This document shows, in pieces, positions 1 to 64,000 of a stretch of DNA of 64,000 nucleotides. The stretch's first letter is position 1. The number at the start of each line of letters is the position of its first letter. The notes under the pieces were generated by a model that saw nothing but the letters and a program-made list of their open reading frames with translations, was not told where the DNA came from and made no database searches. This DNA comes from a virus, in the IMG/VR virus record IMGVR_UViG_3300012988_000016, positions 244,896-308,895 of that record; one strand, 5' to 3'. Made by a program: the position numbers and the translations under genes.

Positions 1-18
1 GAATCATCAACTGATCTA

Positions 19-156
19 ATGACATGGAAACCCTTCATCGGCCCTGGACCAGACGAACAAGTTGAAGCTGCTTGGCAGGAGGTTCAGTTGTGGATCCAGC
101 AAGAGCAACCCTTCGGGTTCTTCCGCATGGTCGCCTTCATTCCACCGGAGGTGTAA
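19..156 (+). CDS. Small hypothetical protein (45 aa)
   Basis: Unrecognised 45-residue protein rich in Trp, Gln and Phe. The ATG overlaps a TAA in another frame (TAATG), which favours starting here, but the frame stays open to the window edge, so the gene could begin upstream. A GGTGTA box overlaps its stop codon. Confidence 0.45.
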   Translation: MTWKPFIGPGPDEQVEAAWQEVQLWIQQEQPFGFFRMVAFIPPEV

Positions 157-186
157 ACTCGTCCGACAAAACACCTACTAGACAAG

Positions 187-591
187 GTGCGTCAAAGCAA
201 GTACGTTCCCCACATGAAAGATTTCTCATTCGACTACGAGAAACTTTACCGTCTAGGCACCTCACAAGCCCTAGACTACCTCTACGAAATGATGGAGGAA
301 TTCCTGTTTGCTGGCCGTTATGACCTAGCCGAGCAAATCATGGTCAACATCGACCTGGACCGAGGTCAGACTGCGTTGGCGTGTGGGATCCTGACCGTCA
401 CGCTAATTTGGGATGAGGTGTTGCCCAGTCGGCCTGCGTTCTACCAGCGGGCCTACGAGTACTACCGAACCCGAGATAAGGATGCCGACGCTATCTTGGA
501 CGGATTGGAAAGGTACGAACCGTTTCCGGGAGTTCCGAGTCTTCGGGACTTTCGTGTGACGAGGTGGCAGGGGGCTTCAAAAGCTCAGTGA
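187..591 (+). CDS. Hypothetical protein, 'LFAGRYDLAEQI' helical family, copy 1
   Basis: A 134-residue acidic, helix-rich protein. Its centre (LFAGRYDLAEQIM...GILTVT) matches the pattern of the protein at 12322-12651 (LLAGEFDQAEYIL...ALTITT), so the two are paralogues. The start is uncertain: GTG at 187 has no ribosome site, and ATG at 214 is an alternative. Function unknown. The 3' end overlaps a possible convergent gene by about 100 nt. Confidence 0.75.
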   Translation: MRQSKYVPHMKDFSFDYEKLYRLGTSQALDYLYEMMEEFLFAGRYDLAEQIMVNIDLDRGQTALACGILTVTLIWDEVLPSRPAFYQRAYEYYRTRDKDADAILDGLERYEPFPGVPSLRDFRVTRWQGASKAQ

Positions 592-682
592 TCTTGGCTT
601 GAGCCCTAACATCTCGCCGGCTCAATCGGATGTGACGGTGTTCCCGAACATCCAGGTAACCATCGTAGTGATTGAATGACAT
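491..682 (-). CDS. Hypothetical protein (63 aa)
   Basis: A short basic protein whose ATG follows the TAA of the gene at 683-949 directly (TAAATG), consistent with the same operon. Its last third overlaps the convergent gene 187-591, unusually deep for this window, so either the gene or its stop position is doubtful. Confidence 0.4.
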   Translation of the reverse strand: MSFNHYDGYLDVREHRHIRLSRRDVRAQAKITELLKPPATSSHESPEDSELPETVRTFPIRPR

Positions 683-949
683 TTAGTGTCCTTTCAAAAT
701 CCTAGTCACAAGCCTCAGCCGGCTTGCTCGTGATCGCTTTCGAAAGCGTCGCAAGATAGGGTAGATGTCTTCCGACACCCCGTCTAGCTCGGAAGTGATC
801 TTCAGCTTATTTCTTACCCCTTCCACGCTCAACAGATCTACCGTCACTTCGGGTGTGATGGTGTGGGTCAGCTGCTTGACTTGACACAAGTATTTGATCA
901 CCGCCCAAGTGAATAGGCGATAGAAATCCTGGTCTACTTTCGCCGACAT
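683..949 (-). CDS. Hypothetical protein (88 aa)
   Basis: Unrecognised. The start is set by a TGATG overlap with the stop of the upstream gene, giving an N-terminus MSAKVDQDFYRLFTWAV. Helical with a strongly basic C-terminus (RRFRKRSRASRLRL), which could bind nucleic acid. Confidence 0.65.
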   Translation of the reverse strand: MSAKVDQDFYRLFTWAVIKYLCQVKQLTHTITPEVTVDLLSVEGVRNKLKITSELDGVSEDIYPILRRFRKRSRASRLRLVTRILKGH

Positions 950-1386
950 CAGGGCAACCACCATGATTCCCGATCTTTGAACAACGGCTTGATCAAGTCG
1001 GCCTGGGCTTGACCATCTTTCCAACGTTGGATGAAGCGTTGGCGGTCTGCTTCGTCCTTGGCGTAACTGCCGCCACCCTCTTTCTGACCGTCCACCCGAC
1101 ACCAAGTCGCATCAGCTTGTTCGAAGGCGGCTTCCAAGCCGGCCCCTTTGCGGAGTGCTGATAGGAAGTCCAACGCACTGTAGACACATCCCCCAGAGCC
1201 AGGAATCAGCCTTGAGGCGACCGCTTTGGGGGTGTTGTCCCCATACGGTTTCTCGGTAGCTTGTTCGAAATTGTCGAACGCCTTGAGGATGCAGAAGGCG
1301 ATCGTCACTGGATGCCCTGGGTAGAGGGCGTGATCCGGAGTGATGCCGTATTCTTGAAATAGTTCCCGATCAATTGTCATACCCAT
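949..1386 (-). CDS. Hypothetical protein (145 aa)
   Basis: Soluble protein with no motif I recognise; it has a Gly-rich stretch (GSGGCVYSALDFLSAL) in the middle. A class B element ends just upstream of ATG 1386; ATG 1380 is an equally possible start. First gene of a short operon with 683-949. Confidence 0.7.
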   Translation of the reverse strand: MGMTIDRELFQEYGITPDHALYPGHPVTIAFCILKAFDNFEQATEKPYGDNTPKAVASRLIPGSGGCVYSALDFLSALRKGAGLEAAFEQADATWCRVDGQKEGGGSYAKDEADRQRFIQRWKDGQAQADLIKPLFKDRESWWLP

Positions 1387-1414
1387 CCTGACGGCCATCA
1401 GATGTGGAAGTTAA
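1387..1414 (-). promoter_or_regulatory. Class B promoter-like element (variant)
   Basis: TTAACTTC at 1414-1407, 12 nt, then CCGTCAGG at 1394-1387, abutting ATG 1386. The second box is diverged. Confidence 0.5.
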
Positions 1415-1417
1415 GGG

Positions 1418-2362
1418 TCAAAAACGGGCTATACCAGCCTCATAGTAGATAGGCTGGAGCTCTGCCCCAAAGGCTCGACGGCCTAGCCGTTTGGCAGCCA
1501 GCGAGCCACTGAACAGGCCGCCAAAGGGTTCCCACACCACATCCCCTGGGTCAGATGAAGCTTCGATCAGGCGACTCATCAGGTCGAGGGGCTTCTGATT
1601 GGGATGCAGCATTTTGGTCCCCACCTTGACCCTCTCATGCCCATTGACTGGACCTCGGTTCCAACAATTGGTCACCCCATGAGGGCAGTTGAACTTAGCT
1701 CTCATCAGTTTCCACTCAGATGGGGTGACGGGATGCTGACCATCAAGTGAGAAATAGGGACGTCCCTCGGGTCTACCATGTTGATTGGCATGATTGACCA
1801 TCAGTTGCATCGCCTGCACTGGGGGAAAGTACCAGAGTCGTCCTTGATTGAGGTACTTTCGAGTAGCCGCATCCTTGACCCCACAAGCCTCGTTGGCTGA
1901 TTTGAGGGTCAGTCCAGTACGCCTCCATTCCCGCAGCAACCACTGTTTGAGCGTGGAACAGGCAACCTTTGGCTCAAACACGTACTGACAACATATCTCG
2001 GTCACGACAGGGAAGCGGCGTATTTTCTTCGTATCTACGTTGCCTGCAATGTGCTGAAGTCCCTTGTTCCACACATTGAGGTTTTGATACCGCCAGCCAT
2101 ATCGCTCCAACAATGGGTGAGCGGACGCCCACCCTATCTCGGTATTCCAGAACCAGAGGGTAGTTTGGGGCAAGGCTAGCTCCGACCAAAGCCTCACATG
2201 AGGCTCATACCAAGGCGGTATGCTGAGATGATCGGAGGTGTCTCCTTCGAAGCCCAATAGACCGTACGCCCCATCTGAGATGATGACGGTTGGCTTGGGC
2301 CAATCTCTGTAGAACTGCAGACTGTCCCCAAGATAAAGGGAGGCTTGCCCCTCAAGCATCAT
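1418..2362 (-). CDS. Site-specific DNA methyltransferase, N6/N4 type, beta order
   Basis: A 314-residue amino-methyltransferase. The catalytic motif IV appears near the N-terminus as SDGAYG (residues about 29-34) in place of the common DPPY form, a variant I recall in other bacterial methylases. The SAM-binding motif I comes last (EPFGGLFSGS, about residues 278-287). This IV-before-I order defines the beta class. Between them is an inserted helical stretch (about residues 140-200) resembling a helix-turn-helix target-recognition part. No restriction endonuclease is adjacent, so it probably acts as an orphan methylase, for example in protecting phage DNA. The ATG overlaps the upstream stop (ATGA). 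Confidence 0.9.
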   Translation of the reverse strand: MMLEGQASLYLGDSLQFYRDWPKPTVIISDGAYGLLGFEGDTSDHLSIPPWYEPHVRLWSELALPQTTLWFWNTEIGWASAHPLLERYGWRYQNLNVWNKGLQHIAGNVDTKKIRRFPVVTEICCQYVFEPKVACSTLKQWLLREWRRTGLTLKSANEACGVKDAATRKYLNQGRLWYFPPVQAMQLMVNHANQHGRPEGRPYFSLDGQHPVTPSEWKLMRAKFNCPHGVTNCWNRGPVNGHERVKVGTKMLHPNQKPLDLMSRLIEASSDPGDVVWEPFGGLFSGSLAAKRLGRRAFGAELQPIYYEAGIARF

Positions 2363-3258
2363 GGGGATGGTTGGTAGACCGTAAAATTGTTCACGAAGGA
2401 GCTCTTCTTAGGGTCCAACACATCATCCAACAACATGGTGAAATCCCCATTCTTGGTACGATTCCCATTGTTGATGAACCCACCTCTAATCCCAGAAGTG
2501 AACATCCATCGATGCTCGGCAGGGATCATTCGATCCAGCTTATCCCCTATACCGGCACCCAGTCTCAGTTGTTCGGCTCGCTTGGAACCAAAAATCAACG
2601 TATGGTCACGACGAACCAAATTATCCAATCGAGGCGGGCGTCCGTCATGAGCGTCGATCGCAGGAGCGAACAATGTGTTTTCAAAGCCGGCCCTAGGACG
2701 GTACCACCAGAATATCGGATCGGTGCTTTCACCCCGCATATCCTGCATATCAAAGCAACAAATGGCGATTGGCCATTCTGGATATAGACGCCCCAATTCG
2801 TCCAAGAAAGCCTCAGGGATATGGGGGCGTTTGTTGGACGGAACTTCTTTCAACGCTAGATTCAAACCAGCCGCTGAATTGGACAGCGCTACCGTATAGG
2901 CACCGGAGTCAATGATCTCGAAGGCTACTGCACCCAACACATCTTCGTCATCGTCTTCACTCAAAGAGAAGCTTCTGGAAAAGCTTTTCTGCTTGGGTTT
3001 AAGATGCTCGATCGCTTGATGGTATTCAGACAAGATGTCTTTGAAGCCGCTCGCATCCACCACATTAGCCGGACCCAATGAACCCAGGGCAGGGATGGGT
3101 AGGATCATGGCATTCGGGCCTCGCCTGTAGGCCGTCACACTATTTTGATAACCCAGGACGTGGACTGTCTCAACCCCATCTTCTGTGGGATGATCCACTT
3201 CAGCTGAATAGATGACGGTGTTGGAAAGCTCAGTACCAGATTCGATGACACAACACAT
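2359..3258 (-). CDS. Hypothetical protein (299 aa)
   Basis: A 299-residue soluble protein. An acidic run (SLSEDDDEDVLG) near residues 98-109 separates an N-terminal part from an aromatic-rich C-terminal part with the segment IAICCFDMQD. No family recognised. It is translationally coupled to the methyltransferase (ATGA) and sits 6 nt from the kinase gene upstream, so the three probably form one operon. Confidence 0.8.
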   Translation of the reverse strand: MCCVIESGTELSNTVIYSAEVDHPTEDGVETVHVLGYQNSVTAYRRGPNAMILPIPALGSLGPANVVDASGFKDILSEYHQAIEHLKPKQKSFSRSFSLSEDDDEDVLGAVAFEIIDSGAYTVALSNSAAGLNLALKEVPSNKRPHIPEAFLDELGRLYPEWPIAICCFDMQDMRGESTDPIFWWYRPRAGFENTLFAPAIDAHDGRPPRLDNLVRRDHTLIFGSKRAEQLRLGAGIGDKLDRMIPAEHRWMFTSGIRGGFINNGNRTKNGDFTMLLDDVLDPKKSSFVNNFTVYQPSP

Positions 3259-3264
3259 GACAGG

Positions 3265-3753
3265 TCATACACCACCGAAAGGGACCTTGTGCGGGGGTTG
3301 CCAATAGTTTGGCCAGTTCTCGATCAGTCGGGTAAGACAGTAATCCATGTGCTCAATCACACTAAGAGGTACTTGATGCACATTCCTAGCATGGCTGACC
3401 TCTACCGGACATTCCAGCAACACCAACTCTGGAAAATGCCCAAAAGCCGACGCTATCTGAACGTAAGGCGCAAGATCGTACAACATCACATTGGTGTTAT
3501 CGACCACAACCGTCGATTCTCTAGACAATGGAGTGGTGGTCCGATAATAGTGCATGGGGGTGGACACCAGATTGACGAACTTGCGCAAACAAGCCCCATG
3601 AGCCAAACTCCGATCCTCTATTTCAAAGCTGTATCCACCTGGACCTTCATGCCAATGATCGGCACTGCAAATCGAAACGTCCCCCCAAGTGTTTCGCTTG
3701 ATCCAAGTAGATTTCCCAGCGCCTGGTAGCCCAATCAAAATCACCACTCTCAT
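3265..3753 (-). CDS. P-loop kinase, polynucleotide-kinase / N4BP2-like
   Basis: A 162-residue P-loop NTPase. Walker A is GLPGAGKST at residues 8-16. The following ICSADHWHEG and SLAHGACLRKF segments match the pattern of small AAA_33-type kinases related to T4 polynucleotide kinase and NEDD4-binding protein 2. VVVDNTNV (about residues 82-89) is the Walker B-like strand of that family. Likely phosphorylates a nucleic-acid end or small molecule; substrate unknown. First gene of the operon with 2359-3258 and the methyltransferase. Confidence 0.8.
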   Translation of the reverse strand: MRVVILIGLPGAGKSTWIKRNTWGDVSICSADHWHEGPGGYSFEIEDRSLAHGACLRKFVNLVSTPMHYYRTTTPLSRESTVVVDNTNVMLYDLAPYVQIASAFGHFPELVLLECPVEVSHARNVHQVPLSVIEHMDYCLTRLIENWPNYWQPPHKVPFGGV

Positions 3754-3763
3754 GGTGAGGCAT

Positions 3764-3769
3764 TACACC
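3764..3769 (-). promoter_or_regulatory. Class A promoter box GGTGTA
   Basis: GGTGTA preceded by TTT, 10 nt upstream of ATG 3753. Confidence 0.65.
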
Positions 3770-3780
3770 AAATCCTGGAC

Positions 3781-4080
3781 TCAAGGCTTCGGAAGTGGGT
3801 CTGCTTTGACGAACCAGCTGACACCCCAGCAAGAGTAGTGATCTCCCGAACAGGTGCAGTAGTAGGCCAGCGGGTCACCCGAACTATCTAGCGGCACAGG
3901 AGTGTTGTGGGCACCGAACGCACAGGTGTCAGCCGTCTGAGGGTCACACTTGAAAGTGCCGTAGTTGAAATCAGCCGCATCATGCAGATAGCAGGAGTCT
4001 GGGACGGCTGGCTTCTGGTCAGGATCCTGACCTGAACATGAGGTTAGTACTAGGAACGCTAAAATGATGGTTTTACACAT
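3781..4080 (-). CDS. Small Cys-rich lipoprotein
   Basis: A 99-residue protein with a hydrophobic signal (residues 4-12) and lipobox LTSC, so cleavage before Cys15 and lipid attachment are predicted. The mature part has about seven Cys residues (CYLHDAADF, KCDPQTADTC, YCTCSGDHYSC), suggesting disulphides outside the inner membrane. One of about ten exported proteins in this window. Driven by a class B element. Confidence 0.8.
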   Translation of the reverse strand: MCKTIILAFLVLTSCSGQDPDQKPAVPDSCYLHDAADFNYGTFKCDPQTADTCAFGAHNTPVPLDSSGDPLAYYCTCSGDHYSCWGVSWFVKADPLPKP

Positions 4081-4086
4081 ACCATC

Positions 4087-4114
4087 TAGAACGGAGCAAG
4101 GAAATGAAAGTTAA
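4087..4114 (-). promoter_or_regulatory. Class B promoter element
   Basis: TTAACTTT (4114-4107), 12 nt, CCGTTCTA (4094-4087), 6 nt to ATG 4080. Confidence 0.75.
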
Positions 4115-4136
4115 GGTCCCTGCTCCGTTCTCAACG

Positions 4137-4928
4137 TCAACTTTCCCAGGTGGGGGTCGACCAGGCTTCGGGCCACGAACGTGTGGCGGGGGATGCTTGG
4201 TTCTTATCCTTGGTCAAACCTTGATCCCGCATCTTCGCAGCAACCAGGCGGTCGGCCTCCACATCTGAGCCGTTGTAGCGTGAGACCTGCTCCTTATTGG
4301 GGTTCTTCTGACCTTCCTTGAGGGTCAAAAAGCCGCATTCGATCGCTCTCTCAAGAGCAGCGATCTTCATAGGAGATCCGTTCCGTAGGATGACCTGTTC
4401 CTTCCCATCATAGTAGATCTCAGAGTCTTTCAAAAAGGTCAGCTGAGAGTGGGCGGCGGTTCCAGTTACCCAGGAATGAACAAATTCTCTGGCTACCAGA
4501 TAAATGGTATAGACGGCACTCTGGGTTCCCTCTGACCTCTTAATCTGGGTCCAATCGACATCACGTGGGTACATGAACCCCGCTTGAGAGGTACGATCTT
4601 CGGACAACCATCTCCCCTGATATACCTCTCCGTACAGTTTTACCGTACCATGCAGCTTATAGTTTCCAGCATGAGTCCTGACCACCGTACCATCTGGCAG
4701 GGTTTCGGGGAGTTTGGTAGGTTGTTTACCGTAGAAGCCTGCACGACGGGCTCGGATGCGTCGACCCAAAGCCACTACGACTTCTGGATTCTCGGCCCTG
4801 GCTCCAGGCGCACATGCATACGAGATAGCGGCCAGATGTAGGTCTTGAACACCATAACTGGGGCAGTCGGCCCATCCAAGGATTTGACCATCAGCGTCTT
4901 GTTCACCACAACATTCGCATTTAGACAT
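4137..4928 (-). CDS. Hypothetical protein with N-terminal Cys cluster (263 aa)
   Basis: Starts at MSKCECCGEQDADG: the class A box lies 9 nt before this ATG, and AGGAG in between can serve as ribosome site. The N-terminal CxCC plus later Cys could bind zinc. The remainder is mixed alpha/beta with LPDGTVVRTHAG and KLYGEVYQGRW segments. No family recognised. Confidence 0.75.
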   Translation of the reverse strand: MSKCECCGEQDADGQILGWADCPSYGVQDLHLAAISYACAPGARAENPEVVVALGRRIRARRAGFYGKQPTKLPETLPDGTVVRTHAGNYKLHGTVKLYGEVYQGRWLSEDRTSQAGFMYPRDVDWTQIKRSEGTQSAVYTIYLVAREFVHSWVTGTAAHSQLTFLKDSEIYYDGKEQVILRNGSPMKIAALERAIECGFLTLKEGQKNPNKEQVSRYNGSDVEADRLVAAKMRDQGLTKDKNQASPATRSWPEAWSTPTWES

Positions 4929-4937
4929 GATGACTCC

Positions 4938-4943
4938 TACACC
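4938..4943 (-). promoter_or_regulatory. Class A promoter box GGTGTA
   Basis: ATTGGTGTAGGAG, 9 nt before ATG 4928; AGGAG overlaps the box. Confidence 0.65.
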
Positions 4944-4945
4944 AA

Positions 4946-5203
4946 TCAGTTGACCCAAGTACTGGCCAATATGGCGGTACAGCTCCTTGTTACAAATCTC
5001 GTCGACATATAGAAAGGATGTCCAAAGTCGAATCGACCTTTACACCCACAATGTGGACATGTGTGCTCCACTATTGTCTCGGTGACCCTAATTGGTTCAT
5101 GCTCGTCATCATTGAGGATCTCGCCACAGCGGCAAAGAAGCACACAACGGCGGTCCCTCATGACGGTACGATACTTGAACCAGTTGCGTATTTGACGAAT
5201 CAT
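4946..5203 (-). CDS. Zinc-ribbon-like small protein
   Basis: An 85-residue protein. LCRCGEI and HTCPHCGCKG give a CxC...CxxCxC arrangement typical of zinc ribbons. Start 5203 lies next to the stop of the upstream gene (TGAATG). Role unknown. Confidence 0.65.
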   Translation of the reverse strand: MIRQIRNWFKYRTVMRDRRCVLLCRCGEILNDDEHEPIRVTETIVEHTCPHCGCKGRFDFGHPFYMSTRFVTRSCTAILASTWVN

Positions 5204-5421
5204 TCACTCACCCGTTCAAGCCAACGCCCGCAGTAGCCGTACTTGAGCCCACTTGGCTCCCACCTGACATCGAAGGCGGGGTCGGACTTATAACCGTCGT
5301 CACCGACGACCACGCCCACACAATGACCGAATTCCTCAACATGTTCTGCACAATCATTGATCAGCAGTCCTTTCTTGAGTTCTTCCGTCATACGGACGCG
5401 GTCGCCGACTTTCAGCCTCAT
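5200..5421 (-). CDS. Small SH3-barrel-like protein (73 aa)
   Basis: Start fixed by a TAATG overlap with the upstream stop. The opening MRLKVGDRVRMTEELKKG followed by a VGVVVGDDG turn is a beta-barrel pattern seen in small regulatory proteins. Function unknown; co-translated with its neighbours. Confidence 0.65.
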   Translation of the reverse strand: MRLKVGDRVRMTEELKKGLLINDCAEHVEEFGHCVGVVVGDDGYKSDPAFDVRWEPSGLKYGYCGRWLERVSE

Positions 5422-5813
5422 TACTGGATTTCTTTCGAATCTAGCTGTTGCCAAGCAGTTAGACGCTCTGGTGTGGCTGTCTTGATGTTACCCAAGGACC
5501 AGCAGGTCCCCATATTGGCCTTCAGGACTACAAGGGAAAAGAAGCTGATTGAGTTCTCTTTCAAGATCTCCTCCAAGTCCTTATTTGCTTTGGAGATCGT
5601 ATGGGTGCTCTCTAAAGATTGTCCCGCTGGTTCCAGCCGAAAGGTCAAAAGAGCCCCTAGAATGTTCTCCTCAGTTGTCACATAATCGTAAAACTCTTTT
5701 GCATTGGAGCCAGGGATAGGGGACACCTTCCAACCTCGACCAATCAAACACGCGAAAATGGTGTCTGCAAAAGCAGGGGTTAGGATGGTGAGGATAACTG
5801 TGTGGGTGGCCAT
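5421..5813 (-). CDS. Hypothetical protein (130 aa)
   Basis: Begins MATHTVILTILTPAFADTI, 7 nt after the previous stop. The N-terminal stretch is moderately hydrophobic but lacks a clear signal peptide. Helical C-terminal half. Unrecognised. Confidence 0.65.
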   Translation of the reverse strand: MATHTVILTILTPAFADTIFACLIGRGWKVSPIPGSNAKEFYDYVTTEENILGALLTFRLEPAGQSLESTHTISKANKDLEEILKENSISFFSLVVLKANMGTCWSLGNIKTATPERLTAWQQLDSKEIQ

Positions 5814-5820
5814 AGATTGA

Positions 5821-6081
5821 CTAGACGGGCTCGGGTATGGGCAGTTCGCTCTCGAAAGCCTCAAAGGCTTCCTTGAGGGTACGGAACGGTCCGACCGTCG
5901 GTTGCTGAAGCTTCTGGTTGGGCATCAACCCCACCAATGCCCAATCCTCATCAACCGAGGCCCAATAACCCTTGTCTCGCTGGATCAGCACCCCACGACC
6001 CTTGAGATGCCGGACCGACACTGCATCTCCTGCTCGTTCGGTCATCCAGCTCTTCAGCACATAATCACGCAATTTCGCCAT
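5821..6081 (-). CDS. Hypothetical protein (86 aa)
   Basis: Soluble protein with RDKGYWASVDEDWALVG and a helical tail ending in Pro/Glu. No family recognised; lies in a run of same-strand genes with short gaps. Confidence 0.65.
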   Translation of the reverse strand: MAKLRDYVLKSWMTERAGDAVSVRHLKGRGVLIQRDKGYWASVDEDWALVGLMPNQKLQQPTVGPFRTLKEAFEAFESELPIPEPV

Positions 6082-6101
6082 CTTGCCTCAATACACCGAA
6101 G

Positions 6102-6491
6102 TCAAAAGTTGTTCCCACCAAAGATCAGTTGATCGACTGATTGGGTCCAAACCGTTTCTTGTTGCAGACGCTCCAACTCAGCAGGGTCAGGCTGAAGCAC
6201 CTTCTCTTCACCAGACATCAAGGCCGAACCTGGCTCAGTCGCACACTCACGACACGATAGATAGGTGACCGCCGTCACTGGACGAACAACAGGGTACGAA
6301 TCCTCGGGGGTGGCGAAGTCATTGTCCTTCGGATCCTTCAAGGACCTAAGCCCTACCACGTAGGCCACTTGTTCCAGTCTGAATGAAAACAGGCTACCCT
6401 CAACGGTCAGGTCAGTTCCACAACGAGGACACACCTCTGGGAATTCGATTTCTCGAACGCGAACCACTAGATCCGCAAATTTGACCTTCAT
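6102..6491 (-). CDS. Zinc-ribbon protein (129 aa)
   Basis: Two Cys pairs, CPRCG (about residues 21-25) and CREC (about residues 80-83), form a probable zinc ribbon around an SFRLEQVAYVVGL core. A weak class B-like element (GCCGTATGG) lies just before ATG 6491. Function unknown. Confidence 0.7.
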   Translation of the reverse strand: MKVKFADLVVRVREIEFPEVCPRCGTDLTVEGSLFSFRLEQVAYVVGLRSLKDPKDNDFATPEDSYPVVRPVTAVTYLSCRECATEPGSALMSGEEKVLQPDPAELERLQQETVWTQSVDQLIFGGNNF

Positions 6492-6528
6492 GGACGTCCA
6501 TACGGCTGTCTTGAAGGAGACCTAAGCT

Positions 6529-6948
6529 CTACTTGTGGTGTTCCATCCATTTGAACGATACGCTGATGGCTCCCCAATAGCCTTTTCGGGCCACCTTCCA
6601 GCCAGGCGAGTTGGAACCATCGTGGTCTGGGTATGTGGGCTGATCCTTAGGGTCCATCTGTCTGAAGAAGTTCTCCGCCATCTGGATCACCCCCAAAGCG
6701 TCGAGCGGGAAGGGCAGCTGTACCCACCCATCGGTAGCGATTTCATGATGACCAATTCCACCAGAGAAAATGATCTCACTTCCTTTGGCTCGAACATGTG
6801 AGACAGACCTGATTTGGGCCATCAACATCGCGATAGAGGCCTTCAAATGAATGGGGGATGACCCAGCCACTTCAAACGATGCCATACTATCGATGGGGTT
6901 GTGGGATCGATCGGAAAGAGCTCGCACTATCTCGTCAGCTAGACTCAT
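6529..6948 (-). CDS. Hypothetical protein (139 aa)
   Basis: No recognised domain. Start supported by a class A box 9 nt upstream, shared in mirror image with the divergent gene at 6987. Confidence 0.7.
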   Translation of the reverse strand: MSLADEIVRALSDRSHNPIDSMASFEVAGSSPIHLKASIAMLMAQIRSVSHVRAKGSEIIFSGGIGHHEIATDGWVQLPFPLDALGVIQMAENFFRQMDPKDQPTYPDHDGSNSPGWKVARKGYWGAISVSFKWMEHHK

Positions 6949-6957
6949 GTTTGGCCT

Positions 6958-6972
6958 TACACCACTGGTGTA
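6958..6972. promoter_or_regulatory. Divergent class A promoter palindrome
   Basis: TACACCACTGGTGTA, a 7-1-7 palindrome giving one GGTGTA box on each strand: 9 nt before ATG 6948 (minus) and 14 nt before ATG 6987 (plus). Confidence 0.65.
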
Positions 6973-6986
6973 GGGGAAAGCATCGA

Positions 6987-7163
6987 ATGGAAACCCATTA
7001 CTACGTCTACAAGTACGTCAGAAAACCTGCCGATGGTGGAAAGCCGTACTATTGCTACGAACGGACATGTGGTACGGAGAGGAGGGCCCAGGAACGAGTC
7101 AAGCAGCTGGGTGAAGGTTCCGTCTACCTGATCAACCATCTCATCCGTGGAGCATTCTATTGA
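6987..7163 (+). CDS. Small Tyr-rich protein (58 aa)
   Basis: METHYYVYKYVRKPADGG followed by a basic middle (CGTERRAQERVKQL). Compact beta-then-helix pattern; no family assigned. Class A box upstream. Confidence 0.65.
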   Translation: METHYYVYKYVRKPADGGKPYYCYERTCGTERRAQERVKQLGEGSVYLINHLIRGAFY

Positions 7164-7186
7164 GTCATCTTACCCGAGAAGCGGTC

Positions 7187-7402
7187 ATGCTGGACCCGTT
7201 CTTCCACACCTGCTTGGCGGCTTGCCTGCAGGATAGGGACTTCATCGAGGGATTCGATCGTCTGACTGGTAGCTGTTTGGCACTTCACAAGCTACAGCCG
7301 ATCGAACAGATGGTAGATAGGGCAACGGGCAGGACGGAAGAAAGCGTCCAACGGTTCGTTGATTTTGTCTATCAGACCGTCTATCTGAGAGTATCTGGAT
7401 GA
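7187..7402 (+). CDS. Hypothetical helical protein (71 aa)
   Basis: ATG 7187 chosen (MLDPFFHTCLAACLQDRDF). A TTG at 7160 overlapping the previous stop is possible and would add nine residues. Helical. ATGA overlap with the next gene. Confidence 0.6.
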   Translation: MLDPFFHTCLAACLQDRDFIEGFDRLTGSCLALHKLQPIEQMVDRATGRTEESVQRFVDFVYQTVYLRVSG

Positions 7403-7575
7403 GTCGATCCATCAAAGGGGCTAAGGGCCCTGGCTATGAATATTGGACCAACCGGCCTGGCAACCGATTGGGCGCCAACCGACCCACATCAGGCAAGTGG
7501 GGTAAGAAGCGGACTCACCGCTTGGAGCGTCTGATCAACAGATCGATCGTTAGAGAGGAAAAGAAGTCGGCCTAG
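7399..7575 (+). CDS. Small basic protein, GPGYEYW...KxTHRxER type (58 aa)
   Basis: Starts in an ATGA overlap. The pattern GPGYEYWTNRPGNRLG, a Gly/Lys linker and KKRTHRLERL resembles a small conserved protein I recall from other large phages and from bacterial genomes; no function is known to me. Very basic, so nucleic-acid binding is plausible. Confidence 0.7.
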   Translation: MSRSIKGAKGPGYEYWTNRPGNRLGANRPTSGKWGKKRTHRLERLINRSIVREEKKSA

Positions 7576-7585
7576 CCGACCGACT

Positions 7586-8053
7586 TCACTTGTACGGGTT
7601 GTGGATAGAGGCGATGGGGTCATCTTCCAAGACGACCTTTGCTGGCGGCAACTTGGCTGAGGCGACAGGGGCGGGGGCAGCCGAGGCGACAACAGCGGGT
7701 TTTAGGACTGGATTCTGGTACACCACCACGGGAGCGACGGGCTTGGGGGCCGATTGCACCGTCGGCACGACAGGTTGGGCAGAGGGTTGAGCTGAAGCGA
7801 CGGGTTGCGGTTCCCCTGCATCTGCCAATTCGCCCACAGACACCACTGGGATGCGATCCTGCTCTATGGAAGCTTGCCAACGCTTGAGAAACTCCAGCGT
7901 CTCTGCATCCAGAACCACAGGTGTGACGACAGCTTTGGTCTGTTCCACAGGGGCTGGTAGTTTGGGCACCGTTACCGAGAGGCGGCCACCCATGAAGAGC
8001 GCAACGGCTGAAACGAATATTGAGGCAATTGCGAAACGGTCTATGTTGTCCAT
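7586..8053 (-). CDS. Membrane-anchored Pro/Ala/Val-rich protein
   Basis: 155 residues: short cytoplasmic start, one membrane segment (about residues 8-22, IASIFVSAVALFMGG), a short helical part, then a long Pro/Ala/Val linker to the C-terminus (VAPVVVYQNPVLKP). The shape suggests a periplasm-spanning anchored protein. Class B promoter upstream. Confidence 0.75.
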   Translation of the reverse strand: MDNIDRFAIASIFVSAVALFMGGRLSVTVPKLPAPVEQTKAVVTPVVLDAETLEFLKRWQASIEQDRIPVVSVGELADAGEPQPVASAQPSAQPVVPTVQSAPKPVAPVVVYQNPVLKPAVVASAAPAPVASAKLPPAKVVLEDDPIASIHNPYK

Positions 8054-8059
8054 ATCCGG

Positions 8060-8087
8060 TAGAACGGATAGGACGTTTCGAAATTAA
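8060..8087 (-). promoter_or_regulatory. Class B promoter element
   Basis: TTAATTTC (8087-8080), 12 nt, CCGTTCTA (8067-8060), 6 nt to ATG 8053. Confidence 0.75.
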
Positions 8088-8088
8088 C

Positions 8089-8340
8089 CTATTTCGAATC
8101 TTTTTCGGATTCCAGTACCAATGAAAGAAGCAGTCGCTGGGGGAAGGCGGTCGACAACACCAAGAGCCTTCGATCTGGCGTATCGAGATCAAAAGCTTTG
8201 AGCCAATCGGTCACCCAAAGGGGGATCGGATGAGGCACCTTGCCATCCAACACGATCGATCGGGCCACCTCAATCATCTCTTTCCGTTCTACAGGTAAGA
8301 TATCCGTGTAGAGCATCGTCTTTTGGTCGATTTGCATCAT
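8089..8340 (-). CDS. Hypothetical protein (83 aa)
   Basis: Acidic helical protein starting MMQIDQKTMLYTDILPVERKE, overlapping the upstream stop. Unrecognised. Confidence 0.6.
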   Translation of the reverse strand: MMQIDQKTMLYTDILPVERKEMIEVARSIVLDGKVPHPIPLWVTDWLKAFDLDTPDRRLLVLSTAFPQRLLLSLVLESEKDSK

Positions 8341-8519
8341 TTTCTCTTCGGTTTTTGGCTAGATTTCAGCAGCATCCACAGCAACAAGTTCTGAAAAACT
8401 GCAGCAGCTGTGAAAATTTTGCCTATCAGAGGGTTTGCCGTCCAAGTATACGCAATGATCGCTATCGCCATGCTGGCAGGCACCAAAGCCCACCAGCGGC
8501 TTCTAGGGAACCAATTCAC
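8337..8519 (-). CDS. Small membrane protein, two TM segments
   Basis: 60 residues, GTG start in a GTGA overlap. Hydrophobic stretches at about 10-27 and 32-50 and a basic tail (KSSQKPKRK) predict an inner-membrane hairpin. Confidence 0.65.
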   Translation of the reverse strand: MNWFPRSRWWALVPASMAIAIIAYTWTANPLIGKIFTAAAVFQNLLLWMLLKSSQKPKRK

Positions 8520-8731
8520 GCCTTGGACTCATTTCGAGTCTGCAAGTCGACTTTGGCTTGGAGGAAGTCGGCAGCATCGTACAACCCAGCCCTATTGGCA
8601 AGAGGAATCAATGCCTTGAGTTGATCGATAAGAGAGGCTTGGCTCTGGGTGGCCGTGGTCTCCTTATTGCACTTGCGGCAGGATCCGTCGTAAGCGACAT
8701 TGGGGGCAGCACATTGACAAATGTCAGCCAT
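8516..8731 (-). CDS. Small protein with N-terminal Cys motif (71 aa)
   Basis: Four Cys in the first 21 residues (CQCAAPNV...CRKCNKE) suggest a zinc knuckle, followed by helices. Coupled to both neighbours by start-stop overlaps. Confidence 0.65.
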   Translation of the reverse strand: MADICQCAAPNVAYDGSCRKCNKETTATQSQASLIDQLKALIPLANRAGLYDAADFLQAKVDLQTRNESKA

Positions 8732-9000
8732 CAGAATTCCCCCTTCTCCAAGGAATCTGCACAGATATCACACTGGTAACCGCGCTGGACATCGATTGGG
8801 GTCAACATATCGGCACGTCCACAGGTCGGACACGGACAGTTGCGGGGATTGCGCTTGGTGGCAGCTCGAAGGGCAGAACGGCCGCCAGGATCGGCGAAAC
8901 CCACACCATCGATGGGAGCGAAATCTTCATCTTCGCCATCTAGGTCAAAATCTTCGCGATCGTCCTCAAAGCCGTCGTATCCGTCAAAGTCCTGATCCAT
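8731..9000 (-). CDS. Acidic zinc-ribbon protein (89 aa)
   Basis: Start MDQDFDGYDGFEDD is fixed by the class B element. Very acidic first 35 residues, then CPCPTCGRA...YQCDICADS, a likely zinc ribbon. Acidic tail plus ribbon could contact a transcription or nucleic-acid protein (inference). Confidence 0.7.
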   Translation of the reverse strand: MDQDFDGYDGFEDDREDFDLDGEDEDFAPIDGVGFADPGGRSALRAATKRNPRNCPCPTCGRADMLTPIDVQRGYQCDICADSLEKGEF

Positions 9001-9006
9001 GACCCC

Positions 9007-9034
9007 TATAACGGATCCCACCGGGAGGAGTTAA
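9007..9034 (-). promoter_or_regulatory. Class B promoter element
   Basis: TTAACTCC (9034-9027), 12 nt, CCGTTATA (9014-9007), 6 nt to ATG 9000. Confidence 0.75.
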
Positions 9035-9486
9035 GACCTTTTCGATCCAATCAGACCGTGATCGGCCTGCCACTGGGTCATTTCCTCGTATTCGGCCATC
9101 ATCTTAGGCTCATACTGAGGATCTCTGAGCCATCCCAGATGTTCAGGATCTCGCACCGTCACCCAAGCGACGTAAGCCTCAGCATAGAAGCGGAGGAAGG
9201 CCTCACCTTCCTCCATGGTGCGAAACAGACCCCCACCATGCCCCACACCGTTGTCCAACCATACGAGATTATAGGCAATCAAACTTTCAGGTTCGGTCGA
9301 CTGTTTTGGCGTTCGAACCGGTTTGACCTTCTTCTCAATCTTTCGAGCTTCATCAACCAGTTGGCGGGCCAACAAGTCTAGACGAAACCATTCTGACAAG
9401 ACGCTACCCTCGGCAAGCTTAAGTTGTCGACGAGCCAACCTAGCCGCATAGCGAAGCGTCTTAGGGTCTCGTTTAGGTCGAGTCAC
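9031..9486 (-). CDS. Hypothetical protein (151 aa)
   Basis: GTG start in a GTGA overlap with the upstream gene. Basic helical N-terminus and a C-terminal half with GGGLFRTMEEGEAFLRFYAE. No family recognised. Confidence 0.7.
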   Translation of the reverse strand: MTRPKRDPKTLRYAARLARRQLKLAEGSVLSEWFRLDLLARQLVDEARKIEKKVKPVRTPKQSTEPESLIAYNLVWLDNGVGHGGGLFRTMEEGEAFLRFYAEAYVAWVTVRDPEHLGWLRDPQYEPKMMAEYEEMTQWQADHGLIGSKRS

Positions 9487-9734
9487 GGTTGCGGCTGTTG
9501 CTGAAGCTTGATACAGCCTTTGCAGACCCAGATCTTGGGATCCCCCAGCTGGGCACCCTTGGCCTTCTGGGTTCCCCAGCCACGCTTGCGAGCTTGTTCG
9601 GCCGCATCTCCAGGGTCACTGCCAGTATGAGTGCAAAGAGTGTGACAGAGGTCACACTTGGCCACCTGAGAGGCCAGGTAGTAGCTCTTGCCTGGGACGC
9701 TATATTTTGATGTTGGATGTTCGATAATTGCCAT
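9483..9734 (-). CDS. Zinc-ribbon-like protein (83 aa)
   Basis: CDLCHTLC and VCKGC give two Cys pairs about 40 residues apart; KRGWGTQKA lies between. Likely a small zinc-binding protein. A TTAAATCA box 37 nt upstream may be a diverged class B element. Confidence 0.7.
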   Translation of the reverse strand: MAIIEHPTSKYSVPGKSYYLASQVAKCDLCHTLCTHTGSDPGDAAEQARKRGWGTQKAKGAQLGDPKIWVCKGCIKLQQQPQP

Positions 9735-9767
9735 TAGGTTCGTGTTACGACTGTTGTGAGGGTTGAT

Positions 9768-9977
9768 TTAAGGGGCCAGCCGGCCGCCTCTTAGGGGACG
9801 ATTCCTCGTCGGTACTTCGCCAGGAGCGATTCGTTGCCATCCATGTCGGGCACTTTGGCGCTCCCAGACCCCATCCTCTGGGCTGATCTTAAAAGGATTA
9901 GCCATCACTTTGACGACCCGATGGGTTTTCTGACAGGCGTGAAGGCTCTGCACCACTGCATCTATTTCTGGTTCCAT
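9768..9977 (-). CDS. Hypothetical protein (69 aa)
   Basis: Start MEPEIDAVVQSLHAC set by TGATG. C-terminal half rich in Arg/Trp/Pro. Unrecognised. Confidence 0.6.
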   Translation of the reverse strand: MEPEIDAVVQSLHACQKTHRVVKVMANPFKISPEDGVWERQSARHGWQRIAPGEVPTRNRPLRGGRLAP

Positions 9978-10234
9978 CACCACGGCTCCGTACGATAAAG
10001 GGTTTCGATCTCCAGTTTGGCAGCGGCTTTTGATTCCCAGCCTGTGCCAGAATAAAGACTAGCATGCTTGGATTCTTTGGGTAAAGTGGCATGCCAACGG
10101 TCAGGACGGTCGACAAATCCTCCTAGAGGCCAGACGACTGCCTTGGTACGACCCCCAACCAGAAACACCCAAGAGTCGCCAGACAACTCCCATTGGTTGA
10201 CTGGAGGAGAGTCAACCTCAACAGGTTGACTCAT
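9977..10234 (-). CDS. Hypothetical protein (85 aa)
   Basis: Beta-rich pattern (GDSWVFLVGGRTKAVVWPLGG) then a helix ending in YRTEPW. ATGA overlap with the upstream gene. Unrecognised. Confidence 0.6.
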   Translation of the reverse strand: MSQPVEVDSPPVNQWELSGDSWVFLVGGRTKAVVWPLGGFVDRPDRWHATLPKESKHASLYSGTGWESKAAAKLEIETLYRTEPW

Positions 10235-10566
10235 GTAAGGGGACCTACAAGCTCGAAGAACGTCACGTCCCCCAACCCTAGCTCAAATTCTCGTGCGGGA
10301 TCTCGATGGAACTCATGTACCCACACCGAGAGTTTTTCCTTCAGATCTCCGTGCTTCTCAATCAATTTTTTGGTATCTGCGATCTTCGGATCTAACTGAG
10401 ACATGTTGGAGTCCAACATGTAGGCAGCCATCTGCTCTCTGGCCTTCCGCTCCAATTCAGAGTGTCGTTTAAATAGATACTCTGCTGTCGGGAGAAGTTC
10501 ATCACCTCTGTATTGGAAGGTCCAGACGGTACGAGTTGCATTTACGTTGTCGTTAAAAAGTCCCAT
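10231..10566 (-). CDS. Hypothetical protein (111 aa)
   Basis: Start MGLFNDNVNATRTVW set by TGATG. A long charged helix (about residues 28-80) suggests a coiled coil. Sits between a STAS-like membrane protein and small soluble genes. Confidence 0.65.
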   Translation of the reverse strand: MGLFNDNVNATRTVWTFQYRGDELLPTAEYLFKRHSELERKAREQMAAYMLDSNMSQLDPKIADTKKLIEKHGDLKEKLSVWVHEFHRDPAREFELGLGDVTFFELVGPLT

Positions 10567-10949
10567 CAATCTTCTCCGTGAATGTAACCCCAGATCTCGG
10601 TCGACAAGCTACCGTCTTGACTCTCAAAGCGAAGACGGTCACACACATCAGGAAATTGTTGCTTTAGCCCCAAAAAAGCCTTGCGGAGGAAAGCAGATGA
10701 GAACCCCATCGTATTGTCAAGGTCGATCACCAGCTTACCTGGATCATTCAACTGATCCACCAACAGAGCTCGAAACGATTCAGGCGAGTTATCGCCCCAA
10801 CCTGGGAAGCGTGAGAAATGGTCCGCCACGCTAAAACGTCTGGTCTGAACCCGCTCTTGGCGATATCGCACAGAGTCCCTGATCAGGATGTAGATCAAAG
10901 GGACGATGATCGCCAACACGAGAAACAAAGGATTGGGTGAGCGTCCCAT
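10566..10949 (-). CDS. Membrane-anchored STAS-like (DUF4325-type) protein
   Basis: 127 residues. One N-terminal membrane segment (about residues 7-22, FLVLAIIVPLIYILI), then a STAS-like alpha/beta domain: VIDLDNTMGFSSAFLRKAF matches the strand, loop with Ser-Ser, helix signature of the DUF4325 family, usually soluble. STAS-like folds act in signalling or as partners of ATPases. The membrane anchor is unusual. Confidence 0.65.
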   Translation of the reverse strand: MGRSPNPLFLVLAIIVPLIYILIRDSVRYRQERVQTRRFSVADHFSRFPGWGDNSPESFRALLVDQLNDPGKLVIDLDNTMGFSSAFLRKAFLGLKQQFPDVCDRLRFESQDGSLSTEIWGYIHGED

Positions 10950-11188
10950 CAGTTCCAATATTTGGCGTTTGGAGGAGTGGTCGGAGGGGTGGCGGGCGCT
11001 TCTGTATTGTAGATCATCTCCCGCATGTAGGCTTGACTGTTCAGAATCAATTGGGGCCATTTTGCCGCCAATTTTAGCCGTTTCTTAGAGGGGATTCCGA
11101 ATCGCCGTAGTTCACGGTGGACCGCCACAGCCACTCCACCATAAACCAACGCACCTAACAACACGGTCGTTCCAATGATTGAGGACAT
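10949..11188 (-). CDS. Membrane-anchored small protein (79 aa)
   Basis: MSSIIGTTVLLGALVYGGVAV is a membrane segment, followed by a basic helix (RRFGIPSKKRLKLAAK) and a Pro/Thr tail. Start set by a class A box and an overlap with the upstream stop. Overlaps the STAS-like gene (TGATG). Confidence 0.65.
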   Translation of the reverse strand: MSSIIGTTVLLGALVYGGVAVAVHRELRRFGIPSKKRLKLAAKWPQLILNSQAYMREMIYNTEAPATPPTTPPNAKYWN

Positions 11189-11325
11189 CAAGCGTCTTCT
11201 ACACCGATTGGACGGGTGCTGGCGACCCCCAGACAGTCAGGACAGGTCTCCAGCTCAGATCGGAAGCTATAGAGCCCACCATCACAACGATAGACCCCTT
11301 CAGGTAGCGGTACGGGTTCAAACAT
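11188..11325 (-). CDS. Small Cys-containing protein (45 aa)
   Basis: MFEPVPLPEGVYRCDGGLYS...CPDCLG: a Cys, then CPDC, a likely single zinc site. ATG 11325 chosen because it minimises overlap; ATG 11340 is possible. A class A box for the next gene lies within its 3' end. Confidence 0.55.
   Translation of the reverse strand: MFEPVPLPEGVYRCDGGLYSFRSELETCPDCLGVASTRPIGVEDA
11200..11205 (-). promoter_or_regulatory. Class A promoter box GGTGTA
   Basis: 11 nt before ATG 11188, inside the end of the upstream ORF. Confidence 0.6.
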
Positions 11326-11422
11326 ACCCCCACCCAACATAGTGACTCAGACCAGTACATCGAAAGGTGACGTAGGGTTGTGAGGCATAGTCACACCCAT
11401 GGATCGGGTCTAGCTCGGCCAT
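11318..11422 (-). CDS. Very small protein (34 aa)
   Basis: MAELDPIHGCDYASQPYVTF, coupled by TGATG to the upstream gene and ending just inside the next. Short, so only the coupling supports it. Confidence 0.45.
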   Translation of the reverse strand: MAELDPIHGCDYASQPYVTFRCTGLSHYVGWGYV

Positions 11423-11685
11423 CAATTCAGCCCCGATGTCTGTAGGATCTCTACTACAGGACTGGTTAGCGTCCCTGGCAAGGCGCCCGCCTCCTTAGGC
11501 TCTTCATTGGCCCAATGAATCAGCACAGGATGGCCCACCGCCACATCAGATAGGCTGACATATGGCTTCCAAGCCCCATCCTGGCCAGTTCGGGCCGTCG
11601 GTTCGAGAGCCCCGTACAGGCGACGGATCTGTAGCTTGGTGGCATCTACCTCATAGGCTGAACCTGAAAGTGTTTTGAAGATCAT
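11422..11685 (-). CDS. Hypothetical protein (87 aa)
   Basis: MIFKTLSGSAYEVDATKLQIRR then a beta-rich centre (PYVSLSDVAVGHPVLIHWA), suggesting a small beta barrel. ATGA overlap upstream. Confidence 0.65.
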   Translation of the reverse strand: MIFKTLSGSAYEVDATKLQIRRLYGALEPTARTGQDGAWKPYVSLSDVAVGHPVLIHWANEEPKEAGALPGTLTSPVVEILQTSGLN

Positions 11686-12014
11686 GGTCGTATTTTTTGC
11701 CTCTTGAGGTAACGGCGTCTGGACTTTCTCAGGAAAGGAGCAATTTCCGAACTATGGACGGTAAACACCAAATCTGCGTTCCGACAGGCTCTTGCCCTAG
11801 TCTGCCCAACTCTTGCGATATGCCAAAACTCTCCCAGCCTAGAAGAGGGTTCGCAGTCAGTAATGGTTAGCCCGCATCGCCTGCAGACGCCTTTTCGATT
11901 TCCCTGCTGGTCTATGCGTGGGAAGTCACGGTTATCGAGATTGGTTTCCTTTTTTGCATGCTCACGCCCCTTTTGGGGGGTGTCTCGTTTTGGAGCAGTC
12001 GCCCTGCTACTCAT
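11682..12014 (-). CDS. Basic zinc-finger-like protein (110 aa)
   Basis: Very basic; CRRCGLTITDC in the centre is a CxxCx6C cluster. The Arg/Lys-rich tail (RKSRRRYLKRQKIR) suggests nucleic-acid binding. First gene of the operon, with a class A box 11 nt upstream. Confidence 0.65.
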   Translation of the reverse strand: MSSRATAPKRDTPQKGREHAKKETNLDNRDFPRIDQQGNRKGVCRRCGLTITDCEPSSRLGEFWHIARVGQTRARACRNADLVFTVHSSEIAPFLRKSRRRYLKRQKIRP

Positions 12015-12025
12015 GTGACACCTTT

Positions 12026-12031
12026 ACACCA
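12026..12031 (-). promoter_or_regulatory. Class A promoter box GGTGTA
   Basis: CTGGTGTAAAG, 11 nt before ATG 12014. The divergent gene at 12050 has no matching plus-strand box. Confidence 0.6.
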
Positions 12032-12049
12032 GCTTAAGAAGCTGTCCCG

Positions 12050-12346
12050 ATGGCCGTTATACCCAGCATGAACAAGGGTGACCGAATCCGAGCTAGCTGG
12101 TTTGAGGCCAAGACTTCTGGGTTCTCCCTAGCGGGAGCACAGACCAAGTTTCCAGCAGTTCGTCACGAACTAACGGGAATCGTCCGACACATCCGTGGGG
12201 ACCACCCCATCAGCCCGACCAGCATCAGAGTCTACGTTGATCCTGATGGCGATTGGAAAGGCTCGACCATCAATCTCATTGGGTGTAAATGTGGACACCC
12301 TCATGTGGAGCTCAAGCCGGAATGGATCCTAGGAATCGTGGCCTGA
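12050..12346 (+). CDS. Hypothetical beta-rich protein (98 aa)
   Basis: MNKGDRIRASWFEAKT (from the second Met at 12068) and ELTGIVRHIRGDHP suggest a small beta barrel; CKCGHPH near the end could bind metal. Either ATG 12050 or 12068 may be used; neither has a clear ribosome site. Confidence 0.65.
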   Translation: MAVIPSMNKGDRIRASWFEAKTSGFSLAGAQTKFPAVRHELTGIVRHIRGDHPISPTSIRVYVDPDGDWKGSTINLIGCKCGHPHVELKPEWILGIVA

Positions 12347-12651
12347 CAGTAGTGGCAGAGATTCAAGCCCTGATGGATGGAGAAGCTGTCTCTAGGGCGG
12401 TGGACCACACCTACCGTACTCTGGACACCCATCTGCTGGCAGGGGAATTCGATCAAGCAGAGTACATCCTGAGGGCCATGCAGACAAGCGGGCTGCCATT
12501 GGCGGTTCGCTTGTCTGCCCTGACGATCACCACCCCATGGAGGCAGCGATTTCGGCTAGCCCATGAGGCGTTGCGAGCCAGCATCAAGGCTCAGGCTTTT
12601 GCTATAGGAGGTCAGCAGAAGGTGGACGCCGTGTTCCGAGGGATCCGATAG
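12322..12651 (+). CDS. Hypothetical protein, 'LLAGEFDQAEYI' helical family, copy 2
   Basis: Paralogue of 187-591 over about 80 residues (LLAGEFDQAEYILRAM; ALTITT; a final VDAVF/ADAIL helix). Start uncertain: ATG 12322 overlaps the upstream gene by 25 nt; GTG 12352 and ATG 12373 are alternatives. All helical. Function unknown. Confidence 0.65.
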   Translation: MDPRNRGLTVVAEIQALMDGEAVSRAVDHTYRTLDTHLLAGEFDQAEYILRAMQTSGLPLAVRLSALTITTPWRQRFRLAHEALRASIKAQAFAIGGQQKVDAVFRGIR

Positions 12652-12652
12652 T

Positions 12653-12883
12653 TCAGTGAACCCCACGGTAGCAGGCCCCTCGATCATCATAGGATCCGCC
12701 GGCATTGACGCAATCGGCCTTCATCTGGACCATTTGTTGCTGTAGTTTTACAGCATTCTGCTCATTTAGCTTCTTGACTTCGTTGTCAGATACGGTGCAG
12801 CCACGAGCTTGAACAGATGCGTAGCAGAGGAAGATACAGAGGAGGGTACAGAGAAAGGCGGTCAGACGGTGTTCACTTGACAT
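12653..12883 (-). CDS. Secreted small coiled-coil protein
   Basis: 76 residues, start fixed by the class A box 10 nt upstream. A signal peptide (FLCTLLCIFLCYASVQA) precedes CTVSDNEVKKLNEQNAVKLQ, a coiled coil, and a tail with two Cys. Probably periplasmic. Confidence 0.7.
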   Translation of the reverse strand: MSSEHRLTAFLCTLLCIFLCYASVQARGCTVSDNEVKKLNEQNAVKLQQQMVQMKADCVNAGGSYDDRGACYRGVH

Positions 12884-12893
12884 TAGGCAAACA

Positions 12894-12899
12894 TACACC
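12894..12899 (-). promoter_or_regulatory. Class A promoter box GGTGTA
   Basis: 10 nt before ATG 12883. Confidence 0.6.
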
Positions 12900-12903
12900 G
12901 GAA

Positions 12904-13368
12904 CTAAATGAAAGAGTCCAACAACCGCTCGGAGAAGCTGGGGCGATTGGTGACCTCCAACAGCTTCTCTGACACCACCATCTTGAACGCCCACCCTTCG
13001 GGCGTAGGAAAACTAACGTACCAGTCCTCTGGATTGATGTGGGGGACCTCCAAGGTGGCTTCCAAACGGGTTCCAGCGGCGTATTGAGGGATCGTTATGG
13101 GCAATGTGAAGAACACCTTCTGGCCCATCATGAACGGACTGGAATCCACCCAATCTTTGGTACCATCGTCCAACAGGGTCAAACTGTCGTTCGTGTAAGG
13201 CCATTCTGCATGACAAGGGTTTCGGCTAGCATCAGTAGCAATGACAGGGAGACCATTCTGAGTGTAGCTCAGCACACGAGACTTCCAATGTTGCTCAGGT
13301 CTGCTGCAATCATGCCAATTACCTGAACTTTGGTGAACCAATACCCGCTGTCCGATCGAGAATGACAT
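12904..13368 (-). CDS. Hypothetical beta-rich protein (154 aa)
   Basis: AGGAG lies 5 nt before ATG 13368. Strand-rich throughout (GQRVLVHQSSG; KVFFTLPITIP); Trp-rich. No family recognised. Confidence 0.7.
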   Translation of the reverse strand: MSFSIGQRVLVHQSSGNWHDCSRPEQHWKSRVLSYTQNGLPVIATDASRNPCHAEWPYTNDSLTLLDDGTKDWVDSSPFMMGQKVFFTLPITIPQYAAGTRLEATLEVPHINPEDWYVSFPTPEGWAFKMVVSEKLLEVTNRPSFSERLLDSFI

Positions 13369-13376
13369 CAGCTCTC

Positions 13377-13787
13377 CTAGAACTGTGAAGGTTGCAGCAC
13401 TATTTCGACACCCTTGCTAGATCGGGTCGGCATCTGTTTGGCGGCCGCCAACAACCCTGCCGTCGGTTGGCCCAGCACTTTGACCAGCAAGTAGTAGTGG
13501 CCAGCCGGATTCTTGTCGATCAAGATCGGCCCATACTCCTTGTCCCACATCTTTTCCACCTCTTTCTTGGCCTCGTAGGCTTGCTGCCATGAGGTGGGGC
13601 TTCCCTTGAGCATGAACTTCTCATATCGTTCAATGTCAAAGAAGAACTTGGGCCACTTGAGGATGTGGAGAAACGACACCCCACCCCTTTGAAAGAGCAG
13701 CACCAACACTCCTAACAGGTATAGGAAGATCGCCATGTAGAGAGCGTGGTGCCACAGACTAGTTAGGAGAGCCGAGTGTGTTTTCAT
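13377..13787 (-). CDS. Single-pass membrane protein (136 aa)
   Basis: A membrane segment at about residues 12-33 (HALYMAIFLYLLGVLVLLF) is followed by a soluble domain with a charged helix (YEAKKEVEKMWDKEYG). Translationally coupled to the AAA+ ATPase upstream, so it may anchor or partner it (inference). Confidence 0.7.
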   Translation of the reverse strand: MKTHSALLTSLWHHALYMAIFLYLLGVLVLLFQRGGVSFLHILKWPKFFFDIERYEKFMLKGSPTSWQQAYEAKKEVEKMWDKEYGPILIDKNPAGHYYLLVKVLGQPTAGLLAAAKQMPTRSSKGVEIVLQPSQF

Positions 13788-14833
13788 TCAGCCGCCTGCA
13801 CTTCCTCCAACTTACCCACATCATCATACACTTGGGCAATGGTGGTGGCTTGCTTGTAGGAGCCTTCTTTGCCACCAGAGATTCGGTGGTACGCCGCATT
13901 AGCCTGTGCGGGGTCCAACGCACCTACCTCGATGTGCGCAATCAAACGACCCTTGCGGAGGATGGCAGGGTCAATCTCCACCGTGCGGACGTTGGTTGTT
14001 ACCAGCAGCCGGACGTCCAGAGCGTCCCCCATCAGGCCGTCGCCGAAATTGAGGATGGCTTGGATGGCCGAGAGATTGTTGGCCGAACGAGGTGCGATGG
14101 CCGAGTCCGCGTCTTCCAGAAGCAACACTACTTTTCGCCGTGCATACCCACTTTCGGGACGAGTAGCCAACATCTGCATGAATCTGTGCAAATTCTGGCT
14201 CACCTGAAGACATTGCTCAATGTTGATGAGCACAAAATCGACATCCTCAACATACTCGTTGAGGATGGCTCGCAACAGATAGGTTTTCCCAGTGCCTGGG
14301 TAACCAGACAATACCCCGATCCTCCCCCTAGGCCGATCAGCTACCAACTGCTTGGTCAGATGTTTGAACTTTTGCAGAACCTGGGGAGAATAGTTGCCGG
14401 TCTGCAGGGGTTCTGCAGGGGCTGACAGGTTGGTCAGCTTATATCCGGTATTGCTGCTCACCAATAGCTTCAAGTTGTTGGTTGGAATAGAGGCTTGACC
14501 GTATTTCTTTTTCAGCGTGTCATACAGAGCTGCCACATCCGCCTTGTCTCGGCCCCCGACATAGATAGCGCTGTAGGCATTTGGGTTAGAAACGACCAGT
14601 TGCTTGACATCGTTCAAGTAAACCCGATGCTCTTGGAAATCCATGATGAGGCGAAAGCCGTCATCTGCCAAGGCTTCCCACACATCAGCCTGAGGCTTGG
14701 TCTCAAAAGTCTTGACCACCAAGGGCTTGGCGCCAGGTTCAAGACTGTCCAGCAACCACAACCCATAGAGAAGGTCATCCGCATCAAAAGATGGGTTGGG
14801 GGAGTTGAGAATAAAGTTCGAAAAGGTCCGCAT
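13784..14833 (-). CDS. AAA+ ATPase, copy 1
   Basis: 349 residues. A unique N-terminal domain (residues 1-175) precedes one AAA+ module: Walker A GYPGTGKT (about 199-206), Walker B VVLLLEDADS (about 249-258), sensor 1 LLVTTN (about 294-299), and LRKGRLIAHIEVG, which resembles the arginine-finger region of CDC48/BCS1-type modules. The C-terminal end VYDDVGKLEEVQAAE nearly repeats in the paralogue at 30426-31442. Likely a remodelling motor; substrate unknown. Operon with a membrane protein. Confidence 0.88.
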   Translation of the reverse strand: MRTFSNFILNSPNPSFDADDLLYGLWLLDSLEPGAKPLVVKTFETKPQADVWEALADDGFRLIMDFQEHRVYLNDVKQLVVSNPNAYSAIYVGGRDKADVAALYDTLKKKYGQASIPTNNLKLLVSSNTGYKLTNLSAPAEPLQTGNYSPQVLQKFKHLTKQLVADRPRGRIGVLSGYPGTGKTYLLRAILNEYVEDVDFVLINIEQCLQVSQNLHRFMQMLATRPESGYARRKVVLLLEDADSAIAPRSANNLSAIQAILNFGDGLMGDALDVRLLVTTNVRTVEIDPAILRKGRLIAHIEVGALDPAQANAAYHRISGGKEGSYKQATTIAQVYDDVGKLEEVQAAE

Positions 14834-14880
14834 GATAGACCTCTACACCGATGGAATGTTTGGTGTAGAGGTCTATCATG
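14831..14880. promoter_or_regulatory. Perfect mirrored class A promoter (19-bp inverted repeat)
   Basis: Arms 14831-14849 and 14862-14880 are exact reverse complements (GGTGTAGAGGTCTATCATG), separated by 12 nt. Each arm carries the class A box, the 10-nt spacer and the ATG of the gene it drives (minus 14833, plus 14878), so both genes have the same sequence from box to start codon. Confidence 0.8.
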
Positions 14881-15219
14881 ACGATAGATTTGTCAAAATT
14901 GACCTCCGACCTTCGAACTTTACAGGTTGAGGCCGCGAGCAAAGTTCATCTGATGAAGGATGGTGGCTCGGCCAATCGAGATGCCGTCTGCCTGAACTTC
15001 AAGCGAAAGCCGCTGCCCAAGACCTACCAGAAGATCCTCACTGCCATCGATGAGGCAGGTATGTCGGGCCATTGGTGTCGTAGTTGGGGCTACCGAGGGT
15101 TCCTCATATCTCCCTGTGTACCCTTCCAAGGTGGGCCCAACACGATCGCGGCCGAGCACATCCACAACGGGCTGAAGAATCTAGGGTGGGACGTTAGTAT
15201 GTACTACCAGTTGGACTGA
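14878..15219 (+). CDS. Hypothetical protein (113 aa)
   Basis: Mixed alpha/beta; the segment WCRSWGYRGFLISPCVPFQG is distinctive. No family recognised. Transcribed from the mirrored promoter opposite the AAA+ gene. Confidence 0.7.
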   Translation: MTIDLSKLTSDLRTLQVEAASKVHLMKDGGSANRDAVCLNFKRKPLPKTYQKILTAIDEAGMSGHWCRSWGYRGFLISPCVPFQGGPNTIAAEHIHNGLKNLGWDVSMYYQLD

Positions 15220-15557
15220 ACCAGCTCAGTTTCGATCCAAACAATCCCCTCGTTGATCTTGCCCAAGATCTCTTGATGAGTCCTACCTAGCTGCTCATTG
15301 AAACGGATGGCTGCTCCGCAATGACAACCAGGGAACATCGCTTCCAAGATGTTGTCCCAACGCTGGGACGAGTCCTGTCCATTAGAGACCTTGTACATCG
15401 CTCCAGACAGGCAAAAACAACAGGCAGAGCTGTCTTCCTCGGACACCTGATGTCCGGCAATGTCTCTAGCGTAGGCTCCTTGAGTCCATCGCTCTGGCTT
15501 TGAGAGCAGCTCCTTCAAAGCCTTGAGGTCGGCCAGCGTTTGAGCGGCGTTGATCAC
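15204..15557 (-). CDS. DUF6197-like protein, copy 1
   Basis: 117 residues, GTG start in a GTGA overlap. The sequence ALKELLSKPERWTQGAYARD...CFCLSGAMYKV...HQEILGKINEGI follows the DUF6197 pattern (W-x-K/Q-G, A-x-D, C-x-C-L-x-G-A). Two relatives lie at 29445 and 49502. Function of the family unknown. Confidence 0.65.
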   Translation of the reverse strand: MINAAQTLADLKALKELLSKPERWTQGAYARDIAGHQVSEEDSSACCFCLSGAMYKVSNGQDSSQRWDNILEAMFPGCHCGAAIRFNEQLGRTHQEILGKINEGIVWIETELVQSNW

Positions 15558-15835
15558 AGGAACAGATGCCAGAGGAAGCCAGAGGCCAAGCAATAGGCGA
15601 GTCCGTACGCAAATGCCGCGTAGAGACTGAACGCATCCTTGTTCCTACATATAATCGCCACCACCACACCCACCAATTCTAGGCTAATCGTCATATCGAT
15701 GCCAATCGCCTGCCGGTAGGTAATGGGGTGCCCAAAGACAGGGACGACGTACCAGCCCCAATACAGATAGAAGACCCATGAACCCAACAGGGTGAACAAT
15801 ATACCGAACAGAATTGTAAACAGAAATTCTCGCAT
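15554..15835 (-). CDS. Membrane protein, three TM segments (93 aa)
   Basis: Hydrophobic stretches at about 4-32, 46-62 and 70-90 separated by short polar loops. No family recognised. Class B variant upstream. Confidence 0.7.
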   Translation of the reverse strand: MREFLFTILFGILFTLLGSWVFYLYWGWYVVPVFGHPITYRQAIGIDMTISLELVGVVVAIICRNKDAFSLYAAFAYGLAYCLASGFLWHLFL

Positions 15836-15840
15836 GTTCT

Positions 15841-15870
15841 GATAGACGTCCAGGGAGAGCGATAGGTTAA
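15841..15870 (-). promoter_or_regulatory. Class B promoter element (variant)
   Basis: TTAACC near 15870, CGTCTATC at 15848-15841, then 5 nt to ATG 15835. Confidence 0.55.
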
Positions 15871-16064
15871 GCCCCCAGGTCTTCTGGTTTCAACAGTCGG
15901 ATCACCTCGATCTCACTCTCGCTAGGCCAGATGGTCTGCAACCCGTCCGTGAACGTGATGACGGTCGCCTTACCTGAAATGTAGGCATCCTTGATGCAAC
16001 AGATCTGTCCCCAAATATTGAGATACCGGTCTCTGCGTCGCACCAGTTTGGCTTTGACCAACAT
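15867..16064 (-). CDS. Hypothetical small protein (65 aa)
   Basis: Basic start (MLVKAKLVRRRDRYLN) then short strands (ATVITFTDGLQTIW). Beta-barrel-like. Unrecognised. Confidence 0.6.
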   Translation of the reverse strand: MLVKAKLVRRRDRYLNIWGQICCIKDAYISGKATVITFTDGLQTIWPSESEIEVIRLLKPEDLGA

Positions 16065-16070
16065 GAAGCC

Positions 16071-16592
16071 TCAGGGGCAGAGGTGCTTCAGACCTTCAAG
16101 GGCAGCTTCCGATGTAGGATAGCTGGCCATCGACACATCAGGGCGCCAATCGATATTGCCTTTGACGTAGTAGGTGTCGTGAGAAAATCCATTTCCCCCT
16201 TGAACCTCTACGTAACAGGATGTGACCTTCCCGTCTGCCGAGATAGCCCGCCAACAAACCCAGAACAGTCCGCCCGTTGCAGTGAACAGGACGAAGAAAA
16301 GCAAAACGGTAAATAGGCGTTCCATATCTAGAATCCAATCGAGGAAAGAAGAGGTGGTGCGGGACAGATCCACATACCAACTGACTTGATTACGACGAGT
16401 CAGAACCGGAGGTCTTCTAGTTAACCCCATGTCGATCAGTCTTGGTGACCCTAAAGGGATTGGGGGTGGTGGAGGCAACAGTTTTGCCTCCGGTTCCAAA
16501 GGAACCTCTACCACAGTTGGTGCGGGTTCTTCCGACCCATTGGGTTGCAGAGCCTCCCAAGCAGCCTGCAATTCGTCCTTGTCGCTCTTCAT
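16071..16592 (-). CDS. Membrane protein with Pro-rich N-terminus (173 aa)
   Basis: An acidic/Pro-rich cytoplasmic part (PPPPPIPLG) leads to one membrane segment (about residues 93-114, LFTVLLFFVLFTATGGLFWVC) and a small outer domain with two Cys. Confidence 0.7.
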   Translation of the reverse strand: MKSDKDELQAAWEALQPNGSEEPAPTVVEVPLEPEAKLLPPPPPIPLGSPRLIDMGLTRRPPVLTRRNQVSWYVDLSRTTSSFLDWILDMERLFTVLLFFVLFTATGGLFWVCWRAISADGKVTSCYVEVQGGNGFSHDTYYVKGNIDWRPDVSMASYPTSEAALEGLKHLCP

Positions 16593-16596
16593 AGGT

Positions 16597-16845
16597 CTAG
16601 AACCGTATCGTACACCCTTTGGTCATAAGGCCGCAACAGACGGCCCCTTCCACTATCATACCCCGAGGGTTCTTGGCTTGGAATCCAGTGTGGTAGTGAT
16701 CGTTGTCGCTACAATACCAGAAGGCATAACCAGTGGTTTTTATTTCACTGTAACCAGCATCCGTCAAAGTTCTGACGGTGGCGTCCTCGTTCGTACAGGA
16801 AAGAAGTGGCAGAACGCAGATCAAGGTGAGCAGTAGTTTCTTCAT
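16597..16845 (-). CDS. Small lipoprotein (82 aa)
   Basis: Signal MKKLLLTLICVLPLLSC with lipobox LLSC. Mature part DAGYSEIKTTGYAFWYCSD has five Cys. The AGYSEIKTTGYAFWYC part recalls short prophage lipoproteins of the 'Tyr-Tyr-Cys' type; not assigned further. ATGA overlap with the upstream gene. Confidence 0.75.
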   Translation of the reverse strand: MKKLLLTLICVLPLLSCTNEDATVRTLTDAGYSEIKTTGYAFWYCSDNDHYHTGFQAKNPRGMIVEGAVCCGLMTKGCTIRF

Positions 16846-17096
16846 AATTGTCTCCAAGTGGCTTGAGGTACGAGCTGTTCGTGTGTGAGCCCTTCGTCTT
16901 TCAGGGCTTGATTGTAGAACATTTGAAGTACCAAGACCATGGTGTCGGAGGCCAACGCTCCATGGATGCAGCGATCCAACAATTCCAGCAGCTGGATGGC
17001 GGAAGGTTTGCCTTCCCAAGTGCATATGAGAGGCATGACGCACCGATCAAGCCAGCTGTCAGGAGCTTCAAGCAGCAGTTTGGTTATTTCGTGCAT
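16842..17096 (-). CDS. Hypothetical helical protein (84 aa)
   Basis: Class A box 9 nt upstream fixes the start. Helical; MVLVLQMFYNQALKDEGLT near the C-terminus. Unrecognised. Confidence 0.65.
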   Translation of the reverse strand: MHEITKLLLEAPDSWLDRCVMPLICTWEGKPSAIQLLELLDRCIHGALASDTMVLVLQMFYNQALKDEGLTHEQLVPQATWRQL

Positions 17097-17102
17097 TGAT
17101 GT

Positions 17103-17489
17103 TCATACACCGTCAATGCTCAATTTTTTCAACCCTAGGGTGTTGATGTAACCGCCAGTAACCCAGCACTCTCGGTCGTCCCCACCACGATGCAAGACAA
17201 CCATCAACTTTTGACCCTTAGTCAACAGGACCGGCGCCCCTCGATCATCGAACTCGACTCTACATACAAAATATCCGTCCCACAGGCTAGGGCAAGCCAC
17301 CTCCATCCCTTTCAAAAGATCCTGCGTGGCTGGAATCGTATGTTCGACGTCTGGCACACCTTCAACCATCAGGTGGATAGGAGATCCCATATACTCCTTT
17401 ACACACCAACCAATGGTCGGAGCGGCTGTGGGATCTGCACTCAAAACAATAATCGGGGTGCTGACAGGCAGTTTTTCACTGGAGGTCAT
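17103..17489 (-). CDS. Hypothetical protein (128 aa)
   Basis: Beta-rich (TPIIVLSADPTAAPTIG; KLMVVLHRGGDD). No motif recognised. ATGA overlap with a small basic gene upstream. Confidence 0.65.
   Translation of the reverse strand: MTSSEKLPVSTPIIVLSADPTAAPTIGWCVKEYMGSPIHLMVEGVPDVEHTIPATQDLLKGMEVACPSLWDGYFVCRVEFDDRGAPVLLTKGQKLMVVLHRGGDDRECWVTGGYINTLGLKKLSIDGV
17106..17111 (-). promoter_or_regulatory. Class A promoter box GGTGTA
   Basis: 9 nt before ATG 17096, inside the end of the upstream gene. Confidence 0.6.
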
Positions 17490-17611
17490 CTGCCATCTCG
17501 ATGTCGACGTTCGTTTTCATGCAGCTTGGCCGCCTCTTGACAGGTATCGTGGCACCCGCCCACCAATCGTTTGAACAATCCTAAGATACGGTTTAACACC
17601 TTCTTGAACAT
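17486..17611 (-). CDS. Very small basic protein (41 aa)
   Basis: MFKKVLNRILGLFKRLVGGC, an amphipathic basic helix, then HDTCQEAAKLHENERRHR. Coupled on both sides (TGATG upstream, ATGA downstream). The helix could bind membrane. Confidence 0.6.
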   Translation of the reverse strand: MFKKVLNRILGLFKRLVGGCHDTCQEAAKLHENERRHRDGR

Positions 17612-17994
17612 CAGGTTTCTTTCTGATATTGGGCTCTACGAACTCGCCTCAGACGTTCTCGCAAGTGTTTAGCTCGATTGTCCAGCACTTCTCGCAGTTC
17701 AACCACTCTATCAAGAGGGAATCCTTCCAGAGCAGGGGTAACCTCAATGGCTTTTTCCAATAAGGTTTGGTCGGACAGGAGCTTCAGCTCTTGGAGTTTA
17801 GTCAAGTCCGCTTCCAACCGCTCGGTCAACTGATGACGGTGCACTTCATGAAGCAGCCAACCCTTCTCGGCCTTTTGGTTCAGATAGGAGTAATGCTTCA
17901 TGGCTTGGGGTTTTCGGAATAGAGGAGTGGAGCTCGCCATGGGGTCTGCGAAGTTCATCGTCTTGGCATGTCGGCGTATTTCGGGATCTGGCAT
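17611..17994 (-). CDS. Coiled-coil protein (127 aa)
   Basis: From about residue 35 to the end it is a long charged helix (LTERLEADLTKLQELKLL; LRERLRRVRRAQYQKET). No other feature seen. Confidence 0.65.
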   Translation of the reverse strand: MPDPEIRRHAKTMNFADPMASSTPLFRKPQAMKHYSYLNQKAEKGWLLHEVHRHQLTERLEADLTKLQELKLLSDQTLLEKAIEVTPALEGFPLDRVVELREVLDNRAKHLRERLRRVRRAQYQKET

Positions 17995-18338
17995 CAGAGC
18001 TCATCCAAACGTTGCCAAATGGACTTGCGGTTGGGATATACCGCTACAGGATCGAAGTCCAAGTCTTCCGTCAAGCTAGTGAAGAGGTAGAAACGTTGTA
18101 GTTCTTCCACATTTTGCGTTAACAACCAGTCGGGAAGGGGATCGGGCAGCACCAATCCAAAACGTGCCCCAGCAGGACTGACGACGGCTCGTCCTCTGAC
18201 CTGCCTCAAAACGGCTTTTCCCCAGTTGGGGGTGTTGGGGATCCCATCTACCAAAGGCTCCAAACTAGAAGCGTAGGCTCGAATCTCTCCGATGAGCCAC
18301 GCCTTCTGTTGCTCGGTCAGGAGGTCCAGCCCAGTCAT
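17994..18338 (-). CDS. Hypothetical protein (114 aa)
   Basis: Helical start, then a strand-rich centre (RGRAVVSPAGARFGLVLPDP). ATGA overlap upstream. Unrecognised. Confidence 0.65.
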   Translation of the reverse strand: MTGLDLLTEQQKAWLIGEIRAYASSLEPLVDGIPNTPNWGKAVLRQVRGRAVVSPAGARFGLVLPDPLPDWLLTQNVEELQRFYLFTSLTEDLDFDPVAVYPNRKSIWQRLDEL

Positions 18339-18643
18339 GTGAGTTGGAAATGTGAGATCTTATCACCTTCGTAGACGGCCGAGACGTAACCCCATTGATT
18401 GCGTGGTTGCACTCCTATCAAGCCGTTGAGGATCCCCAACAAACCTACGGCCGGAGAGCTATCTCTCAAGGCTCCGATCTGTGTGGTGGGATGATTGACC
18501 AATTCAGGATTGGCGAACACCCGCTGTTCGCAGAGATTGGTGATCGCCTCGGGGTCAAGAGCCAACACCTCATTCAGATAGGTGATGACCTCGGTCGCCA
18601 GTTTGACTTTCTCTTCTTCGGTCCGATCCAGATGAGGCTGCAT
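18335..18643 (-). CDS. Hypothetical protein (102 aa)
   Basis: ATG 18643, a few bases past the upstream stop, is preferred over ATG 18706, which would overlap by 58 nt. Mostly helical. Unrecognised. Confidence 0.65.
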   Translation of the reverse strand: MQPHLDRTEEEKVKLATEVITYLNEVLALDPEAITNLCEQRVFANPELVNHPTTQIGALRDSSPAVGLLGILNGLIGVQPRNQWGYVSAVYEGDKISHFQLT

Positions 18644-18648
18644 AGCCT

Positions 18649-18984
18649 TCAATACACCGAAGTATTGAGCAATTGACGGACCTTTGGCGGCACCAAAGCG
18701 TTCCACATCTGGATCTCAGGATAGGAGGCGTCTCGCCTCATGATACGCCTGAACTCATCCTTCTCCACCAACGTCTCTCTGTTGATGAGGAAGTTAAAGC
18801 CGTAGGTGGCCTCAATAAGGATCAACCAACCTGTCAGAACATCCTCAATAGCTTCGAAGTTGCTCATATCTTCGATTGAGACAGTGGCCGGCCCCCATTT
18901 GCCGTTCTGCTTCAGCAAAGGCTTTAGGTCGAGTTCCTCGGCTAACAAGAGCGTTCGACCGTCCTGATGTTCGGCTACGATCAT
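18649..18984 (-). CDS. Hypothetical protein (111 aa)
   Basis: MIVAEHQDGRTLLLAEELDL then a mixed alpha/beta remainder. No family recognised. Confidence 0.65.
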   Translation of the reverse strand: MIVAEHQDGRTLLLAEELDLKPLLKQNGKWGPATVSIEDMSNFEAIEDVLTGWLILIEATYGFNFLINRETLVEKDEFRRIMRRDASYPEIQMWNALVPPKVRQLLNTSVY

Positions 18985-18985
18985 G

Positions 18986-19411
18986 TCATACCTTTGCTAT
19001 GTCGGTACCACATTTGGAACACCAGATCAGGTCGTTCCCACCTACAGGGTGGTGCACACAAGCAGCGATCTCAGCTGCCACCAATCGATCAACCAACCAC
19101 TTCTCCCGCGCCTTCATCTCAGCCATCTCGGCACGATAATCAAGGAAGCCGAACCCACAGTCGAGGCATACGGTCGCTAATGTCTCATAGGAGAAAGGTT
19201 GGCTGGCAAAGACAGCAGTCTCCCTACTGACCAGCTTCTCTTCCAATTTGGCGCCGTTACATTCAAGGCATTGGAGCGGAATATTGTCCAACGCCCTCTG
19301 GAGCGTAATATTCTGTGCGTGCAGGTGACGAATTTGATCCGCGGGTGACTTGGACGGATCTGCCCCGGACTCTACCAAGGCCTTTTGGATGTCATCAACA
19401 TCTAAAATCAT
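18986..19411 (-). CDS. Multi-Cys protein with zinc-ribbon pairs (141 aa)
   Basis: Three Cys pairs: CLECNG (about 48-53), CLDCGFG (about 82-88) and CSKCGTD (about 131-137), plus His116-His117. The helical N-terminus and the last ribbon suggest a small DNA- or RNA-binding factor (inference). Confidence 0.7.
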   Translation of the reverse strand: MILDVDDIQKALVESGADPSKSPADQIRHLHAQNITLQRALDNIPLQCLECNGAKLEEKLVSRETAVFASQPFSYETLATVCLDCGFGFLDYRAEMAEMKAREKWLVDRLVAAEIAACVHHPVGGNDLIWCSKCGTDIAKV

Positions 19412-19509
19412 CGTGTTCCTCTAATCTTTAGCAGGCGACATCCAAGTACACCCACTACCAACACGATGCAAAATACCACTGTGGCTGAGCTGAAGATGAT
19501 GGGGTACAT
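19408..19509 (-). CDS. Tiny membrane protein (33 aa)
   Basis: MYPIIFSSATVVFCIVLVVG, a single membrane segment, with basic tail RLLKIRGTR. ATGA overlap downstream; start follows the previous TAA (TAACATG). Confidence 0.55.
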   Translation of the reverse strand: MYPIIFSSATVVFCIVLVVGVLGCRLLKIRGTR

Positions 19510-19510
19510 G

Positions 19511-19768
19511 TTAGCGAGGCAACTTAGGGTAACCAGAAGGAGCCTTGCCAGGGGCGGTCAAGACCAACTCACGGAAAGGCCTACACCCTACACCAAACAG
19601 GTTCCATTTTGAGATCCTCGCCTCAATCAGGCCGGCCTTGTGGAGTCGTTCCACCATCCGGAAGGTCGATTCCCCGCGCACCCAAACCCATCCTTTGGAG
19701 AAGACCCGTCGGACCAATCTCATGTGGCGTCGCTTGGAATGGCCAGATAGCCTATGGAAGGGGACCAT
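19511..19768 (-). CDS. Small winged-helix-like basic protein (85 aa)
   Basis: Basic N-terminus; RGESTFRMVERLHKAGLIEA followed by a loop and a strand (ELVLTAPGK) matches the helix-turn-helix-wing pattern of small wHTH proteins. Possible DNA-binding regulator (inference). Confidence 0.6.
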   Translation of the reverse strand: MVPFHRLSGHSKRRHMRLVRRVFSKGWVWVRGESTFRMVERLHKAGLIEARISKWNLFGVGCRPFRELVLTAPGKAPSGYPKLPR

Positions 19769-19778
19769 TCACTCAAGC

Positions 19779-19970
19779 CTAGGATTCGAAGAGCCAGGAC
19801 TTCACAATAGCCAGGACGAGGAAAAACAGAACCACTGCGGCGCTCACAATAACGAGGCTAGGGTAAGCGCACACCAACAGGACCCACAAATAGCCTACCA
19901 GAAACATCAAGGATGTGAAGATCAACGCCTTGAACCAAGGGGACGAGACCCTAGCAGGGAAAACTTTCAT
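19779..19970 (-). CDS. Membrane protein, two TM segments (63 aa)
   Basis: Hydrophobic stretches at about 14-30 and 35-58. First gene of this minus-strand operon; class A box 10 nt upstream. Confidence 0.65.
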   Translation of the reverse strand: MKVFPARVSSPWFKALIFTSLMFLVGYLWVLLVCAYPSLVIVSAAVVLFFLVLAIVKSWLFES

Positions 19971-19980
19971 TCGGTCAGCT

Positions 19981-19986
19981 TACACC
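19981..19986 (-). promoter_or_regulatory. Class A promoter box GGTGTA
   Basis: CTTGGTGTAAG, 10 nt before ATG 19970. Confidence 0.65.
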
Positions 19987-20033
19987 AAGTTGTGTTACAG
20001 TGTGGTTGTGATCATTCCAGGGGCGGAATGTGT

Positions 20034-20063
20034 GTAAGTATATGTATTACATACACTTACACC
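20034..20063. promoter_or_regulatory. Near-palindrome with a class A box, upstream of the tail operon
   Basis: GTGTAAGT and ACTTACAC arms flank TATGT/ACATA. The minus-strand half contains GGTGTA (20063-20058) but no gene starts after it. A divergent control site or operator is possible. Confidence 0.45.
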
Positions 20064-20111
20064 AAAGATCCTAGGGGTCGTGGTCCGCTATAGTCAAGCA
20101 GTAAGGTTCTT

Positions 20112-20171
20112 ATAGACCCGTTATGTCGTGAATGTAGCCACCCAAGGAGTGGGCGTTCCGATCGGGTCTAT
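20112..20171 (+). promoter_or_regulatory. Leader hairpin before the tail-fibre operon
   Basis: ATAGACCCG (20112-20120) pairs with CGGGTCTAT (20163-20171), closing a stem 2 nt before ATG 20174. An inner CCCA/TGGG pair lies around GGAG. No class A or B box sits at normal distance before this gene, so late or structured control is possible. Confidence 0.5.
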
Positions 20172-20173
20172 CT

Positions 20174-21349
20174 ATGCCAGCTACCGCCCTACTTAAATTT
20201 GCACAAGCTACGGTTGGAACTGGTTTGGCTGGACAGGCCTTTGCAGGGGTGCTGGGCCAACTAGTAACGGTCACCAATAGTGACAACACAGGGGTGGCGA
20301 GTTGGCAGATTGATCTGCTGTACGCCGCTCCTGGCAGTACCACTCCTGCCACCACCGCCTTGGCTTTCAGTGACAATGGTGCGACCCCTACCGTCACCTT
20401 CACGCCCAATGTGAGGCGTAGTTACCGTTTTCAACTCAAGGTGTGGAACGTCCCTAATAGGGTGGGGATTCCTGACATCGATATTCGTGTCTTCAGTGTT
20501 CGGGAATTGAACAACCTGTTCGTCCCTCCAGTCCAGATCTACCCACTACCTCTACCAGATCCTCAATCTAGTCTCGCAGGTGCCAAGCCAAATGAGATGA
20601 ACTTTGGAGGGCAATCAGGAGGTTGGGCAGGCGGTATTGATGCGGACGGTCTGCTGAATGACTTGATTGCCAGACATTTGAATGTAGCAGGCACTCCAGC
20701 TATCGGTAAGTTCATCGGGTACAACGGCACCACCCCCATATGGTCGATCCCTGGAGGGTTGGTGATCACTGGGTTCAACGTATCGGTGGGTTTGCTGGAA
20801 ACAGGTCAGATCATCAACAATCCGTCGTTCTCGGCCAGCTACAATACTGCTCCCGATAGTGTGACGTTGATCAACAACGCAGATGCTGAATCGAAAGATG
20901 TCAGCGGTACTCCCAACAGCTTTTCAAGCAGCCACAGTTTCCAAAAGAACGTCCCCAATCAATCGGTCACCTTCACCATCACTGCCACATTGTCGGGGTC
21001 AGCCAACGCTACCGCCAATGCGTCGATTACATGGGGTCAGAAGAACTTTTGGGGAGTCAGCAGTACGCCGGCCAACACTGAGGCTTTCATTGAAGGTTTG
21101 GCTAGCAATTCGTTGAGTACTTCTCGAAATGCTTCTTTCTCAGTCAACGCAACTGCTGGCACAAAGATCTACTACGCATGTCCCACTCGTTATGGAACTC
21201 CCAGTTTCTCAGTAGGTGGGTTCACAGGTGGATTCATCCAACGAGCTACAGGCATTAGTGTGACAAACGCCCAAGGATTCATCGAGAACTACGATCTCTA
21301 TGAGAGCGTATCAGTAGGTCTCGGACCAACAACTGTGAATGTATCATGA
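20174..21349 (+). CDS. Probable tail/fibre-associated structural protein (391 aa)
   Basis: 391 residues rich in Thr, Ser, Asn, Gly and short strands; few charged helices. The first 100 residues look like a beta-sandwich ([20 protein letters not shown]); the second half has Ig-like repeats ([39 protein letters not shown]). Overlaps the giant fibre by ATGA, so it is probably the fibre's connector or baseplate partner. No enzyme motif. Confidence 0.7.
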
Positions 21350-24300
21350 GTATCAATCAACCTGGTGACGTAACAGTTATTGCCCCAATCTCTGTACCTG
21401 GGGACGCTAATGCGGCAGTTCGTGCCGCATCTGTATTGGGCGGATTCGTAGCAGTAGTCGATACTACTGAACGAGATTTGATTCCCTCTAGTTCTCGAAA
21501 ACAAGGTATGTTGGTACATACCAATGATGGGACGTTCTATGTATTGGGGGCGGGTCTCACAAATGCCGATTGGGCGATCACCTCAATAGGTGGTGATTCC
21601 AGCTTCATGATCGTGGCTGACAACACAGCTCGCAACGCCATCCCTTCAGGGGCTAGGCGAGAGGGTATGTTGGTCTACAGCAAACTGACCAAAGTCTACT
21701 ACTCCCTAAACAGCGACCTGACGACCTGGACATTCTTTAGTGCCAGTCACTCCCTCGCACTGCAGACCGACTGGTACATCAACGCCTCAACTGGCAATGA
21801 CAACAATGATGGTAAGGTCGGCAACCCATTAGCTACAGTTGAAGAGCTGACTGCACGCCTAAATCCGAATGGGGCGAAGCTCGTTCTGTCACAGAATACC
21901 ACAATCCACATTGCGGCCGGTACCTACAATTTCTTCGACATCAATCTAGATATACCGATTGGTTCAAACTACATCTTCAAGGTCCTGTGTGATTACACGT
22001 CGTCTGCCCCCATCACCCTGAGTGGCGTCACCAACACGGTCGGTAGTGCTACTCCGACTCGTGGAAGTATACAGACAGCTGCTGGAACCTTTGTCGATAA
22101 GGCAAGAATCAGAAGCACCTCGGGTGCGGCGGCTGGAGCAATCACCTACGTGACTGGCCTGACCAGCTCAACCAACGCTTTCGTCAAAACCTGGTTTCAG
22201 GAGACGACCCCCAGCAGCTTCGGGGTCGTCAATGTGGCGAGCGGCACCACAGTGGTGATCGACACCCTACAGGTGACGATCAATCGACTGCGAATCCGAA
22301 CCACCAACAATCCGCTTAGCGGCGTTGTGAGTGTTTGGGACGCTATCCTGCCGGCCGGCGCCGAGTTCGTGAACGTTGCTGCCGGCAGCGCCGCCGTCTA
22401 CCTGTCGCAATGCCAGATCGGCGGTGGGACGTCGACGAACACCAAGCTCGTCGGCAATATGCAGGCCCGGAACAGCCGTCTTGTCGGGGCGAGCATCTCA
22501 CCGTTCGCGGTCTCCTTTCACGGCAACTCATCCCCCGTCTTGCAGGGGTGCGTCATCGAGTGCCCCATAACCTTCCTGACCGCGCTCGTCATCCCCGTCG
22601 GGAGCTGCTTCAACGGAGGGACTGTCACCGGAGGCGACCCGGCCGGCGTGTTTGGTGCCGGGAGCCTAAGCCTCTCTGACACCGAGTGGGTGAACGGCTC
22701 CGGAACCGCCGTGACCCTGAACTACGGGTGCCAGATGTATATCTTGGGCCAGCAGTTCGGCTTCGGGACCCCGTACGCCGTCGGATTCGCCCTGACCGCG
22801 CAGACCTCCGTGGCTGTGGCCTCGTCCACCTACCTAGGGATCCTCGCGACCCAGCAGATCACGATGGTCGGGCACAAGCACACGTACGCCCAGGTTCCGA
22901 TCTCGTACCCGAACTCAGAGTGCATATTCGCCCTCGCCTCCGACCCGCTAGGCATCCCCTACGGGTTCCCGGCACAGACGGCCACGGACTGGTACGTCAA
23001 CGCCTCTACCGGCAACGACTCCAACGATGGTCTGACCGCCGGCACTGCCCTCCGAACAACGGAGAGGTTGGCAGCGATCCTATGTCCTGGCGGCACCACC
23101 CTCACAGTTAGACAGAATACAATCGTTCACTTGGCGGCTGGTACCTATGATGCCTTGGAACTAAGTCTGACGATCCCCGTTGGTTCAAACTACACGTTCG
23201 AGGTGGTGTGTGCCTACACCTCATCGGCCCCCATCACCCTCTCAGGTGTGACCAACACGGTTGGAACTGTAACTCCTGTCCGAGGTAGCATCCAGACCGC
23301 TTCAGGCACGTTCGTCGACAAGGCTCGTATCCGTTCAACTTCAGGTGCCTCCGTTGGAGCCATCACCTACTGTACAGGTCTAACGAGCAGTACTAATGCC
23401 TTCGTCAAGAGCTGGTACCTAGAATCCTCTACATCTCAAGTCAACATTGTGAACGGCACGACCGTAACGGTTGACACCCTACAGGTGACGATCAATCGGG
23501 TCCAGATCCGCACTGTAGGGAATCCACTCAGCGGGGCGATCACCGTTAGAGATGCGATCCTACCGAACGGTATGGAATGCTTATTCTTGGGAGGCAGTTC
23601 TCAATTTGTCTTCTCTCAATGCCAGATCGGCGGGACACTCCCCAATGCCTGCCGAGTATCAGGCAACATACAGATGGCGAATTGCCGTTTCACCGGCACT
23701 CAAGTCTTGGGATTCGCTCAAGGAAGTTCTCCCGTTTTTGCAGGGTGTGTGCTTGAGATCAAAGCACTGATCTATAACAACGTCTCGGAATTTCAAGCCA
23801 ACTGCTTCAATGGAGGTAGTGTTGAATTGGGAGATCCGACTGCCGCTCTTCAAGCGAGTCTCATACTTACCGACAACGAATGGGTGAATGGCTCTGGAAC
23901 GGCTATCGCGGTATTCCCTGGTAGTTATCTGAGAATCACAGGTCAACAGTTCGGCTTCGGCACCAATTACGCGGTCGGCTACAACGTGACGGCAGGTGGT
24001 CATGTCGTCACCAATTCGACCGCTATACTGAGCATACCTGCTACTCAGCAGATCACGATGGCTGGGAAGAATCTCAACTACGTGGATGTGCCCAGGTCTT
24101 ATCCGAATGCGGATTGTGTTTTTGCTCTAACGAATGACCCTAATCCGATTCCTTTCGGAAACACTACCGCTTCTTCGCAAGCTGCCTGGTACATCAACGC
24201 TAGTACGGGCAATGATGCGAATGACGGCAAGACAAGCGGTACCGCTCTCGCTAGCCTCGACGAGCTCCGAAACCGTCTCAACCCCAATGGAGCCTGGTAT

Positions 24301-27300
24301 ATCCCCGCTCAAAGCACGACCGTGTTCATTGCGGCCGGTACCTACAATGCTCTTGAGCTCAGCGTCAGCATCCCCGTTGGCTCAAACTACGTCTTCGATG
24401 TGAAGGGGGACTTTACCTCCAGTAGTCCGATCACCCTGTCTAGTGTGACCAACACGGTTGGATCTGCCACTCCCACCCGAGGTGCCATTCAAACTGCCTC
24501 CGGTACTTTTATCGACAAAGCTCGTGTTAGAAGCACCTCGGGAGGCTCCACAGGAGCAATCAGCTATATCACTGGCCTGACAAGCTCAACTAACGCTTTC
24601 GTCAAGAAGTGGTTCAACGCTACCTCGTTCAGCGAAACGACGGTTGGTCTCAGTTCAACAGTGGTGATGGACACCTTACAGGTGACGATCAATCGTGTCC
24701 AGATCCGAACCAGCGGTCATCCACTTGGTGGGCAGATTCACGTATACGACACCATTTTGCCTTTCGGGGCAGAGATCGTCAATCAGGTAGGGGGCAGTGC
24801 CTCATTGGCACTAGTCGGATGCAAGATTGGCAATTCTGGCTCAGTAACGGCCCGTGTTTCTGGTAACGTTCAGCTGCAAAACTGCCAGATTACAGGCACT
24901 CAACCCGTGTCGATGTTCAGCGGCGTGGTGCCCGTATTTGCTGGATGTGTGATCGAGAATCAAGTGTTGATTTACTCGACAACACAGATCTATGTCGCCA
25001 ACTGTATGAACGGCGGTTCGATCTACGCCTCTGGTACTACAGCTGTTGTGCCGGCCAATCTATCGATCGCTGATTGTGAGTGGGTTAACGGAAATGGATC
25101 CACAACAGCCATCACGGTCGGACCTAGATGTGGGATTCAAATATTTGGTCAGCAATATGGGTTTGGGACCAACTATGCGGTTGGCTTCGCTCTGACGAGT
25201 GGGGCAACCGTCGTCACAGACTCTGTTACAAGTTTGGGTATTCTGGCCACTCAACAGATCACCATGACGGGCCACAATTTGAACTATTCAAATGTGCCTC
25301 GAAGCTACCCTAATGCCGATTGTGCTTTCGTATTGCTGAACGATCCTGCCGCAGTTGCGTTCACCTCAGCTCGTTTTGGCGCCACTTTCTACGTAGATCC
25401 GGCCTACACTGGATTCTCGAACGGCACTCAAGCCAACCCATATCCAAGCATCACCACCGCCATAGCGGCCGCTCCTTCGACTGGTGCGCTGATCTTTATG
25501 GCGCCGTATTCGACCACAGTTGAGAACGTCACGTTCCCAACAACTGGTGTTTGGGAGGTCCGGTCTGAGGCCGAGGTGGGGACTACCATCAACGGCAACA
25601 TCGTGTGTACGGGTGGTGCTGGTGCGGCCGTTACCCTGACGACTCTGATCGTTACTGGTACGGTGAGCGGTGATTTCACGTCGCCAACTGGTGGACGTTC
25701 TCTGATCCTGAACAACACAGATATCAATGGGGCTGTGAGCCTGACGTCCACTGCCGGCAACCGCTGGACCCTTATCCTAAACGGACTAGGCGGTTCACTG
25801 GCGGGTCTTAATGGTGCGTTGAAGTCAACGGCATCGGTCGTTGGCGCCATCCAGGCGTCCAACTACTACATGGTTGGCGCCGTGTCGTTCTCAGCAGCTT
25901 CGCAGCTAAATAACTGCCACCTGACTTCTGGCAGCATTGGTGTGGGTGCGAATGTTTTGATTGAGAACACTGTGTTCGACTCAGCTGTGACGTTCACGGG
26001 AGCAGGGGTTGTGACGATTGATGGTGAGAGCCACGCTTCCGCAAAGGCAGTTGGTGCCATCACACTAGCGGGTGGTGCGACACTTGTGATTCGAAACAGC
26101 GTCTCTCTTGTGGGTATCCAACAAGACGGGGCTCTTGATACGCAAGTACTTGCCTGGAACAACTCGCTCTCTAGATGGAACCCTTCCTCTGTTGTGGGAC
26201 CTGCTGGACCCACAGGACCCGTTGGTCCGACCGGACCTACAGGTCCCACTGGTGCGACTGGCGCCACTGGAGCAGGCACCACAGGTGCAACTGGCCCGAC
26301 GGGACCTGCTGGACCAACTGGACCTGCAGGTGCCACGGGTGCCACAGGAGCTACTGGGGCGACCGGCGCAACGGGGCCAATAGGTCCAACGGGGCCGACA
26401 GGGGCTACAGGTCCCATCGGACCCACAGGTGCAACGGGCCCCATAGGTGCCACAGGGGCAACGGGAGCTACAGGATCGACTGGTGCCACAGGGGCTACTG
26501 GTGCTACTGGACCAACGGGTGCCAGCGGAACTTCAACCGTAGCGGCTACGTCTCCTATCACGGTCAGTACAGTAGGGTCTACCTCAACCATCGGAATCAT
26601 TCATCTTTGGGAGTTCACGATCGGTAACGGCACAACTACATTCGGCGATTTCAATGGTGCGTCTGCCGTTCGAGATGCCGTCACCTATGCCAACACTGTG
26701 GTGGGCCCTCTTGGAACTCCGTGGCAGCTCAGCCTCTTGATGAAAGTCGCTAGCTGCGACATCAACAACGGGGCCGGCAGCACTCTCATCATACCTGCAG
26801 ACTGCACTCTGAAGATCCGAGGATCTGGCTACAACCTAACCAGCAACAATTCGAAGCTGAACATCAATGGTAATGGTGGCTTCGAAGTAATTGGATCACT
26901 GTTCTTGGAGAATGTGTTGCTCCAAGGATCTGGCAGCACCCCATTGGGGTTTGCTATCATGAATTCTACGGCCGCTGTTCTTGGGATGCGAGACTGCTAT
27001 GTGCAGAACAGCTACCTTGATTGGCGTCAATCCAAAGGTCTAAAGACCGTCATTGAACGGACTTCTTTCGAAGCTCAAAGTAGTGACGCTAACCCCCTGA
27101 TCAGCATCAGTGGTGGGAGTGGCGGATATTTGGGGCATCTCGTGTTCTCGGAATGCACTTTCCAAGGAGTTGTTGATCGTACGTTAACTGCTTTCGGCCC
27201 AAGCAGCAACTCCTCATGGGTTGATCTGACTTTCGTACGATGCACTCTACGTTGCGCGGGCAATAGTGTGGCGGTCTCCAACAGCGTAACCAACGCCAAT

Positions 27301-28686
27301 AGCGGAGTGCTGAATGTATTCCCAGGTGGTGGTTCGGTCCCCAGTCGAATCAACGTCAAGTATTTGGATTGCAACGTATGGTCTGACGCTATCGTGGGGG
27401 GTGGTGGAGCTGGTGGGGCGATCCTCATGTATCTGACTAGTTCTGGTACTGGAGGAGCCGCCACCACCATTGATCTGGAAATCAATGGTGGGCAATGGTT
27501 GGCAAGTCCCAGCATCTACAGCGGTATCAACACCCCTTTCTACATTGGACCCAGGACTTGGGCAACTTCCGTAGATAATAACGGCATACGTAGTGTGTTG
27601 ATCAATAACGTTAGGATGGGTTGGGCAGACATCACTGGAGTGTTCAACGGAACACTCCATTATGGGCTTCCTGCATCCGAGATCAGTTACGGTGGGGACT
27701 CTAGGGCGTGGGCTGCCTTCACGGTGTACGCCCATAACACTAGAGTATCAAGGATCACCCTAGGAGGTATGGTCCAAGACTCTGATAGGGCGGACTTCGC
27801 ATTCATCGGTATTGACCGTTGCGAAGTAGAGGATGTACAGGCAGAGGGCGATTGGCAAGCTACCGGCTTGGGTACGTATCCAAAAGGGCGGTTCATCCTA
27901 TACCCAACTGTCAACTACAAGACCAAAAATGTGGCCCGCTATTCAAAGATCGCATACGGTAACTTTGAGGCGGCAGCACAAGCCAGCACCAACGATGGTG
28001 GGGTTTTCTGCGAATGCACCTTTCCGGACTCTGGTGCCCACCCGCAAGGTTGGGTGTTGTCAGATTCTACCGCTATCCTTTCATCCAACTGCCCGATCGG
28101 TAACGGAGTGTTCGTTGGCAGCGACAACAACGTTGTCTGGAGAACAATCGAGCGTTGTACTCTGATAGGTAATCTGAATCTAGCGACAGATGGTGACGGG
28201 GTAGCCTGCTATTCGCTCACCACCACCATAAATTTGGTTGTGAGAGATTGCACCATCAGTTCTTGGATAGCATGCGGCGTTCTTGTATCGACCAACACTA
28301 CGTTCGGTGGTACTTGCGAAATCTCTAACAATCGCATCGACAACTGCAGTCTTCCAGGGATCTACGTTCTGGCAAGTGCTTGGAGCTACATCGGCCCCCG
28401 CATCCTAGGTAACAATGTCGAGCATTGTGACGAAGGGGACTATCCGCACCTACACAGCCAAATTCGTGTCGGGCACCCCTCTGTCGACAATACAGTTGCC
28501 ACTATCGTTGGCAACTCTTGCGACCTCGGTGGTGGGATTGAAGTCCTTTCCTTAGGCTACATGTACGTCGCTGGTATGGATATGTTCAACTACGACACCA
28601 ATGTACCAATCTTAATCTCAACAACACCCTTGAGCGGTACGAGGCTCCGTCAGAACTATGCCGTGTGGAGAAGCGGGCTACACTGA
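21346..28686 (+). CDS. Giant tail fibre / adhesin with beta-helix repeats and collagen-like stalk (2,446 aa)
   Basis: Layout: residues 1-140, attachment part with two short repeats ([17 protein letters not shown] / [17 protein letters not shown]). Residues about 142-1345, three tandem units of about 400 residues, each starting DWY(I/V)NASTGND and holding pectate-lyase-like beta-helix sequence. About 1346-1618, a partial fourth unit ([13 protein letters not shown]). About 1619-1727, collagen-like Gly-Pro-Thr/Gly-Ala-Thr triplets. From about 1728, a C-terminal beta-helix with repeated strand-turn units. The architecture fits a trimeric fibre: beta-helix shaft, triple-helical linker and receptor-binding or glycan-cleaving tip. 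Catalytic residues cannot be named from sequence alone. Confidence 0.88.
21769..25380 (+). repeat. Three tandem ~1.2-kb repeats in the fibre gene
   Basis: Units begin near 21769, 22987 and 24184. DNA conservation is patchy but high in places: GACACC(C/T)TACAGGTGACG at about 22261, 23473 and 24670 is almost identical. Suggests internal duplication with ongoing gene conversion. Confidence 0.8.
22320..23070 (+). other. GC-rich block inside fibre repeat 1
   Basis: Codon third positions switch to mostly G/C here. Hand count: 41 of 60 bases G+C at 22741-22800, against 25 of 60 at 21901-21960. The reading frame and repeat structure are kept, and composition returns to normal just inside repeat 2. 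Confidence 0.75.
26199..26526 (+). repeat. Collagen-like triplet repeats
   Basis: About 109 residues of Gly-X-Y, mainly GPT, GAT and GPI. Encodes a probable triple-helical stalk. Confidence 0.85.
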
Positions 28687-29448
28687 TCAATAGCCGTAGC
28701 AATGGATAGTGTCTGACACATTGACCCAAGCAGACCCAGTGCCTGGAGGCTGAACGTCACAGGCACTGGACCATCCAACTCGACATTGCCAAACGAAACG
28801 CTCGGCATACGGGTCGTTGGAATCACGGTAGTCGACGTAATCTCCGTCTCGGTAGAAGCCTCCACAGGTGCCGTGAGAGGTCCACTGAGGCAGCGTACAG
28901 AGACCAAGCCACTGCCCAATCTTGCCGTCGGGAGGCAGGCCTTGCCACCTAACGGGTTCCCAATAACGTCTCGTCTCAGGGAAACCTTCGTCAGTCGGGG
29001 CCTGGACGGCGTAATCGCAAAATGGCTGATGGTCACAACGCCAATTGTTGTACTTGCTGAATTTGACGATCGTCCCATAAGGGACGGAACCCGTGGTGCT
29101 GACCGTATCTTCTACGGCCGGTCTACCTAGACCTATCTCCAGCTGATGGGCTTGTTCCAGATACTCAGGAAGCTGACAGTCTTCTTCAGACAAGCCTCCC
29201 GCCCCTGCCAGCTCAACACCCGCCGAGCCGCCCTCATGGCTGCCAGCCTGGCCTGCTTGGCCACCATCAGCAGAGCCACCCTCACCTGCTTGTCCGGCCT
29301 CTAGGAGCTTGATGGTGGGCCAGATCAACTGATTGACCCCACCTTGACCCCAATAGGTTGGCCGAATCGGTTCGGCGTCATTCGAACAAGCGATGGTTAG
29401 AGCCCATGTCAGGGCCGAGACAATTGAGATGGTTCGCCAAGCAGTCAT
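28687..29448 (-). CDS. Lipoprotein with Gly/Ala-rich linker and Cys-rich domain (253 aa)
   Basis: Signal peptide with lipobox TIAC (Cys about residue 21), then a Gly/Ala/Ser low-complexity linker (GGQAGQAGSHEGGSAG) typical of surface lipoproteins in Myxococcota, then a Cys/Trp-rich domain (YNNWRCDHQPFC; GLCTLPQWTSHGTCGGFY). Convergent with the fibre gene: the stops touch. Possibly a surface-binding or receptor-masking protein (inference). Confidence 0.78.
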   Translation of the reverse strand: MTAWRTISIVSALTWALTIACSNDAEPIRPTYWGQGGVNQLIWPTIKLLEAGQAGEGGSADGGQAGQAGSHEGGSAGVELAGAGGLSEEDCQLPEYLEQAHQLEIGLGRPAVEDTVSTTGSVPYGTIVKFSKYNNWRCDHQPFCDYAVQAPTDEGFPETRRYWEPVRWQGLPPDGKIGQWLGLCTLPQWTSHGTCGGFYRDGDYVDYRDSNDPYAERFVWQCRVGWSSACDVQPPGTGSAWVNVSDTIHCYGY

Positions 29449-29783
29449 TTGGATTCCTCCACTTTGATCGCCCTAACGATCAAAGTCAGCACTTCCTCAT
29501 AGGTAGACTCATCATTGAACAGCCCCAAGACGTATGTCCATTTGCTATTGGCCGGAAACCCTCTCCGAAGACCGCTCTTCAGAGCCTCGACCCTCTTGGA
29601 ATCATCCCCGACCACCTTGTGACAGCCGCCTAATAGGCAAAAACACACAGCTTTTTCAGAGCTGAAGGAGCAAGGGTTCCCCTCAGCATCCTTTGCCAGT
29701 GAACGTTGAGCCCATTTGCTAGGGTCGGAGAAAAGAGCCAGTAGTGCTTTTAGGTCTTTCAGCAGAGGGGTCGTCAGGGGCAT
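29445..29783 (-). CDS. DUF6197-like protein, copy 2
   Basis: Start at MPLTTPLLKDLKALLALF, fixed by the class B element; ATG/GTG further upstream is less likely. 112 residues; WAQRSLAKDAEG...AVCFCLLGGCHKV...STYEEVLTLIVRAI follows the DUF6197 pattern. Paralogues at 15204 and 49502. Confidence 0.65.
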   Translation of the reverse strand: MPLTTPLLKDLKALLALFSDPSKWAQRSLAKDAEGNPCSFSSEKAVCFCLLGGCHKVVGDDSKRVEALKSGLRRGFPANSKWTYVLGLFNDESTYEEVLTLIVRAIKVEESK

Positions 29784-29789
29784 GTTGGC

Positions 29790-29818
29790 TCTAACGACCT
29801 CTGCTAGACTGAACTTAA
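29790..29818 (-). promoter_or_regulatory. Class B promoter element
   Basis: TTAAGTTC (29818-29811), 13 nt, TCGTTAGA (29797-29790), 6 nt to ATG 29783. Confidence 0.6.
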
Positions 29819-29821
29819 GGG

Positions 29822-29965
29822 TCACCCTGGAAAGTAAGGGCAGCTAACCTTCACCATCTGAGGGGTCGGTGGTTGCTTTTTGGACCACAACCCCCTCTGG
29901 ACCACCACGCCTACCACCAACAACGGAACCAGCAACAATAGAGCCCAACGACGATTCGGTTTCAT
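29822..29965 (-). CDS. Tiny membrane protein (47 aa)
   Basis: MKPNRRWALLLLVPLLVVGVV: one membrane segment with positive-inside start, then KKQPPTPQMVKVSCPYFPG. An AGGAG ribosome site lies before the ATG, with a class A box 27 nt upstream. Confidence 0.65.
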   Translation of the reverse strand: MKPNRRWALLLLVPLLVVGVVVQRGLWSKKQPPTPQMVKVSCPYFPG

Positions 29966-29991
29966 GACACTTCTCCTTATCGGGGAAACAC

Positions 29992-30186
29992 TTACACCAG
30001 GCAGATCAGCTGTTTGAGGCGATTACGAACCGTCCGCAACTTGGCTCCAGGCTGACCATTGATCCACATATAGGTGCTGTTATGGTCTCCGTCAGTCACG
30101 ATACCGTTCCGCTTGGCTAGCTCCAACACAGCTTCCGCCTCAGGCGTGACGATCCCGTGAAATTCGTAGCCCACCAAACGAGCCAT
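29992..30186 (-). CDS. Hypothetical small protein (64 aa)
   Basis: MARLVGYEFHGIVTPEAEAV; helical with a basic end (KLRTVRNRLKQLICLV). TGAATG junction upstream. Unrecognised. Confidence 0.6.
   Translation of the reverse strand: MARLVGYEFHGIVTPEAEAVLELAKRNGIVTDGDHNSTYMWINGQPGAKLRTVRNRLKQLICLV
29993..29998 (-). promoter_or_regulatory. Class A box with leader and ribosome site
   Basis: GGTGTA 27 nt before ATG 29965, with AAGGAGAA between. Here the mRNA would have a true leader, which supports the box being a DNA promoter rather than a translation signal. Confidence 0.65.
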
Positions 30187-30429
30187 TCAGCTTCCGTACA
30201 TGCCGATGAAGTAGCACTGAGGAGTAGTCAGATCCTGACCACACCGAAAGTGCACTGGAGTGCCCTTCTTGGTCACGCCAAAACATACCAAATACCCGCC
30301 ATCCGCATCGCACACCACACTGTCAGGAGTGATCTGTACACGGTCTTGGAATTTGGTCTTCAGATCCTGCAATTCTGAAGGAGAGGGGTTGCAGGCGACC
30401 AGCAGTAAAGCAACAAGAATAGGTCTCAT
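30187..30429 (-). CDS. Small lipoprotein (80 aa)
   Basis: Signal MRPILVALLLVAC with lipobox LVAC, then CDADGGYLVCFGVTKKG...CGQDLTTPQC, four Cys. Coupled (ATGA) to the AAA+ gene upstream. Confidence 0.75.
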   Translation of the reverse strand: MRPILVALLLVACNPSPSELQDLKTKFQDRVQITPDSVVCDADGGYLVCFGVTKKGTPVHFRCGQDLTTPQCYFIGMYGS

Positions 30430-31442
30430 TCGGCAGCCTGCAACTCTTCCTCTAGGCCGACATTGTGATACACTTCCGCCAATGTGGTGGGGGTGTGGTA
30501 CTGCCTCGGCTTGCCCGTGCCCGCCAGATTGATGTGGGCGATCTCCGCCTGCTCCTTGGAAAGCTGTCCTACCTCGATCTTCTCGATCAAGCGACCGAAC
30601 CTGGTGATCGCTTGATCGATTTCAATAGCCTTCGCATTCGTGGTAAGGATGAGGCGGATATTCAACGCTTCTCCAATCAGGCCGTCCCCCATATTCAACA
30701 AAGCTTGGATAGCCTTCATGTTCTCGGCTTGACGCTCAACCAACAGGTCGTCTGCGTCCTCTAAGATGAAGATGGTCTTCAGATCAGAGTCCATGTTGTC
30801 CAGTAGATTCAGGTATTTGTCCAGGTTATTGCTCAGGTCCAGCAACTGCTTGCTGTTGAGCAACACATACGCCACTCCTGGGCTGTATCGGTCCAGCAAA
30901 GCCCTGATGAGGAACGATTTGCCCGTTCCAGGTTGGCCCAAGATCAGCCCAACGCGGCCTTTCGGAACCTCCGCTTCCAACCCTTGTTGCAAACGGCGAA
31001 ATTGCTGTATCACGTGAGGATTGTAGTTCGACTCAATCAAAGGTTTGCCAGGTTGACCCATGCTTCGGAGGGAGTAGCTGCGCATACCTTCAATCAAAAG
31101 ATAGACCGGATTCTTGGCCGGGATCTCTACTGATTTGGTTTGATGAAGAGTGAAGACCCGCTCCAACTCTTGGAACACCTCTACTTCTCGGCTATACAGC
31201 AGTGCGTAGCTTGGAGTGATCTCCACATAAGTATCGAGGGAAGCAAAGGTTTTGTTCTCACCTTGGTCAATCACCAATGGCAACTGCTGTGTTTCACAAG
31301 CTTTGATGAAGGGCTCCTTATCAGACAACGGGTAGGTCCGCATCTGAACCTTATCCCCATCATTCAGATGAGCTCTTAGGATCCATCTTTTGACGATCAG
31401 TGGGTAGTGAGAATCGTCATTCAAGGAGTAGTGGGTGTCCAT
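30426..31442 (-). CDS. AAA+ ATPase, copy 2
   Basis: 338 residues, same architecture as 13784-14833: unique N-terminal domain, Walker A GQPGTGKS (about 168-175), Walker B IFILEDADD (about 221-229), sensor 1 LILTTN (about 262-267), ITRFGRLIEKIEVG, and C-terminal VYHNVGLEEELQAAE. The modules match while the N-terminal domains have drifted, so the two may act on different substrates or form a hetero-oligomer (inference). A lipoprotein and a small gene follow in the operon. Confidence 0.88.
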   Translation of the reverse strand: MDTHYSLNDDSHYPLIVKRWILRAHLNDGDKVQMRTYPLSDKEPFIKACETQQLPLVIDQGENKTFASLDTYVEITPSYALLYSREVEVFQELERVFTLHQTKSVEIPAKNPVYLLIEGMRSYSLRSMGQPGKPLIESNYNPHVIQQFRRLQQGLEAEVPKGRVGLILGQPGTGKSFLIRALLDRYSPGVAYVLLNSKQLLDLSNNLDKYLNLLDNMDSDLKTIFILEDADDLLVERQAENMKAIQALLNMGDGLIGEALNIRLILTTNAKAIEIDQAITRFGRLIEKIEVGQLSKEQAEIAHINLAGTGKPRQYHTPTTLAEVYHNVGLEEELQAAE

Positions 31443-31451
31443 TGTGCCCCT

Positions 31452-31670
31452 CTACACCGCTCCGATCTCAGCCGTGGTCAGATCTTCCACTGCTTCTGAG
31501 CAGGCGAACCATCGTTGCTGCTCCAATGGGGACAGTTCCTCCCAGGGTGGGGACAACGGTCTGACGGGAGCTAACCCCACCCGTTCTTCTACCGTCTGAT
31601 AGGTGCGGTACGCCTCATAGGCTGTTTGAGCATAGCGAAGCGCATGCTGGTATACCGTCTCAGAATCCAT
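31452..31670 (-). CDS. Hypothetical helical protein (72 aa)
   Basis: MDSETVYQHALRYAQTAYEA: a helix, a Pro-rich turn and a second helix (PPWEELSPLEQQRWFACSE). Unrecognised. Confidence 0.6.
   Translation of the reverse strand: MDSETVYQHALRYAQTAYEAYRTYQTVEERVGLAPVRPLSPPWEELSPLEQQRWFACSEAVEDLTTAEIGAV
31453..31458 (-). promoter_or_regulatory. Class A promoter box GGTGTA
   Basis: AGCGGTGTAGAG, 10 nt before ATG 31442; lies in the end of the upstream gene. Confidence 0.65.
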
Positions 31671-32181
31671 CCGAAATGCTCGTTACTGCGTCTATACAGC
31701 CTCGACATGTCACATCTTGGATTCGATCAAAGGATCTGGTGTTACCTATTGGGGTACCACACAGATATCGACCATCTTTTATCGAGTGATGCGTTCCACA
31801 GTAACTCCAGTAATGGATGGCAGTCATCTTACGTCGCCTCAAGTTCAGGGCAGTGCCGTTATTGGGACGTTTGCCTGGCCTGACCCACGCAATGTCGTGA
31901 TGCGAGGCGGCCGTCATCGCCGCATCCCTAGCATGATCGGTCAGGAAGCCGCCCACCCGTTCATAACGGTCTACCGTATGGCGTGGGGCATCGAACATGT
32001 GGAAGACGGTCACCTCGGCGATAGTGTTGGACAACCACAGCTGAGCCATCGCATCCGCCCCCTTAGCGTCTCCCAAGACGAAGCTGCACCCGTCTTGAAC
32101 CGCCTGGGCCAACTGAGGGACGTAGTGTTGCTCAAACTCTTCAGGGGTTAGGTCGAGATGACCAGAAACAAAGCAGATCAT
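31660..32181 (-). CDS. SLOG-superfamily-like protein with C-terminal Cys cluster
   Basis: 173 residues, start MICFVSGHLDLTPEEF set by ATGA. CSFVLGDAKGADAMAQLWL has the G-D/G-x-x-x-G-A-D signature of SLOG/LOG Rossmann domains, which bind or cleave nucleotides. The C-terminal part has Cys/His (YCGTHH; TCRGC) that may bind zinc. Some SLOG proteins act in nucleotide second-messenger immunity, so a role against or within such signalling is conceivable (inference). Confidence 0.65.
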   Translation of the reverse strand: MICFVSGHLDLTPEEFEQHYVPQLAQAVQDGCSFVLGDAKGADAMAQLWLSNTIAEVTVFHMFDAPRHTVDRYERVGGFLTDHARDAAMTAASHHDIAWVRPGKRPNNGTALNLRRRKMTAIHYWSYCGTHHSIKDGRYLCGTPIGNTRSFDRIQDVTCRGCIDAVTSISDGF

Positions 32182-32414
32182 TCGGACCACAATTCTTCCG
32201 CGATAGCTTGTAGTTGGGATGGCGTGAGAGGTTCTTTTGAGAAGATGTAGCTGTGTTGGTCGGTATCCTGCATACCAGGATCTTCGTAGACCAATACTCC
32301 CAACAGATTAAGAGCTCGGTTGAGAGTTTCGAGAGAAGGTCTGGATTTCCAACCGAAAATCAAATGACCATATGAAGTAGAGGCTGTTCCTGGTGTATCA
32401 CAATCAGCTATCAT
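32178..32414 (-). CDS. Hypothetical protein (78 aa)
   Basis: MIADCDTPGTASTSYGHLIF; a beta-alpha pattern ending in PSQLQAIAEELWSE. ATGA overlap with the SLOG-like gene downstream. Confidence 0.6.
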   Translation of the reverse strand: MIADCDTPGTASTSYGHLIFGWKSRPSLETLNRALNLLGVLVYEDPGMQDTDQHSYIFSKEPLTPSQLQAIAEELWSE

Positions 32415-32449
32415 GTTGTTACCCTTGGGTCCTATCTGGCTTCACATTC

Positions 32450-32809
32450 TCAAACTACGTCAACAGATACCTCAGTCTCCAACACGGTCGGGACGTCAAT
32501 CTGGGATGACCCAACAGGCGGCTGTCGAGGCGGTATGGCGGAGTGTATGGTACAACCACCTCTAATCACACACCCAGCCAGAGTAGCGTGTGTACCTGCC
32601 TCAAATATCAGGAAGCCCTCAATATCCTGATTGGTTATTTGTATTTGGCCCATCTCACGTTTGAACCGGTAAACACCATCTAGACGGAACACCACCCTCT
32701 CAACCCCGTCAGCCGTCATCCGGAGTGGAGCTTCCCCCACTCCGGATGCAATCAGGATGTAGCACGAGAGGATTTGACGCTTAGTGGCGATGCTGGCAGG
32801 TTCGGCCAT
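32450..32809 (-). CDS. Hypothetical beta-rich protein (119 aa)
   Basis: Start by TGATG. Repeated short strands (VVFRLDGVYRFKREMGQIQI; GTHATLAGCVIRGGC) look like a small beta-solenoid. Unrecognised. Confidence 0.6.
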   Translation of the reverse strand: MAEPASIATKRQILSCYILIASGVGEAPLRMTADGVERVVFRLDGVYRFKREMGQIQITNQDIEGFLIFEAGTHATLAGCVIRGGCTIHSAIPPRQPPVGSSQIDVPTVLETEVSVDVV

Positions 32810-33036
32810 CAACCCCTAGGCAGCGCTTTGACAGTCTGATCAATCCCTTGCTGGGACACCAGCTTGACCAGCGCTACTGCACCCGCCATGTTGCCACTGT
32901 GGACCTCCATGTGGATGCGAGTGGCGATACGTTCGCTAGCATCTTGCTCGCTCTTGGGCTTGGTTCCGCTGAGAGATTCGACAAATGCTCGGGCGGCCGC
33001 CCCTTTGAGGGTGATGGATTTGCTTCTAGAAGACAT
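32809..33036 (-). CDS. Hypothetical small helical protein (75 aa)
   Basis: Basic start MSSRSKSITLKGAAARAFVE then acidic helices. Unrecognised. Confidence 0.6.
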   Translation of the reverse strand: MSSRSKSITLKGAAARAFVESLSGTKPKSEQDASERIATRIHMEVHSGNMAGAVALVKLVSQQGIDQTVKALPRG

Positions 33037-33038
33037 CT

Positions 33039-33563
33039 TCAGTCTTTCTTTTGAGGAAAGGTCACATCCCTAAACACGCGGTCAGACAATCGTTGATATT
33101 GATTCTTCAAGCTGTTGAAGATCAGGTTAAAGATACGGCGAATCGGATCATTCAGCAGGGTGCCGACGAGGCTGAATGGCCAGAAGATCATCCAAGCAGT
33201 GATCCGCTTCTTGTTCTCGGATGCGAGCGGCTTCTTGTCCAGAGGGAGGCCCCTATATTCAACAGGGAAATTGAAGTCCCCTCTTTCCTTCATCACCTCA
33301 CGGACACGCACCAAGAAGCTGAACCACTTGATGAACGACCACACCACGCCTACCACGATGAAGCCGACCAGATAGCCCACGCTAGTTAGTGTATGGGCCT
33401 TGATGAAGGCCAACAGATGCAGATCGGCCAAGTAGTGGGCTGCCACCAATGAGGCGATGATCGATAGGGTGGCCCAAACATACCGCTCTGTTTCGGTCAG
33501 CAGGGCCACCAACCCAAACACAACGAAGAATCCAATAATTCCAAACAATGAGGTGAATAGCAT
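33039..33563 (-). CDS. Membrane protein, about four TM segments (174 aa)
   Basis: Hydrophobic stretches at about 3-22, 29-55, 61-84 and 121-136, with basic loops and a basic tail. Class A box 9 nt upstream of ATG 33563. No transporter motif seen. Confidence 0.7.
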   Translation of the reverse strand: MLFTSLFGIIGFFVVFGLVALLTETERYVWATLSIIASLVAAHYLADLHLLAFIKAHTLTSVGYLVGFIVVGVVWSFIKWFSFLVRVREVMKERGDFNFPVEYRGLPLDKKPLASENKKRITAWMIFWPFSLVGTLLNDPIRRIFNLIFNSLKNQYQRLSDRVFRDVTFPQKKD

Positions 33564-33572
33564 GCTGGGCTA

Positions 33573-33578
33573 TACACC
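33573..33578 (-). promoter_or_regulatory. Class A promoter box GGTGTA
   Basis: ATGGTGTATAG, 9 nt before ATG 33563. Confidence 0.65.
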
Positions 33579-33579
33579 A

Positions 33580-34434
33580 TCAGAGCATGAATGCTCGCGC
33601 GGGAGACATCTTCTGACGGCAAATAGAGGACGCCACTTCGGTGATCTCCTCAACGGTAGCCCTCCAATGATCTCGGTTGTTGCCTCGTTCTAGGCGTTGA
33701 CCCACCGCATGAACTCGAATCAAGAAGGCATCCACCGCATCTTCGATCTTGCCTTCAGGGCCAATGGCTGGAGGGCCCCCATTGGTTGAAATGGTTCGAA
33801 GAACGTTCACCAACACCACCTCTTTACCGTACATCAATGCGGCCATCAAGTCATGTTGAAGGGCTTGCGCCCTCCCATTAGCGGCAATCAGGATGTCGGT
33901 CGACCTGGCGAAAGCGTCCGCATAAGCGGCTTGAGAGTTAGCCACGTAGACCGGCAGGAAGTCATCTTCTACATAGAACATGAATCGCGGACAGCTAAAC
34001 CCTAGATTGGGGCGATTCAATCTTCGAGACGCCTGCATGATCGCCGCGTCTACCCCCATATTGCTTGCCCCGTGAAGATACCGGACATCCACACCCTTGA
34101 ACAAGTCCTGCATCCGACTAGTCACCACTTCAAGCAAAGAGGCGACGGCTTGCTCATAAGCGCCCGGCTTGACACCCCAAACCATGCAATGCTCTGCCGT
34201 CAAATTGCTGTAGCCATTTGCGGCCAACCGAAGGACATCATGGCCTTCTAGGTTCTCAACAATCGCTCGGTCAAGCTCATGTGGGAGGTAGATCCGTTTC
34301 TTGCTAAATACCTTACTATTGACGAGCCCATCCTCTGACGTCTCGACGCCAGGCAAAGAGGCGACGTACTTGTCGAAGGGTGCCTCAACAATGAAGCTCT
34401 CGTCTTTTTTACGAATTTGGCCTTCGGAATCCAT
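33580..34434 (-). CDS. Possible SLOG-like Rossmann protein (284 aa)
   Basis: Start MDSEGQIRKKDESF fixed by the class A box 8 nt upstream. VRYLHGASNMGVDAAIMQAS resembles the G-A-x-x-x-G-x-D nucleotide-binding loop of SLOG proteins, and STDILIAANGRAQALQHDLM followed by GKEVVLVNV matches the later strand-helix pattern. N-terminal 100 residues unassigned. The call is by pattern only. Confidence 0.55.
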   Translation of the reverse strand: MDSEGQIRKKDESFIVEAPFDKYVASLPGVETSEDGLVNSKVFSKKRIYLPHELDRAIVENLEGHDVLRLAANGYSNLTAEHCMVWGVKPGAYEQAVASLLEVVTSRMQDLFKGVDVRYLHGASNMGVDAAIMQASRRLNRPNLGFSCPRFMFYVEDDFLPVYVANSQAAYADAFARSTDILIAANGRAQALQHDLMAALMYGKEVVLVNVLRTISTNGGPPAIGPEGKIEDAVDAFLIRVHAVGQRLERGNNRDHWRATVEEITEVASSICRQKMSPARAFML

Positions 34435-34438
34435 AGCA

Positions 34439-34471
34439 GCTATACACCGAACCAAAGAAACGGTGTATAGC
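34439..34471. promoter_or_regulatory. Class A box within an 11-bp inverted repeat
   Basis: GCTATACACCG (34439-34449) and CGGTGTATAGC (34461-34471). The minus half drives ATG 34434. The plus half has no gene after it, and the next minus gene ends at 34486, so the stem may also act as a stop signal for that transcript. Confidence 0.6.
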
Positions 34472-34485
34472 GCAGGAAAGTGTCC

Positions 34486-35457
34486 TCAAGGGACTGATTG
34501 AGGCTGATTTCTGGGATCCAGACGCTCCAAGATGTTGGCAGGAGTCTGGATGAGGAGCGACCCATGCAAGGGTTCTCGGTAACGTTCCTCTGAAGTATCG
34601 GTCCATCGAACAAAACGATCATACGTATCTCGCTGTTCTATAGGGGTGGTGGCACTCAACATCACAGGGTCAATCCAAATCGATTGGACGGTGAGATGTT
34701 GCACGTGTGAGTTTCTATTGACCACCACCACATCCCCAACTTGCAACAGATAGGCGGGGATTCGACAGGTTTTTGATCGTAGCAGTACAGCACGAATCCT
34801 ATCAGGCTGAGCTGTAGCCTTAGTAGAAGGAGGATCGGTCAGTTGTCCGTTGATCTTGAACTTAGGGGTAGCCAGATGCCCCCCAACAGGGTCAACACCT
34901 TCATTCCACATATGCGGGGGTATTTCGAGCGAAATACCACTAGGATGCCCCAAGTCAGCCTGTATCTCATGGTCCCAGTATTGGTCGACCGATACCCCTA
35001 GATCGGTGGCTTGTTGAAGCCAGAACTCTTTTTCATCCTCATCCGCCAGACCCATGGTATTAATTTCGCCCAACACTTCGGCGAAATCCTTGTCCAAAGA
35101 AAGCTGGCGATAGGCAGGGAACTGCTTAAAATCATGAGGGTATGGGTCTTTGAGGACCTTATCAGTCTTCTTCAGCAGACCTAGTTCTCGACATTGGTCA
35201 AAGAACCCCTTGCCTGGTACGCCAGTCCGGCTATTGACCACCACCGCCACAGAGAGCGGCCGCTTCTGGGCCGCATCATCAGCCGTGATCAGAGACAGCG
35301 ATTGGGCCAACTCTCCGCCACCTGGCAGAGTTTTGAGTATTTGGGCCAACTCTTGATAGGTGATGGTCTTCCGGCTGAATATTCGGTCCAACAGGATGCC
35401 ACGAACACAGCACGCTCGCATGACGAGACGTGCATCTCTTTCGAAATGCTCAAACAT
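34486..35457 (-). CDS. Hypothetical protein with N-terminal winged-helix-like domain (323 aa)
   Basis: Residues about 28-90 (ITYQELAQILKTLPGGGELA ... RPLSVAVVVNSRTGVPGKGF) match a pattern common in bacterial proteins of unknown function, reminiscent of alkyltransferase-like DNA-binding domains but without the PCHR active site. The rest is unassigned; the C-terminus has a beta-rich stretch (GDVVVVNRNSHVQHLTVQSI). Confidence 0.65.
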   Translation of the reverse strand: MFEHFERDARLVMRACCVRGILLDRIFSRKTITYQELAQILKTLPGGGELAQSLSLITADDAAQKRPLSVAVVVNSRTGVPGKGFFDQCRELGLLKKTDKVLKDPYPHDFKQFPAYRQLSLDKDFAEVLGEINTMGLADEDEKEFWLQQATDLGVSVDQYWDHEIQADLGHPSGISLEIPPHMWNEGVDPVGGHLATPKFKINGQLTDPPSTKATAQPDRIRAVLLRSKTCRIPAYLLQVGDVVVVNRNSHVQHLTVQSIWIDPVMLSATTPIEQRDTYDRFVRWTDTSEERYREPLHGSLLIQTPANILERLDPRNQPQSVP

Positions 35458-35565
35458 AGCTAGATTTTCCAGTCTGCCCGGGTGTTATGCGGGCGATACG
35501 CTCAGAACTATGCCGAGCGTTGCTGGTAACCTACACGGGTTCGAACATTATGTCAACATCAAAAT
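35458..35565. other. Intergenic gap of about 110 nt
   Basis: ACGCTC/GAGCGT arms around 35490-35515 can form a hairpin in the leader of 34486-35457. No class A or B box at the usual distance. A GTTCGAA sequence near 35540 is not part of a tRNA. Confidence 0.4.
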
Positions 35566-35736
35566 CTACTTTTGAGAGACCCTCTGACTCTCTTTGGAGA
35601 AGTACTCGTCTCGGTGAGCACTACAGACATGTAGTTCTCCGCCATGGATCGAGATAAGGATGCACTCTTTCCCACACCCTTCCTCGAAATTGCACTTCAG
35701 GTCGCACTCTTGATCGTGATACCAGCCAGAGTTCAT
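35566..35736 (-). CDS. Small Cys/His-rich protein (56 aa)
   Basis: Start MNSGWYHDQECDLKC is 10 nt after the class A box; an ATG 9 nt further up would leave only 1 nt. The pattern CDLKCNFEEGCGKEC...CSAH suggests one or two zinc sites. Confidence 0.6.
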   Translation of the reverse strand: MNSGWYHDQECDLKCNFEEGCGKECILISIHGGELHVCSAHRDEYFSKESQRVSQK

Positions 35737-35746
35737 CCAGGTCATT

Positions 35747-35762
35747 TACACCCGTTGGTGTA
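35747..35762. promoter_or_regulatory. Divergent class A pair
   Basis: TACACCCGTTGGTGTA: a minus box 10 nt before ATG 35736 and a plus box 9 nt before ATG 35772. Confidence 0.7.
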
Positions 35763-35771
35763 TGGTCAAGA

Positions 35772-36065
35772 ATGGAATTGACAACCAATCATGTGGTCAA
35801 AGCCTTCGCGGTTCTCGAAGGGTTGCCAGACCTGGAACACGGCTTTCTTCAGCACGTGTTGTTGGTAGCGTTGCAGACACCCCACTGTATCGACATCCAC
35901 CTAGCCGAGGCGTTGTTGCTGGTACCTAGCCTGGTCAAAGGGGAGGTGGTGGAAGGGGAGCCGCCAGTCCTCGACATGGCCAAAAAGCTGGCCGATCTAG
36001 CCCGACAGGACCCCCGCTTCCTTCAGAACTACCTGGACGGAAATCCGATGCAATCGTTTATGTGA
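35772..36065 (+). CDS. Hypothetical helical protein (97 aa)
   Basis: MELTTNHVVKAFAVLEGLPD and mostly Leu-rich helices. Convergent with 36058-36291, overlapping by 8 nt. Unrecognised. Confidence 0.65.
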   Translation: MELTTNHVVKAFAVLEGLPDLEHGFLQHVLLVALQTPHCIDIHLAEALLLVPSLVKGEVVEGEPPVLDMAKKLADLARQDPRFLQNYLDGNPMQSFM

Positions 36066-36291
36066 GAGCCGTTTTCTTCTCTAGGACAAGACGGTAAAAC
36101 GGTTTGGGTAGGATAGTGACACTGATCCAGTTAACCTGATTGCAGGTAGGACAATCCCAAGAGATTGCGTCTCCGTCTCTCTTGTCTGAGATGAACGTTG
36201 TGTCGGTCGGCAACAAGGCGACTTTAGTTCCACAGTCGCCACAAGTGCTCTTATACTCTGGGTTCGGTTTAGGTACGCTGATGATCCGCAT
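36058..36291 (-). CDS. Zinc-ribbon protein (77 aa)
   Basis: CGDCG (about 17-21) and CPTCN (about 47-51) form a likely zinc ribbon. Start touches the upstream stop. Confidence 0.65.
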   Translation of the reverse strand: MRIISVPKPNPEYKSTCGDCGTKVALLPTDTTFISDKRDGDAISWDCPTCNQVNWISVTILPKPFYRLVLEKKTALT

Positions 36292-36509
36292 CAGTATCCC
36301 AGACGAACGGGCGGCTTGATTTCCAAAAGCTCCATCGAAGGTGTATTCTGGAGCTTTTCGATCTGACTGGAACGAGCCAAATCAGCAACGAAGCGTAGCA
36401 ACGTTTCGGCTGGAAGCACCATGTCACGGTTATGGTGGCGGATCACCACCTCACCGCGAAGATCAGCATTGAAGCAAAATATCGTCTCGCCAACTTGATA
36501 GGTCTGCAT
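36291..36509 (-). CDS. Hypothetical small protein (72 aa)
   Basis: MQTYQVGETIFCFNADLRGE is beta-like; helical tail. Class A box 9 nt upstream. Confidence 0.65.
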   Translation of the reverse strand: MQTYQVGETIFCFNADLRGEVVIRHHNRDMVLPAETLLRFVADLARSSQIEKLQNTPSMELLEIKPPVRLGY

Positions 36510-36515
36510 CGCAGA

Positions 36516-36986
36516 CTATACACCGCTGATTCGGAAAGTCAGCCGCTTGGCCAGCTCAAAACCCTTCTGGGTCATCCTGGCTTCACTGACGTCTTGTCCG
36601 TTAGCCTCATTGGTATCTTGGCGATGTTCAATCAGTTCCAACTCGACCAATTTCTTGGCCTGACGAGACTCCCCAGGGAGGACCTCTACCCAACAGGTTC
36701 TGGAATCAGGATGACAGCCGTCGGCTTCTTCGAACAAGCTGATCAACAGCTTCTTCTGAGGCTTAGTGAGCTTGACTAGAGGCGAAGGGGTGGCGTCCAG
36801 TTGAGCCTCGTTTAGCTTCTCGGCGATGAATTGGGCTAGTTTGGGGCCCTCTACGTAGCAAAGGAAGCGTGCTGGACGAGACTTGCTGGTAGCGAACACT
36901 GCATCCCATAAGACGGTAGTCCTGGGCATCAACTGTTGGCCAGCTTCCGCCGTCTCATCCGAGAAAAGAAAATTGGGTTGAGTCAT
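36516..36986 (-). CDS. Winged-helix-like protein (156 aa)
   Basis: Start MTQPNFLFSDETAEAGQQ fixed by class B. LTKPQKKLLISLFEEADG...AKKLVELELIEHR...MTQKGFELAKRL matches the helix and wing spacing of MarR-like or phage wHTH domains. May bind DNA. Confidence 0.6.
   Translation of the reverse strand: MTQPNFLFSDETAEAGQQLMPRTTVLWDAVFATSKSRPARFLCYVEGPKLAQFIAEKLNEAQLDATPSPLVKLTKPQKKLLISLFEEADGCHPDSRTCWVEVLPGESRQAKKLVELELIEHRQDTNEANGQDVSEARMTQKGFELAKRLTFRISGV
36519..36524 (-). promoter_or_regulatory. Class A promoter box GGTGTA
   Basis: GCGGTGTATAG, 9 nt before ATG 36509. Confidence 0.65.
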
Positions 36987-36992
36987 ACTAGG

Positions 36993-37020
36993 TTGAACGG
37001 ATCTTAGGGCCAAACATTAA
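36993..37020 (-). promoter_or_regulatory. Class B promoter element
   Basis: TTAATGTT (37020-37013), 12 nt, CCGTTCAA (37000-36993), 6 nt to ATG 36986. Confidence 0.7.
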
Positions 37021-37304
37021 GGATTGGCGTTCCAATAGGCCTCCCAAGCAGGGGCAGCCAATTCTTTCGAGGCATGACCACCACCCATCCCGAAGATGTT
37101 CCGACTCTTAGGGTCGGGCGGCATGTGGGTGCAGGCTTCGCACAATGGAACGCCGCAAACGAATCCGCCCGTATGCTGGCATTGACGAGTCGCCTTGGCC
37201 GAACAATTGACGCAAACCAAATCCTGATGCTCTTCACAGAACTCTTGTGCGGTCGGCTTCTGGCAGCGACCCACCCAGGCATTTTGGTAACAACAACTGT
37301 TCAT
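37017..37304 (-). CDS. Multi-Cys zinc-binding protein (95 aa)
   Basis: MNSCCYQNAWVGRCQ...CEEHQDLVCVNCSAKATRQCQH...CGVPLCEACTH: at least ten Cys plus His, resembling B-box/zinc-ribbon arrangements. Start by TGATG. Confidence 0.7.
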   Translation of the reverse strand: MNSCCYQNAWVGRCQKPTAQEFCEEHQDLVCVNCSAKATRQCQHTGGFVCGVPLCEACTHMPPDPKSRNIFGMGGGHASKELAAPAWEAYWNANP

Positions 37305-37555
37305 CACCGAAGTTTATCTGGCAGCGGGAACGAACGCAACATGGGGTTAGACAATCGGCCTCTGGACGGAAGCGGAGGGGGTGTGGAAGGTCGGTGGGGT
37401 GTTTTCAACCCTTCTTCAATCACCAGATCAAAGTCAGCATCATCAAGCTGAAGCGCTTGCTTGACCATCTGATCCAGCGTCAAGGTGGTGGTTCGGGTAG
37501 ACCCAACCACATGTTCGTAGTTGGGGGGTGGAGGGGTGGTGTCTTGATTAGCCAT
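37304..37555 (-). CDS. Hypothetical protein with Pro-rich ends (83 aa)
   Basis: Start MANQDTTPPPPNYEHVVG set by class B. A short helical core (MVKQALQLDDADFDLVIEEG) lies between Pro-rich ends. Confidence 0.65.
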   Translation of the reverse strand: MANQDTTPPPPNYEHVVGSTRTTTLTLDQMVKQALQLDDADFDLVIEEGLKTPHRPSTPPPLPSRGRLSNPMLRSFPLPDKLR

Positions 37556-37561
37556 ATTGGA

Positions 37562-37590
37562 TTGAACGGTACAAGGCTGGCCAGAATTAA
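37562..37590 (-). promoter_or_regulatory. Class B promoter element
   Basis: TTAATTCT (37590-37583), 13 nt, CCGTTCAA (37569-37562), 6 nt to ATG 37555. Confidence 0.7.
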
Positions 37591-37607
37591 CCCCTGCTGC
37601 AAAATTG

Positions 37608-38117
37608 CTAGTTGAGTTCAGACGGGATCCACCTGCCTGCCGGTACCTCAAAGGTAAGCAGTTTCCCACCCCGCTCTATCAAGCAAACCATCGAATGTTG
37701 GCGATTCTGCACAGCTGCGATGTAGTCCTCCAACCCATTTATGTCCTGGCCATCCACTCGAAGCACCACATCCCCCACCTGGATGCCCGCATGCACGGCA
37801 GGACTATGGGGCAACAGATGTAGGACATTCAACCCTTTGGTCGGGGTTTTGGGGCGATATTTGGGGCAAGGACACTCCAGGTCAATATCCAACGCCATCA
37901 AACAAAAGCCGTGTTGAGGGCTGTGGTGCTGTTTGATGTGCCCACATTCACACACCAGGTATTGAAGATGGTCTGGCGATGGTTCAACTGACGTCAAACT
38001 ACCGGTCACGTTATCTCGGGCACAGATCTGGGCAAATCGAATCCTAGCTTCAGACTCACTCCAACAATCGGCCTCGTAAAACGTCCCGTCCGTGCAATCG
38101 AAATGGTAGCGGTTCAT
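37608..38117 (-). CDS. PDZ-domain protein with N-terminal Cys/His cluster (169 aa)
   Basis: Residues about 92-163 form a bacterial PDZ domain: NVLHLLPHSPAVHAGIQVGD, then VVLRVDGQDINGLEDY, the pattern seen in HtrA/DegP and site-2 proteases. No protease domain is present. The N-terminal half has CECGHIKQHH and CPCPKYRP, probably zinc binding. No signal peptide, so cytoplasmic. It could recruit C-terminal peptides of host or phage proteins (inference). Confidence 0.78.
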   Translation of the reverse strand: MNRYHFDCTDGTFYEADCWSESEARIRFAQICARDNVTGSLTSVEPSPDHLQYLVCECGHIKQHHSPQHGFCLMALDIDLECPCPKYRPKTPTKGLNVLHLLPHSPAVHAGIQVGDVVLRVDGQDINGLEDYIAAVQNRQHSMVCLIERGGKLLTFEVPAGRWIPSELN

Positions 38118-38368
38118 TTGGCCTTCTTGGCCCGAAGCAAATCGTCGATGTATTGAATTCGACGTTCGTGATCCTCGTAGCGATCCCGCCCCGACACCCC
38201 ACCTCCAGCAATCAACGTACCCAATTGATCCATTTGCCGTATAGAGAAGCTCCTAGCTTCCTTCAGCTCATCTAGCGTCATTCGATCAAAATGAGCCTTC
38301 TGAGCCTGTCCCAAAGATGCGGACGGCTTGGTGGGTATTGGAGGCTTGGGGGATTTGCGTTTTGACAT
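38114..38368 (-). CDS. Hypothetical helical protein (84 aa)
   Basis: Basic, Pro-rich start (MSKRKSPKPPIPTKP), then helices with a Gly-rich turn (AGGGVSGRDRYEDHE). Coupled to the PDZ gene by ATGA. Confidence 0.6.
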   Translation of the reverse strand: MSKRKSPKPPIPTKPSASLGQAQKAHFDRMTLDELKEARSFSIRQMDQLGTLIAGGGVSGRDRYEDHERRIQYIDDLLRAKKAK

Positions 38369-38715
38369 CAGGGTTCTGAATGGGCACGAGACCAGATGAC
38401 CGTGCCCTCGGGATTCATGATGTGGATTACATCGTCACATTGTTCATTGACACGAAAAATCGCATCTTTGTCCGAATAGGCCTCGACGAACCACCCTTCT
38501 CCCTGACCAGGACGTGCATACCGATACTTCCGGAGGAAAGCCTTGGACCTTTCCTCCTCGACATGTTGTTCCATGAACGCTTTGGCCCAACGGTATGACC
38601 GTTCAGCGTACAGATCTGCCTGCTCGTGTCTATTGGTCAGATCAGAAATCAAGGTGACCGACACACGGACGAAAATGTCTCGGGCCAGTTGGTGAATTTG
38701 TTCTTCTCGATTCAT
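38368..38715 (-). CDS. Hypothetical protein (115 aa)
   Basis: Start MNREEQIHQLARDIFVR fixed by class B; helical first half and a strand-rich end. Unrecognised. Confidence 0.65.
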   Translation of the reverse strand: MNREEQIHQLARDIFVRVSVTLISDLTNRHEQADLYAERSYRWAKAFMEQHVEEERSKAFLRKYRYARPGQGEGWFVEAYSDKDAIFRVNEQCDDVIHIMNPEGTVIWSRAHSEP

Positions 38716-38721
38716 TGCAAC

Positions 38722-38751
38722 AATAGACGGCCGGAAGGGACCTCTCGTTAA
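38722..38751 (-). promoter_or_regulatory. Class B promoter element (variant)
   Basis: TTAACG (38751-38746), CCGTCTAT (38730-38723), then about 7 nt to ATG 38715. A class A box lies 5 nt further upstream. Confidence 0.55.
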
Positions 38752-38765
38752 CCCATACACCAAAG

Positions 38766-38793
38766 AAAAAGGCGCCCTTTCGAGCGCCTCTTG
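38766..38793 (-). terminator. Rho-independent terminator
   Basis: AGGCGC (38789-38784) pairs with GCGCCT (38775-38770), followed by TTTTT on the minus strand. Ends the transcript of 38820-39431. Confidence 0.8.
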
Positions 38794-38819
38794 GTCACGG
38801 TCGTAACTTCAGAACGTCG

Positions 38820-39431
38820 TCAGTACCACCAGTCCATTCGAAAGTCATCGAATTGGACTGACGCAGATGTGGCGGTCTTGACCAACGCAAGGCGAACCAC
38901 CACATCTTGCCTACAATTCAACACCTCTGGAGTCCAGATCCTAGTCCAAGCGGTGGATTTCGGCAGATCAATCTCTTTCTGCGACATGATGAAGTAATCT
39001 GGATCCAGCAAGACGATCGCTACGTGTGCACCTTGAGAGGTACGGACCGACACCTCCGCACTGCAGAACTTGGCATTGCTGGATTGCTGTGAAAACGGAC
39101 CTGAGGAGGTCCTGCCTCGGCAAGCATCGTAACGAGAGTTAGCGTCTCCTGCTAGCGTGAAATACCTGTCAAGCGCCATAAAGTTGCCATTCGACTCTCT
39201 ATCGGCAAACGACATCAACACTGCCCCAGGCGGGCTCTTGTTGCTTCCAGTGGTGCCAACCTTGGTGACACCCGATACCGAGACATTCCAAAGACCCCAA
39301 TTACCCCAGCCGTTGAAGCTGTCGTAGGACGTATAGTCGTAGCACCAGCTGGGAAGCGCCTGCGCCTGTGTGGTGCTGCTGAGAACCAGCAACGCAAGCA
39401 ACATACCGAACAATCTCACCATATTTTTCAT
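38820..39431 (-). CDS. Secreted beta-rich protein, jelly-roll-like (203 aa)
   Basis: Signal peptide MKNMVRLFGMLLALLVLSST with AQA cleavage site. The mature part has paired strands (FTLAGDANSRYDACRG; VVVRLALVKTATSASVQFDD), a pattern typical of carbohydrate-binding jelly-roll modules. Six Cys. AAGGAGA lies before the ATG and a class A box 33 nt upstream, so it has a true leader; own terminator downstream. Likely single-gene transcript. Confidence 0.7.
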   Translation of the reverse strand: MKNMVRLFGMLLALLVLSSTTQAQALPSWCYDYTSYDSFNGWGNWGLWNVSVSGVTKVGTTGSNKSPPGAVLMSFADRESNGNFMALDRYFTLAGDANSRYDACRGRTSSGPFSQQSSNAKFCSAEVSVRTSQGAHVAIVLLDPDYFIMSQKEIDLPKSTAWTRIWTPEVLNCRQDVVVRLALVKTATSASVQFDDFRMDWWY

Positions 39432-39464
39432 CCGTTGTCTCCTTTAGGGACGGTTGGCCCACCC

Positions 39465-39480
39465 TACACCAATCGGTGTA
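39465..39480. promoter_or_regulatory. Divergent class A pair
   Basis: TACACCAATCGGTGTA. Minus box 33 nt before ATG 39431 (with AAGGAGA); plus box 11 nt before ATG 39492. Confidence 0.7.
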
Positions 39481-39491
39481 CTGAAAGCCAG

Positions 39492-40169
39492 ATGATCTAC
39501 TGGGAACGGGTCAACCCCGTGCTACGAATTGACGTTTTGCCGTTCATGGCAGAAGAATTGTTCGGCGATCAGTGGATTGATGGACGCTCGGCCCTCACAT
39601 GGTCGATGGGGATGACCCCCAAGGAGGCGGCAGATCGGATCCGTGCTGCTATGGAGGAGGGCTACGATTATCTGATCCTGTACGGCCATTTGGGCAAAAA
39701 CGTTCACACCTGCTGTTTGCGAGCCGAACAGATCCCAAACGAGTTTGGCCAGCAGCCTCCCGAGTGGTGGGTCAAAGAAGGTACGCTCGAAGCTTTGCTG
39801 CATGAAGTCAAGCAGCAAAGAGAACTGGCGATGGCGATGAACCTAAAACGGCAATCTATCGTCAAGCCCAACGTGCCGCCGATGCCAGGCTATTGCAAGT
39901 GTGGATTGCCTGATAGGGTGCATGTTGAGCACAGTCCGCCATTTAGAGGTATTGACGACGACGAATACAAGGCCTGGGTACAAGAGTTCAATCGAACCTA
40001 TGGTTCGGCATTGCAGCGCATGACGACGGTGGAGTTGCTCTGTATGCCGATCCTTCACATGGGGCATGTCAGAAGACTGTGTTTGATTCAGTTGGAGATC
40101 GAGCTACGTCTCAAACTGACCCCCACCATCCAGCGAACATCCAGCTGGCAACTCCTACTGGAGAGCTAA
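39492..40169 (+). CDS. Hypothetical protein (225 aa)
   Basis: Starts MIYWERVNPVLRIDVLPFMA; GYDYLILYGHLGKNVHTCCL near residue 60; YCKCGLPDRVHVEH may bind zinc. The last 40 residues look less protein-like. No family recognised. Confidence 0.65.
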   Translation: MIYWERVNPVLRIDVLPFMAEELFGDQWIDGRSALTWSMGMTPKEAADRIRAAMEEGYDYLILYGHLGKNVHTCCLRAEQIPNEFGQQPPEWWVKEGTLEALLHEVKQQRELAMAMNLKRQSIVKPNVPPMPGYCKCGLPDRVHVEHSPPFRGIDDDEYKAWVQEFNRTYGSALQRMTTVELLCMPILHMGHVRRLCLIQLEIELRLKLTPTIQRTSSWQLLLES

Positions 40170-40573
40170 GACTTGAACGGATCCTGCAACAGATGTTCTA
40201 CGAACTCTGGACGTTGGACAGGTTCTACTACAGGTTTAGGGATCCTGAGGTCCTCCCATTCAGCCATGCTGGCCTTCAACAGCCTATATAGGTCTCCCGC
40301 TGATGGGTCCCATTCTGCCGGCCCCATCAGCGTAAAAACCCTCATCCAAGTACTGCAGAAACGAGCCCTACATCCCAAACAATTGGGGAATCCAGTAGTC
40401 AGATTGTCGTTGCGAGCACCGACCAACGAATCAATCAATTTTTTACGCCCTTCAACCGTGTAAAGATACGCTAGAACCATTTGCTCATAGATTGTGTCCA
40501 CAATCACTGCTTCGCATTCGGAATCATGCGGGAATTGCGGATACTGTGGAGGCTCTTCAGCTTCGGGCGGCAT
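40166..40573 (-). CDS. Hypothetical protein (135 aa)
   Basis: Pro-rich start then helical; CLGCRARFC near the centre could bind metal. Convergent with 39492-40169 with a 4-nt overlap. Confidence 0.65.
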   Translation of the reverse strand: MPPEAEEPPQYPQFPHDSECEAVIVDTIYEQMVLAYLYTVEGRKKLIDSLVGARNDNLTTGFPNCLGCRARFCSTWMRVFTLMGPAEWDPSAGDLYRLLKASMAEWEDLRIPKPVVEPVQRPEFVEHLLQDPFKS

Positions 40574-40583
40574 CTTAATCCTC

Positions 40584-40958
40584 TCAGCGATCTCCCATCA
40601 GCCGGATACCAGGCCGCACTTTCGGCCTGGGCTTGGAGAAGCGACGTTTCTCCACCATCTGTCGTCCAAGTAGCTTCTGAGGGTCTTGTCCCAAGCTCCG
40701 CAACACGGTGCTGATCACCATCCTGTCTCGGTTGGTCGGCACCTGACCGGTCGGTTCACTGCGGCAAACTGGGATCCGCTCACTATCGATGCTGATCCAG
40801 ATGGTGGCCAGTTGGGGAGTGGGGCCGCCGATCCAGAGATCGATCACACCCGATTCAAGATGAGTCTGCAGATGAACCCCCACAGTGGGGTCCCACATGG
40901 TCAGTTGAGGGTCAGCAGAATGTTGAATGTTGGTCGAGGGTTTGATTTTCCAGGGCAT
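40584..40958 (-). CDS. Hypothetical protein (124 aa)
   Basis: MPWKIKPSTNIQHSADPQLT, a strand-rich centre (ATIWISIDSERIPVCRSE) and a basic tail. ATG 40964 is an alternative. Confidence 0.6.
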   Translation of the reverse strand: MPWKIKPSTNIQHSADPQLTMWDPTVGVHLQTHLESGVIDLWIGGPTPQLATIWISIDSERIPVCRSEPTGQVPTNRDRMVISTVLRSLGQDPQKLLGRQMVEKRRFSKPRPKVRPGIRLMGDR

Positions 40959-40968
40959 TTTCACAATT

Positions 40969-41154
40969 TCAACGAATCAAGTAGTAGACATAGGGAGCAC
41001 ATTTGTGGTTCAGACAATGATAACCTGACCCACAGGATGACTGACAGACGAGAGGATGGGTCGACCGTGCGGGCCTCAGATGGGTGCTACAACCGAGCAG
41101 ACAGAAGCTAAGGACGGCGAATAGGAACTGCCGTTCTGGAGACGAGGAAACCAC
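40969..41154 (-). CDS. Small Cys-rich lipoprotein (61 aa, GTG start)
   Basis: From GTG 41154: a short basic start, hydrophobic FLFAVLSFCLLG, lipobox Cys22, then VCQSSCGSGYHCLNHKC. The Cys pattern resembles the tandem motif of the lipoprotein at 50509. Overlaps the end of 41108-41743. GTG chosen because no ATG gives a signal peptide. Confidence 0.6.
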   Translation of the reverse strand: MVSSSPERQFLFAVLSFCLLGCSTHLRPARSTHPLVCQSSCGSGYHCLNHKCAPYVYYLIR

Positions 41155-41743
41155 CTTCCACCTCCTCGATCTTCGGTTCGAGTTCAATCCCAACAATGTT
41201 GGGGTCAGACCATTCATCTCCACTGAGCTGAAAATAGGATTTTTGACCATCATTCCCAAAATCGATCGTCTGGCCGGTAGTCTGGAACGGTTCCACCACA
41301 TGGTCCGGCTGATCGGTTTCAATGCACTGAAGCTGAACCGTCTGGTCATGAAGGCGATACAGCTTGCGAGGATCCAGCCAAAAGTGTTGTCGACCATCTG
41401 ACGGATGAAGCCCGATAGAGGTTCCAATCGGGTTACAATCAAGAGTCAATATCCCGACTCCCAGCTGAATCATCTCATGGCGATTCGCTCTGATGGGGCG
41501 GAGCCCCAGATTCAGGTCTCCCATGTGTCCGGAGGTGCGTTCCTCCAACACGATGCACCAGAGGCGAACTCGCTTCCCCTGAAGCTGTCCCAGCCCTTCT
41601 TGATTGAGCCAAAACTCCGCTTTTGCATCCTCATTGAAATTCGAATCACTCAGATTGATGGAACCATATCGCTTGGAGCGTCGTTCACTTGGGTGCCAAG
41701 AGAGGATACCTTCGCCCAATATGGTGTGTAGTAATGATGGCAT
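41108..41743 (-). CDS. Hypothetical beta-rich protein (211 aa)
   Basis: Start MPSLLHTILGEGILSWH set by TGATG. Repeated strands with charged loops; the motif GLRPIRANRHE / GLHPSDGRQHF recurs twice, hinting at an internal repeat. Function unknown. Confidence 0.7.
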   Translation of the reverse strand: MPSLLHTILGEGILSWHPSERRSKRYGSINLSDSNFNEDAKAEFWLNQEGLGQLQGKRVRLWCIVLEERTSGHMGDLNLGLRPIRANRHEMIQLGVGILTLDCNPIGTSIGLHPSDGRQHFWLDPRKLYRLHDQTVQLQCIETDQPDHVVEPFQTTGQTIDFGNDGQKSYFQLSGDEWSDPNIVGIELEPKIEEVEGGFLVSRTAVPIRRP

Positions 41744-41913
41744 CAAATCTCTAGTCTTGAAGTCCACTGTCCCAACATTCCTAGAAAGAAAAGCAGTAGG
41801 TGGAGTATGGTTTGATCGTAGGTGTGGTGGATTGCCGCCACCGTGGTGAGCAATAGATTTACCCCCATCAACAGTTCGAACAGATAAGGGAGCAGAAACT
41901 GCAATCTGGGCAT
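41743..41913 (-). CDS. Small membrane protein, two TM segments (56 aa)
   Basis: MPRLQFLLPYLFELLMGVNL and ILHLLLFFLGMLGQW are hydrophobic. Follows a class B element; overlaps the next gene by TGATG. Confidence 0.65.
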   Translation of the reverse strand: MPRLQFLLPYLFELLMGVNLLLTTVAAIHHTYDQTILHLLLFFLGMLGQWTSRLEI

Positions 41914-41921
41914 CTCATCAA

Positions 41922-41949
41922 CCTAACGGCCCATCAGACCAGAAGATTA
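41922..41949 (-). promoter_or_regulatory. Class B promoter element (variant)
   Basis: TAATCTTC (41949-41942), 11-12 nt, GCCGTTAGG (41930-41922), 8 nt to ATG 41913. Confidence 0.55.
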
Positions 41950-42189
41950 GAGCTGCTTGGCCTCTTTGGCTTCAATCCTGGCGATCTGTTGGGTCAGATC
42001 ATCGGCCGCTCGTTCATAGGTACGGGCCGTTCGCTCCAACACAGCCGCTTCTTCCAACCAGATGATCCGCTTCATCCGCAGTCTAGTCAATAGATCTGTA
42101 CCTTTGGACATCGCCACTTCAGTCAATCTGGCGTTCAAACTGGAATGTAATCCCGTCGTCAGTGGGCGTTTTTGAGGTTTATCGGTCAT
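41947..42189 (-). CDS. Coiled-coil protein (80 aa)
   Basis: The C-terminal 50 residues form a charged helix (VLERTARTYERAADDLTQQI). Unrecognised. Confidence 0.65.
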   Translation of the reverse strand: MTDKPQKRPLTTGLHSSLNARLTEVAMSKGTDLLTRLRMKRIIWLEEAAVLERTARTYERAADDLTQQIARIEAKEAKQL

Positions 42190-42205
42190 CCCAATTCCCT
42201 ACGGC

Positions 42206-42454
42206 TCAACGGCTGGGATGTTTAGGCTTATGAGGCGTATCGCCACAATGCTGGCCAAACAAGGCTCGATCCGCCTGCTCGATAATGTTGAGGGCTCGCC
42301 GGAGATGCCAAGCTGGCGACTGATTGGTCTCCTGTTCGATCTGTCGGCCCAACACCCGACGCAAACTCTCGGTCACTTGCTGGAGCGAATATGCCTTGAG
42401 CATACCTGCTATCCGCCTATCAAGCAACTGTTCGGATCGGTCCCTGGCTTGCAT
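42206..42454 (-). CDS. Hypothetical helical protein (82 aa)
   Basis: Start MQARDRSEQLLDRRIAGML set by TGATG. All helical with a basic, His-rich tail. Confidence 0.65.
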   Translation of the reverse strand: MQARDRSEQLLDRRIAGMLKAYSLQQVTESLRRVLGRQIEQETNQSPAWHLRRALNIIEQADRALFGQHCGDTPHKPKHPSR

Positions 42455-43245
42455 CAATCCTGCCTGGCTGGAGGTGTGGGGGTCGGGTCGACCACCCTTG
42501 GCATCCAATGCGTCACATCGGTCAGGTAATAGTCATCAGTCCAGAAGTTACCGTCACGCCACCATCCCGCATAGGTGACCTCAAGGTTGATGAACCAAAC
42601 CGCCTGACCTGCTTGAGGCATCTCTTTCTGACAGGCTCGCCAAGTTCTAGCCTGAGATCTGAAGACGCCACTATTTAGAGGACTTTCGGCAAAATAGCTG
42701 CCATCCACCCGTTGATAACAATCGCCCAGCACATGCAAGCCATCTTCAATCGAAGTAGGCTGAATGATCGGCCTGCTGTTCCGATAACTGGTTCGCAAGC
42801 TATCCAGGTCAGGCAATATCTTTTCCCAACCTATCTCTAGGCTGGATCGGTAGAGACTAAGCACGTCTTGCAAGGCAGCCTCATATCCCACCATCCGTTC
42901 ATCAGGAGGGAGATCGGCGGGTTGCCCAGCCTTGAGACGCTCCAACCGTTGCTCGGTAACCTTGACGGCTCTCCCAACCAGCGAAATAGAGCGAGCTAGA
43001 CGGACCTGTTCGGCTTTGAGGTGCCGAAGCTGTTGTTCGGTTGCCGAAATGTCTGACGTGGGTTCTATCATTCTAGGCATCCAATGGGTAACTGCAGGGA
43101 TGGGCTGTTTGGATTCCGCATCAGCATAGAAGGCTCCTTGACGCCAGCAACCTGCTTGGCTGATGCCGTAGAAGGTGAGCCAAACCGCCTGGCCTTCTTT
43201 AGGCCGCTGGACCGAGCAAGCGATCCATTGACGATCCTCAGACAT
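42454..43245 (-). CDS. Protein with two DUF551-like domains and a coiled coil (263 aa)
   Basis: WIACSVQRPKEGQAVWLTFY...VTHWMP (about residues 7-57) and WRACQKEMPQAGQAVWFINL...VTHWMP (about 203-251) both match DUF551, a small phage-enriched domain of unknown function ending in T-H-W-M. A helical/coiled-coil region separates them. Start by TGATG. Confidence 0.75.
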   Translation of the reverse strand: MSEDRQWIACSVQRPKEGQAVWLTFYGISQAGCWRQGAFYADAESKQPIPAVTHWMPRMIEPTSDISATEQQLRHLKAEQVRLARSISLVGRAVKVTEQRLERLKAGQPADLPPDERMVGYEAALQDVLSLYRSSLEIGWEKILPDLDSLRTSYRNSRPIIQPTSIEDGLHVLGDCYQRVDGSYFAESPLNSGVFRSQARTWRACQKEMPQAGQAVWFINLEVTYAGWWRDGNFWTDDYYLTDVTHWMPRVVDPTPTPPARQD

Positions 43246-43526
43246 CAAACCTCTGACATCAAGTCGTCGAACCGGCAATCGGTCCAACGGGTTTGACCTA
43301 ACTCCAACTTGAGAGCCTCATCGATGGTCTCTTTGAACAGGGCTCGCTGCTCAGCAGCTGAATCGGTCGCCTCAAAGGTGGCACGGCTGTAACGATCCCC
43401 ACCACAGAAGCAAGTCATTCCCATGTACTGAGTGATGGTCAGATAGTAGGTACCAACGTCATAACTACATCTGTACAGCCCACCCTTGGGACCAAGCTGC
43501 AAACACGAGACCTCTAGGAGCCGCAT
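43245..43526 (-). CDS. Hypothetical protein (93 aa)
   Basis: MRLLEVSCLQLGPKGGLYRC, strand-rich, with CFCGGDRY; helical end. Class A box 9 nt upstream. Confidence 0.65.
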   Translation of the reverse strand: MRLLEVSCLQLGPKGGLYRCSYDVGTYYLTITQYMGMTCFCGGDRYSRATFEATDSAAEQRALFKETIDEALKLELGQTRWTDCRFDDLMSEV

Positions 43527-43532
43527 CGCCAG

Positions 43533-43787
43533 CTATACACCAGCTGATTTGCAGCAGTGGTTAGCTGGAACGTGGCTCTGAACCGACACCGTTGCCCGAC
43601 ATGGCTGCAATATCTCAAGCAGAGGCCGTGTCGGGTGGACCTGGTCCCAAATCTGCAGACATTCGGTACAATACTGATGAGGGTAGAAGACGGGCTGATT
43701 GGGCCAAATCACCCTATCGTGAATCCACACATCTTCACACCAAGAACCATCTTTAGTGCCGTCGGTTCGAAGATGATAGGTTGTCAT
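43533..43787 (-). CDS. Cys/His-containing protein (84 aa)
   Basis: Start MTTYHLRTDGTKDG by ATGA. HQYCTECLQIWDQVHP is a CxxC with His neighbours; Cys also near the C-terminus. Unrecognised. Confidence 0.6.
   Translation of the reverse strand: MTTYHLRTDGTKDGSWCEDVWIHDRVIWPNQPVFYPHQYCTECLQIWDQVHPTRPLLEILQPCRATVSVQSHVPANHCCKSAGV
43536..43541 (-). promoter_or_regulatory. Class A promoter box GGTGTA
   Basis: CTGGTGTATAG, 9 nt before ATG 43526. Confidence 0.65.
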
Positions 43788-44470
43788 TTCTTCAGTTCCT
43801 CTGCACACCACTCGGCCGCAAACCTCAAAGCAGTCAGGCGATCAGAGCTATTGAAGCCACAAATGACCCTATCTCCCTTGAAGGCACACAAGGTAGGGAT
43901 CCACTCGTCTCCCTCATCCGACCGTTCGACCGAGAAACGCATGGTTCGATAGGTGGTATCGAGATTGTTCCCACCCTGCTGACACCATCGGGTGATCACG
44001 TCCCAACAGTCTGTCTCATCCAGCTCCTGAGCGGATGGCTCAAAATTGTCATCAGAGGGGCCGATGAGTCGAAATTGCTCGACAAGTGTCACCTCCAAGA
44101 CAGTGGTCAGTTGGATTTTAGCTTGTTGAAGGAAGCTGGCGTCTGACGGCCCATACCCTAAACTACAGATCATCCGTATGGGGTTCAACGAGGCCGGTTC
44201 CACCAACAACACTGAAGGGGCAGGTTTGGGGTCATTGGACCAAATCCCTTGAGGAGGCTGGATTTTAAAATGGGCAACCCGCACCCGCCCTGAGGCCGGT
44301 TCGGCTGGCCAACAATTTCCTTTGATGCCCAACCAAGGTAGCCAAAGATTACCTTGATCGTCTTCCCACAGTGTGAACGAACTTCCGTTAGTCGATGACA
44401 ATGCACTGTGCTGTGAGGGCCGGATTTTCATAGATCCAAACTGCTGGCCCAACAGGGGGATGGTTTTCAC
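43784..44470 (-). CDS. Hypothetical protein (228 aa, GTG start)
   Basis: GTG 44470 lies 9 nt after a class A box, the standard spacing. Mixed alpha/beta, Trp-rich (GNLWLPWLGIKGNCW). No family recognised. Confidence 0.7.
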   Translation of the reverse strand: MKTIPLLGQQFGSMKIRPSQHSALSSTNGSSFTLWEDDQGNLWLPWLGIKGNCWPAEPASGRVRVAHFKIQPPQGIWSNDPKPAPSVLLVEPASLNPIRMICSLGYGPSDASFLQQAKIQLTTVLEVTLVEQFRLIGPSDDNFEPSAQELDETDCWDVITRWCQQGGNNLDTTYRTMRFSVERSDEGDEWIPTLCAFKGDRVICGFNSSDRLTALRFAAEWCAEELKK

Positions 44471-44479
44471 CCTGTTCTT

Positions 44480-44485
44480 TACACC
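44480..44485 (-). promoter_or_regulatory. Class A promoter box GGTGTA
   Basis: GTGGTGTAAAG, 9 nt before GTG 44470; supports the GTG start. Confidence 0.65.
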
Positions 44486-44492
44486 ACCCTGG

Positions 44493-44930
44493 CTAGGGAA
44501 GCCAGCAGGCGATCAACAGATCCAAGTCTTCTCGGCTGAGCATCCTCAACACCTCCGCCTCATAGTCAGGCGTGCGAGGTTCATCACCAACTTCACGATA
44601 GGGGAGGGCTTCAGGTGTGTCGGAATGCTGAGGCCACAGACGACGGCCATATTGCTCATGATGATCGGTCAACAGGTCGCCCGCCAGAGGCCCTGTAGAG
44701 GGTTCGGCTTCCCAGCGGCCTGTCCTCAAAAAGTGTTGTGTGCAGCCGCAAATCCAGCAACAGTAGAGGATTTGATCCCTAGGATCGGGCCAACTCATCC
44801 CCCATTCCTCTAACGCCAAATCGACTAGCTCCAGAAGGGGTAGGTTGTAGTCAACCCTGGCCCATGGACCTTTTTCCAAACACACCATCGTTCGAGTCGG
44901 ATGGTGAAAGACGTAATTGATCACACCCAT
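44493..44930 (-). CDS. Hypothetical protein (145 aa)
   Basis: CCWICGCTQHFLRTGRW near residues 57-73 is a Cys cluster; acidic, helical C-terminus. Unrecognised. Confidence 0.65.
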   Translation of the reverse strand: MGVINYVFHHPTRTMVCLEKGPWARVDYNLPLLELVDLALEEWGMSWPDPRDQILYCCWICGCTQHFLRTGRWEAEPSTGPLAGDLLTDHHEQYGRRLWPQHSDTPEALPYREVGDEPRTPDYEAEVLRMLSREDLDLLIACWLP

Positions 44931-44939
44931 GAAGACACT

Positions 44940-45239
44940 CTAGCAAGGAATAGGCAGACCAGCTCGGCGGAAGTAATCACGGATCGTGCTCTTGAGGAGC
45001 CTCGATTTGGCCCGATAGCCGTATTGGTCGGCCGCCTTCAGTTGAGCCTCCAACTCGACATAGCATTGAGCCGCCACCTTGACGTCTGGGATATCCAACA
45101 CCACCAGCTCAACATCGTGATCCAACTGCCCCTCGGGGGTGAGACGGATGCAAGACAGATGCGGCATCCCATCACAGAAGGAGAGCGAAAGGCTAGCTTG
45201 GTTGATTTCCACGTGCTCGATGACGGTCATTTGGTTCAT
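44940..45239 (-). CDS. Hypothetical protein (99 aa)
   Basis: Beta-rich first 50 residues, helical end (RAKSRLLKSTIRDYFRRAG). Class B element upstream. Confidence 0.65.
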   Translation of the reverse strand: MNQMTVIEHVEINQASLSLSFCDGMPHLSCIRLTPEGQLDHDVELVVLDIPDVKVAAQCYVELEAQLKAADQYGYRAKSRLLKSTIRDYFRRAGLPIPC

Positions 45240-45245
45240 GTAGGC

Positions 45246-45273
45246 TAGAACGGATGCGGGGTTGAGAAGTTAA
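45246..45273 (-). promoter_or_regulatory. Class B promoter element (consensus)
   Basis: TTAACTTC (45273-45266), 12 nt, CCGTTCTA (45253-45246), 6 nt to ATG 45239. Exact consensus. Confidence 0.8.
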
Positions 45274-45277
45274 CCCT

Positions 45278-45781
45278 TCATTTGACCATCTGGGCAAAAC
45301 GTTCCAAATGGTCAAATATCCCCTCCAGACCCTCCTTATGGCCGTTCTCCCAGGCCATCCGGTAGGCCAGATTGGCTTTGGGATGATCGGTCAGTCCCAC
45401 CGCCTCAAAAGCATCTCGCTTGAACAGATCGGTCAGACGACTGTCCTCAATCTGATAGGCTATCTTTTGACGTCGCCATTCATCCTTGACCTCTTGAGAG
45501 TCGCTAGGTAGAGGGTGTGGAGGATAGGCCAGTTGAATCTTGTAGCGACCTTGTTTGATGGCTCGTAGGATATCGAGGGGTGGCCTATCGGCCCCCCACT
45601 TGGCACGATCGATCCAAGCGTCGATCGCACAACAGACGTCAAAGAAGGCACCCTGGAAGGGGTAAGCTTGCTCAAGCGGGTCCGGCCCCTCTTCTACCTG
45701 CCTGGCAGTTTCCCATGCGGCACAAAGGTTGTGTGAAGCGGTTCGGAAAGCGATGAGGGCGTCTAACAGGTGAGGGGTCAT
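45278..45781 (-). CDS. Hypothetical protein, 'HPKANLAYRMAWENGH' family, copy 1
   Basis: 167 residues. The C-terminal 60 residues (FKRDAFEAVGLTDHPKANLA, then RMAWENGHKEGLEGIF) recur in 49219-49500. Helical. Function unknown. Confidence 0.7.
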   Translation of the reverse strand: MTPHLLDALIAFRTASHNLCAAWETARQVEEGPDPLEQAYPFQGAFFDVCCAIDAWIDRAKWGADRPPLDILRAIKQGRYKIQLAYPPHPLPSDSQEVKDEWRRQKIAYQIEDSRLTDLFKRDAFEAVGLTDHPKANLAYRMAWENGHKEGLEGIFDHLERFAQMVK

Positions 45782-45945
45782 GATTGTGGGATTTGGTAAG
45801 AGGTTTCGCCGTCCAGGTATGGAAATTGTGCCTCACAGGCGGCTTCCTGCTGGCGAGCCTCGTAGGGGGTCAGTTCACCCCGTTCGAGCGCTTGATCGAT
45901 ACGGGCCAGCTCTTGATTGCGTAGTTCAGTATTGCGGTTTGCCAT
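45778..45945 (-). CDS. Small helical protein (55 aa)
   Basis: MANRNTELRNQELARIDQAL, charged helices; ATGA overlap with 45278-45781. Class B element upstream. Confidence 0.65.
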   Translation of the reverse strand: MANRNTELRNQELARIDQALERGELTPYEARQQEAACEAQFPYLDGETSYQIPQS

Positions 45946-45950
45946 GCTGA

Positions 45951-45978
45951 TATAACGGACAAGCTGGCCGATTGTTAA
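45951..45978 (-). promoter_or_regulatory. Class B promoter element
   Basis: TTAACAAT (45978-45971), 12 nt, CCGTTATA (45958-45951), 5 nt to ATG 45945. Confidence 0.75.
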
Positions 45979-46028
45979 GCCTGACCAACCGTCAGTTCCA
46001 TCAATACCTCACCCTTCTTGGACCGTTT

Positions 46029-46208
46029 TCACGCTTCGTTACACTCTTCAACGGTAAATTCGGCCTCTAGGGGAGCCAAACTGGTCGTGACCCTCCTCTT
46101 GAGCTCCTCCAAGTCGGGATGACTCATGTAAAGAGGTGTGTTGTCCTGATCGCGGTAGAGGGCCATGTATGGATATGCCGGCCCACGTCTGAAAATTTCG
46201 ATCTTCAT
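46029..46208 (-). CDS. Hypothetical small protein (59 aa)
   Basis: MKIEIFRRGPAYPYMALYRD; a beta hairpin then helix. Start by TGATG. Confidence 0.6.
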   Translation of the reverse strand: MKIEIFRRGPAYPYMALYRDQDNTPLYMSHPDLEELKRRVTTSLAPLEAEFTVEECNEA

Positions 46209-46366
46209 CATTCCTCTTTGATCCGCAATCTAGCGACTCGACGGATCATCCGCCGGCCCACCACCTTGAGCTTCTTTGGGTTGATCCATCCGCCCCATCG
46301 GCCCAGCAGCTTCAACAAGGGTACGCCATCTTGGGGACGACCTTTGGGCCATCGATAGTGTGTCAT
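46208..46366 (-). CDS. Small very basic protein (52 aa)
   Basis: MTHYRWPKGRPQDGVPLLKL and NPKKLKVVGRRMIRRVARLR. Likely nucleic-acid binding. TGATG junction downstream. Confidence 0.6.
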   Translation of the reverse strand: MTHYRWPKGRPQDGVPLLKLLGRWGGWINPKKLKVVGRRMIRRVARLRIKEE

Positions 46367-46618
46367 TCAGGTACGCTCAAGCTGGCAAGGCTTAGTAGGG
46401 TCTTGATGTGGAGATCCACATGGACACAGGCTATCGAGCGGCATCCCTTCACTATCGACGATCCGACGGGTGACAGCATTAAGCAACACCCAGAGCTGCC
46501 CATGAAGTGGGTCTTTGATGGCCCGATGCTGTTGCTGCTTAGACAAGGACAGCACGTTCGCTTGCTGGATGGCCAGCCGTCGTTGTGCATACCAGGTGCG
46601 AGACTCAGATTTGGTCAT
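46367..46618 (-). CDS. Hypothetical protein (83 aa)
   Basis: Basic helical N-terminus (MTKSESRTWYAQRRLAIQQA) and a Cys-containing tail (LCPCGSPHQDPTKPC) that may bind zinc. Class B element upstream. Confidence 0.65.
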   Translation of the reverse strand: MTKSESRTWYAQRRLAIQQANVLSLSKQQQHRAIKDPLHGQLWVLLNAVTRRIVDSEGMPLDSLCPCGSPHQDPTKPCQLERT

Positions 46619-46623
46619 GCAGG

Positions 46624-46652
46624 TAGAACGGATCCTCAGACCTATAAATTAA
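46624..46652 (-). promoter_or_regulatory. Class B promoter element
   Basis: TTAATTTA (46652-46645), 13 nt, CCGTTCTA (46631-46624), 5 nt to ATG 46618. Confidence 0.7.
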
Positions 46653-46655
46653 GCC

Positions 46656-46823
46656 TCAATCCTTAGAGGGGTCTCGTCTTCCGCCAATCGGCTGGGACGA
46701 GCGCAATATTCTTCCAACATCGCTGGATCGAACGATTTGCCGAACCAATCGAGCGGGCGGTTTGGGGCCCTTCAGCTTGATGGTCGGGCGAACCTTTACC
46801 CCATCACTCTTCTTCATCGTCAT
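46656..46823 (-). CDS. Small basic protein, possibly frameshifted (55 aa)
   Basis: From ATG 46823 (ATGA overlap): MTMKKSDGVKVRPTIKLKGP, continuing basic. In the +1 frame, from the CCCG near 46762 onward, the translation PLDWFGKSFDPAMLEEYCAR and then LAEDETPLRIEA looks much more protein-like and ends at the next promoter, but has no start of its own. Either programmed frameshifting or a one-base error is possible. Confidence 0.5.
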   Translation of the reverse strand: MTMKKSDGVKVRPTIKLKGPKPPARLVRQIVRSSDVGRILRSSQPIGGRRDPSKD

Positions 46824-47194
46824 ACGTCCTCATTGGACGTCTCAACCGGCCCAGGAGCGTAATGCCTACATACCGCCTCGGTGACGGCCATCCCCAGGCT
46901 GGTGTGACGATTTCCAGCAAAGATGCGATCCGCATTAGTGTAGATCTCGTCCAACAACGCCTGCCTGACCGCCAGCCTGTCAGCCTCAATCAGCTGACAA
47001 CATAACTCAACACACTGATCTTCATCAGATTTGCCCGCCTGTGGCTTGAGATCAGTAGTGTTGCGGTATCGAACCAATAGGGTGTAGACCAATTCTCGGG
47101 CGGTAGTCATTTGCTTTCTAGCTCGTTGAACGGTGTCAATCAGGTCCTCCCCAGGACGGGTTAGGATCGCTTTAGAGAAGTCAAATCTAGGCAT
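46820..47194 (-). CDS. Hypothetical helical protein (124 aa)
   Basis: MPRFDFSKAILTRPGEDLID; all helical. TGATG start. The DFS...TRPG pattern is close to the start of the neighbour at 47194 (MPTYTFTRPGHVGG), possibly an old duplication. Confidence 0.65.
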   Translation of the reverse strand: MPRFDFSKAILTRPGEDLIDTVQRARKQMTTARELVYTLLVRYRNTTDLKPQAGKSDEDQCVELCCQLIEADRLAVRQALLDEIYTNADRIFAGNRHTSLGMAVTEAVCRHYAPGPVETSNEDV

Positions 47195-47529
47195 CAACCT
47201 TTACCAATTCGATGTGACATCACCAGATCAGCGACGATCTGCTGCACCACATATTCGACCTCACGGGAACGGTGGGTGGCGAGCCAACGCTCCAACAAGG
47301 GTTTAAGCTGCTCCACCGTTTCACGGGTCAACTGATTGGCCTCATACGTGTAACGTTCATTTGCGTCAAAAAGCGATTTGAGGACGGGCCAAATAACCCT
47401 GCCTTCGGTCAGAATCGTCTCTGTATCAGGAGCTTCAAGCAAGATTTGCTGGATGGCTATTCGATCCGAATCCGCTTGGAGGATCCAACCCCCAACATGA
47501 CCAGGACGTGTAAAGGTATAGGTGGGCAT
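47194..47529 (-). CDS. Hypothetical protein (111 aa)
   Basis: Start MPTYTFTRPGHVGGWIL by TGATG; helical with ANQLTRETVEQLKPLLERWL. Unrecognised. Confidence 0.65.
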   Translation of the reverse strand: MPTYTFTRPGHVGGWILQADSDRIAIQQILLEAPDTETILTEGRVIWPVLKSLFDANERYTYEANQLTRETVEQLKPLLERWLATHRSREVEYVVQQIVADLVMSHRIGKG

Positions 47530-47738
47530 CACGACTCCGTTCCCTGAAGCTCTTTGACGATCTGGTCCGCCCTCTCTTTGGTCATCTCTCCGTCCGTATG
47601 GACGAAACGATGGGGGCCTATCTGAATCTCAACCTGATGGCATGTGGCGCCAGAGTAAGGTCTCACATACTCAACAGCCTGGATGACGGGGGATTCGGGG
47701 GTGGTCATGGCTAGTATGACGGCCATAGGTTGGATCAT
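47529..47738 (-). CDS. Hypothetical small protein (69 aa)
   Basis: Strand-rich middle (CHQVEIQIGPHRFVHTDG) then helix (TKERADQIVKEL). TAAATG junction upstream; ATG 47708 is another possible start. Confidence 0.6.
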   Translation of the reverse strand: MIQPMAVILAMTTPESPVIQAVEYVRPYSGATCHQVEIQIGPHRFVHTDGEMTKERADQIVKELQGTES

Positions 47739-48233
47739 TTAAGACTTTGGTGGATATTCAATCCACTGGGTTCCGTCCCACCTGTAATAGTGCGCCTTCG
47801 GTTGTTCGGTCATCCTGAAGAAATGTCCCGTTCGGGAAACCTCTTCAACCAAAGCCCACGCTGCTAGGACCGCCTGCTCGGGAGTAGGGCCCCAACCGAG
47901 CTGCATAGGAAGCAATGCCTCTCCATCAAAGATCCGCCCAGGAAGATGACAATACCATTCACCTGGGCGCAGCATGCCGAGGAGATCCGTATCGCCCAAA
48001 TAGGGGATTTGTTGCATTTCATATAACCGCTGCTCCCACCCAATCTCAGGATTGGGCCCGGCTTCTTTAGCGTACTGCTGATTCAACTCAGCAATCGCAG
48101 CCAACAAGCCAGGCCATTCTTTGGGCTGATGAAGTGCAAACCGCTCAGGTGAAAGGGCCAGCTCAGGCGCATACCAGATACAAAGCTCGGACAGCAGGTC
48201 TCGTCGGATCTGATTATCGTGAGAGGTGCTCAT
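47739..48233 (-). CDS. Hypothetical protein (164 aa)
   Basis: Start MSTSHDNQIRRDLLSEL with AAGGAGA before it, overlapping the upstream stop. The segment GWGPTPEQAVLAAWALVEEV resembles the tail of small phage proteins that present substrate strands. The C-terminus HYYRWDGTQWIEYPPKS is strand-like. Function unknown. Confidence 0.65.
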   Translation of the reverse strand: MSTSHDNQIRRDLLSELCIWYAPELALSPERFALHQPKEWPGLLAAIAELNQQYAKEAGPNPEIGWEQRLYEMQQIPYLGDTDLLGMLRPGEWYCHLPGRIFDGEALLPMQLGWGPTPEQAVLAAWALVEEVSRTGHFFRMTEQPKAHYYRWDGTQWIEYPPKS

Positions 48234-48676
48234 CAAGTCTCCTTTTGGGTCTCGGGAGCGAGCCGGTCAGCCAACTCGATCAAACTGTTGAGCTCCGCAG
48301 CGGTTCGGTGATGGATCGAGTTTTGGCCAAAGACCCTCAACAACCGCTCCACAGCCACACGTCCCTGTCCAATCAGCTGCTGATGCTGCTCACGATCAGC
48401 TTGTTGATACAGCTCTGCTTCAATCTGCTTCTGATCTAGGATCAGCCGCACCTCAGGTGTGTGGTAGTCTACTTTGCCGTACTCGATCATCGTCGCTTTG
48501 ACGAACCGACGCTCCTGCGTGGCAGGATCCCCGTCCACAACAACGAAGATATGCTGCTTGGTCACTCTGGTGACGGTAGCAAGCTTGTGGTCATAGCCAC
48601 GAAACGGTCCGAAACCGTGACGCTTGGCTTGCTGGATGAGTGCTTGTTGGCCTGCCTGAAAGTCTAGTTGGGTCAT
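48233..48676 (-). CDS. Hypothetical protein (147 aa)
   Basis: Beta-rich first half (VTRVTKQHIFVVVDGDP) and a Gln-rich helical second half. First gene of the operon; class B element upstream. Confidence 0.65.
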   Translation of the reverse strand: MTQLDFQAGQQALIQQAKRHGFGPFRGYDHKLATVTRVTKQHIFVVVDGDPATQERRFVKATMIEYGKVDYHTPEVRLILDQKQIEAELYQQADREQHQQLIGQGRVAVERLLRVFGQNSIHHRTAAELNSLIELADRLAPETQKET

Positions 48677-48682
48677 GCTGGC

Positions 48683-48710
48683 TAGAACGGATCGCCAGCT
48701 GGGAAGTTAA
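48683..48710 (-). promoter_or_regulatory. Class B promoter element (consensus)
   Basis: TTAACTTC (48710-48703), 12 nt, CCGTTCTA (48690-48683), 6 nt to ATG 48676. Exact consensus. Confidence 0.8.
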
Positions 48711-48985
48711 GGGCGCCTAATCAAACCCAGCTCAGCTGCGGCGGCCTGGTAGGACTCGACCCTTGAACGGACCTTTTCAGCTAAGCTTTTCTCCAGTTCT
48801 TCGAGGGTAGACTCATGCATGAAAGCGTGCATAGCCCCGTAATCGACACTCCCAGAGAAAGATCCTGGGTAGGGCTGAACATGGATATGAGGCTGATACC
48901 CTTTGGGAGTCTGATAGTACCCCTTCTCGTGAAGGTGTAGGGTGCGGCCGAACATGGTGATGGTCTTGGGTTGTTGAGGGTCCAT
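48707..48985 (-). CDS. 'FGRTL' family small protein, copy 1 (92 aa)
   Basis: ITMFGRTLHLHEKGYYQTPK, then a strand (PHIHVQPYPG), then TLEELEKSLAEKV. Three relatives lie at 50166, 55042 and 62011: all begin with (I/T)(I/Q)xxGRxL, have a P-x-I/x-V strand, and end in a charged helix. Function unknown. Confidence 0.7.
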   Translation of the reverse strand: MDPQQPKTITMFGRTLHLHEKGYYQTPKGYQPHIHVQPYPGSFSGSVDYGAMHAFMHESTLEELEKSLAEKVRSRVESYQAAAAELGLIRRP

Positions 48986-48994
48986 CCAACAATC

Positions 48995-49000
48995 TACACC
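48995..49000 (-). promoter_or_regulatory. Class A promoter box GGTGTA
   Basis: ATGGTGTAGAT, 9 nt before ATG 48985. Confidence 0.65.
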
Positions 49001-49020
49001 ATCAGACCAAACAAGATACT

Positions 49021-49209
49021 TTAGGTGCCGTCCGATTGGTCCAACTCCTCATACGAGGCCCCACAATCGACCTCAGGATGGTGCGGCCCATCAGCCAGAG
49101 GCTTCCTACAAACCTTGCAGGTAGGGGCCTGCTCAGGTGCGCAACCGCAGTACCGGGACAACCGATGGCAAGCTGGACAGTTGGTCAAGATTGGTACCAA
49201 AGGAATCAT
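49021..49209 (-). CDS. Cys-rich zinc-binding protein (62 aa)
   Basis: CPACHRLSRYCGCAPEQAP, CKVCRKPL and a later Cys: a probable double zinc knuckle. Confidence 0.65.
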   Translation of the reverse strand: MIPLVPILTNCPACHRLSRYCGCAPEQAPTCKVCRKPLADGPHHPEVDCGASYEELDQSDGT

Positions 49210-49218
49210 CTACGCATC

Positions 49219-49500
49219 CTATGCCCACAACAGATCGGCCAAATACCTGAGCTCTCGAAATACCGCCTCATGCCCCTCCTGATGGCAACGCCCCCATGCC
49301 ATATTGAAAGCCTGCTGCCCTCTAGGATGTTGTCTGATCCCCAGCTGTTCCAAACAGTCCCGCTGAAACTGGCCAAACAAGCGGGCTTCATCCTCATCAT
49401 GAGCCAATCGGGCCCCTATCGACTGAGGAGATGAATCGTCAGGGTAGGGCATTTGGCTACAATAATGCTGTAGATGTATCTTTCGCAAGATATCTTGCAT
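49219..49500 (-). CDS. Hypothetical protein, 'HPKANLAYRMAWENGH' family, copy 2 (93 aa)
   Basis: Start MQDILRKIHLQHYCSQMP chosen for minimal overlap. FQRDCLEQLGIRQHPRGQQA, then NMAWGRCHQEGHEAVF aligns with the end of 45278-45781. Function unknown. Confidence 0.65.
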   Translation of the reverse strand: MQDILRKIHLQHYCSQMPYPDDSSPQSIGARLAHDEDEARLFGQFQRDCLEQLGIRQHPRGQQAFNMAWGRCHQEGHEAVFRELRYLADLLWA

Positions 49501-49501
49501 A

Positions 49502-50179
49502 CTATCGGGATCCCCCACGGGTCTGATGTGCTGAGCAATAGTGGGTAGGTAGCACCAAATGACCGACCGGCCCACTCAAGTCAGGTTTGGCATGATTCCA
49601 TGGGTCGTCAGGCCGGTCAGGGTCCGGTCCCACCATCACGACAGGAAGGAACGGACTACCAGATCGGGGCCGGCCACACCAACCATACAGCCTCCCCTCA
49701 TGGCCTACCGTCCCCCCATCAGTCCCCATACTGAAATGACGGCACCCACTGCAAAGCTGCGCCTCATCTCTGGCCGGCAACCCCTCCTGGATGCGATCCA
49801 ACCCCCGTTCGATCAGCCCTATGACTTGATACCGCTCAGCTGTCTGACTAAACCGATGTAGGTCCGGCCCCCAATTGGGCAAACCTTCGACCAAATGACC
49901 ATACAACGCCACATACCGGTCATCTAGTTCCGTCCTAGCAGCCGTCACCGCCAACATGCCGCCAATCAGGTTCCACGCCACCGCCTCATGGGAGCGAGGA
50001 TCTATCGCCTTCCCCTCACGGTCGATCGCTCGATTGATACCACTACGCTGTGGATTAGGCATCAAGGTCCAACCACCAATGTTAAATAGCCTCAGCAAAG
50101 CCTTGAGGTCATGGATCAACAACAACCTAACCCCCTCTTGAGGGTCCGGTCTATCAGGATACGACTTAGAAGTCGCCAA
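49502..50179 (-). CDS. DUF6197-like N-terminus with Cys-containing C-terminus (225 aa)
   Basis: LLIHDLKALLRLFNIGGWTL...AIDREGKAIDPRSHEAVAWN aligns with the relatives at 15204 and 29445, although the Cys pair of those copies is replaced by AWNLIGGM. The C-terminal half has CSGCRHFSMG and YGWCGRPRSG, likely zinc-binding. Confidence 0.65.
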   Translation of the reverse strand: MATSKSYPDRPDPQEGVRLLLIHDLKALLRLFNIGGWTLMPNPQRSGINRAIDREGKAIDPRSHEAVAWNLIGGMLAVTAARTELDDRYVALYGHLVEGLPNWGPDLHRFSQTAERYQVIGLIERGLDRIQEGLPARDEAQLCSGCRHFSMGTDGGTVGHEGRLYGWCGRPRSGSPFLPVVMVGPDPDRPDDPWNHAKPDLSGPVGHLVLPTHYCSAHQTRGGSR

Positions 50180-50489
50180 GCCCCATCTCCAACCCCATCA
50201 CCCTTCCAGCCTCCATCCATACAGCCCACCGACGCTTCAACGCCAGCTCGGCCATCCCTATATCCTCCCCCCACCCCTCAAACGTCAGATGGCGGTTACC
50301 CGATTGTACCCACATCTGGAGCTCAACCCTCACCTGGCTGGTCCCAGAATAGTGCCAATTAGGGTAATGGGAGACCATCAGTTTAATAGACCCTTGCCGA
50401 GCCTCATATGTCAACACCTCACGAGCCTGGTTGGGATTCTCCACAGATACCAACGGGAGCTGACGTCCCAAAAATTCAATGGTCTGCAT
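50166..50489 (-). CDS. 'FGRTL' family small protein, copy 2 (107 aa)
   Basis: MQTIEFLGRQLPLVSVENPN, a strand-rich middle, and a helical end (AELALKRRWAVWMEAG). Most divergent member of the family. Class A box 10 nt upstream. Confidence 0.65.
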   Translation of the reverse strand: MQTIEFLGRQLPLVSVENPNQAREVLTYEARQGSIKLMVSHYPNWHYSGTSQVRVELQMWVQSGNRHLTFEGWGEDIGMAELALKRRWAVWMEAGRVMGLEMGLGDF

Positions 50490-50499
50490 GCGGGTCCTC

Positions 50500-50505
50500 T
50501 ACACC
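50500..50505 (-). promoter_or_regulatory. Class A promoter box GGTGTA
   Basis: GTGGTGTAGAG, 10 nt before ATG 50489. Confidence 0.65.
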
Positions 50506-50508
50506 ACC

Positions 50509-50889
50509 CTACTGGAACAACACCCAATAGTAGACCGGCAACAGGTCAGGACCATCATCATGCCGTCGACTCACACACGTCTGTAGGTCATCCCCACACA
50601 TCAGACCGCCACTACACCAATGAACCCCATCCCGACACCAAGATAACCGGTCCACACATGTCAGGTCAGGTGCACACACCCGCCCACCCGTGCACCAATG
50701 CTGCCCGTCAGCACACCATTGGACCGATGTGACGCATTGCTGGCTATCAGGCGTACATACCTTCCCATGCGGACATAGATGCTGACCATCAGCACATGTG
50801 ACGTCCATCACCGGAGGAGGAGGAGGAGTGGGGTCGGCCTGACAAGACAGCAATACCAAACAGATGGCGAAAAGACAACGTTTACTCAT
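50509..50889 (-). CDS. Lipoprotein with three tandem Cys repeats (126 aa)
   Basis: Start MSKRCLFAICLVLLSC gives a lipobox LLSC; further ATGs upstream would break the signal. After a Pro-rich linker, three units of C-x-D-G-x-H-x-C-x4-x-C-x5-C: CADGQHLCPHGKVC, CADGQHWCTGGRVC, CRDGVHWCSGGLMC. Such repeats occur in myxobacterial surface lipoproteins. Confidence 0.75.
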   Translation of the reverse strand: MSKRCLFAICLVLLSCQADPTPPPPPVMDVTCADGQHLCPHGKVCTPDSQQCVTSVQWCADGQHWCTGGRVCAPDLTCVDRLSWCRDGVHWCSGGLMCGDDLQTCVSRRHDDGPDLLPVYYWVLFQ

Positions 50890-50968
50890 CTGGATACTCA
50901 AAATCAAACTCCCAAACCGACCAACCTGGCAGGCGAAGCAGGCCCTGTTGGGTGTTCTTGATGGTCAT
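50882..50968 (-). CDS. Very small protein (28 aa)
   Basis: MTIKNTQQGLLRLPGWSVWE; overlaps the next start by 8 nt. Too short to judge. Confidence 0.35.
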   Translation of the reverse strand: MTIKNTQQGLLRLPGWSVWEFDFEYPDE

Positions 50969-51268
50969 TTGCCAAACCCGAAATCGACAAGAAATCCGAA
51001 AATCTCGAAAGACCAATAATAACCAGCATTTAACTCAACAGATGGAAATTAGTCCATATTGCTTGACTATATTGATTCGCAAGAACCGTGCCGAGAGGAG
51101 GATGGTCAAGCAGCCTTGACCATCCTCCTACCAATCGAACCCCCTACCTACGATTTGCCAAAATGATTGCTCGGAAGTGCGGAAATAGAGTGACGCCCAC
51201 ATGACGGTGTGCATCGCTCTATCATGTCTCTGCCCATGGCTTCGGATCGTCTGGTTGGAGGTGATGGC
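50969..51268. other. 300-nt noncoding region
   Basis: AT-richer than the surroundings. Holds a 15-bp perfect hairpin (51096-51129), a TTGACTATATTGATTC stretch (51063-51078) that could be a host-type promoter, and an ATAGAG/CTCTAT pair (51197-51235). No convincing ORF; candidate for a small RNA. Confidence 0.5.
51096..51129. ncRNA. Perfect 15-bp hairpin, CAGC loop
   Basis: AGGAGGATGGTCAAG (51096-51110) and its reverse complement (51115-51129). No U-tract follows on either strand, so it is not a simple terminator. Confidence 0.5.
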
Positions 51269-51511
51269 TCAAGATTCGGCCGAATCTACGGTGGTGCCAC
51301 CTTCTTCTTGAGTATATGGTTGAGCATGATCGGGGCAGAACAGTTTCCAATCGAATGCTTGTACCCAACCTTCGGGCAATTCATTGTAGCGTGGGGATAG
51401 GAATGGTTGTTGGAAGAACGGGAAGGTGGGAGCGAGTTCAAGTTTTAGTTGTTCGGTCCTTGGGCAGCCGGGGTGTTGGCACATGGCGGTAGCTAGGATG
51501 TAGAGTTGCAT
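51269..51511 (-). CDS. 'LPxGW...CPxH' zinc protein, copy 1 (80 aa)
   Basis: Start MQLYILATAMCQHPGCPRTE by TGATG. Pattern: C-x3-G-C near residue 15, LPEGW near 50, FCPDHA near 63. Third of three tandem relatives. Likely one zinc site made by the two Cys pairs. Confidence 0.68.
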   Translation of the reverse strand: MQLYILATAMCQHPGCPRTEQLKLELAPTFPFFQQPFLSPRYNELPEGWVQAFDWKLFCPDHAQPYTQEEGGTTVDSAES

Positions 51512-51729
51512 CAGAACTCGCTTCCGTGATCGTATGAGCAATCGGGGCAGGCGATTCGGTGTCCGCCTCGGTAGTCAGGTTGGAGGGTCCAGCCTTGGGG
51601 CAGTTGGGTGGGAGGAAAGCTGAGCAACACTTGGTTGTCCACCAGGGGCTGGCGTTGGAGTTCTACCAGGTGGGCTTGTTGGCGACTGCAACCGACTTCA
51701 CAAGTGATGGTGGTTTGGAGGGTGATCAT
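51511..51729 (-). CDS. 'LPxGW...CPxC' zinc protein, copy 2 (72 aa)
   Basis: MITLQTTITCEVGCSRQQ...LPQGWTLQPDYRGGH...CPDCSYD. Middle member of the triplet; start by ATGA. Confidence 0.68.
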   Translation of the reverse strand: MITLQTTITCEVGCSRQQAHLVELQRQPLVDNQVLLSFPPTQLPQGWTLQPDYRGGHRIACPDCSYDHGSEF

Positions 51730-51932
51730 GGGAATTCGATCGAATGAGCGGGACACACCACGGTCGAGTGGGCGGCCCAGAGGTTTAGGATCCGTCTCCA
51801 GCCAGGCGGTAGTTTCTTGCCCATGACGGGGCCACTCATCCCCACCACAGGTTCTAGGCCTAGGAGGAAGGGTTCTTCCTTGTTGCAGCCCTGGACTTCA
51901 CAGCAGGCCAAAGCTTGGACGAAGACCGGCAT
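51726..51932 (-). CDS. 'LPxGW...CPxH' zinc protein, copy 3 (68 aa)
   Basis: MPVFVQALACCEVQGCNKEE...LPPGWRRILN...VCPAHS. First gene of the triplet; class A box 10 nt upstream. Confidence 0.68.
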   Translation of the reverse strand: MPVFVQALACCEVQGCNKEEPFLLGLEPVVGMSGPVMGKKLPPGWRRILNLWAAHSTVVCPAHSIEFP

Positions 51933-51942
51933 AGGGTGGTTC

Positions 51943-51948
51943 TACACC
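51943..51948 (-). promoter_or_regulatory. Class A promoter box GGTGTA
   Basis: CTCGGTGTAGAA, 10 nt before ATG 51932. Confidence 0.65.
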
Positions 51949-51969
51949 GAGGGATGGTGATGGGCAGGC

Positions 51970-51997
51970 TTAAGCGGTTGGCAGTTGGGCCGTATGG
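51970..51997 (+). promoter_or_regulatory. Class B promoter element
   Basis: TTAAGCGG (51970-51977), 12 nt, CCGTATGG (51990-51997), 6 nt to ATG 52004. Confidence 0.6.
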
Positions 51998-52003
51998 TCT
52001 GGC

Positions 52004-52303
52004 ATGCCGAACACCAAGCTGGATGAAGCCGAGCAAGCCATGATGGCCCAGATTTTCCAAACCCGTAAGGAAGTGGGTCAGGATGTCGATAAGGCGCTGG
52101 AGCGGTTACGTCCCCAAAACAAGCTGGACTATTTGGTTACCCAAAAGGTCTTGGCGGGCTATACGGCCTATCCGGATAAGGATGGGAACGATACGCTGTG
52201 CCTCCAGTTCCTCAATGGCGACAGTGTGGTGATCCAGGCTACTCCGATCCAAAACGGTTATTCGGCCGGTCTGTTGGTGGACGGTGAAGAGGTGGTGCCT
52301 TAA
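52004..52303 (+). CDS. Hypothetical protein (99 aa)
   Basis: Helical first half (KLDEAEQAMMAQIFQTRKEV), strand-rich second half (DTLCLQFLNGDSVVIQATP). Unrecognised. Confidence 0.7.
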   Translation: MPNTKLDEAEQAMMAQIFQTRKEVGQDVDKALERLRPQNKLDYLVTQKVLAGYTAYPDKDGNDTLCLQFLNGDSVVIQATPIQNGYSAGLLVDGEEVVP

Positions 52304-52327
52304 TCTTTCGAGGCTGGGGCCGTTCTA
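52300..52327 (+). promoter_or_regulatory. Class B promoter element
   Basis: TTAATCTT (52300-52307), 12 nt, CCGTTCTA (52320-52327), 5 nt to ATG 52333. Overlaps the previous stop. Confidence 0.78.
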
Positions 52328-52332
52328 TCAGC

Positions 52333-52566
52333 ATGTTCCTCTTGTTGCTGAAGACTGAAAAGAACGCTGGCATCAACCTGAACTTCGTTGGCATGTATCC
52401 CTCCAAGGAGCGGGCCGAGCGACGGGTGGGGCCGGAGTACAAGGAGTTCCAGGAGGCTGGCTTCGGCCGATACCGCATGCTGGGTGGGATGGCCGACATT
52501 GATGCCAAAGCGGTTTGGGAGACCAGCAGCTGGCAAGGAGCCACCTACTTGTTAGCTTGGTACTGA
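52333..52566 (+). CDS. Hypothetical small protein (77 aa)
   Basis: MFLLLLKTEKNAGINLNFVG, a charged helix (SKERAERRVGPEYKEFQEAG) and strand end. Unrecognised. Confidence 0.7.
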   Translation: MFLLLLKTEKNAGINLNFVGMYPSKERAERRVGPEYKEFQEAGFGRYRMLGGMADIDAKAVWETSSWQGATYLLAWY

Positions 52567-52573
52567 TAGGCCC

Positions 52574-52601
52574 TTAACTCTTCAGAAGGACAGCCGTTTA
52601 T
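52574..52601 (+). promoter_or_regulatory. Class B promoter element
   Basis: TTAACTCT (52574-52581), 12 nt, CCGTTTAT (52594-52601), 4 nt to ATG 52606. Confidence 0.72.
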
Positions 52602-52605
52602 ATCA

Positions 52606-52763
52606 ATGAAGCGGCTGGTTCGGTTCCCCCACGGGGCTAGCCCAGACGGAGAAGGGACGGCTTCGGGGAGATCCGGTCTGGGGACCTTTTGGAGGATGGA
52701 TTCCCCCGTCCCCGTGGGTCAGAAGGGCGGGCTTGCCGTGACGGCTGAGCGCCCTGTTGATGA
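52606..52763. ncRNA. Structured RNA candidate between facing class B promoters
   Basis: CCCACGGGG (52628-52636) pairs with CCCCGTGGG (52710-52718); inside, CCCAGAC (52641-52647) pairs with GTCTGGG (52676-52682). A class B element points into this segment from each side. A 61-residue plus-strand ORF (52606-52791, MKRLVRFPHGASPDGEGTAS) is possible but low-complexity and Gly/Arg-rich; the minus strand is open but lacks ATG. I favour RNA, plus-strand or both. Confidence 0.5.
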
Positions 52764-52791
52764 TAGAACGGCCATGGTGGGGAGAAGTTAA
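52764..52791 (-). promoter_or_regulatory. Class B promoter element with no ATG after it
   Basis: TTAACTTC (52791-52784), 12 nt, CCGTTCTA (52771-52764): exact consensus, but the expected start position holds ATC. Confidence 0.72.
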
Positions 52792-52794
52792 GGC

Positions 52795-52923
52795 TCACCA
52801 CAGCTTCGGTAATTTTCGAATCCCCCGGTCGATCGCCAACGCTAGGCAGATCACCACATTGTTGACCAGCTCTTCCATCCTAGCATCGAGGCGGGCCAGG
52901 ATCCCTTTGGGCTTTTGAGGCAT
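52795..52923 (-). CDS. Small basic protein (42 aa)
   Basis: MPQKPKGILARLDARMEELV, a helix with hydrophobic VVICLALAI and basic end. Ends 4 nt before the class B element. Confidence 0.5.
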   Translation of the reverse strand: MPQKPKGILARLDARMEELVNNVVICLALAIDRGIRKLPKLW

Positions 52924-52952
52924 CGGTCCTCAGCTTAGCCCAAAGGGGCCTA

Positions 52953-53189
52953 TCAAGCAATTGGTTTGGGTTTGGATGACCGCTTACGGTCTTGTCGCAA
53001 GATCTCTCGTTCGATGATTCTGGCCAGAAGGTTTCGTTCCGAACCATTGAGGTTGTGGCACGTACTGGCAGCCAGTACGGCGTATTCGGTCACTGTGATG
53101 GGGGTCGACTTGTTCATGGTAGGATGCTGGGGACAGGGGCTATTGAGTACCAGGATACTCAATAGCCCGCATTTGGGGCAACGATTCAT
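52953..53189 (-). CDS. Small protein with N-terminal Cys cluster (78 aa)
   Basis: MNRCPKCGLLSILVLNSPCP: CxxC then Cys, probable zinc knuckle; helical, basic C-terminus. ATGA overlap upstream. Confidence 0.65.
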   Translation of the reverse strand: MNRCPKCGLLSILVLNSPCPQHPTMNKSTPITVTEYAVLAASTCHNLNGSERNLLARIIEREILRQDRKRSSKPKPIA

Positions 53190-53443
53190 GCGGTGATGTA
53201 AGCGTTGGCTGGCAGCCGGCGATCCAATAGTTGGCGGGCCAGGCTGTATTGAGTGCCCTCAGGGGTGAGGGTCCCAAGGCTGCCGTACTGATGGTCTTCA
53301 TTGCCATGTCGGGCTGTGAACTCGCCCGTGCGGCTACAACAGTAGAGGTCCTTGCCATCCAGGCGGCCGAGGAAGCGGCATTCATCGCAGTCGTGCTGGT
53401 ATAGGGGGCGGACCATTCGAGCAACCAACTTGGCGGTCTTCAT
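53186..53443 (-). CDS. Small Cys/His zinc protein (85 aa)
   Basis: HDCDECRFLGRLDGKDLYCC, then FTARHGNEDHQYGSLG: the D-C-D-x-C-x-F-L-G...D-L-Y-x-C...R-x-G pattern is common among phage and bacterial small proteins of unknown role. Confidence 0.7.
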   Translation of the reverse strand: MKTAKLVARMVRPLYQHDCDECRFLGRLDGKDLYCCSRTGEFTARHGNEDHQYGSLGTLTPEGTQYSLARQLLDRRLPANAYITA

Positions 53444-53452
53444 GATGCATGA

Positions 53453-53480
53453 TAGAACGGAAGTCGGTTTTGGAACTTAA
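53453..53480 (-). promoter_or_regulatory. Class B promoter element
   Basis: TTAAGTTC (53480-53473), 12 nt, CCGTTCTA (53460-53453), 9 nt to ATG 53443. Confidence 0.72.
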
Positions 53481-53488
53481 GGGACAGG

Positions 53489-53680
53489 ATGACGGTTGAT
53501 CAGATCCTAGCAGGGTGGCGGAACGGGACGCTAAATAGGGCGGAGCTTATTAGCGGTTTGGCTCAGCTGGAGGTGCCCTTGGAAGAGCTCTACTTGCCGG
53601 AAGGCATGGCGGCCGATGTGGAGCGGTTGAGGGCCGCTATCGGGCGGGGAGAGGCCTTCACGGTAGAGGCCAAGGCTTAG
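53489..53680 (+). CDS. Small helical protein (63 aa)
   Basis: MTVDQILAGWRNGTLNRAEL; helices with LPEGMAADVERLRAAIGRGE. No clear plus-strand promoter box. Convergent with 53677-53871 (4-nt overlap). Confidence 0.6.
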   Translation: MTVDQILAGWRNGTLNRAELISGLAQLEVPLEELYLPEGMAADVERLRAAIGRGEAFTVEAKA

Positions 53681-53871
53681 TCGTTATTGACGGTCAGCGC
53701 CGAATTGGTGACCCACACTGCTGTTCCGAAATGGGTCACCTTATCGTAATCCGACAGGTCTCGGCCCAACCCTTCCTTGAAGTACTCTTCGAGCATCTGA
53801 GGTTCCAGCTCAGGAGTGGTGACCAACACTTCAGTACCGTCAGAGTAGCTGATCAGGGTGAGGGTTGGCAT
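53677..53871 (-). CDS. Small protein (64 aa)
   Basis: Beta then helix: MPTLTLISYSDGTEVLVTTP, LEPQMLEEYFKEGLGRDLSD. Class A box 9 nt upstream. Confidence 0.65.
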   Translation of the reverse strand: MPTLTLISYSDGTEVLVTTPELEPQMLEEYFKEGLGRDLSDYDKVTHFGTAVWVTNSALTVNND

Positions 53872-53874
53872 CCC

Positions 53875-54315
53875 TCACTTTACACCGATGACGGTCCCAC
53901 ACCACATGAATTCCTGCATGTTGGGGACCTTTTTGGCCAAGGCTTGGATCAAGCTGACCACACGGCCGTAGGTCATTGCATCTTGTAGATGACGGACACC
54001 GACCGGCTGTTGCTTGATCGTGTAGTAGAGGTCATCGTAGAACACTACTTCGACGACCCTGGTTTGGCCGCTGTAGCACCATACTTGTGCGATCTGGCGG
54101 GGTTCTTGATCGGTTGGCCCGTGGACCCAATCATCCTGATTGAGGATCCCTTCAGCCGTCTCTTGGATCAGTTTGAGTGAGTAGCGTGTGGCTTTTAGCG
54201 GCTCTCTGCTGCCAGGGCAACCGAAACCATCAGCTCCGATGTGGTTGCAGATCTTACCCCCATAGATGTGTTGATCAGTCTTGCAGACGGGACAGGTGAC
54301 TAGGTGGCGTTCCAT
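53875..54315 (-). CDS. Zinc-binding protein (146 aa)
   Basis: Start MERHLVTCPVCKTDQHIYGG follows the previous stop. CPVC, then ICNHIGADGFGCPG, forms a ribbon; the rest is mixed (VVEVVFYDDLYYTIKQQ). Unrecognised. Confidence 0.65.
   Translation of the reverse strand: MERHLVTCPVCKTDQHIYGGKICNHIGADGFGCPGSREPLKATRYSLKLIQETAEGILNQDDWVHGPTDQEPRQIAQVWCYSGQTRVVEVVFYDDLYYTIKQQPVGVRHLQDAMTYGRVVSLIQALAKKVPNMQEFMWCGTVIGVK
53881..53886 (-). promoter_or_regulatory. Class A promoter box GGTGTA
   Basis: ATCGGTGTAAAG, 9 nt before ATG 53871; inside the end of the upstream gene. Confidence 0.65.
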
Positions 54316-54317
54316 GT

Positions 54318-54614
54318 TCAGACTCCGTAGACCTTGCAATTGAGGTCTTTCCAGTCTTGACCCACCTGACCGTCCAGCCATTCGTTGTACTGCCGGCGGG
54401 CCACTTGGGCGCACTCCTGGTACAGCTCTGTGGTCATGCCGACGGGGTTGCTCAACAGGTGGATACGGGTCTCACCATCAATGAAGTCGGCCGCGTAGCG
54501 GAGCAGTTGGCGGCCCAGCATCACCTCAACCACACAAGGAGCTCCAGAGCCGTCTGGATAGGGCTTGCCTGAGTTGGTGGAGCATTTGAGGCTGTTAGGG
54601 GTGGGCTGGTTCAT
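54318..54614 (-). CDS. Hypothetical protein (98 aa)
   Basis: MNQPTPNSLKCSTNSGKPYP, strands (CVVEVMLGRQLLRYAADF), helical end. Class B element upstream. Confidence 0.65.
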   Translation of the reverse strand: MNQPTPNSLKCSTNSGKPYPDGSGAPCVVEVMLGRQLLRYAADFIDGETRIHLLSNPVGMTTELYQECAQVARRQYNEWLDGQVGQDWKDLNCKVYGV

Positions 54615-54620
54615 GTCTGA

Positions 54621-54648
54621 TGGAACGGAAGCCAGGTGGGGAAGTTAA
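54621..54648 (-). promoter_or_regulatory. Class B promoter element
   Basis: TTAACTTC (54648-54641), 12 nt, CCGTTCCA (54628-54621), 6 nt to ATG 54614. Confidence 0.78.
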
Positions 54649-54661
54649 GGCTTCCCCACCC

Positions 54662-54895
54662 TCAGGGTTCGTTCTTGCCCAAACAAATCATCAAGCGAGT
54701 TCGGGTCTCGACGGAAGGTTCGGGAAAGGGTCTGGATTCCGATCGAGTGACGATCAGCTCTGGGCAGGCACCTTGCTGGTTACCCTGTACCGGCATTTGG
54801 GCCAACTGTCCGACCAGTAGGGCGATCAAGTCGGTCGCCTCTTGTCGGGTCAGGACCAGGACATCAAAGTTGGTTTGGGGGATTTGTCTGGCCAT
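54662..54895 (-). CDS. Hypothetical protein (77 aa)
   Basis: Start MARQIPQTNFDVLVLTRQEA; mixed, with ATDLIALLVGQLAQMPVQGN. Overlaps the end of the upstream zinc protein by 32 nt. Confidence 0.6.
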   Translation of the reverse strand: MARQIPQTNFDVLVLTRQEATDLIALLVGQLAQMPVQGNQQGACPELIVTRSESRPFPEPSVETRTRLMICLGKNEP

Positions 54896-55034
54896 GATCA
54901 GGCTTCTCGGGCGCTTCCTTTGGACCATCAGGGAGATCGATGAACCAATTCTTTTCGCAGAGGATTGAGCAGTAGCCGCCAATAGCATCAATGAGGCGGC
55001 CGCAGCCTTGGCAATTCGTTGGTGTGGAATACAT
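54864..55034 (-). CDS. Small zinc-knuckle protein (56 aa)
   Basis: MYSTPTNCQGCGRLIDAIGG, YCSILCEKNW: two Cys pairs; Pro/Lys-rich tail. Confidence 0.6.
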   Translation of the reverse strand: MYSTPTNCQGCGRLIDAIGGYCSILCEKNWFIDLPDGPKEAPEKPDHGQTNPPNQL

Positions 55035-55041
55035 GGTGTTC

Positions 55042-55320
55042 CTAGGTACTGTGGAGGAAATCGGTGCAGTCTCTGGCTGTTTGGAGGATTTTTTCTTTGA
55101 GAGCGGCCTCAGCCTTGGTCAACGTACCGGCGCAGAGGGTGAGGAAGGTCTTGTTGATCGTCACTGAGATCTGCCAGAAGTCTCCGCCGTCGGGTGGGGT
55201 CTGGTGTTGCACTTGGATGTGAGGCTTGCCCTGCTGTTCAGCGTTACTGTAGTGTTCCTTGTAGCCAGGCACAGCGTGTAGGGTTTGGCCTAAGACTTGA
55301 ATGGTGGAGGGGGTATCCAT
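55042..55320 (-). CDS. 'FGRTL' family small protein, copy 3 (92 aa)
   Basis: STIQVLGQTLHAVPGYKEHY, then PHIQVQHQTP, then LTKAEAALKEKILQTA: the family's three parts. Closest to copy 1 at 48707. Function unknown. Confidence 0.7.
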   Translation of the reverse strand: MDTPSTIQVLGQTLHAVPGYKEHYSNAEQQGKPHIQVQHQTPPDGGDFWQISVTINKTFLTLCAGTLTKAEAALKEKILQTARDCTDFLHST

Positions 55321-55322
55321 GG

Positions 55323-55523
55323 TCAGATCTTGGTAGCCTGTTGGCGGCTCCAGTAGCAGACCCTACACCCACAGGGACGGCGAGCCATGAAGGCAGCTTT
55401 GAACTGTTCCTGTACGGCTGGAATGTCGACCACCAGCAGCTTGGCGACCCGCTTGGAGTGACGGGCTAGGATCTGGGCATTCATGCGGAGGGCTTCCGCC
55501 TCGTGAACCTGTAGGGTGATCAT
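55323..55523 (-). CDS. Hypothetical small protein (66 aa)
   Basis: Helical with basic middle, ending RRPCGCRVCYWSRQQ, a CxCxxC that may bind metal. Class B element upstream. Confidence 0.65.
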   Translation of the reverse strand: MITLQVHEAEALRMNAQILARHSKRVAKLLVVDIPAVQEQFKAAFMARRPCGCRVCYWSRQQATKI

Positions 55524-55529
55524 GATTGA

Positions 55530-55557
55530 TGGAACGGAACCTAGGACGGGAAGTTAA
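55530..55557 (-). promoter_or_regulatory. Class B promoter element
   Basis: TTAACTTC (55557-55550), 12 nt, CCGTTCCA (55537-55530), 6 nt to ATG 55523. Confidence 0.78.
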
Positions 55558-55793
55558 GCTCCAACCACGCAATAGAGCGTGCCTGGATTGAGGCGTTCGA
55601 GCTCTAGGCGACGAGCATTCGCCTCAGCGGTTTGCTCAGCCGTGAAGGCGTTTAGGCGGTATTCTGCTGAGGTGAATCGGGCTCGACTAACCGATCCATC
55701 CTTGTTGAGGCGTTTGACCAACAGGGTCTTGGTTGAGACCATATCGGTCCAATGTTTGGCCTGTAAGGCTCGGAAGGCGGCGGTGGGTTTCAT
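55554..55793 (-). CDS. Hypothetical small basic protein (79 aa)
   Basis: MKPTAAFRALQAKHWTDMVS, strands (LLVKRLNKDGSVSRARF) and helix. Unlike its neighbours it lies about 88 nt from its class B element, after a structured leader. Confidence 0.6.
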   Translation of the reverse strand: MKPTAAFRALQAKHWTDMVSTKTLLVKRLNKDGSVSRARFTSAEYRLNAFTAEQTAEANARRLELERLNPGTLYCVVGA

Positions 55794-55796
55794 GAG

Positions 55797-55881
55797 CTTT
55801 GGTTGGAAAAGGGACGCTGACCGTGCCGGCCCAGTCCCTAGGGCCTATCGGGCGTCGGACTCACCGGTCAGCGTTACCTAC
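55797..55881 (-). ncRNA. Structured leader or small RNA
   Basis: ACGCTGACCG (55874-55865) pairs with CGGTCAGCGT (55823-55814), 10 bp; inside, AGTCC (55861-55857) pairs with GGACT (55837-55833). Lies between a consensus class B element and ATG 55793. Confidence 0.55.
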
Positions 55882-55909
55882 TAGAACGGATGGGGGAGCG
55901 AGAAGTTAA
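55882..55909 (-). promoter_or_regulatory. Class B promoter element (consensus)
   Basis: TTAACTTC (55909-55902), 12 nt, CCGTTCTA (55889-55882). No ATG at 5-6 nt; a structured leader follows. Confidence 0.78.
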
Positions 55910-56054
55910 CCCTCTTGATACACCCCTATGTTGGGTTAACGATGGCCCTTGTTACTCAATCGGATAAGTAAACTGCGAGCAAAAATGACCGAAAACGCCT
56001 ATTCTAGGACACAGTTTCGATGTATGTAGAATCTACTTGTAAGGCGAGCCATGT
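55910..56054. other. 145-nt gap before the integrase-like/GIY-YIG gene
   Basis: AT-rich, without class A or B boxes. TTGTTACTC...TAAGTAAAC (55949-55972) could be a host-type promoter. No repeat that would mark an attachment or homing site was seen by eye. Confidence 0.4.
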
Positions 56055-57059
56055 ATGCATCACGAGAAATTGCTCGAAGCGTGGTTGGCTGGATACGGGG
56101 GAGCCACCCTCATAGCGTACAGACCGGTCGCCCAATCGTTCCTAACTCAGGTCCCTCTTGAGATGCCGGCCATCCAGGCATGGGCCGAATCGCTCACAGG
56201 AAGTCCCTCAACAAGAGCGAGGAAGGTCTCGACCATTGTCAGCCTATTGACCTTCGCCCACAAGCACAGATACGTTGAAGAGAACTTGGGACTGTCTTTG
56301 AACCGTCCCAAGCAGACACCCAAGAAAGTCGTCCCTGTCGACACAAGCCTGATCCAGGATCTGGTTGGCGCTGCCAACGGGGAGCGGGACCGCCTCTTGA
56401 TTCGAGTGCTCTATGAGACCGGCAAATCCCCAGAGGCCGTCACCAAGCTTCGGTTCAAGGACTTGGATCAGGTCTCTGACGGATTGAAAGCTAGCCTGCT
56501 TGAGTTCCAAAAGGACGCCAGCCCTGAGCGGCTTGTGTTCCTATCATTTCGAAACCAAAAGCTTTCTGCCAGAGATGCCAGACGTATGGTACAGCGTGCT
56601 GCAACGGAAGCCGGCTTGGATGAGTTGGGGACGGCCTGGCTTCGCAAGGCCCATCACTGGAAAGACCCGAAACCAGTCCGAGCTTGGAATATTCGACAGG
56701 CTGCCTCGGGGCCGTTCGGAATCATCTACGGTCTGAGGGACCCAAGAACCAACGATCTCTGCTACGTCGGTATGACCCGTCTAAAGCTCCAAGAGCGGCT
56801 GAGGTGTCATCTGTCGAAGGCCAACCTAAAGACCCGTAATCGGGCTTCTGGATGGCTTCGGGGCCTCCTTGCAGACGGGGTTCGCCCTGTGGCTGAAGTG
56901 TTGGCAGTCGCCAAGGATCGGGACGAGCTGCTCTACCTGGAACGCTATCACATCAGCCAAGCCCGCTCGGAGGGACATCCGCTGGTCAACAGTACGCACG
57001 TCTGGAGCCTGAGGAAGATTCAAAAGAGGCTCAGAGGCGACATGAGTCGCTGGGCTTGA
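56055..57059 (+). CDS. Integrase-fold protein fused to a GIY-YIG nuclease (334 aa)
   Basis: Residues about 1-90 look like the SAM-like N-terminal domain of tyrosine recombinases; GERDRLLIRVLYETGKSPEA, then VTKLRFKDLD, matches the start of the catalytic core, but the usual Arg (T-G-x-R) is replaced and there is no R-H-x-x-H/Y end. From about 217 a GIY-YIG domain follows: GIIYGLRD, then LCYVGMTRLKLQERLRCHL; the Glu lies in LLYLERYHI. So a recombinase-fold DNA binder, probably dead as a recombinase, carries a nuclease. It resembles a homing-endonuclease design (inference). It lacks both phage promoter boxes. Confidence 0.75.
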   Translation: MHHEKLLEAWLAGYGGATLIAYRPVAQSFLTQVPLEMPAIQAWAESLTGSPSTRARKVSTIVSLLTFAHKHRYVEENLGLSLNRPKQTPKKVVPVDTSLIQDLVGAANGERDRLLIRVLYETGKSPEAVTKLRFKDLDQVSDGLKASLLEFQKDASPERLVFLSFRNQKLSARDARRMVQRAATEAGLDELGTAWLRKAHHWKDPKPVRAWNIRQAASGPFGIIYGLRDPRTNDLCYVGMTRLKLQERLRCHLSKANLKTRNRASGWLRGLLADGVRPVAEVLAVAKDRDELLYLERYHISQARSEGHPLVNSTHVWSLRKIQKRLRGDMSRWA

Positions 57060-57098
57060 CTGGTGGTACCTATCGGCCAGCCGACCAAGACGTTACTT

Positions 57099-57104
57099 GG
57101 TGTA
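57099..57104 (+). promoter_or_regulatory. Class A promoter box GGTGTA
   Basis: CTTGGTGTAAG, 8 nt before ATG 57113. Confidence 0.65.
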
Positions 57105-57112
57105 AGGCCTGC

Positions 57113-57307
57113 ATGGTGAAAATCTTTCTAAGGGTGTTGGGCGAAGACCATTACGCCGAACACATGGTCTCCCGAGTTCCCGGTCTTAACGAGCTGGTGG
57201 CTAGGGATGACGGTTCCTATCTGGTCAAAACCGTCTGTCATCACGTAGACCCTGTGGAGGGTGAAGTGGTGGCGACGGTCCTAATTGAGAGGCCCCAGCG
57301 AACATGA
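57113..57307 (+). CDS. Hypothetical small protein (64 aa)
   Basis: Start MVKIFLRVLGEDHYAEHMV chosen from the class A box; TTG 57056 would overlap the previous stop. Beta-rich. ATGA overlap with the next gene. Confidence 0.65.
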   Translation: MVKIFLRVLGEDHYAEHMVSRVPGLNELVARDDGSYLVKTVCHHVDPVEGEVVATVLIERPQRT

Positions 57308-57507
57308 CCGTAGGCGAACTCAAGCTCTTCCTCGCCAACTCTGAACTCCCCGATTCGGCAGAGGTGGTGATCCCTGGCCGACACTCCCTCCACGTCTGTC
57401 AGGCGGCTGAGACCACCATCGGGGACATCAACCACTACGGGCAGACCAGCTGGAAGCCCAACGGTGGCGACCCCGCACTGATCCTTCAGGATTGTTCCAC
57501 GGGTTGA
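57304..57507 (+). CDS. Hypothetical small protein (67 aa)
   Basis: MTVGELKLFLANSELPDSAE, a helix then VVIPGRHSLHVCQAAETTIG strands. This order resembles small phage proteins that state a value per item ('x-L-P-D-x-A-E-V-x-V'); function unknown. Confidence 0.65.
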   Translation: MTVGELKLFLANSELPDSAEVVIPGRHSLHVCQAAETTIGDINHYGQTSWKPNGGDPALILQDCSTG

Positions 57508-57509
57508 GC

Positions 57510-57755
57510 ATGAACTTCTTCGATGAAGCACAGCAAGAAGTAGCGGAAGCCGAGGAACGCCGCTCCAAAGAACGTACGAGGCAGGACATGACCAAGCAAG
57601 AACTGATCAAGCTCTTGAAGGAGCAGCTCAGGATCGAGGTACGGTCGGAGGATCGAAACAACTACCTCAGCGGGCGATGTCAGCGGGTCAGGGTCATGCT
57701 CTTCTTGGGGGATGAGCTGATAGCCGAAGATTCGGCCGATTTGGGGACGGGCTGA
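57510..57755 (+). CDS. Hypothetical protein (81 aa)
   Basis: A long charged helix (NFFDEAQQEVAEAEERRSKE) then a strand-rich tail (CQRVRVMLFLGDELIAED). The tail resembles small phage proteins of unknown role. Confidence 0.65.
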   Translation: MNFFDEAQQEVAEAEERRSKERTRQDMTKQELIKLLKEQLRIEVRSEDRNNYLSGRCQRVRVMLFLGDELIAEDSADLGTG

Positions 57756-57757
57756 CG

Positions 57758-58024
57758 ATGAACCGTGAAACCAGAGAAGAGGTGATTCGCCTGTTGTCCG
57801 AGATGACAGGGGAATCGGACTCGATCCAGATTCAGACGATGCGGATCCCCGCCTGTATGGTGCGACCAGGCGATCGGTGGCCCTGCTATCAGAAGCCCAC
57901 ACTTGTCGTAAAGACGGTGCTTAATTCAAACGAAACGATGAGGTTCACGTTCGAGGACGGCCGCACAAGCACCACCTGGGCTAGCGGGACATCGATTGAG
58001 GTGGTGCGGCTGACGGCTATCTAG
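57758..58024 (+). CDS. Hypothetical protein (88 aa)
   Basis: Helix, then strand-rich (MRIPACMVRPGDRWPCYQKP; MRFTFEDGRTSTTWASGT), a small barrel pattern. Confidence 0.65.
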   Translation: MNRETREEVIRLLSEMTGESDSIQIQTMRIPACMVRPGDRWPCYQKPTLVVKTVLNSNETMRFTFEDGRTSTTWASGTSIEVVRLTAI

Positions 58025-58032
58025 CTGCTTTC

Positions 58033-58060
58033 ACAGCTCGTTTTGACCCGAACGAGCTGT
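58033..58060 (+). terminator. Hairpin after 58024 (possible terminator)
   Basis: ACAGCTCGTT (58033-58042) and AACGAGCTGT (58051-58060), 10 bp, 8-nt loop. No T-run, so termination strength is unclear. Confidence 0.5.
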
Positions 58061-58066
58061 AGGGCT

Positions 58067-58072
58067 GGTGTA
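58067..58072 (+). promoter_or_regulatory. Class A box with leader and ribosome site
   Basis: CTGGTGTAAG, 25 nt before ATG 58098; AAGGAGG lies between. Confidence 0.68.
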
Positions 58073-58097
58073 AGTGAGGGGATGAAAGGAGGTTCTC

Positions 58098-58313
58098 ATG
58101 CAAGAAGGAGACCTCGTTACGTTGAAGACAGCGGACAGCCCCATCATGGTAATCGAAAGTTTCCAGACGGGTGAACGTATTGCAAAGTGTGTATGGTGGA
58201 ATCCTTGGAGTAAGGAGATCCGTCATGAACAAATATACATTGGGGGTCTAAAGGAGTATGTACCTCCAAAACCAGACAATGGTAGGACCCTAAAAGTTGG
58301 AGTAAAGCGTTAA
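58098..58313 (+). CDS. DUF2158 / YodC-like small protein (71 aa)
   Basis: MQEGDLVTLKTADSPIMVIE, then CVWWNPWSKEIRHEQIYI matches the G-D-x-V-x-L-K...M-x-V...C-x-W-F pattern of DUF2158. Function unknown. Confidence 0.72.
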   Translation: MQEGDLVTLKTADSPIMVIESFQTGERIAKCVWWNPWSKEIRHEQIYIGGLKEYVPPKPDNGRTLKVGVKR

Positions 58314-58337
58314 CTCCCGCCCACCCCGGCCGTACTA
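58310..58337 (+). promoter_or_regulatory. Class B promoter element driving the tRNA pair
   Basis: TTAACTCC (58310-58317), 12 nt, CCGTACTA (58330-58337). The next features are tRNA-like genes, not an ATG. Confidence 0.72.
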
Positions 58338-58373
58338 TCAATCAAGGGCAACGGAGTCATGACCCACAGCCCC

Positions 58374-58465
58374 CAGTCGAATAGTTGGCCGGTTGCCAGC
58401 ATCTGATCCAATAACTCAGAATCGGGCGAGACGTCGCCCCAGGGGTTCAACTCCCCCTCGACGGT
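58374..58465 (+). tRNA. tRNA-like, class II (Leu-like), 9-nt anticodon loop
   Basis: Acceptor CAGTCGA (58374-58380) pairs with TCGACGG (58458-58464), 6 of 7. D-arm stem GTTGGC/GCCAGC with loop CGGTT. Anticodon stem TCTGA/TCAGA with a 9-nt loop TCCAATAAC, which contains CAA and TAA, both Leu anticodons. Long variable arm GGGCGA/TCGCCC. T-loop TTCAACT. The next tRNA-like gene begins at the next base. Confidence 0.55.
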
Positions 58466-58538
58466 TTGCGGCTAGTTCAACAGGAAGAGCGACCCTTGTT
58501 AAAAGGGAGAGAAGTGGGTTCGAGGCCCACGCCGTGAG
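58466..58538 (+). tRNA. tRNA-Asn-like (GTT), 5-nt anticodon loop
   Basis: Acceptor TTGCGGC (58466-58472) pairs with GCCGTGA (58531-58537). D-stem GTTC/GAGC; T-arm GTGGG TTCGAGG CCCAC. Anticodon stem CCCTT/AAGGG closes on a 5-nt loop GTTAA, which equals the normal CTGTTAA loop without positions 32 and 33. No CCA end is encoded. Confidence 0.7.
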
Positions 58539-58541
58539 CAA

Positions 58542-58745
58542 ATGGCACAACTGACCGAAGAACGGCGAGCCTACTACGAGAAAGCGATCCTCGACTACGA
58601 ACAGTTCCTGGCCCGTCCCCATCCAGAGCACTTCTACAGCAAACCGATCAAGTTCCCCGCCAACTTCGACCCTAAGCGGACCAACCATACCCACATCCTC
58701 GCCCTGATCCAAGACGCCAAAGAACAGCTTGAACCAAATGGCTAA
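58542..58745 (+). CDS. Hypothetical small protein (67 aa)
   Basis: MAQLTEERRAYYEKAILDYE; helical. Begins 4 nt after the tRNA-Asn-like gene, so probably on the same primary transcript. Confidence 0.65.
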   Translation: MAQLTEERRAYYEKAILDYEQFLARPHPEHFYSKPIKFPANFDPKRTNHTHILALIQDAKEQLEPNG

Positions 58746-58950
58746 GTGCCGCTTCTGCCATGCCCCATCTGGCCAGCCTCACGATCGGACCATCCCACAC
58801 GGCGATCCATTCAACCGGAACTTCGTTGGCGATGTGGCCCAATGCGGTTGCAGGTGGGAGCGACAACCAGGCTATGGAGACGTGCTGATCTTATGCCCGA
58901 TCCACAGTGAGATCAATCGAATTGAGTATCTCAATACTCAATCTAGCTAG
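58738..58950 (+). CDS. Small zinc-binding protein (70 aa)
   Basis: Start MAKCRFCHAPSGQPH; C-x-x-C-H, CGCRW, CPIH: probably two zinc sites. Overlaps the previous stop by 8 nt. Confidence 0.65.
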   Translation: MAKCRFCHAPSGQPHDRTIPHGDPFNRNFVGDVAQCGCRWERQPGYGDVLILCPIHSEINRIEYLNTQSS

Positions 58951-58953
58951 TTT

Positions 58954-58959
58954 GGTGTA
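58954..58959 (+). promoter_or_regulatory. Class A promoter box GGTGTA
   Basis: TTTGGTGTAAG, 11 nt before ATG 58971. Confidence 0.65.
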
Positions 58960-58970
58960 AGATTTGGATC

Positions 58971-59345
58971 ATGAAACGTAGCCCCGCCATCCTCCACATA
59001 GCTCAAGATCTACAGTGGACCCCTGAGGATGTCCTCACGCCCATCGAATCCGCCTACCAACGCCTCAAACTGGCGGGCCTCCACGTTCACCTATGTGACG
59101 ATCGACTGATCGGAGGCTCTCACTACGATGACTCGGATCATCGTATCCGTATGGTGCTGAACGGCTTCATGATCGCTCCCGAGGGAACGGGCTATCGGCT
59201 CAAGAGGGCATCCGACGGTCAGACGGACGGCATAGGGTGCCTGACGCTCGATCAAGCCATCAGGTTGGTGATCGATACGATCCAGCCTCAGCCGAATATT
59301 GAGGCCCCACCCAGACCCCCTCAAAAAGGCCCACAGCTCTATTAA
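58971..59345 (+). CDS. Hypothetical protein (124 aa)
   Basis: Helical start, strand-rich centre (DHRIRMVLNGFMIAPEGTGY), Pro-rich tail. Unrecognised. Confidence 0.65.
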   Translation: MKRSPAILHIAQDLQWTPEDVLTPIESAYQRLKLAGLHVHLCDDRLIGGSHYDDSDHRIRMVLNGFMIAPEGTGYRLKRASDGQTDGIGCLTLDQAIRLVIDTIQPQPNIEAPPRPPQKGPQLY

Positions 59346-59368
59346 CTTTCCCCCACCTGATCCGTTAT
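59342..59368 (+). promoter_or_regulatory. Class B promoter element driving the tRNA-Ile-like gene
   Basis: TTAACTTT (59342-59349), 11 nt, TCCGTTAT (59361-59368). Followed by an 8-bp hairpin (CCTAGCTG/CAGCTAGG, 59391-59415) and the tRNA. Confidence 0.7.
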
Positions 59369-59437
59369 ATAGATCAGAATGCATGGAGCGCCTAGCTGGC
59401 CCAAGAGGCAGCTAGGACCGAGTCAAGTCTTGGCAGC

Positions 59438-59509
59438 GATACTTTGGTGTACTGGTGCACACACCCGATAAGGGTGGAGAGTTGGGTTCGAATCCCAGCA
59501 AGTATCCCA
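59438..59509 (+). tRNA. tRNA-Ile-like (GAT), 5-nt anticodon loop
   Basis: Acceptor GATACTT (59438-59444) pairs perfectly with AAGTATC (59500-59506). D-arm GTGT/GCAC; T-arm TTGGG TTCGAAT CCCAG. Anticodon stem CACCC/GGGTG closes on GATAA, the loop of E. coli tRNA-Ile (CTGATAA) without positions 32 and 33. A CCA follows (59507-59509 is CCA if one base is read as discriminator). Confidence 0.72.
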
Positions 59510-59510
59510 C

Positions 59511-59714
59511 ATGAAAGAACAACTAGCCGACATCCGAGATGCCTGGCTGCTACTCATCATGATAGTGTGGTGGGTGGTGACGCTGGAGTTCCAACGCTGG
59601 GAGATTCGACGTCAGTACGCTGGTCTGACCAGGCAGCTTGAGCAGAGTCAACTGAGGCTTCAACAACTCAAGCGAGGGGTCGGGACAGTAGCGGTACGTT
59701 ACCGTGTAGGCTGA
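59511..59714 (+). CDS. Small membrane protein with coiled coil (67 aa)
   Basis: Short start, membrane segment (about 12-28, DAWLLLIMIVWWVVTLEF), then a Gln/Arg-rich helix (GLTRQLEQSQLRLQQLKRG). The layout recalls phage spanin or holin-accessory proteins; not assigned. Confidence 0.6.
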   Translation: MKEQLADIRDAWLLLIMIVWWVVTLEFQRWEIRRQYAGLTRQLEQSQLRLQQLKRGVGTVAVRYRVG

Positions 59715-59722
59715 ACAACTAT

Positions 59723-59781
59723 CGGCGGCCGACTGGCCTGGCTCCCCATAGCGAAGCTACGGGCCGGCCCACCAGCCGCCG
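59723..59781 (+). ncRNA. Structured RNA candidate
   Basis: CGGCGGC (59723-59729) pairs with GCCGCCG (59775-59781), and a second hairpin CCC-A-TAGC/GCTA-C-GGG (59745-59763) lies inside. Not a simple terminator, as no T-run follows; it sits in a 278-nt gap with no convincing ORF. Confidence 0.5.
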
Positions 59782-59937
59782 CTAAATGACCGTCTGGCCG
59801 AACCGATCGATAATCCGTTCGGGCTGTACAGATCTCCCAAAATGGCGTATCCAGTATGCGCCCCGCTCAAAACGGCAAATAGGTCAAATCCCCCTATCTA
59901 TCCAAATTTTTATCGACCGGCCATTTTTGGCTCGATC

Positions 59938-59975
59938 AAAAAATCCGCATGGCTTCGCCGGGCGGCGGATTTTTT
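59938..59975. terminator. Bidirectional rho-independent terminator
   Basis: AAAAAATCCGC (59938-59948) pairs with GCGGATTTTTT (59965-59975), 11 bp, with an inner GGC/GCC pair. A-run and T-run serve both strands. Confidence 0.85.
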
Positions 59976-59992
59976 CTGGGCCCGCATTTTCC

Positions 59993-60157
59993 ATGAAACC
60001 TGATCCCAAACAGCTGATTGCTAAGGTTGAGGCCGATCTAGAGAGGGAACGGATGCGGTTCGCCCTATTGACCAAACAGCATCTGGCCAAGGTAGCGAGG
60101 CTGAAGAAGCGGATGGTTCGACTGCAAGAGCAATCTGGTCAAGAGTGGTGGCGTTGA
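59993..60157 (+). CDS. Coiled-coil small protein (54 aa)
   Basis: MKPDPKQLIAKVEADLERER, a single long helix. The ORF is open further upstream across the terminator, so ATG 59993 is chosen. Confidence 0.6.
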   Translation: MKPDPKQLIAKVEADLERERMRFALLTKQHLAKVARLKKRMVRLQEQSGQEWWR

Positions 60158-60169
60158 CGCTCGATACTG

Positions 60170-60397
60170 TCAGCCAAATGCTGGGTCGAGCCGTCGCAAC
60201 AGTCCCAACATCCAGTCGATGAAGGACTGTTGCGATAGCCCTTTGAGGGCGATCCGTTCCCCGAATCTGGTACATTCGAGCCATCGGTTATCGTCAGAGA
60301 GGGTCAGGTTCAGCTGCAGGTCTCCCTCGGGGATGGGGATCGGCACATACGTTAGCTCGATCGCTCGTGGGTAGCTGCCTAGGATTTGGAGCCGCAC
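60170..60397 (-). CDS. Hypothetical protein (75 aa, GTG start)
   Basis: Strand-rich centre (IELTYVPIPIPEGDLQLNLT) and helical end. AGGAG touches the GTG, which is too close for a usual ribosome site. Overlaps the end of the next gene by about 100 nt. Confidence 0.5.
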   Translation of the reverse strand: MRLQILGSYPRAIELTYVPIPIPEGDLQLNLTLSDDNRWLECTRFGERIALKGLSQQSFIDWMLGLLRRLDPAFG

Positions 60398-60554
60398 TCC
60401 TTTGGCTGATAGGACCTAACGACTCAGCGATCTGCAGGACGGCCGGCCCCACTAGGTCGAACAGCATTCCTTCTGCCTGTGCTTGTTGATCGGAGCGAGC
60501 CTTCAGATACGCTTCACGCCCTTGGAGGAATTGGGCAACGGCTTTAAGGGACAT
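60294..60554 (-). CDS. Hypothetical protein (86 aa)
   Basis: MSLKAVAQFLQGREAYLKAR; convincing to about residue 57, then Pro/Arg-rich where it overlaps 60170-60397. The class A palindrome supports the start at 60554. Confidence 0.6.
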   Translation of the reverse strand: MSLKAVAQFLQGREAYLKARSDQQAQAEGMLFDLVGPAVLQIAESLGPISQRSAAPNPRQLPTSDRANVCADPHPRGRPAAEPDPL

Positions 60555-60592
60555 ACGGCCAATACACCAATTCTGGTGTATTGGCCGTATGT
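60551..60592. promoter_or_regulatory. Perfect mirrored class A promoter (19-bp inverted repeat)
   Basis: TGGTGTATTGGCCGTATGT at 60574-60592 is exactly mirrored at 60551-60569, with a 4-nt centre. Each half holds box, 8-nt spacer and ATG (minus 60554, plus 60589). Confidence 0.8.
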
Positions 60593-60810
60593 CTACCAAA
60601 TACCTGTTGAGCCTCATACTGCTGCTTCAGGCATGTGGTGGCCGTGTTGACGGTGGGCCCGACCAGCCTTTCCAAACCCCTGGACCTACATCTATCTGTC
60701 GCGAAGGTGAGTTGCCCATCACATTGGAGCGTCTGACGCCTCAGCTCCGTGAAGAGTTGGAGGGGTGTAGGATGTTGGACCCGACCAAGTGGTGTTGTCC
60801 AACGGTGTAG
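60589..60810 (+). CDS. Small lipoprotein (73 aa)
   Basis: MSTKYLLSLILLLQAC, lipobox LQAC (Cys16), then GGRVDGGPDQPFQTPGPTS and a tail with four Cys (CRMLDPTKWCC). Confidence 0.75.
   Translation: MSTKYLLSLILLLQACGGRVDGGPDQPFQTPGPTSICREGELPITLERLTPQLREELEGCRMLDPTKWCCPTV
60804..60809 (+). promoter_or_regulatory. Class A promoter box GGTGTA
   Basis: AACGGTGTAGAC, 9 nt before ATG 60819; overlaps the previous stop. Confidence 0.65.
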
Positions 60811-60818
60811 ACCCATCC

Positions 60819-61142
60819 ATGAAACCCACCACTACAGTTGCGATCGGTCTAGCCACCCTACTGGATGCGTTCCATTGTCTCGACACACGGGTGGAGGCGG
60901 TCTGGATCCATCCTGCCCACATGCCAGAGCTCAGAACTGACCCTGAGTACGACCCGATCGCCCAGATGTCGGTCATCCAACAAGTCAGTCAAGCTGGTGG
61001 AGGCAGGTTTGAAGGCTTGCTGTGGGGAGTCCGGATCCTAAGTTCCGAGTTGGTGCCTATGGGGCGAGCCTGTGTCTTGCTGGCAGGCTTTGAGGCCAGG
61101 TTGGTGTCGGGTGAGGGGTCGGTGCCTTTCATGATCCAATGA
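60819..61142 (+). CDS. Hypothetical protein (107 aa)
   Basis: MKPTTTVAIGLATLLDAFHC; mixed alpha/beta (GVRILSSELVPMGRACVLLA). Start from class A. Unrecognised. Confidence 0.65.
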   Translation: MKPTTTVAIGLATLLDAFHCLDTRVEAVWIHPAHMPELRTDPEYDPIAQMSVIQQVSQAGGGRFEGLLWGVRILSSELVPMGRACVLLAGFEARLVSGEGSVPFMIQ

Positions 61143-61476
61143 ACTGGCGTAGCCTGATAGCTGCCAGTCGTCTTGACATCCAGGGTTCATTCACGAAACT
61201 GTATCGGCCGTCCATCAGTGTTATGGAGGCGATCATTTTAGATGTCCCATTGGGGTTCAGTTGCAGGATCTCAAACACGAACTGCCCATGCCAGCTACGG
61301 CTCGTTAGTAGACATCTCACGTTACGTAGTCCCGCCAGCTTGACCAAGCCGTCAATTTGCTGGATGGCTGTTGCCAACCATTCGTCTAGGAAACGTTCTT
61401 GGAATTGCTCGAACGTAAGCTCCCCAGAACGTATCTGATCATAGACCCTCCTAGCGTTCTTCGACTTGCGGGGCAT
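61129..61476 (-). CDS. Hypothetical protein (115 aa)
   Basis: Basic start (MPRKSKNARRVYDQIRSG), helical, then strands (FVFEILQLNPNGTSKMIASI). Overlaps the upstream gene by 26 nt. Confidence 0.65.
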   Translation of the reverse strand: MPRKSKNARRVYDQIRSGELTFEQFQERFLDEWLATAIQQIDGLVKLAGLRNVRCLLTSRSWHGQFVFEILQLNPNGTSKMIASITLMDGRYSFVNEPWMSRRLAAIRLRQFIGS

Positions 61477-61960
61477 GGGGGTCCTTTACGCTGCTGAGGG
61501 GGCGTTCCCTGCAATACTGTTGCAACGCCCGTCTAGCTAGCTCATATGCCTGGAGGGCTGGGACCAGCCTAGGTTGCTTCACCCGACAGTAAGGCAGGTA
61601 GCTGTTTAGCTGCATGTCTCCAAATCGATCGGCCCAACTCAACACAGCTCCTTCGCTGCAATGGTTCCAAAGTTTGGTCTGTTCGACCAAACCTAGTCGT
61701 TTGAGCTGTTGGGCCAACGCCACGGTGGTCAGCTGGACCCTACAGACTACCTGCCTGGCTGGGGGTTCCAATGTGGCGAAGCGCTCCATGTAATCGACCA
61801 TGTTTTGGTGATTATCGAGCAGGTACTGCATGCTGGAGAGGAACTCAGGTTCGCCTAGTGGCGGGGTCCTGGGGTCTTTCGAGCCAGCCCAGGTGGGTAA
61901 GGCAATCGAGAGTACCGACAAACAGGTGAGGGCTTGGAGCATGGAGCGGCGGTTCATCAT
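61451..61960 (-). CDS. Secreted helical protein (169 aa)
   Basis: MMNRRSMLQALTCLSVLSIA...PTWAG: signal peptide with AxA-like site; twin Arg near the start. Mature part helical with three Cys (CRVQLTT; HCSEGA; YCRVKQ). Probably periplasmic. Confidence 0.7.
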   Translation of the reverse strand: MMNRRSMLQALTCLSVLSIALPTWAGSKDPRTPPLGEPEFLSSMQYLLDNHQNMVDYMERFATLEPPARQVVCRVQLTTVALAQQLKRLGLVEQTKLWNHCSEGAVLSWADRFGDMQLNSYLPYCRVKQPRLVPALQAYELARRALQQYCRERPLSSVKDPHAPQVEER

Positions 61961-61968
61961 TTGGGCTT

Positions 61969-61974
61969 TACACC
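61969..61974 (-). promoter_or_regulatory. Class A promoter box GGTGTA
   Basis: ACCGGTGTAAAG, 8 nt before ATG 61960 (11 before ATG 61957). Confidence 0.65.
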
Positions 61975-62010
61975 GGTTATCTTTTATCCGGAAGGGCCGT
62001 TGGTGTCTAT

Positions 62011-62307
62011 ATGTCGATGAATCCCACCATCCAAATTTTCGGCCGAACCCTCGACCTGATCCGCCTGGAGTCTAAGTACGATGACCAGATCCAGTTGGGG
62101 GTCTACCGGACCCCTGCCGGTCAGTACCCTAGGATTGAGGTTAATTGGTTCACCCATGTGGGTCAACCTGACTATTTGAATCTTTCGGTCCGACTAGCCA
62201 AGGATCTTGGAGTGGGATCGTATGGGGAATCGATCAAAGAGTTGGAGCAACGGCTCAAGAAAGAATTCAGTCTCTACCGAACCATCGAAGCCGAGTTGTT
62301 GGGCTGA
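62011..62307 (+). CDS. 'FGRTL' family small protein, copy 4 (98 aa)
   Basis: TIQIFGRTLDLIRLESKYDD, then YPRIEVNWFT, then SIKELEQRLKKEFSLY. Shares all three parts with copies at 48707 and 55042. A weak class B element (GGCCGTTGG) lies just upstream. Confidence 0.72.
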   Translation: MSMNPTIQIFGRTLDLIRLESKYDDQIQLGVYRTPAGQYPRIEVNWFTHVGQPDYLNLSVRLAKDLGVGSYGESIKELEQRLKKEFSLYRTIEAELLG

Positions 62308-62309
62308 CC

Positions 62310-62337
62310 TTAACTTCTCCACCTGGCATCCGTTCTA
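62310..62337 (+). promoter_or_regulatory. Class B promoter element (consensus)
   Basis: TTAACTTC (62310-62317), 12 nt, CCGTTCTA (62330-62337), 6 nt to ATG 62344. Exact consensus. Confidence 0.8.
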
Positions 62338-62343
62338 CCAGGT

Positions 62344-62484
62344 ATGAAACAAACAATCTCGCTACTGGGTGATGTGCTCGCTCTCTCGTGTTTGGTGGCT
62401 GCTGTCCCTTTCATGTTGGGCATGAAGGCTTACCGGAAACTGACTGGTAAGAAGCCCGCTCGCCCGATCAACATTTTCTTCTGA
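62344..62484 (+). CDS. Tiny membrane protein (46 aa)
   Basis: MKQTISLLGDVLALSCLVAA...PFMLGMKAYRK: one membrane segment, basic tail. Followed by an AAGGAGA site for the next gene. Confidence 0.65.
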   Translation: MKQTISLLGDVLALSCLVAAVPFMLGMKAYRKLTGKKPARPINIFF

Positions 62485-62495
62485 AGGAGATCCAG

Positions 62496-62696
62496 ATGCG
62501 AAACCATTTCCGAAGTTCTCGTCTGACCTTGGTCGAAATCCTAATCGGCCTCGCCATCTGTTTGACCGTAGCTGGTGCGATCTATAGCCTGACCTACATG
62601 GCCGTCAATGACTGTCATGACGGGCTATGGGTCCGTGACGCGATGGGGATGCCTCGTTGTATTCATACTCAAAACGTCAACCTACTGGTCCACTGA
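62496..62696 (+). CDS. Small membrane protein with prepilin-like segment (66 aa)
   Basis: AAGGAGA before the ATG. RLTLVEILIGLAICLTVAGA resembles the (F/L)TLxE...membrane start of type IV prepilins, but Arg stands where the cleavage site needs Gly. Short Cys-containing C-terminus. Confidence 0.6.
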   Translation: MRNHFRSSRLTLVEILIGLAICLTVAGAIYSLTYMAVNDCHDGLWVRDAMGMPRCIHTQNVNLLVH

Positions 62697-62986
62697 TGAC
62701 TCAACATACCTTGCGTGTCCATACCCGAAATGGGATCAAGACCTACACGGTCGACGGGGATAATACGGTAGATGCCATCTTTTTAGGTGAGCGACTCGCC
62801 ACCAGCGGGCCTGGTATCATGGTGGTGTGGTACAGAGATGGTGTGGCGTATCATCGTTGGATTGGGCAATCAGTTGGGGTGTGTTGGGTTGAAGTCAACG
62901 TGGGGCCGCAAGAACCCAACCGAGCTGAATCCTGGACTTTTTCTGGAGAGGTTAGGCCTTCTAAGCTTCCGTCTGACCCCACATGA
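62696..62986 (+). CDS. Hypothetical protein (96 aa)
   Basis: Start MTQHTLRVHTRNGIKTYTV by TGATG. Strand-rich (IMVVWYRDGVAYHRWIG). Unrecognised. Confidence 0.65.
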   Translation: MTQHTLRVHTRNGIKTYTVDGDNTVDAIFLGERLATSGPGIMVVWYRDGVAYHRWIGQSVGVCWVEVNVGPQEPNRAESWTFSGEVRPSKLPSDPT

Positions 62987-63315
62987 CCAAAATGGACCAG
63001 TTCATCAAAATACCTCATCCAACCAATCGGGTCTGGCCTGGCACTCCGTATCATGTATTGATGACGGTTGAGCAGGCCTATGAGGATGGCCGTCAGACGG
63101 GCCTCAACTGGGCGGCAGCTGACCAATACGTCCCTGGCGGACCGTCGGTCGGACCAGGGCAACACATCGGATTCTCGGCGTTGGAGGACCAGGAGCGGCG
63201 GGTCCACCGTGAATGGATGCGGGGTTGGCATGCTGGCTTTCGGCAGCAATACCCCAAGGCGGCCTTACGGCCGCAATGGTACCGAAGATTCGATTTTGAT
63301 CTATCCGACGTCTGA
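62983..63315 (+). CDS. Hypothetical protein (110 aa)
   Basis: AYEDGRQTGLNWAAADQYVP and EWMRGWHAGFRQQYPKAA: two D/R-x-G-W-x-A-G-like helices, a pattern seen in many small phage proteins of unknown function. Confidence 0.65.
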   Translation: MTKMDQFIKIPHPTNRVWPGTPYHVLMTVEQAYEDGRQTGLNWAAADQYVPGGPSVGPGQHIGFSALEDQERRVHREWMRGWHAGFRQQYPKAALRPQWYRRFDFDLSDV

Positions 63316-63367
63316 TCGGTGTATAGACCCTAGTCAGCCGTTTTGGATGGTCCAGAGCTGCTGATCC

Positions 63368-63410
63368 AAACCCCTCCTAGAGACCGTGCGGCTCATACTA
63401 GGAGGGGTTT
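63368..63410 (+). terminator. Strong 13-bp hairpin terminator
   Basis: AAACCCCTCCTAG (63368-63380) and CTAGGAGGGGTTT (63398-63410), exact. Followed directly by a class A box. Confidence 0.75.
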
Positions 63411-63416
63411 GGTGTA
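63411..63416 (+). promoter_or_regulatory. Class A promoter box GGTGTA
   Basis: TTTGGTGTATG, 9 nt before ATG 63426, starting at the terminator's last base. Confidence 0.68.
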
Positions 63417-63425
63417 TGTTGGCTG

Positions 63426-63827
63426 ATGAGTCAACATCAGAAATTCAAGTTCTTCAGTTTTCACCAAACCTACGACGTAGACCAGCAGATCTCCAAGCAG
63501 GTGAACGAGTGGGTCCAGACCAACCAGGTGCAGGCTTGCTCGATTGGGGTTGAGTACGTGGAACGCCTCAATTGTTTGCTGGTCAGTCTGGGTTACCTGC
63601 CTGGCATCAGATTGACCACTCCAGGCGGGGGACAGGTCGGAAGCACCAGTTTTCCGGTGGAGCTTCATACGGTCAAATTGGGCCGACTATCGTTGGGCAA
63701 GTTGGATACCCTGGAGAGTCTACTCGAAGCTGAGGCTCAAAAGTTTGACGGGGTGATTTGCCACGAATTCTATGTCAACCAACTGAATGACGTGGTGGCG
63801 GTATTTTTGGTTCAGAGTAAGGCTTAA
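63426..63827 (+). CDS. Hypothetical protein (133 aa)
   Basis: Beta-rich (KFKFFSFHQTYDVDQQ; CLLVSLGYLPG) and a helix ending. LSLGKLDTLESLLEAEAQKF then strands. Unrecognised. Confidence 0.7.
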   Translation: MSQHQKFKFFSFHQTYDVDQQISKQVNEWVQTNQVQACSIGVEYVERLNCLLVSLGYLPGIRLTTPGGGQVGSTSFPVELHTVKLGRLSLGKLDTLESLLEAEAQKFDGVICHEFYVNQLNDVVAVFLVQSKA

Positions 63828-63852
63828 CTTCTAGGCGGGCTCTTCCGTTCTA
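63824..63852 (+). promoter_or_regulatory. Class B promoter element (consensus)
   Basis: TTAACTTC (63824-63831), 13 nt, CCGTTCTA (63845-63852), 5 nt to ATG 63858. Confidence 0.78.
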
Positions 63853-63857
63853 GCAGC

Positions 63858-64000
63858 ATGACCAAACGCAACCAACTATTCTCAGGCCCGTTCGACATGG
63901 AATGTACTTTCACTGATGCTGGCATGCAGCCACTTCGGCAGACCGTCACTTCGTTCGATCAGATCTTCACCCTACTGGTTCGATTGAACCAAACCTACAC
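63858..64000 (+). CDS. Hypothetical protein, 3' end outside the window
   Basis: MTKRNQLFSGPFDMECTFTD and onward open to the window end (47 residues). The start is well supported by the class B element. Unrecognised. Confidence 0.6.
   Translation, partial: MTKRNQLFSGPFDMECTFTDAGMQPLRQTVTSFDQIFTLLVRLNQTY

Follow-up and report, generated by a model that had tools for sequence, protein, structure and literature searches.

A phage protein joining a catalytically dead tyrosine recombinase to a complete GIY-YIG nuclease domain, a candidate targeted endonuclease

A single phage gene encodes, in one open frame, a tyrosine recombinase fold stripped of all but one of its catalytic residues followed by a GIY-YIG nuclease domain with a complete active site. 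As a whole, this is probably best explained by a targeted DNA endonuclease, built from a duplicate of the phage's own recombinase and a GIY-YIG cutter, that would bind a target and cleave it. An earlier note on this DNA had proposed an integrase scaffold used for site choice; with DNA binding presumed, that is still the best mechanistic reading of a protein in which a catalytically dead recombinase fold precedes a complete GIY-YIG domain. Unless stated otherwise, positions are those of the window, i.e. the whole stretch of 64,000 nucleotides that was analysed. The gene and its parts are as follows.

56055..57059, plus strand: recombinase/GIY-YIG fusion gene (334 aa), a single open frame in which both domains are detected
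56055..56318, plus strand: core-binding (SAM-like) DNA-binding domain, residues 1-88 (50% identity to the intact recombinase; model)
56319..56657, plus strand: degenerate catalytic domain, residues 89-201 (alignments; 36% identity to the intact recombinase)
56658..56705, plus strand: junction or linker, residues 202-217 (alignment; low model confidence)
56706..56999, plus strand: GIY-YIG nuclease domain, residues 218-315 (Pfam, alignments with phage GIY-YIG proteins, model, fold search)
57000..57056, plus strand: short basic C-terminal helix or tail, residues 316-334 (sequence; helix predicted at low confidence)

The open reading frame starts with ATG and runs for 334 codons without an internal stop. 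It occupies 300950-301954 of a linear 308,895-base IMG/VR virus record; the fusion is known from this one sequence, and the 308.9-kb contig is possibly incomplete. The record has the look of a tailed phage, with a major head protein (phrog_2522, 3.9e-51), a weaker match to a tail protein and replicative helicases. An artefact of misassembly or frameshift, or a chance juxtaposition, is judged unlikely because the recombinase half copies none of the recombinases found (only 38% identity to the nearest, the phage's own) and because codon usage is uniform across the junction. Codon usage also fits the true frame of the gene better than the other two frames.

The recombinase half is recognised by the NCBIfam XerA model (1e-9), a PHROG integrase profile (3.7e-7) and Pfam Phage_integrase (1.7e-5; 25.1 bits, just under the Pfam cutoff of 27.1). 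It begins at residue 4, without an extra N-terminal domain. When AlphaFold2 is run on residues 1-200 with an alignment of recombinases, pLDDT lies mostly between 83 and 97 (about 90), and the helical model of residues 1-88 reaches 90-97 over most of its length. In the PDB, this model is closest in fold to lambda integrase bound to DNA and to Xer recombinases; there is also a weak match to 8a0a (MrpR). Residues 1-200 are thereby predicted to contain the core-binding and catalytic domains of a tyrosine recombinase, the C-terminal end of the catalytic domain being missing.

Little is left of the catalytic set R-K-H-R-(H/W)-Y, as judged in an alignment to nine intact recombinases. The first catalytic arginine (Arg I) is replaced by Ser125, the beta-hairpin carrying the catalytic lysine is deleted and His II has become Ala194. 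Arg II, retained as Arg197, is the sole survivor. The third His/Trp and the nucleophilic tyrosine are gone, the nuclease occupying the C-terminal end of the recombinase from the junction (residues 202-217) onwards. This alignment confirms that the catalytic set is destroyed and that the protein does not qualify as an active tyrosine recombinase of the integrase/Xer kind. Sequence profiles, model and residue-by-residue comparison all agree with the earlier description of the N-terminal two thirds as resembling a tyrosine recombinase that has lost catalytic residues.

The GIY-YIG half presents the opposite picture. A contig-wide Pfam search overlooked this domain; searched against the protein itself, the same model matches residues 222-305 (6.4e-6; 26.8 bits, above the cutoff of 22.6). 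All the active-site residues are kept, namely Y225, Y237, G239, R248, H252, E296 and N312. The C-terminal half was poorly modelled in a first AlphaFold2 run because the recombinase alignment held too few relatives of it. With an alignment of phage GIY-YIG genes, the nuclease part reaches a pLDDT of about 95 over its core; in all, structure prediction gives a recombinase fold in residues 1-200 and a GIY-YIG fold in the C-terminal part. The top fold matches of the nuclease model are the GIY-YIG enzyme PD-T4-3 and the GIY-YIG domain of UvrC, with probabilities of 0.98-1.00 but E-values of only about 0.02-0.1. The motifs, the active-site Arg, Glu and Asn and the predicted fold place the domain in the GIY-YIG superfamily; the full signature that had been claimed for the C-terminal third is borne out by Pfam, alignments, residues and fold search alike. 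Its relatives are free-standing phage genes of the homing-endonuclease type, one of which sits between ribonucleotide reductase genes. In those retrieved, the nuclease lies near the N-terminus and is followed by other sequence, with no recombinase. As in homing endonuclease genes, the DNA-binding and nuclease domains of the fusion are predicted to be separate and at opposite ends of the protein. Because the losses of active-site residues are asymmetric, the intact nuclease site next to a dead recombinase site suggests that cutting, and not recombining, has been kept.

An intact tyrosine recombinase of 279 amino acids is encoded on the same contig (243464-244303, minus strand, contig coordinates), about 0.6 kb before the start of the window and 57 kb from the fusion gene. 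BLASTP aligns the two proteins over residues 4-188 of the fusion with 38% identity (E = 8e-37). A pattern scan found an ortholog of the intact recombinase in a 452-kb phage, IMGVR_UViG_3300037484_000445, which is a true sister of the 309-kb phage: 149 of 330 ORFs are matched, the core is collinear and the head proteins are 94% identical. A more distant relative occurs in a third phage, of 408 kb. Phylogenetic trees put the fusion together with the recombinases of the 309-kb and 452-kb phages (support 97/96 in one sampling, 90/82 in a second that includes the 408-kb phage); when the fusion is omitted from the tree, the recombinases of all three phages form a single clade (98/97). The branch of the fusion is long, so that its placement calls for caution, and duplication may have preceded or followed the split of the sister phages. 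Since the fusion groups with the intact recombinase of its lineage and the sister ortholog, its recombinase half most likely descends from the lineage's own recombinase. Between the fusion and its intact paralog, identity is 50% in the DNA-binding half and 36% in the catalytic half, compared with 60% and 52% for the intact pair of orthologs (309-kb versus 452-kb). By these figures, conservation of the fusion leans to the DNA-binding half more than it does in the intact pair.

The earlier note had also suspected a recently acquired gene. Recent foreign acquisition is unsupported because the whole gene matches the phage in codon usage (z = -0.07) and both halves are alike in this respect; kinship to the lineage's own recombinase and the long branch also speak against it.

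The fusion appears unusual in the collections covered. Tblastn in phage and plasmid collections returned no record matching both halves, and the IMG/VR and GTDB loci that were retrieved with related recombinases all lack an in-frame GIY-YIG domain. Pattern scans of viral and genome collections revealed no second fusion, although they need short near-exact stretches and may miss distant ones. Among 691 sampled bacterial genomes of two phyla there was no fusion, the matches being to the recombinase half or, once, to the nuclease half. Both the 452-kb sister and the 408-kb phage have the recombinase and lack the fusion. The open-licence papers found describe no such protein; polinton-like viruses and Tsy do have both a GIY-YIG nuclease and a tyrosine recombinase, but encoded by separate genes (PMC10293859 for Tsy). 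The architecture search yielded no second protein with recombinase and GIY-YIG domains in the collections covered, in line with the earlier note, which knew of no standard family with this domain order. The gene lies in a variable arm of the genome, where the 452-kb sister is almost without synteny. No empty allele was found, the sister not being syntenic at the locus, nor any cleavage or target site of the fusion. A comparison of shared non-coding 15-mers and an inverted-repeat scan near both genes detected no recombination site common to the sister phages.

Sequences upstream of the gene bear on its expression. A motif, CTTAACTTC-N11-TCCGTTCTA, recurs contig-wide 3-6 bases before many ATG starts, a placement that would have transcription begin at the initiation codon or close to it and yield almost leaderless transcripts.

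4095, 8068, 45254, 46632, 48691, 53461, 62329 and 63844: examples of copies of CTTAACTTC-N11-TCCGTTCTA in the window
55882..55910, minus strand: phage promoter-like motif GTTAACTTC-N11-TCCGTTCTA, the copy nearest to the fusion and oriented away from it
55905..55940, no strand: perfect 8-bp inverted repeat GTTAACCC-N20-GGGTTAAC, lying between the fusion and its divergent upstream neighbour in the intergenic region

Because this nearest copy faces the opposite way, the fusion gene seems to use some other promoter. The gene had been said to lack both phage promoter motifs; this holds for one of them, CTTAACTTC-N11-TCCGTTCTA, which is absent in the right orientation, while a second motif was not identified. 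The inverted repeat is the sole copy in the window (0 expected), and may be an operator. A role as a recombination site is not supported: its arms are 20 bp apart, the contig holds no further exact copy and it overlaps the promoter motif.

Other features of the contig may be recorded here. A tRNA-Leu(taa) with Rfam support lies at window positions 58466-58539, 1.4 kb past the fusion, and a tRNA-Tyr(ata) call without Rfam support at 59439-59509, 2.4 kb past it; contig bases 1-240000 yielded no tRNA. Outside the window, the phage encodes a Cas9 of 1020 amino acids (contig 205573-208635, plus strand; PADLOC 4.9e-101; Pfam HNH_4, RuvC_III), followed by a CRISPR array (contig 208741-209287) of eight 36-nt repeats with 35-37-nt spacers. 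A search with these spacers gave no informative match.

How might such a protein work? A duplicate of the lineage's tyrosine recombinase would have lost its strand-exchange chemistry and retained its DNA-binding clamp, and its C-terminal end would have given way to a GIY-YIG cutter like those of phage homing endonucleases. Cleavage by the tethered GIY-YIG domain would then take place close to a recombinase-type half-site to which the N-terminal part binds. The most likely use would be against related or co-infecting phage DNA bearing such a site. Free-standing nucleases of large phages also serve in competition among co-infecting phages. A targeted endonuclease is favoured by the one-frame fusion, the complete nuclease site, the dead recombinase site and the two predicted folds. 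The better-kept DNA-binding half, the relationship with the recombinase of the phage itself and the homing-type GIY-YIG relatives lend further support, and Odn (PMC8263062) and TnsF (PMC10293859) would be precedents by analogy. Against it, the site of the phage's own intact recombinase might also be open to cutting, and the long branch could reflect decay. The simplest guess is that diverged specificity is how the phage spares its own sites. It is a rather speculative extension, and on balance an unlikely one, that the phage has turned the duplicate into a self-built weapon that cuts the equivalent recombination sites of competing huge phages or satellites.

Homing and interference would be two uses of the same cut, indistinguishable here, and the confidences given to them overlap because they share one proposed mechanism. 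As a selfish free-standing homing endonuclease, the protein would cut a site in related phages without the gene, and repair would copy the gene in. GIY-YIG is the usual nuclease of phage homing endonucleases, the nearest GIY-YIG relatives are of that type and the fusion is missing from two phages that have the recombinase. However, there is no intron, no empty allele was found, the surroundings of the gene are not syntenic in the sister phage, the domain order is reversed relative to the GIY-YIG relatives and a DNA-binding domain from the phage's own recombinase would be unusual, all of which makes this a tentative possibility. A domesticated, Odn-like interference nuclease would benefit the phage by cleaving the site that satellites or rival phages with a related recombinase use for recombination or attachment. 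The logic is that of Odn, in which the DNA-binding domain imitates the one of the targeted element (PMC8263062). Recombinases related to that of the fusion are widespread in phages and plasmids, and this phage, with its Cas9 and CRISPR array, is armed against other DNA. Yet the closest recombinases belong to the phage itself and its sister, not to a satellite, and no target was found; we consider this use somewhat doubtful.

Two further explanations were weighed. The protein might be a DNA-binding repressor, in which the dead recombinase part matters, or a decaying relic, in which nothing does. The tyrosine-recombinase fold of MrpR has turned repressor (PMC10516654) and matches the model weakly (8a0a), and the long branch would suit a relic, but the complete GIY-YIG active site, the open frame and the phage-typical codon usage of both halves render this distinctly unlikely. 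It is more improbable still that the fusion is a recombination accessory working with the intact recombinase, e.g. by nicking or resolving DNA at its site. The paralog is indeed present in the same genome, and in Tsy recombinases work alongside a GIY-YIG nuclease that is helpful but non-essential for transposition (PMC10293859); nevertheless, 57 kb separate the two genes, and in the sister phage the recombinase occurs with no fusion.

The preferred reading, a targeted endonuclease, points to a way in which a new site-specific nuclease might arise in nature: a recombinase is duplicated, its chemistry dies and a cutter is attached. The intact paralog resides in the same genome, so that mapping its recognition site could serve to predict the target of the fusion.

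The closest known systems can be compared with the fusion. Residues 1-200 resemble the intact recombinases of huge phages (the 309-kb phage and IMGVR_UViG_3300037484_000445) in fold and sequence, but these retain the catalytic residues and the C-terminal end. Free-standing phage GIY-YIG homing endonucleases of the I-TevI/Seg type share with the fusion all the GIY-YIG active-site residues, yet in the relatives retrieved the nuclease comes first and another DNA-binding region second. MrpR, a repressor of SPbeta, likewise has a tyrosine-recombinase fold that has lost recombination; it binds DNA (PMC10516654), as the fusion presumably does, but has no nuclease domain. TnsF employs an inactivated recombinase as a site selector (PMC10293859). 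Dead recombinases can serve merely for DNA binding, since TnsF (PMC10293859) and MrpR (PMC10516654) do so. The presumed likeness to TnsF and Tsy lies in a dead tyrosine recombinase choosing DNA sites and in recombinases and a GIY-YIG nuclease within one system (PMC10293859). In contrast to the fusion, TnsF bears zinc fingers and guides a Tn7-type transposase, and the GIY-YIG nuclease of Tsy is a separate gene. The fusion has no N-terminal zinc fingers of the TnsF layout, and a non-exhaustive look at its neighbours recognised no transposition genes.

Odn of phage ICP1, in which a captured DNA-binding domain is joined to an HEG-type nuclease (PMC8263062), would by analogy be the closest functioning example of a phage chimera with such logic. 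Odn and the RepA_N-T5orf172 phage nucleases (PMC8263062, PMC10448857) resemble the fusion in combining a DNA-binding domain from another kind of protein with a homing-derived nuclease of the GIY-YIG superfamily in a lytic-type phage. The RepA_N and T5orf172 domains are absent from the fusion, for which Pfam gives PF01541 and PF00589 only. Moreover, the DNA-binding part of Odn is a RepA_N replication-initiator domain copied from a satellite, whereas in the fusion this part is an inactivated tyrosine recombinase closest to that of the phage itself. The fusion brings together in a single protein two themes so far known separately, namely site selection by dead recombinases and the use of GIY-YIG chimeras in phage conflict.
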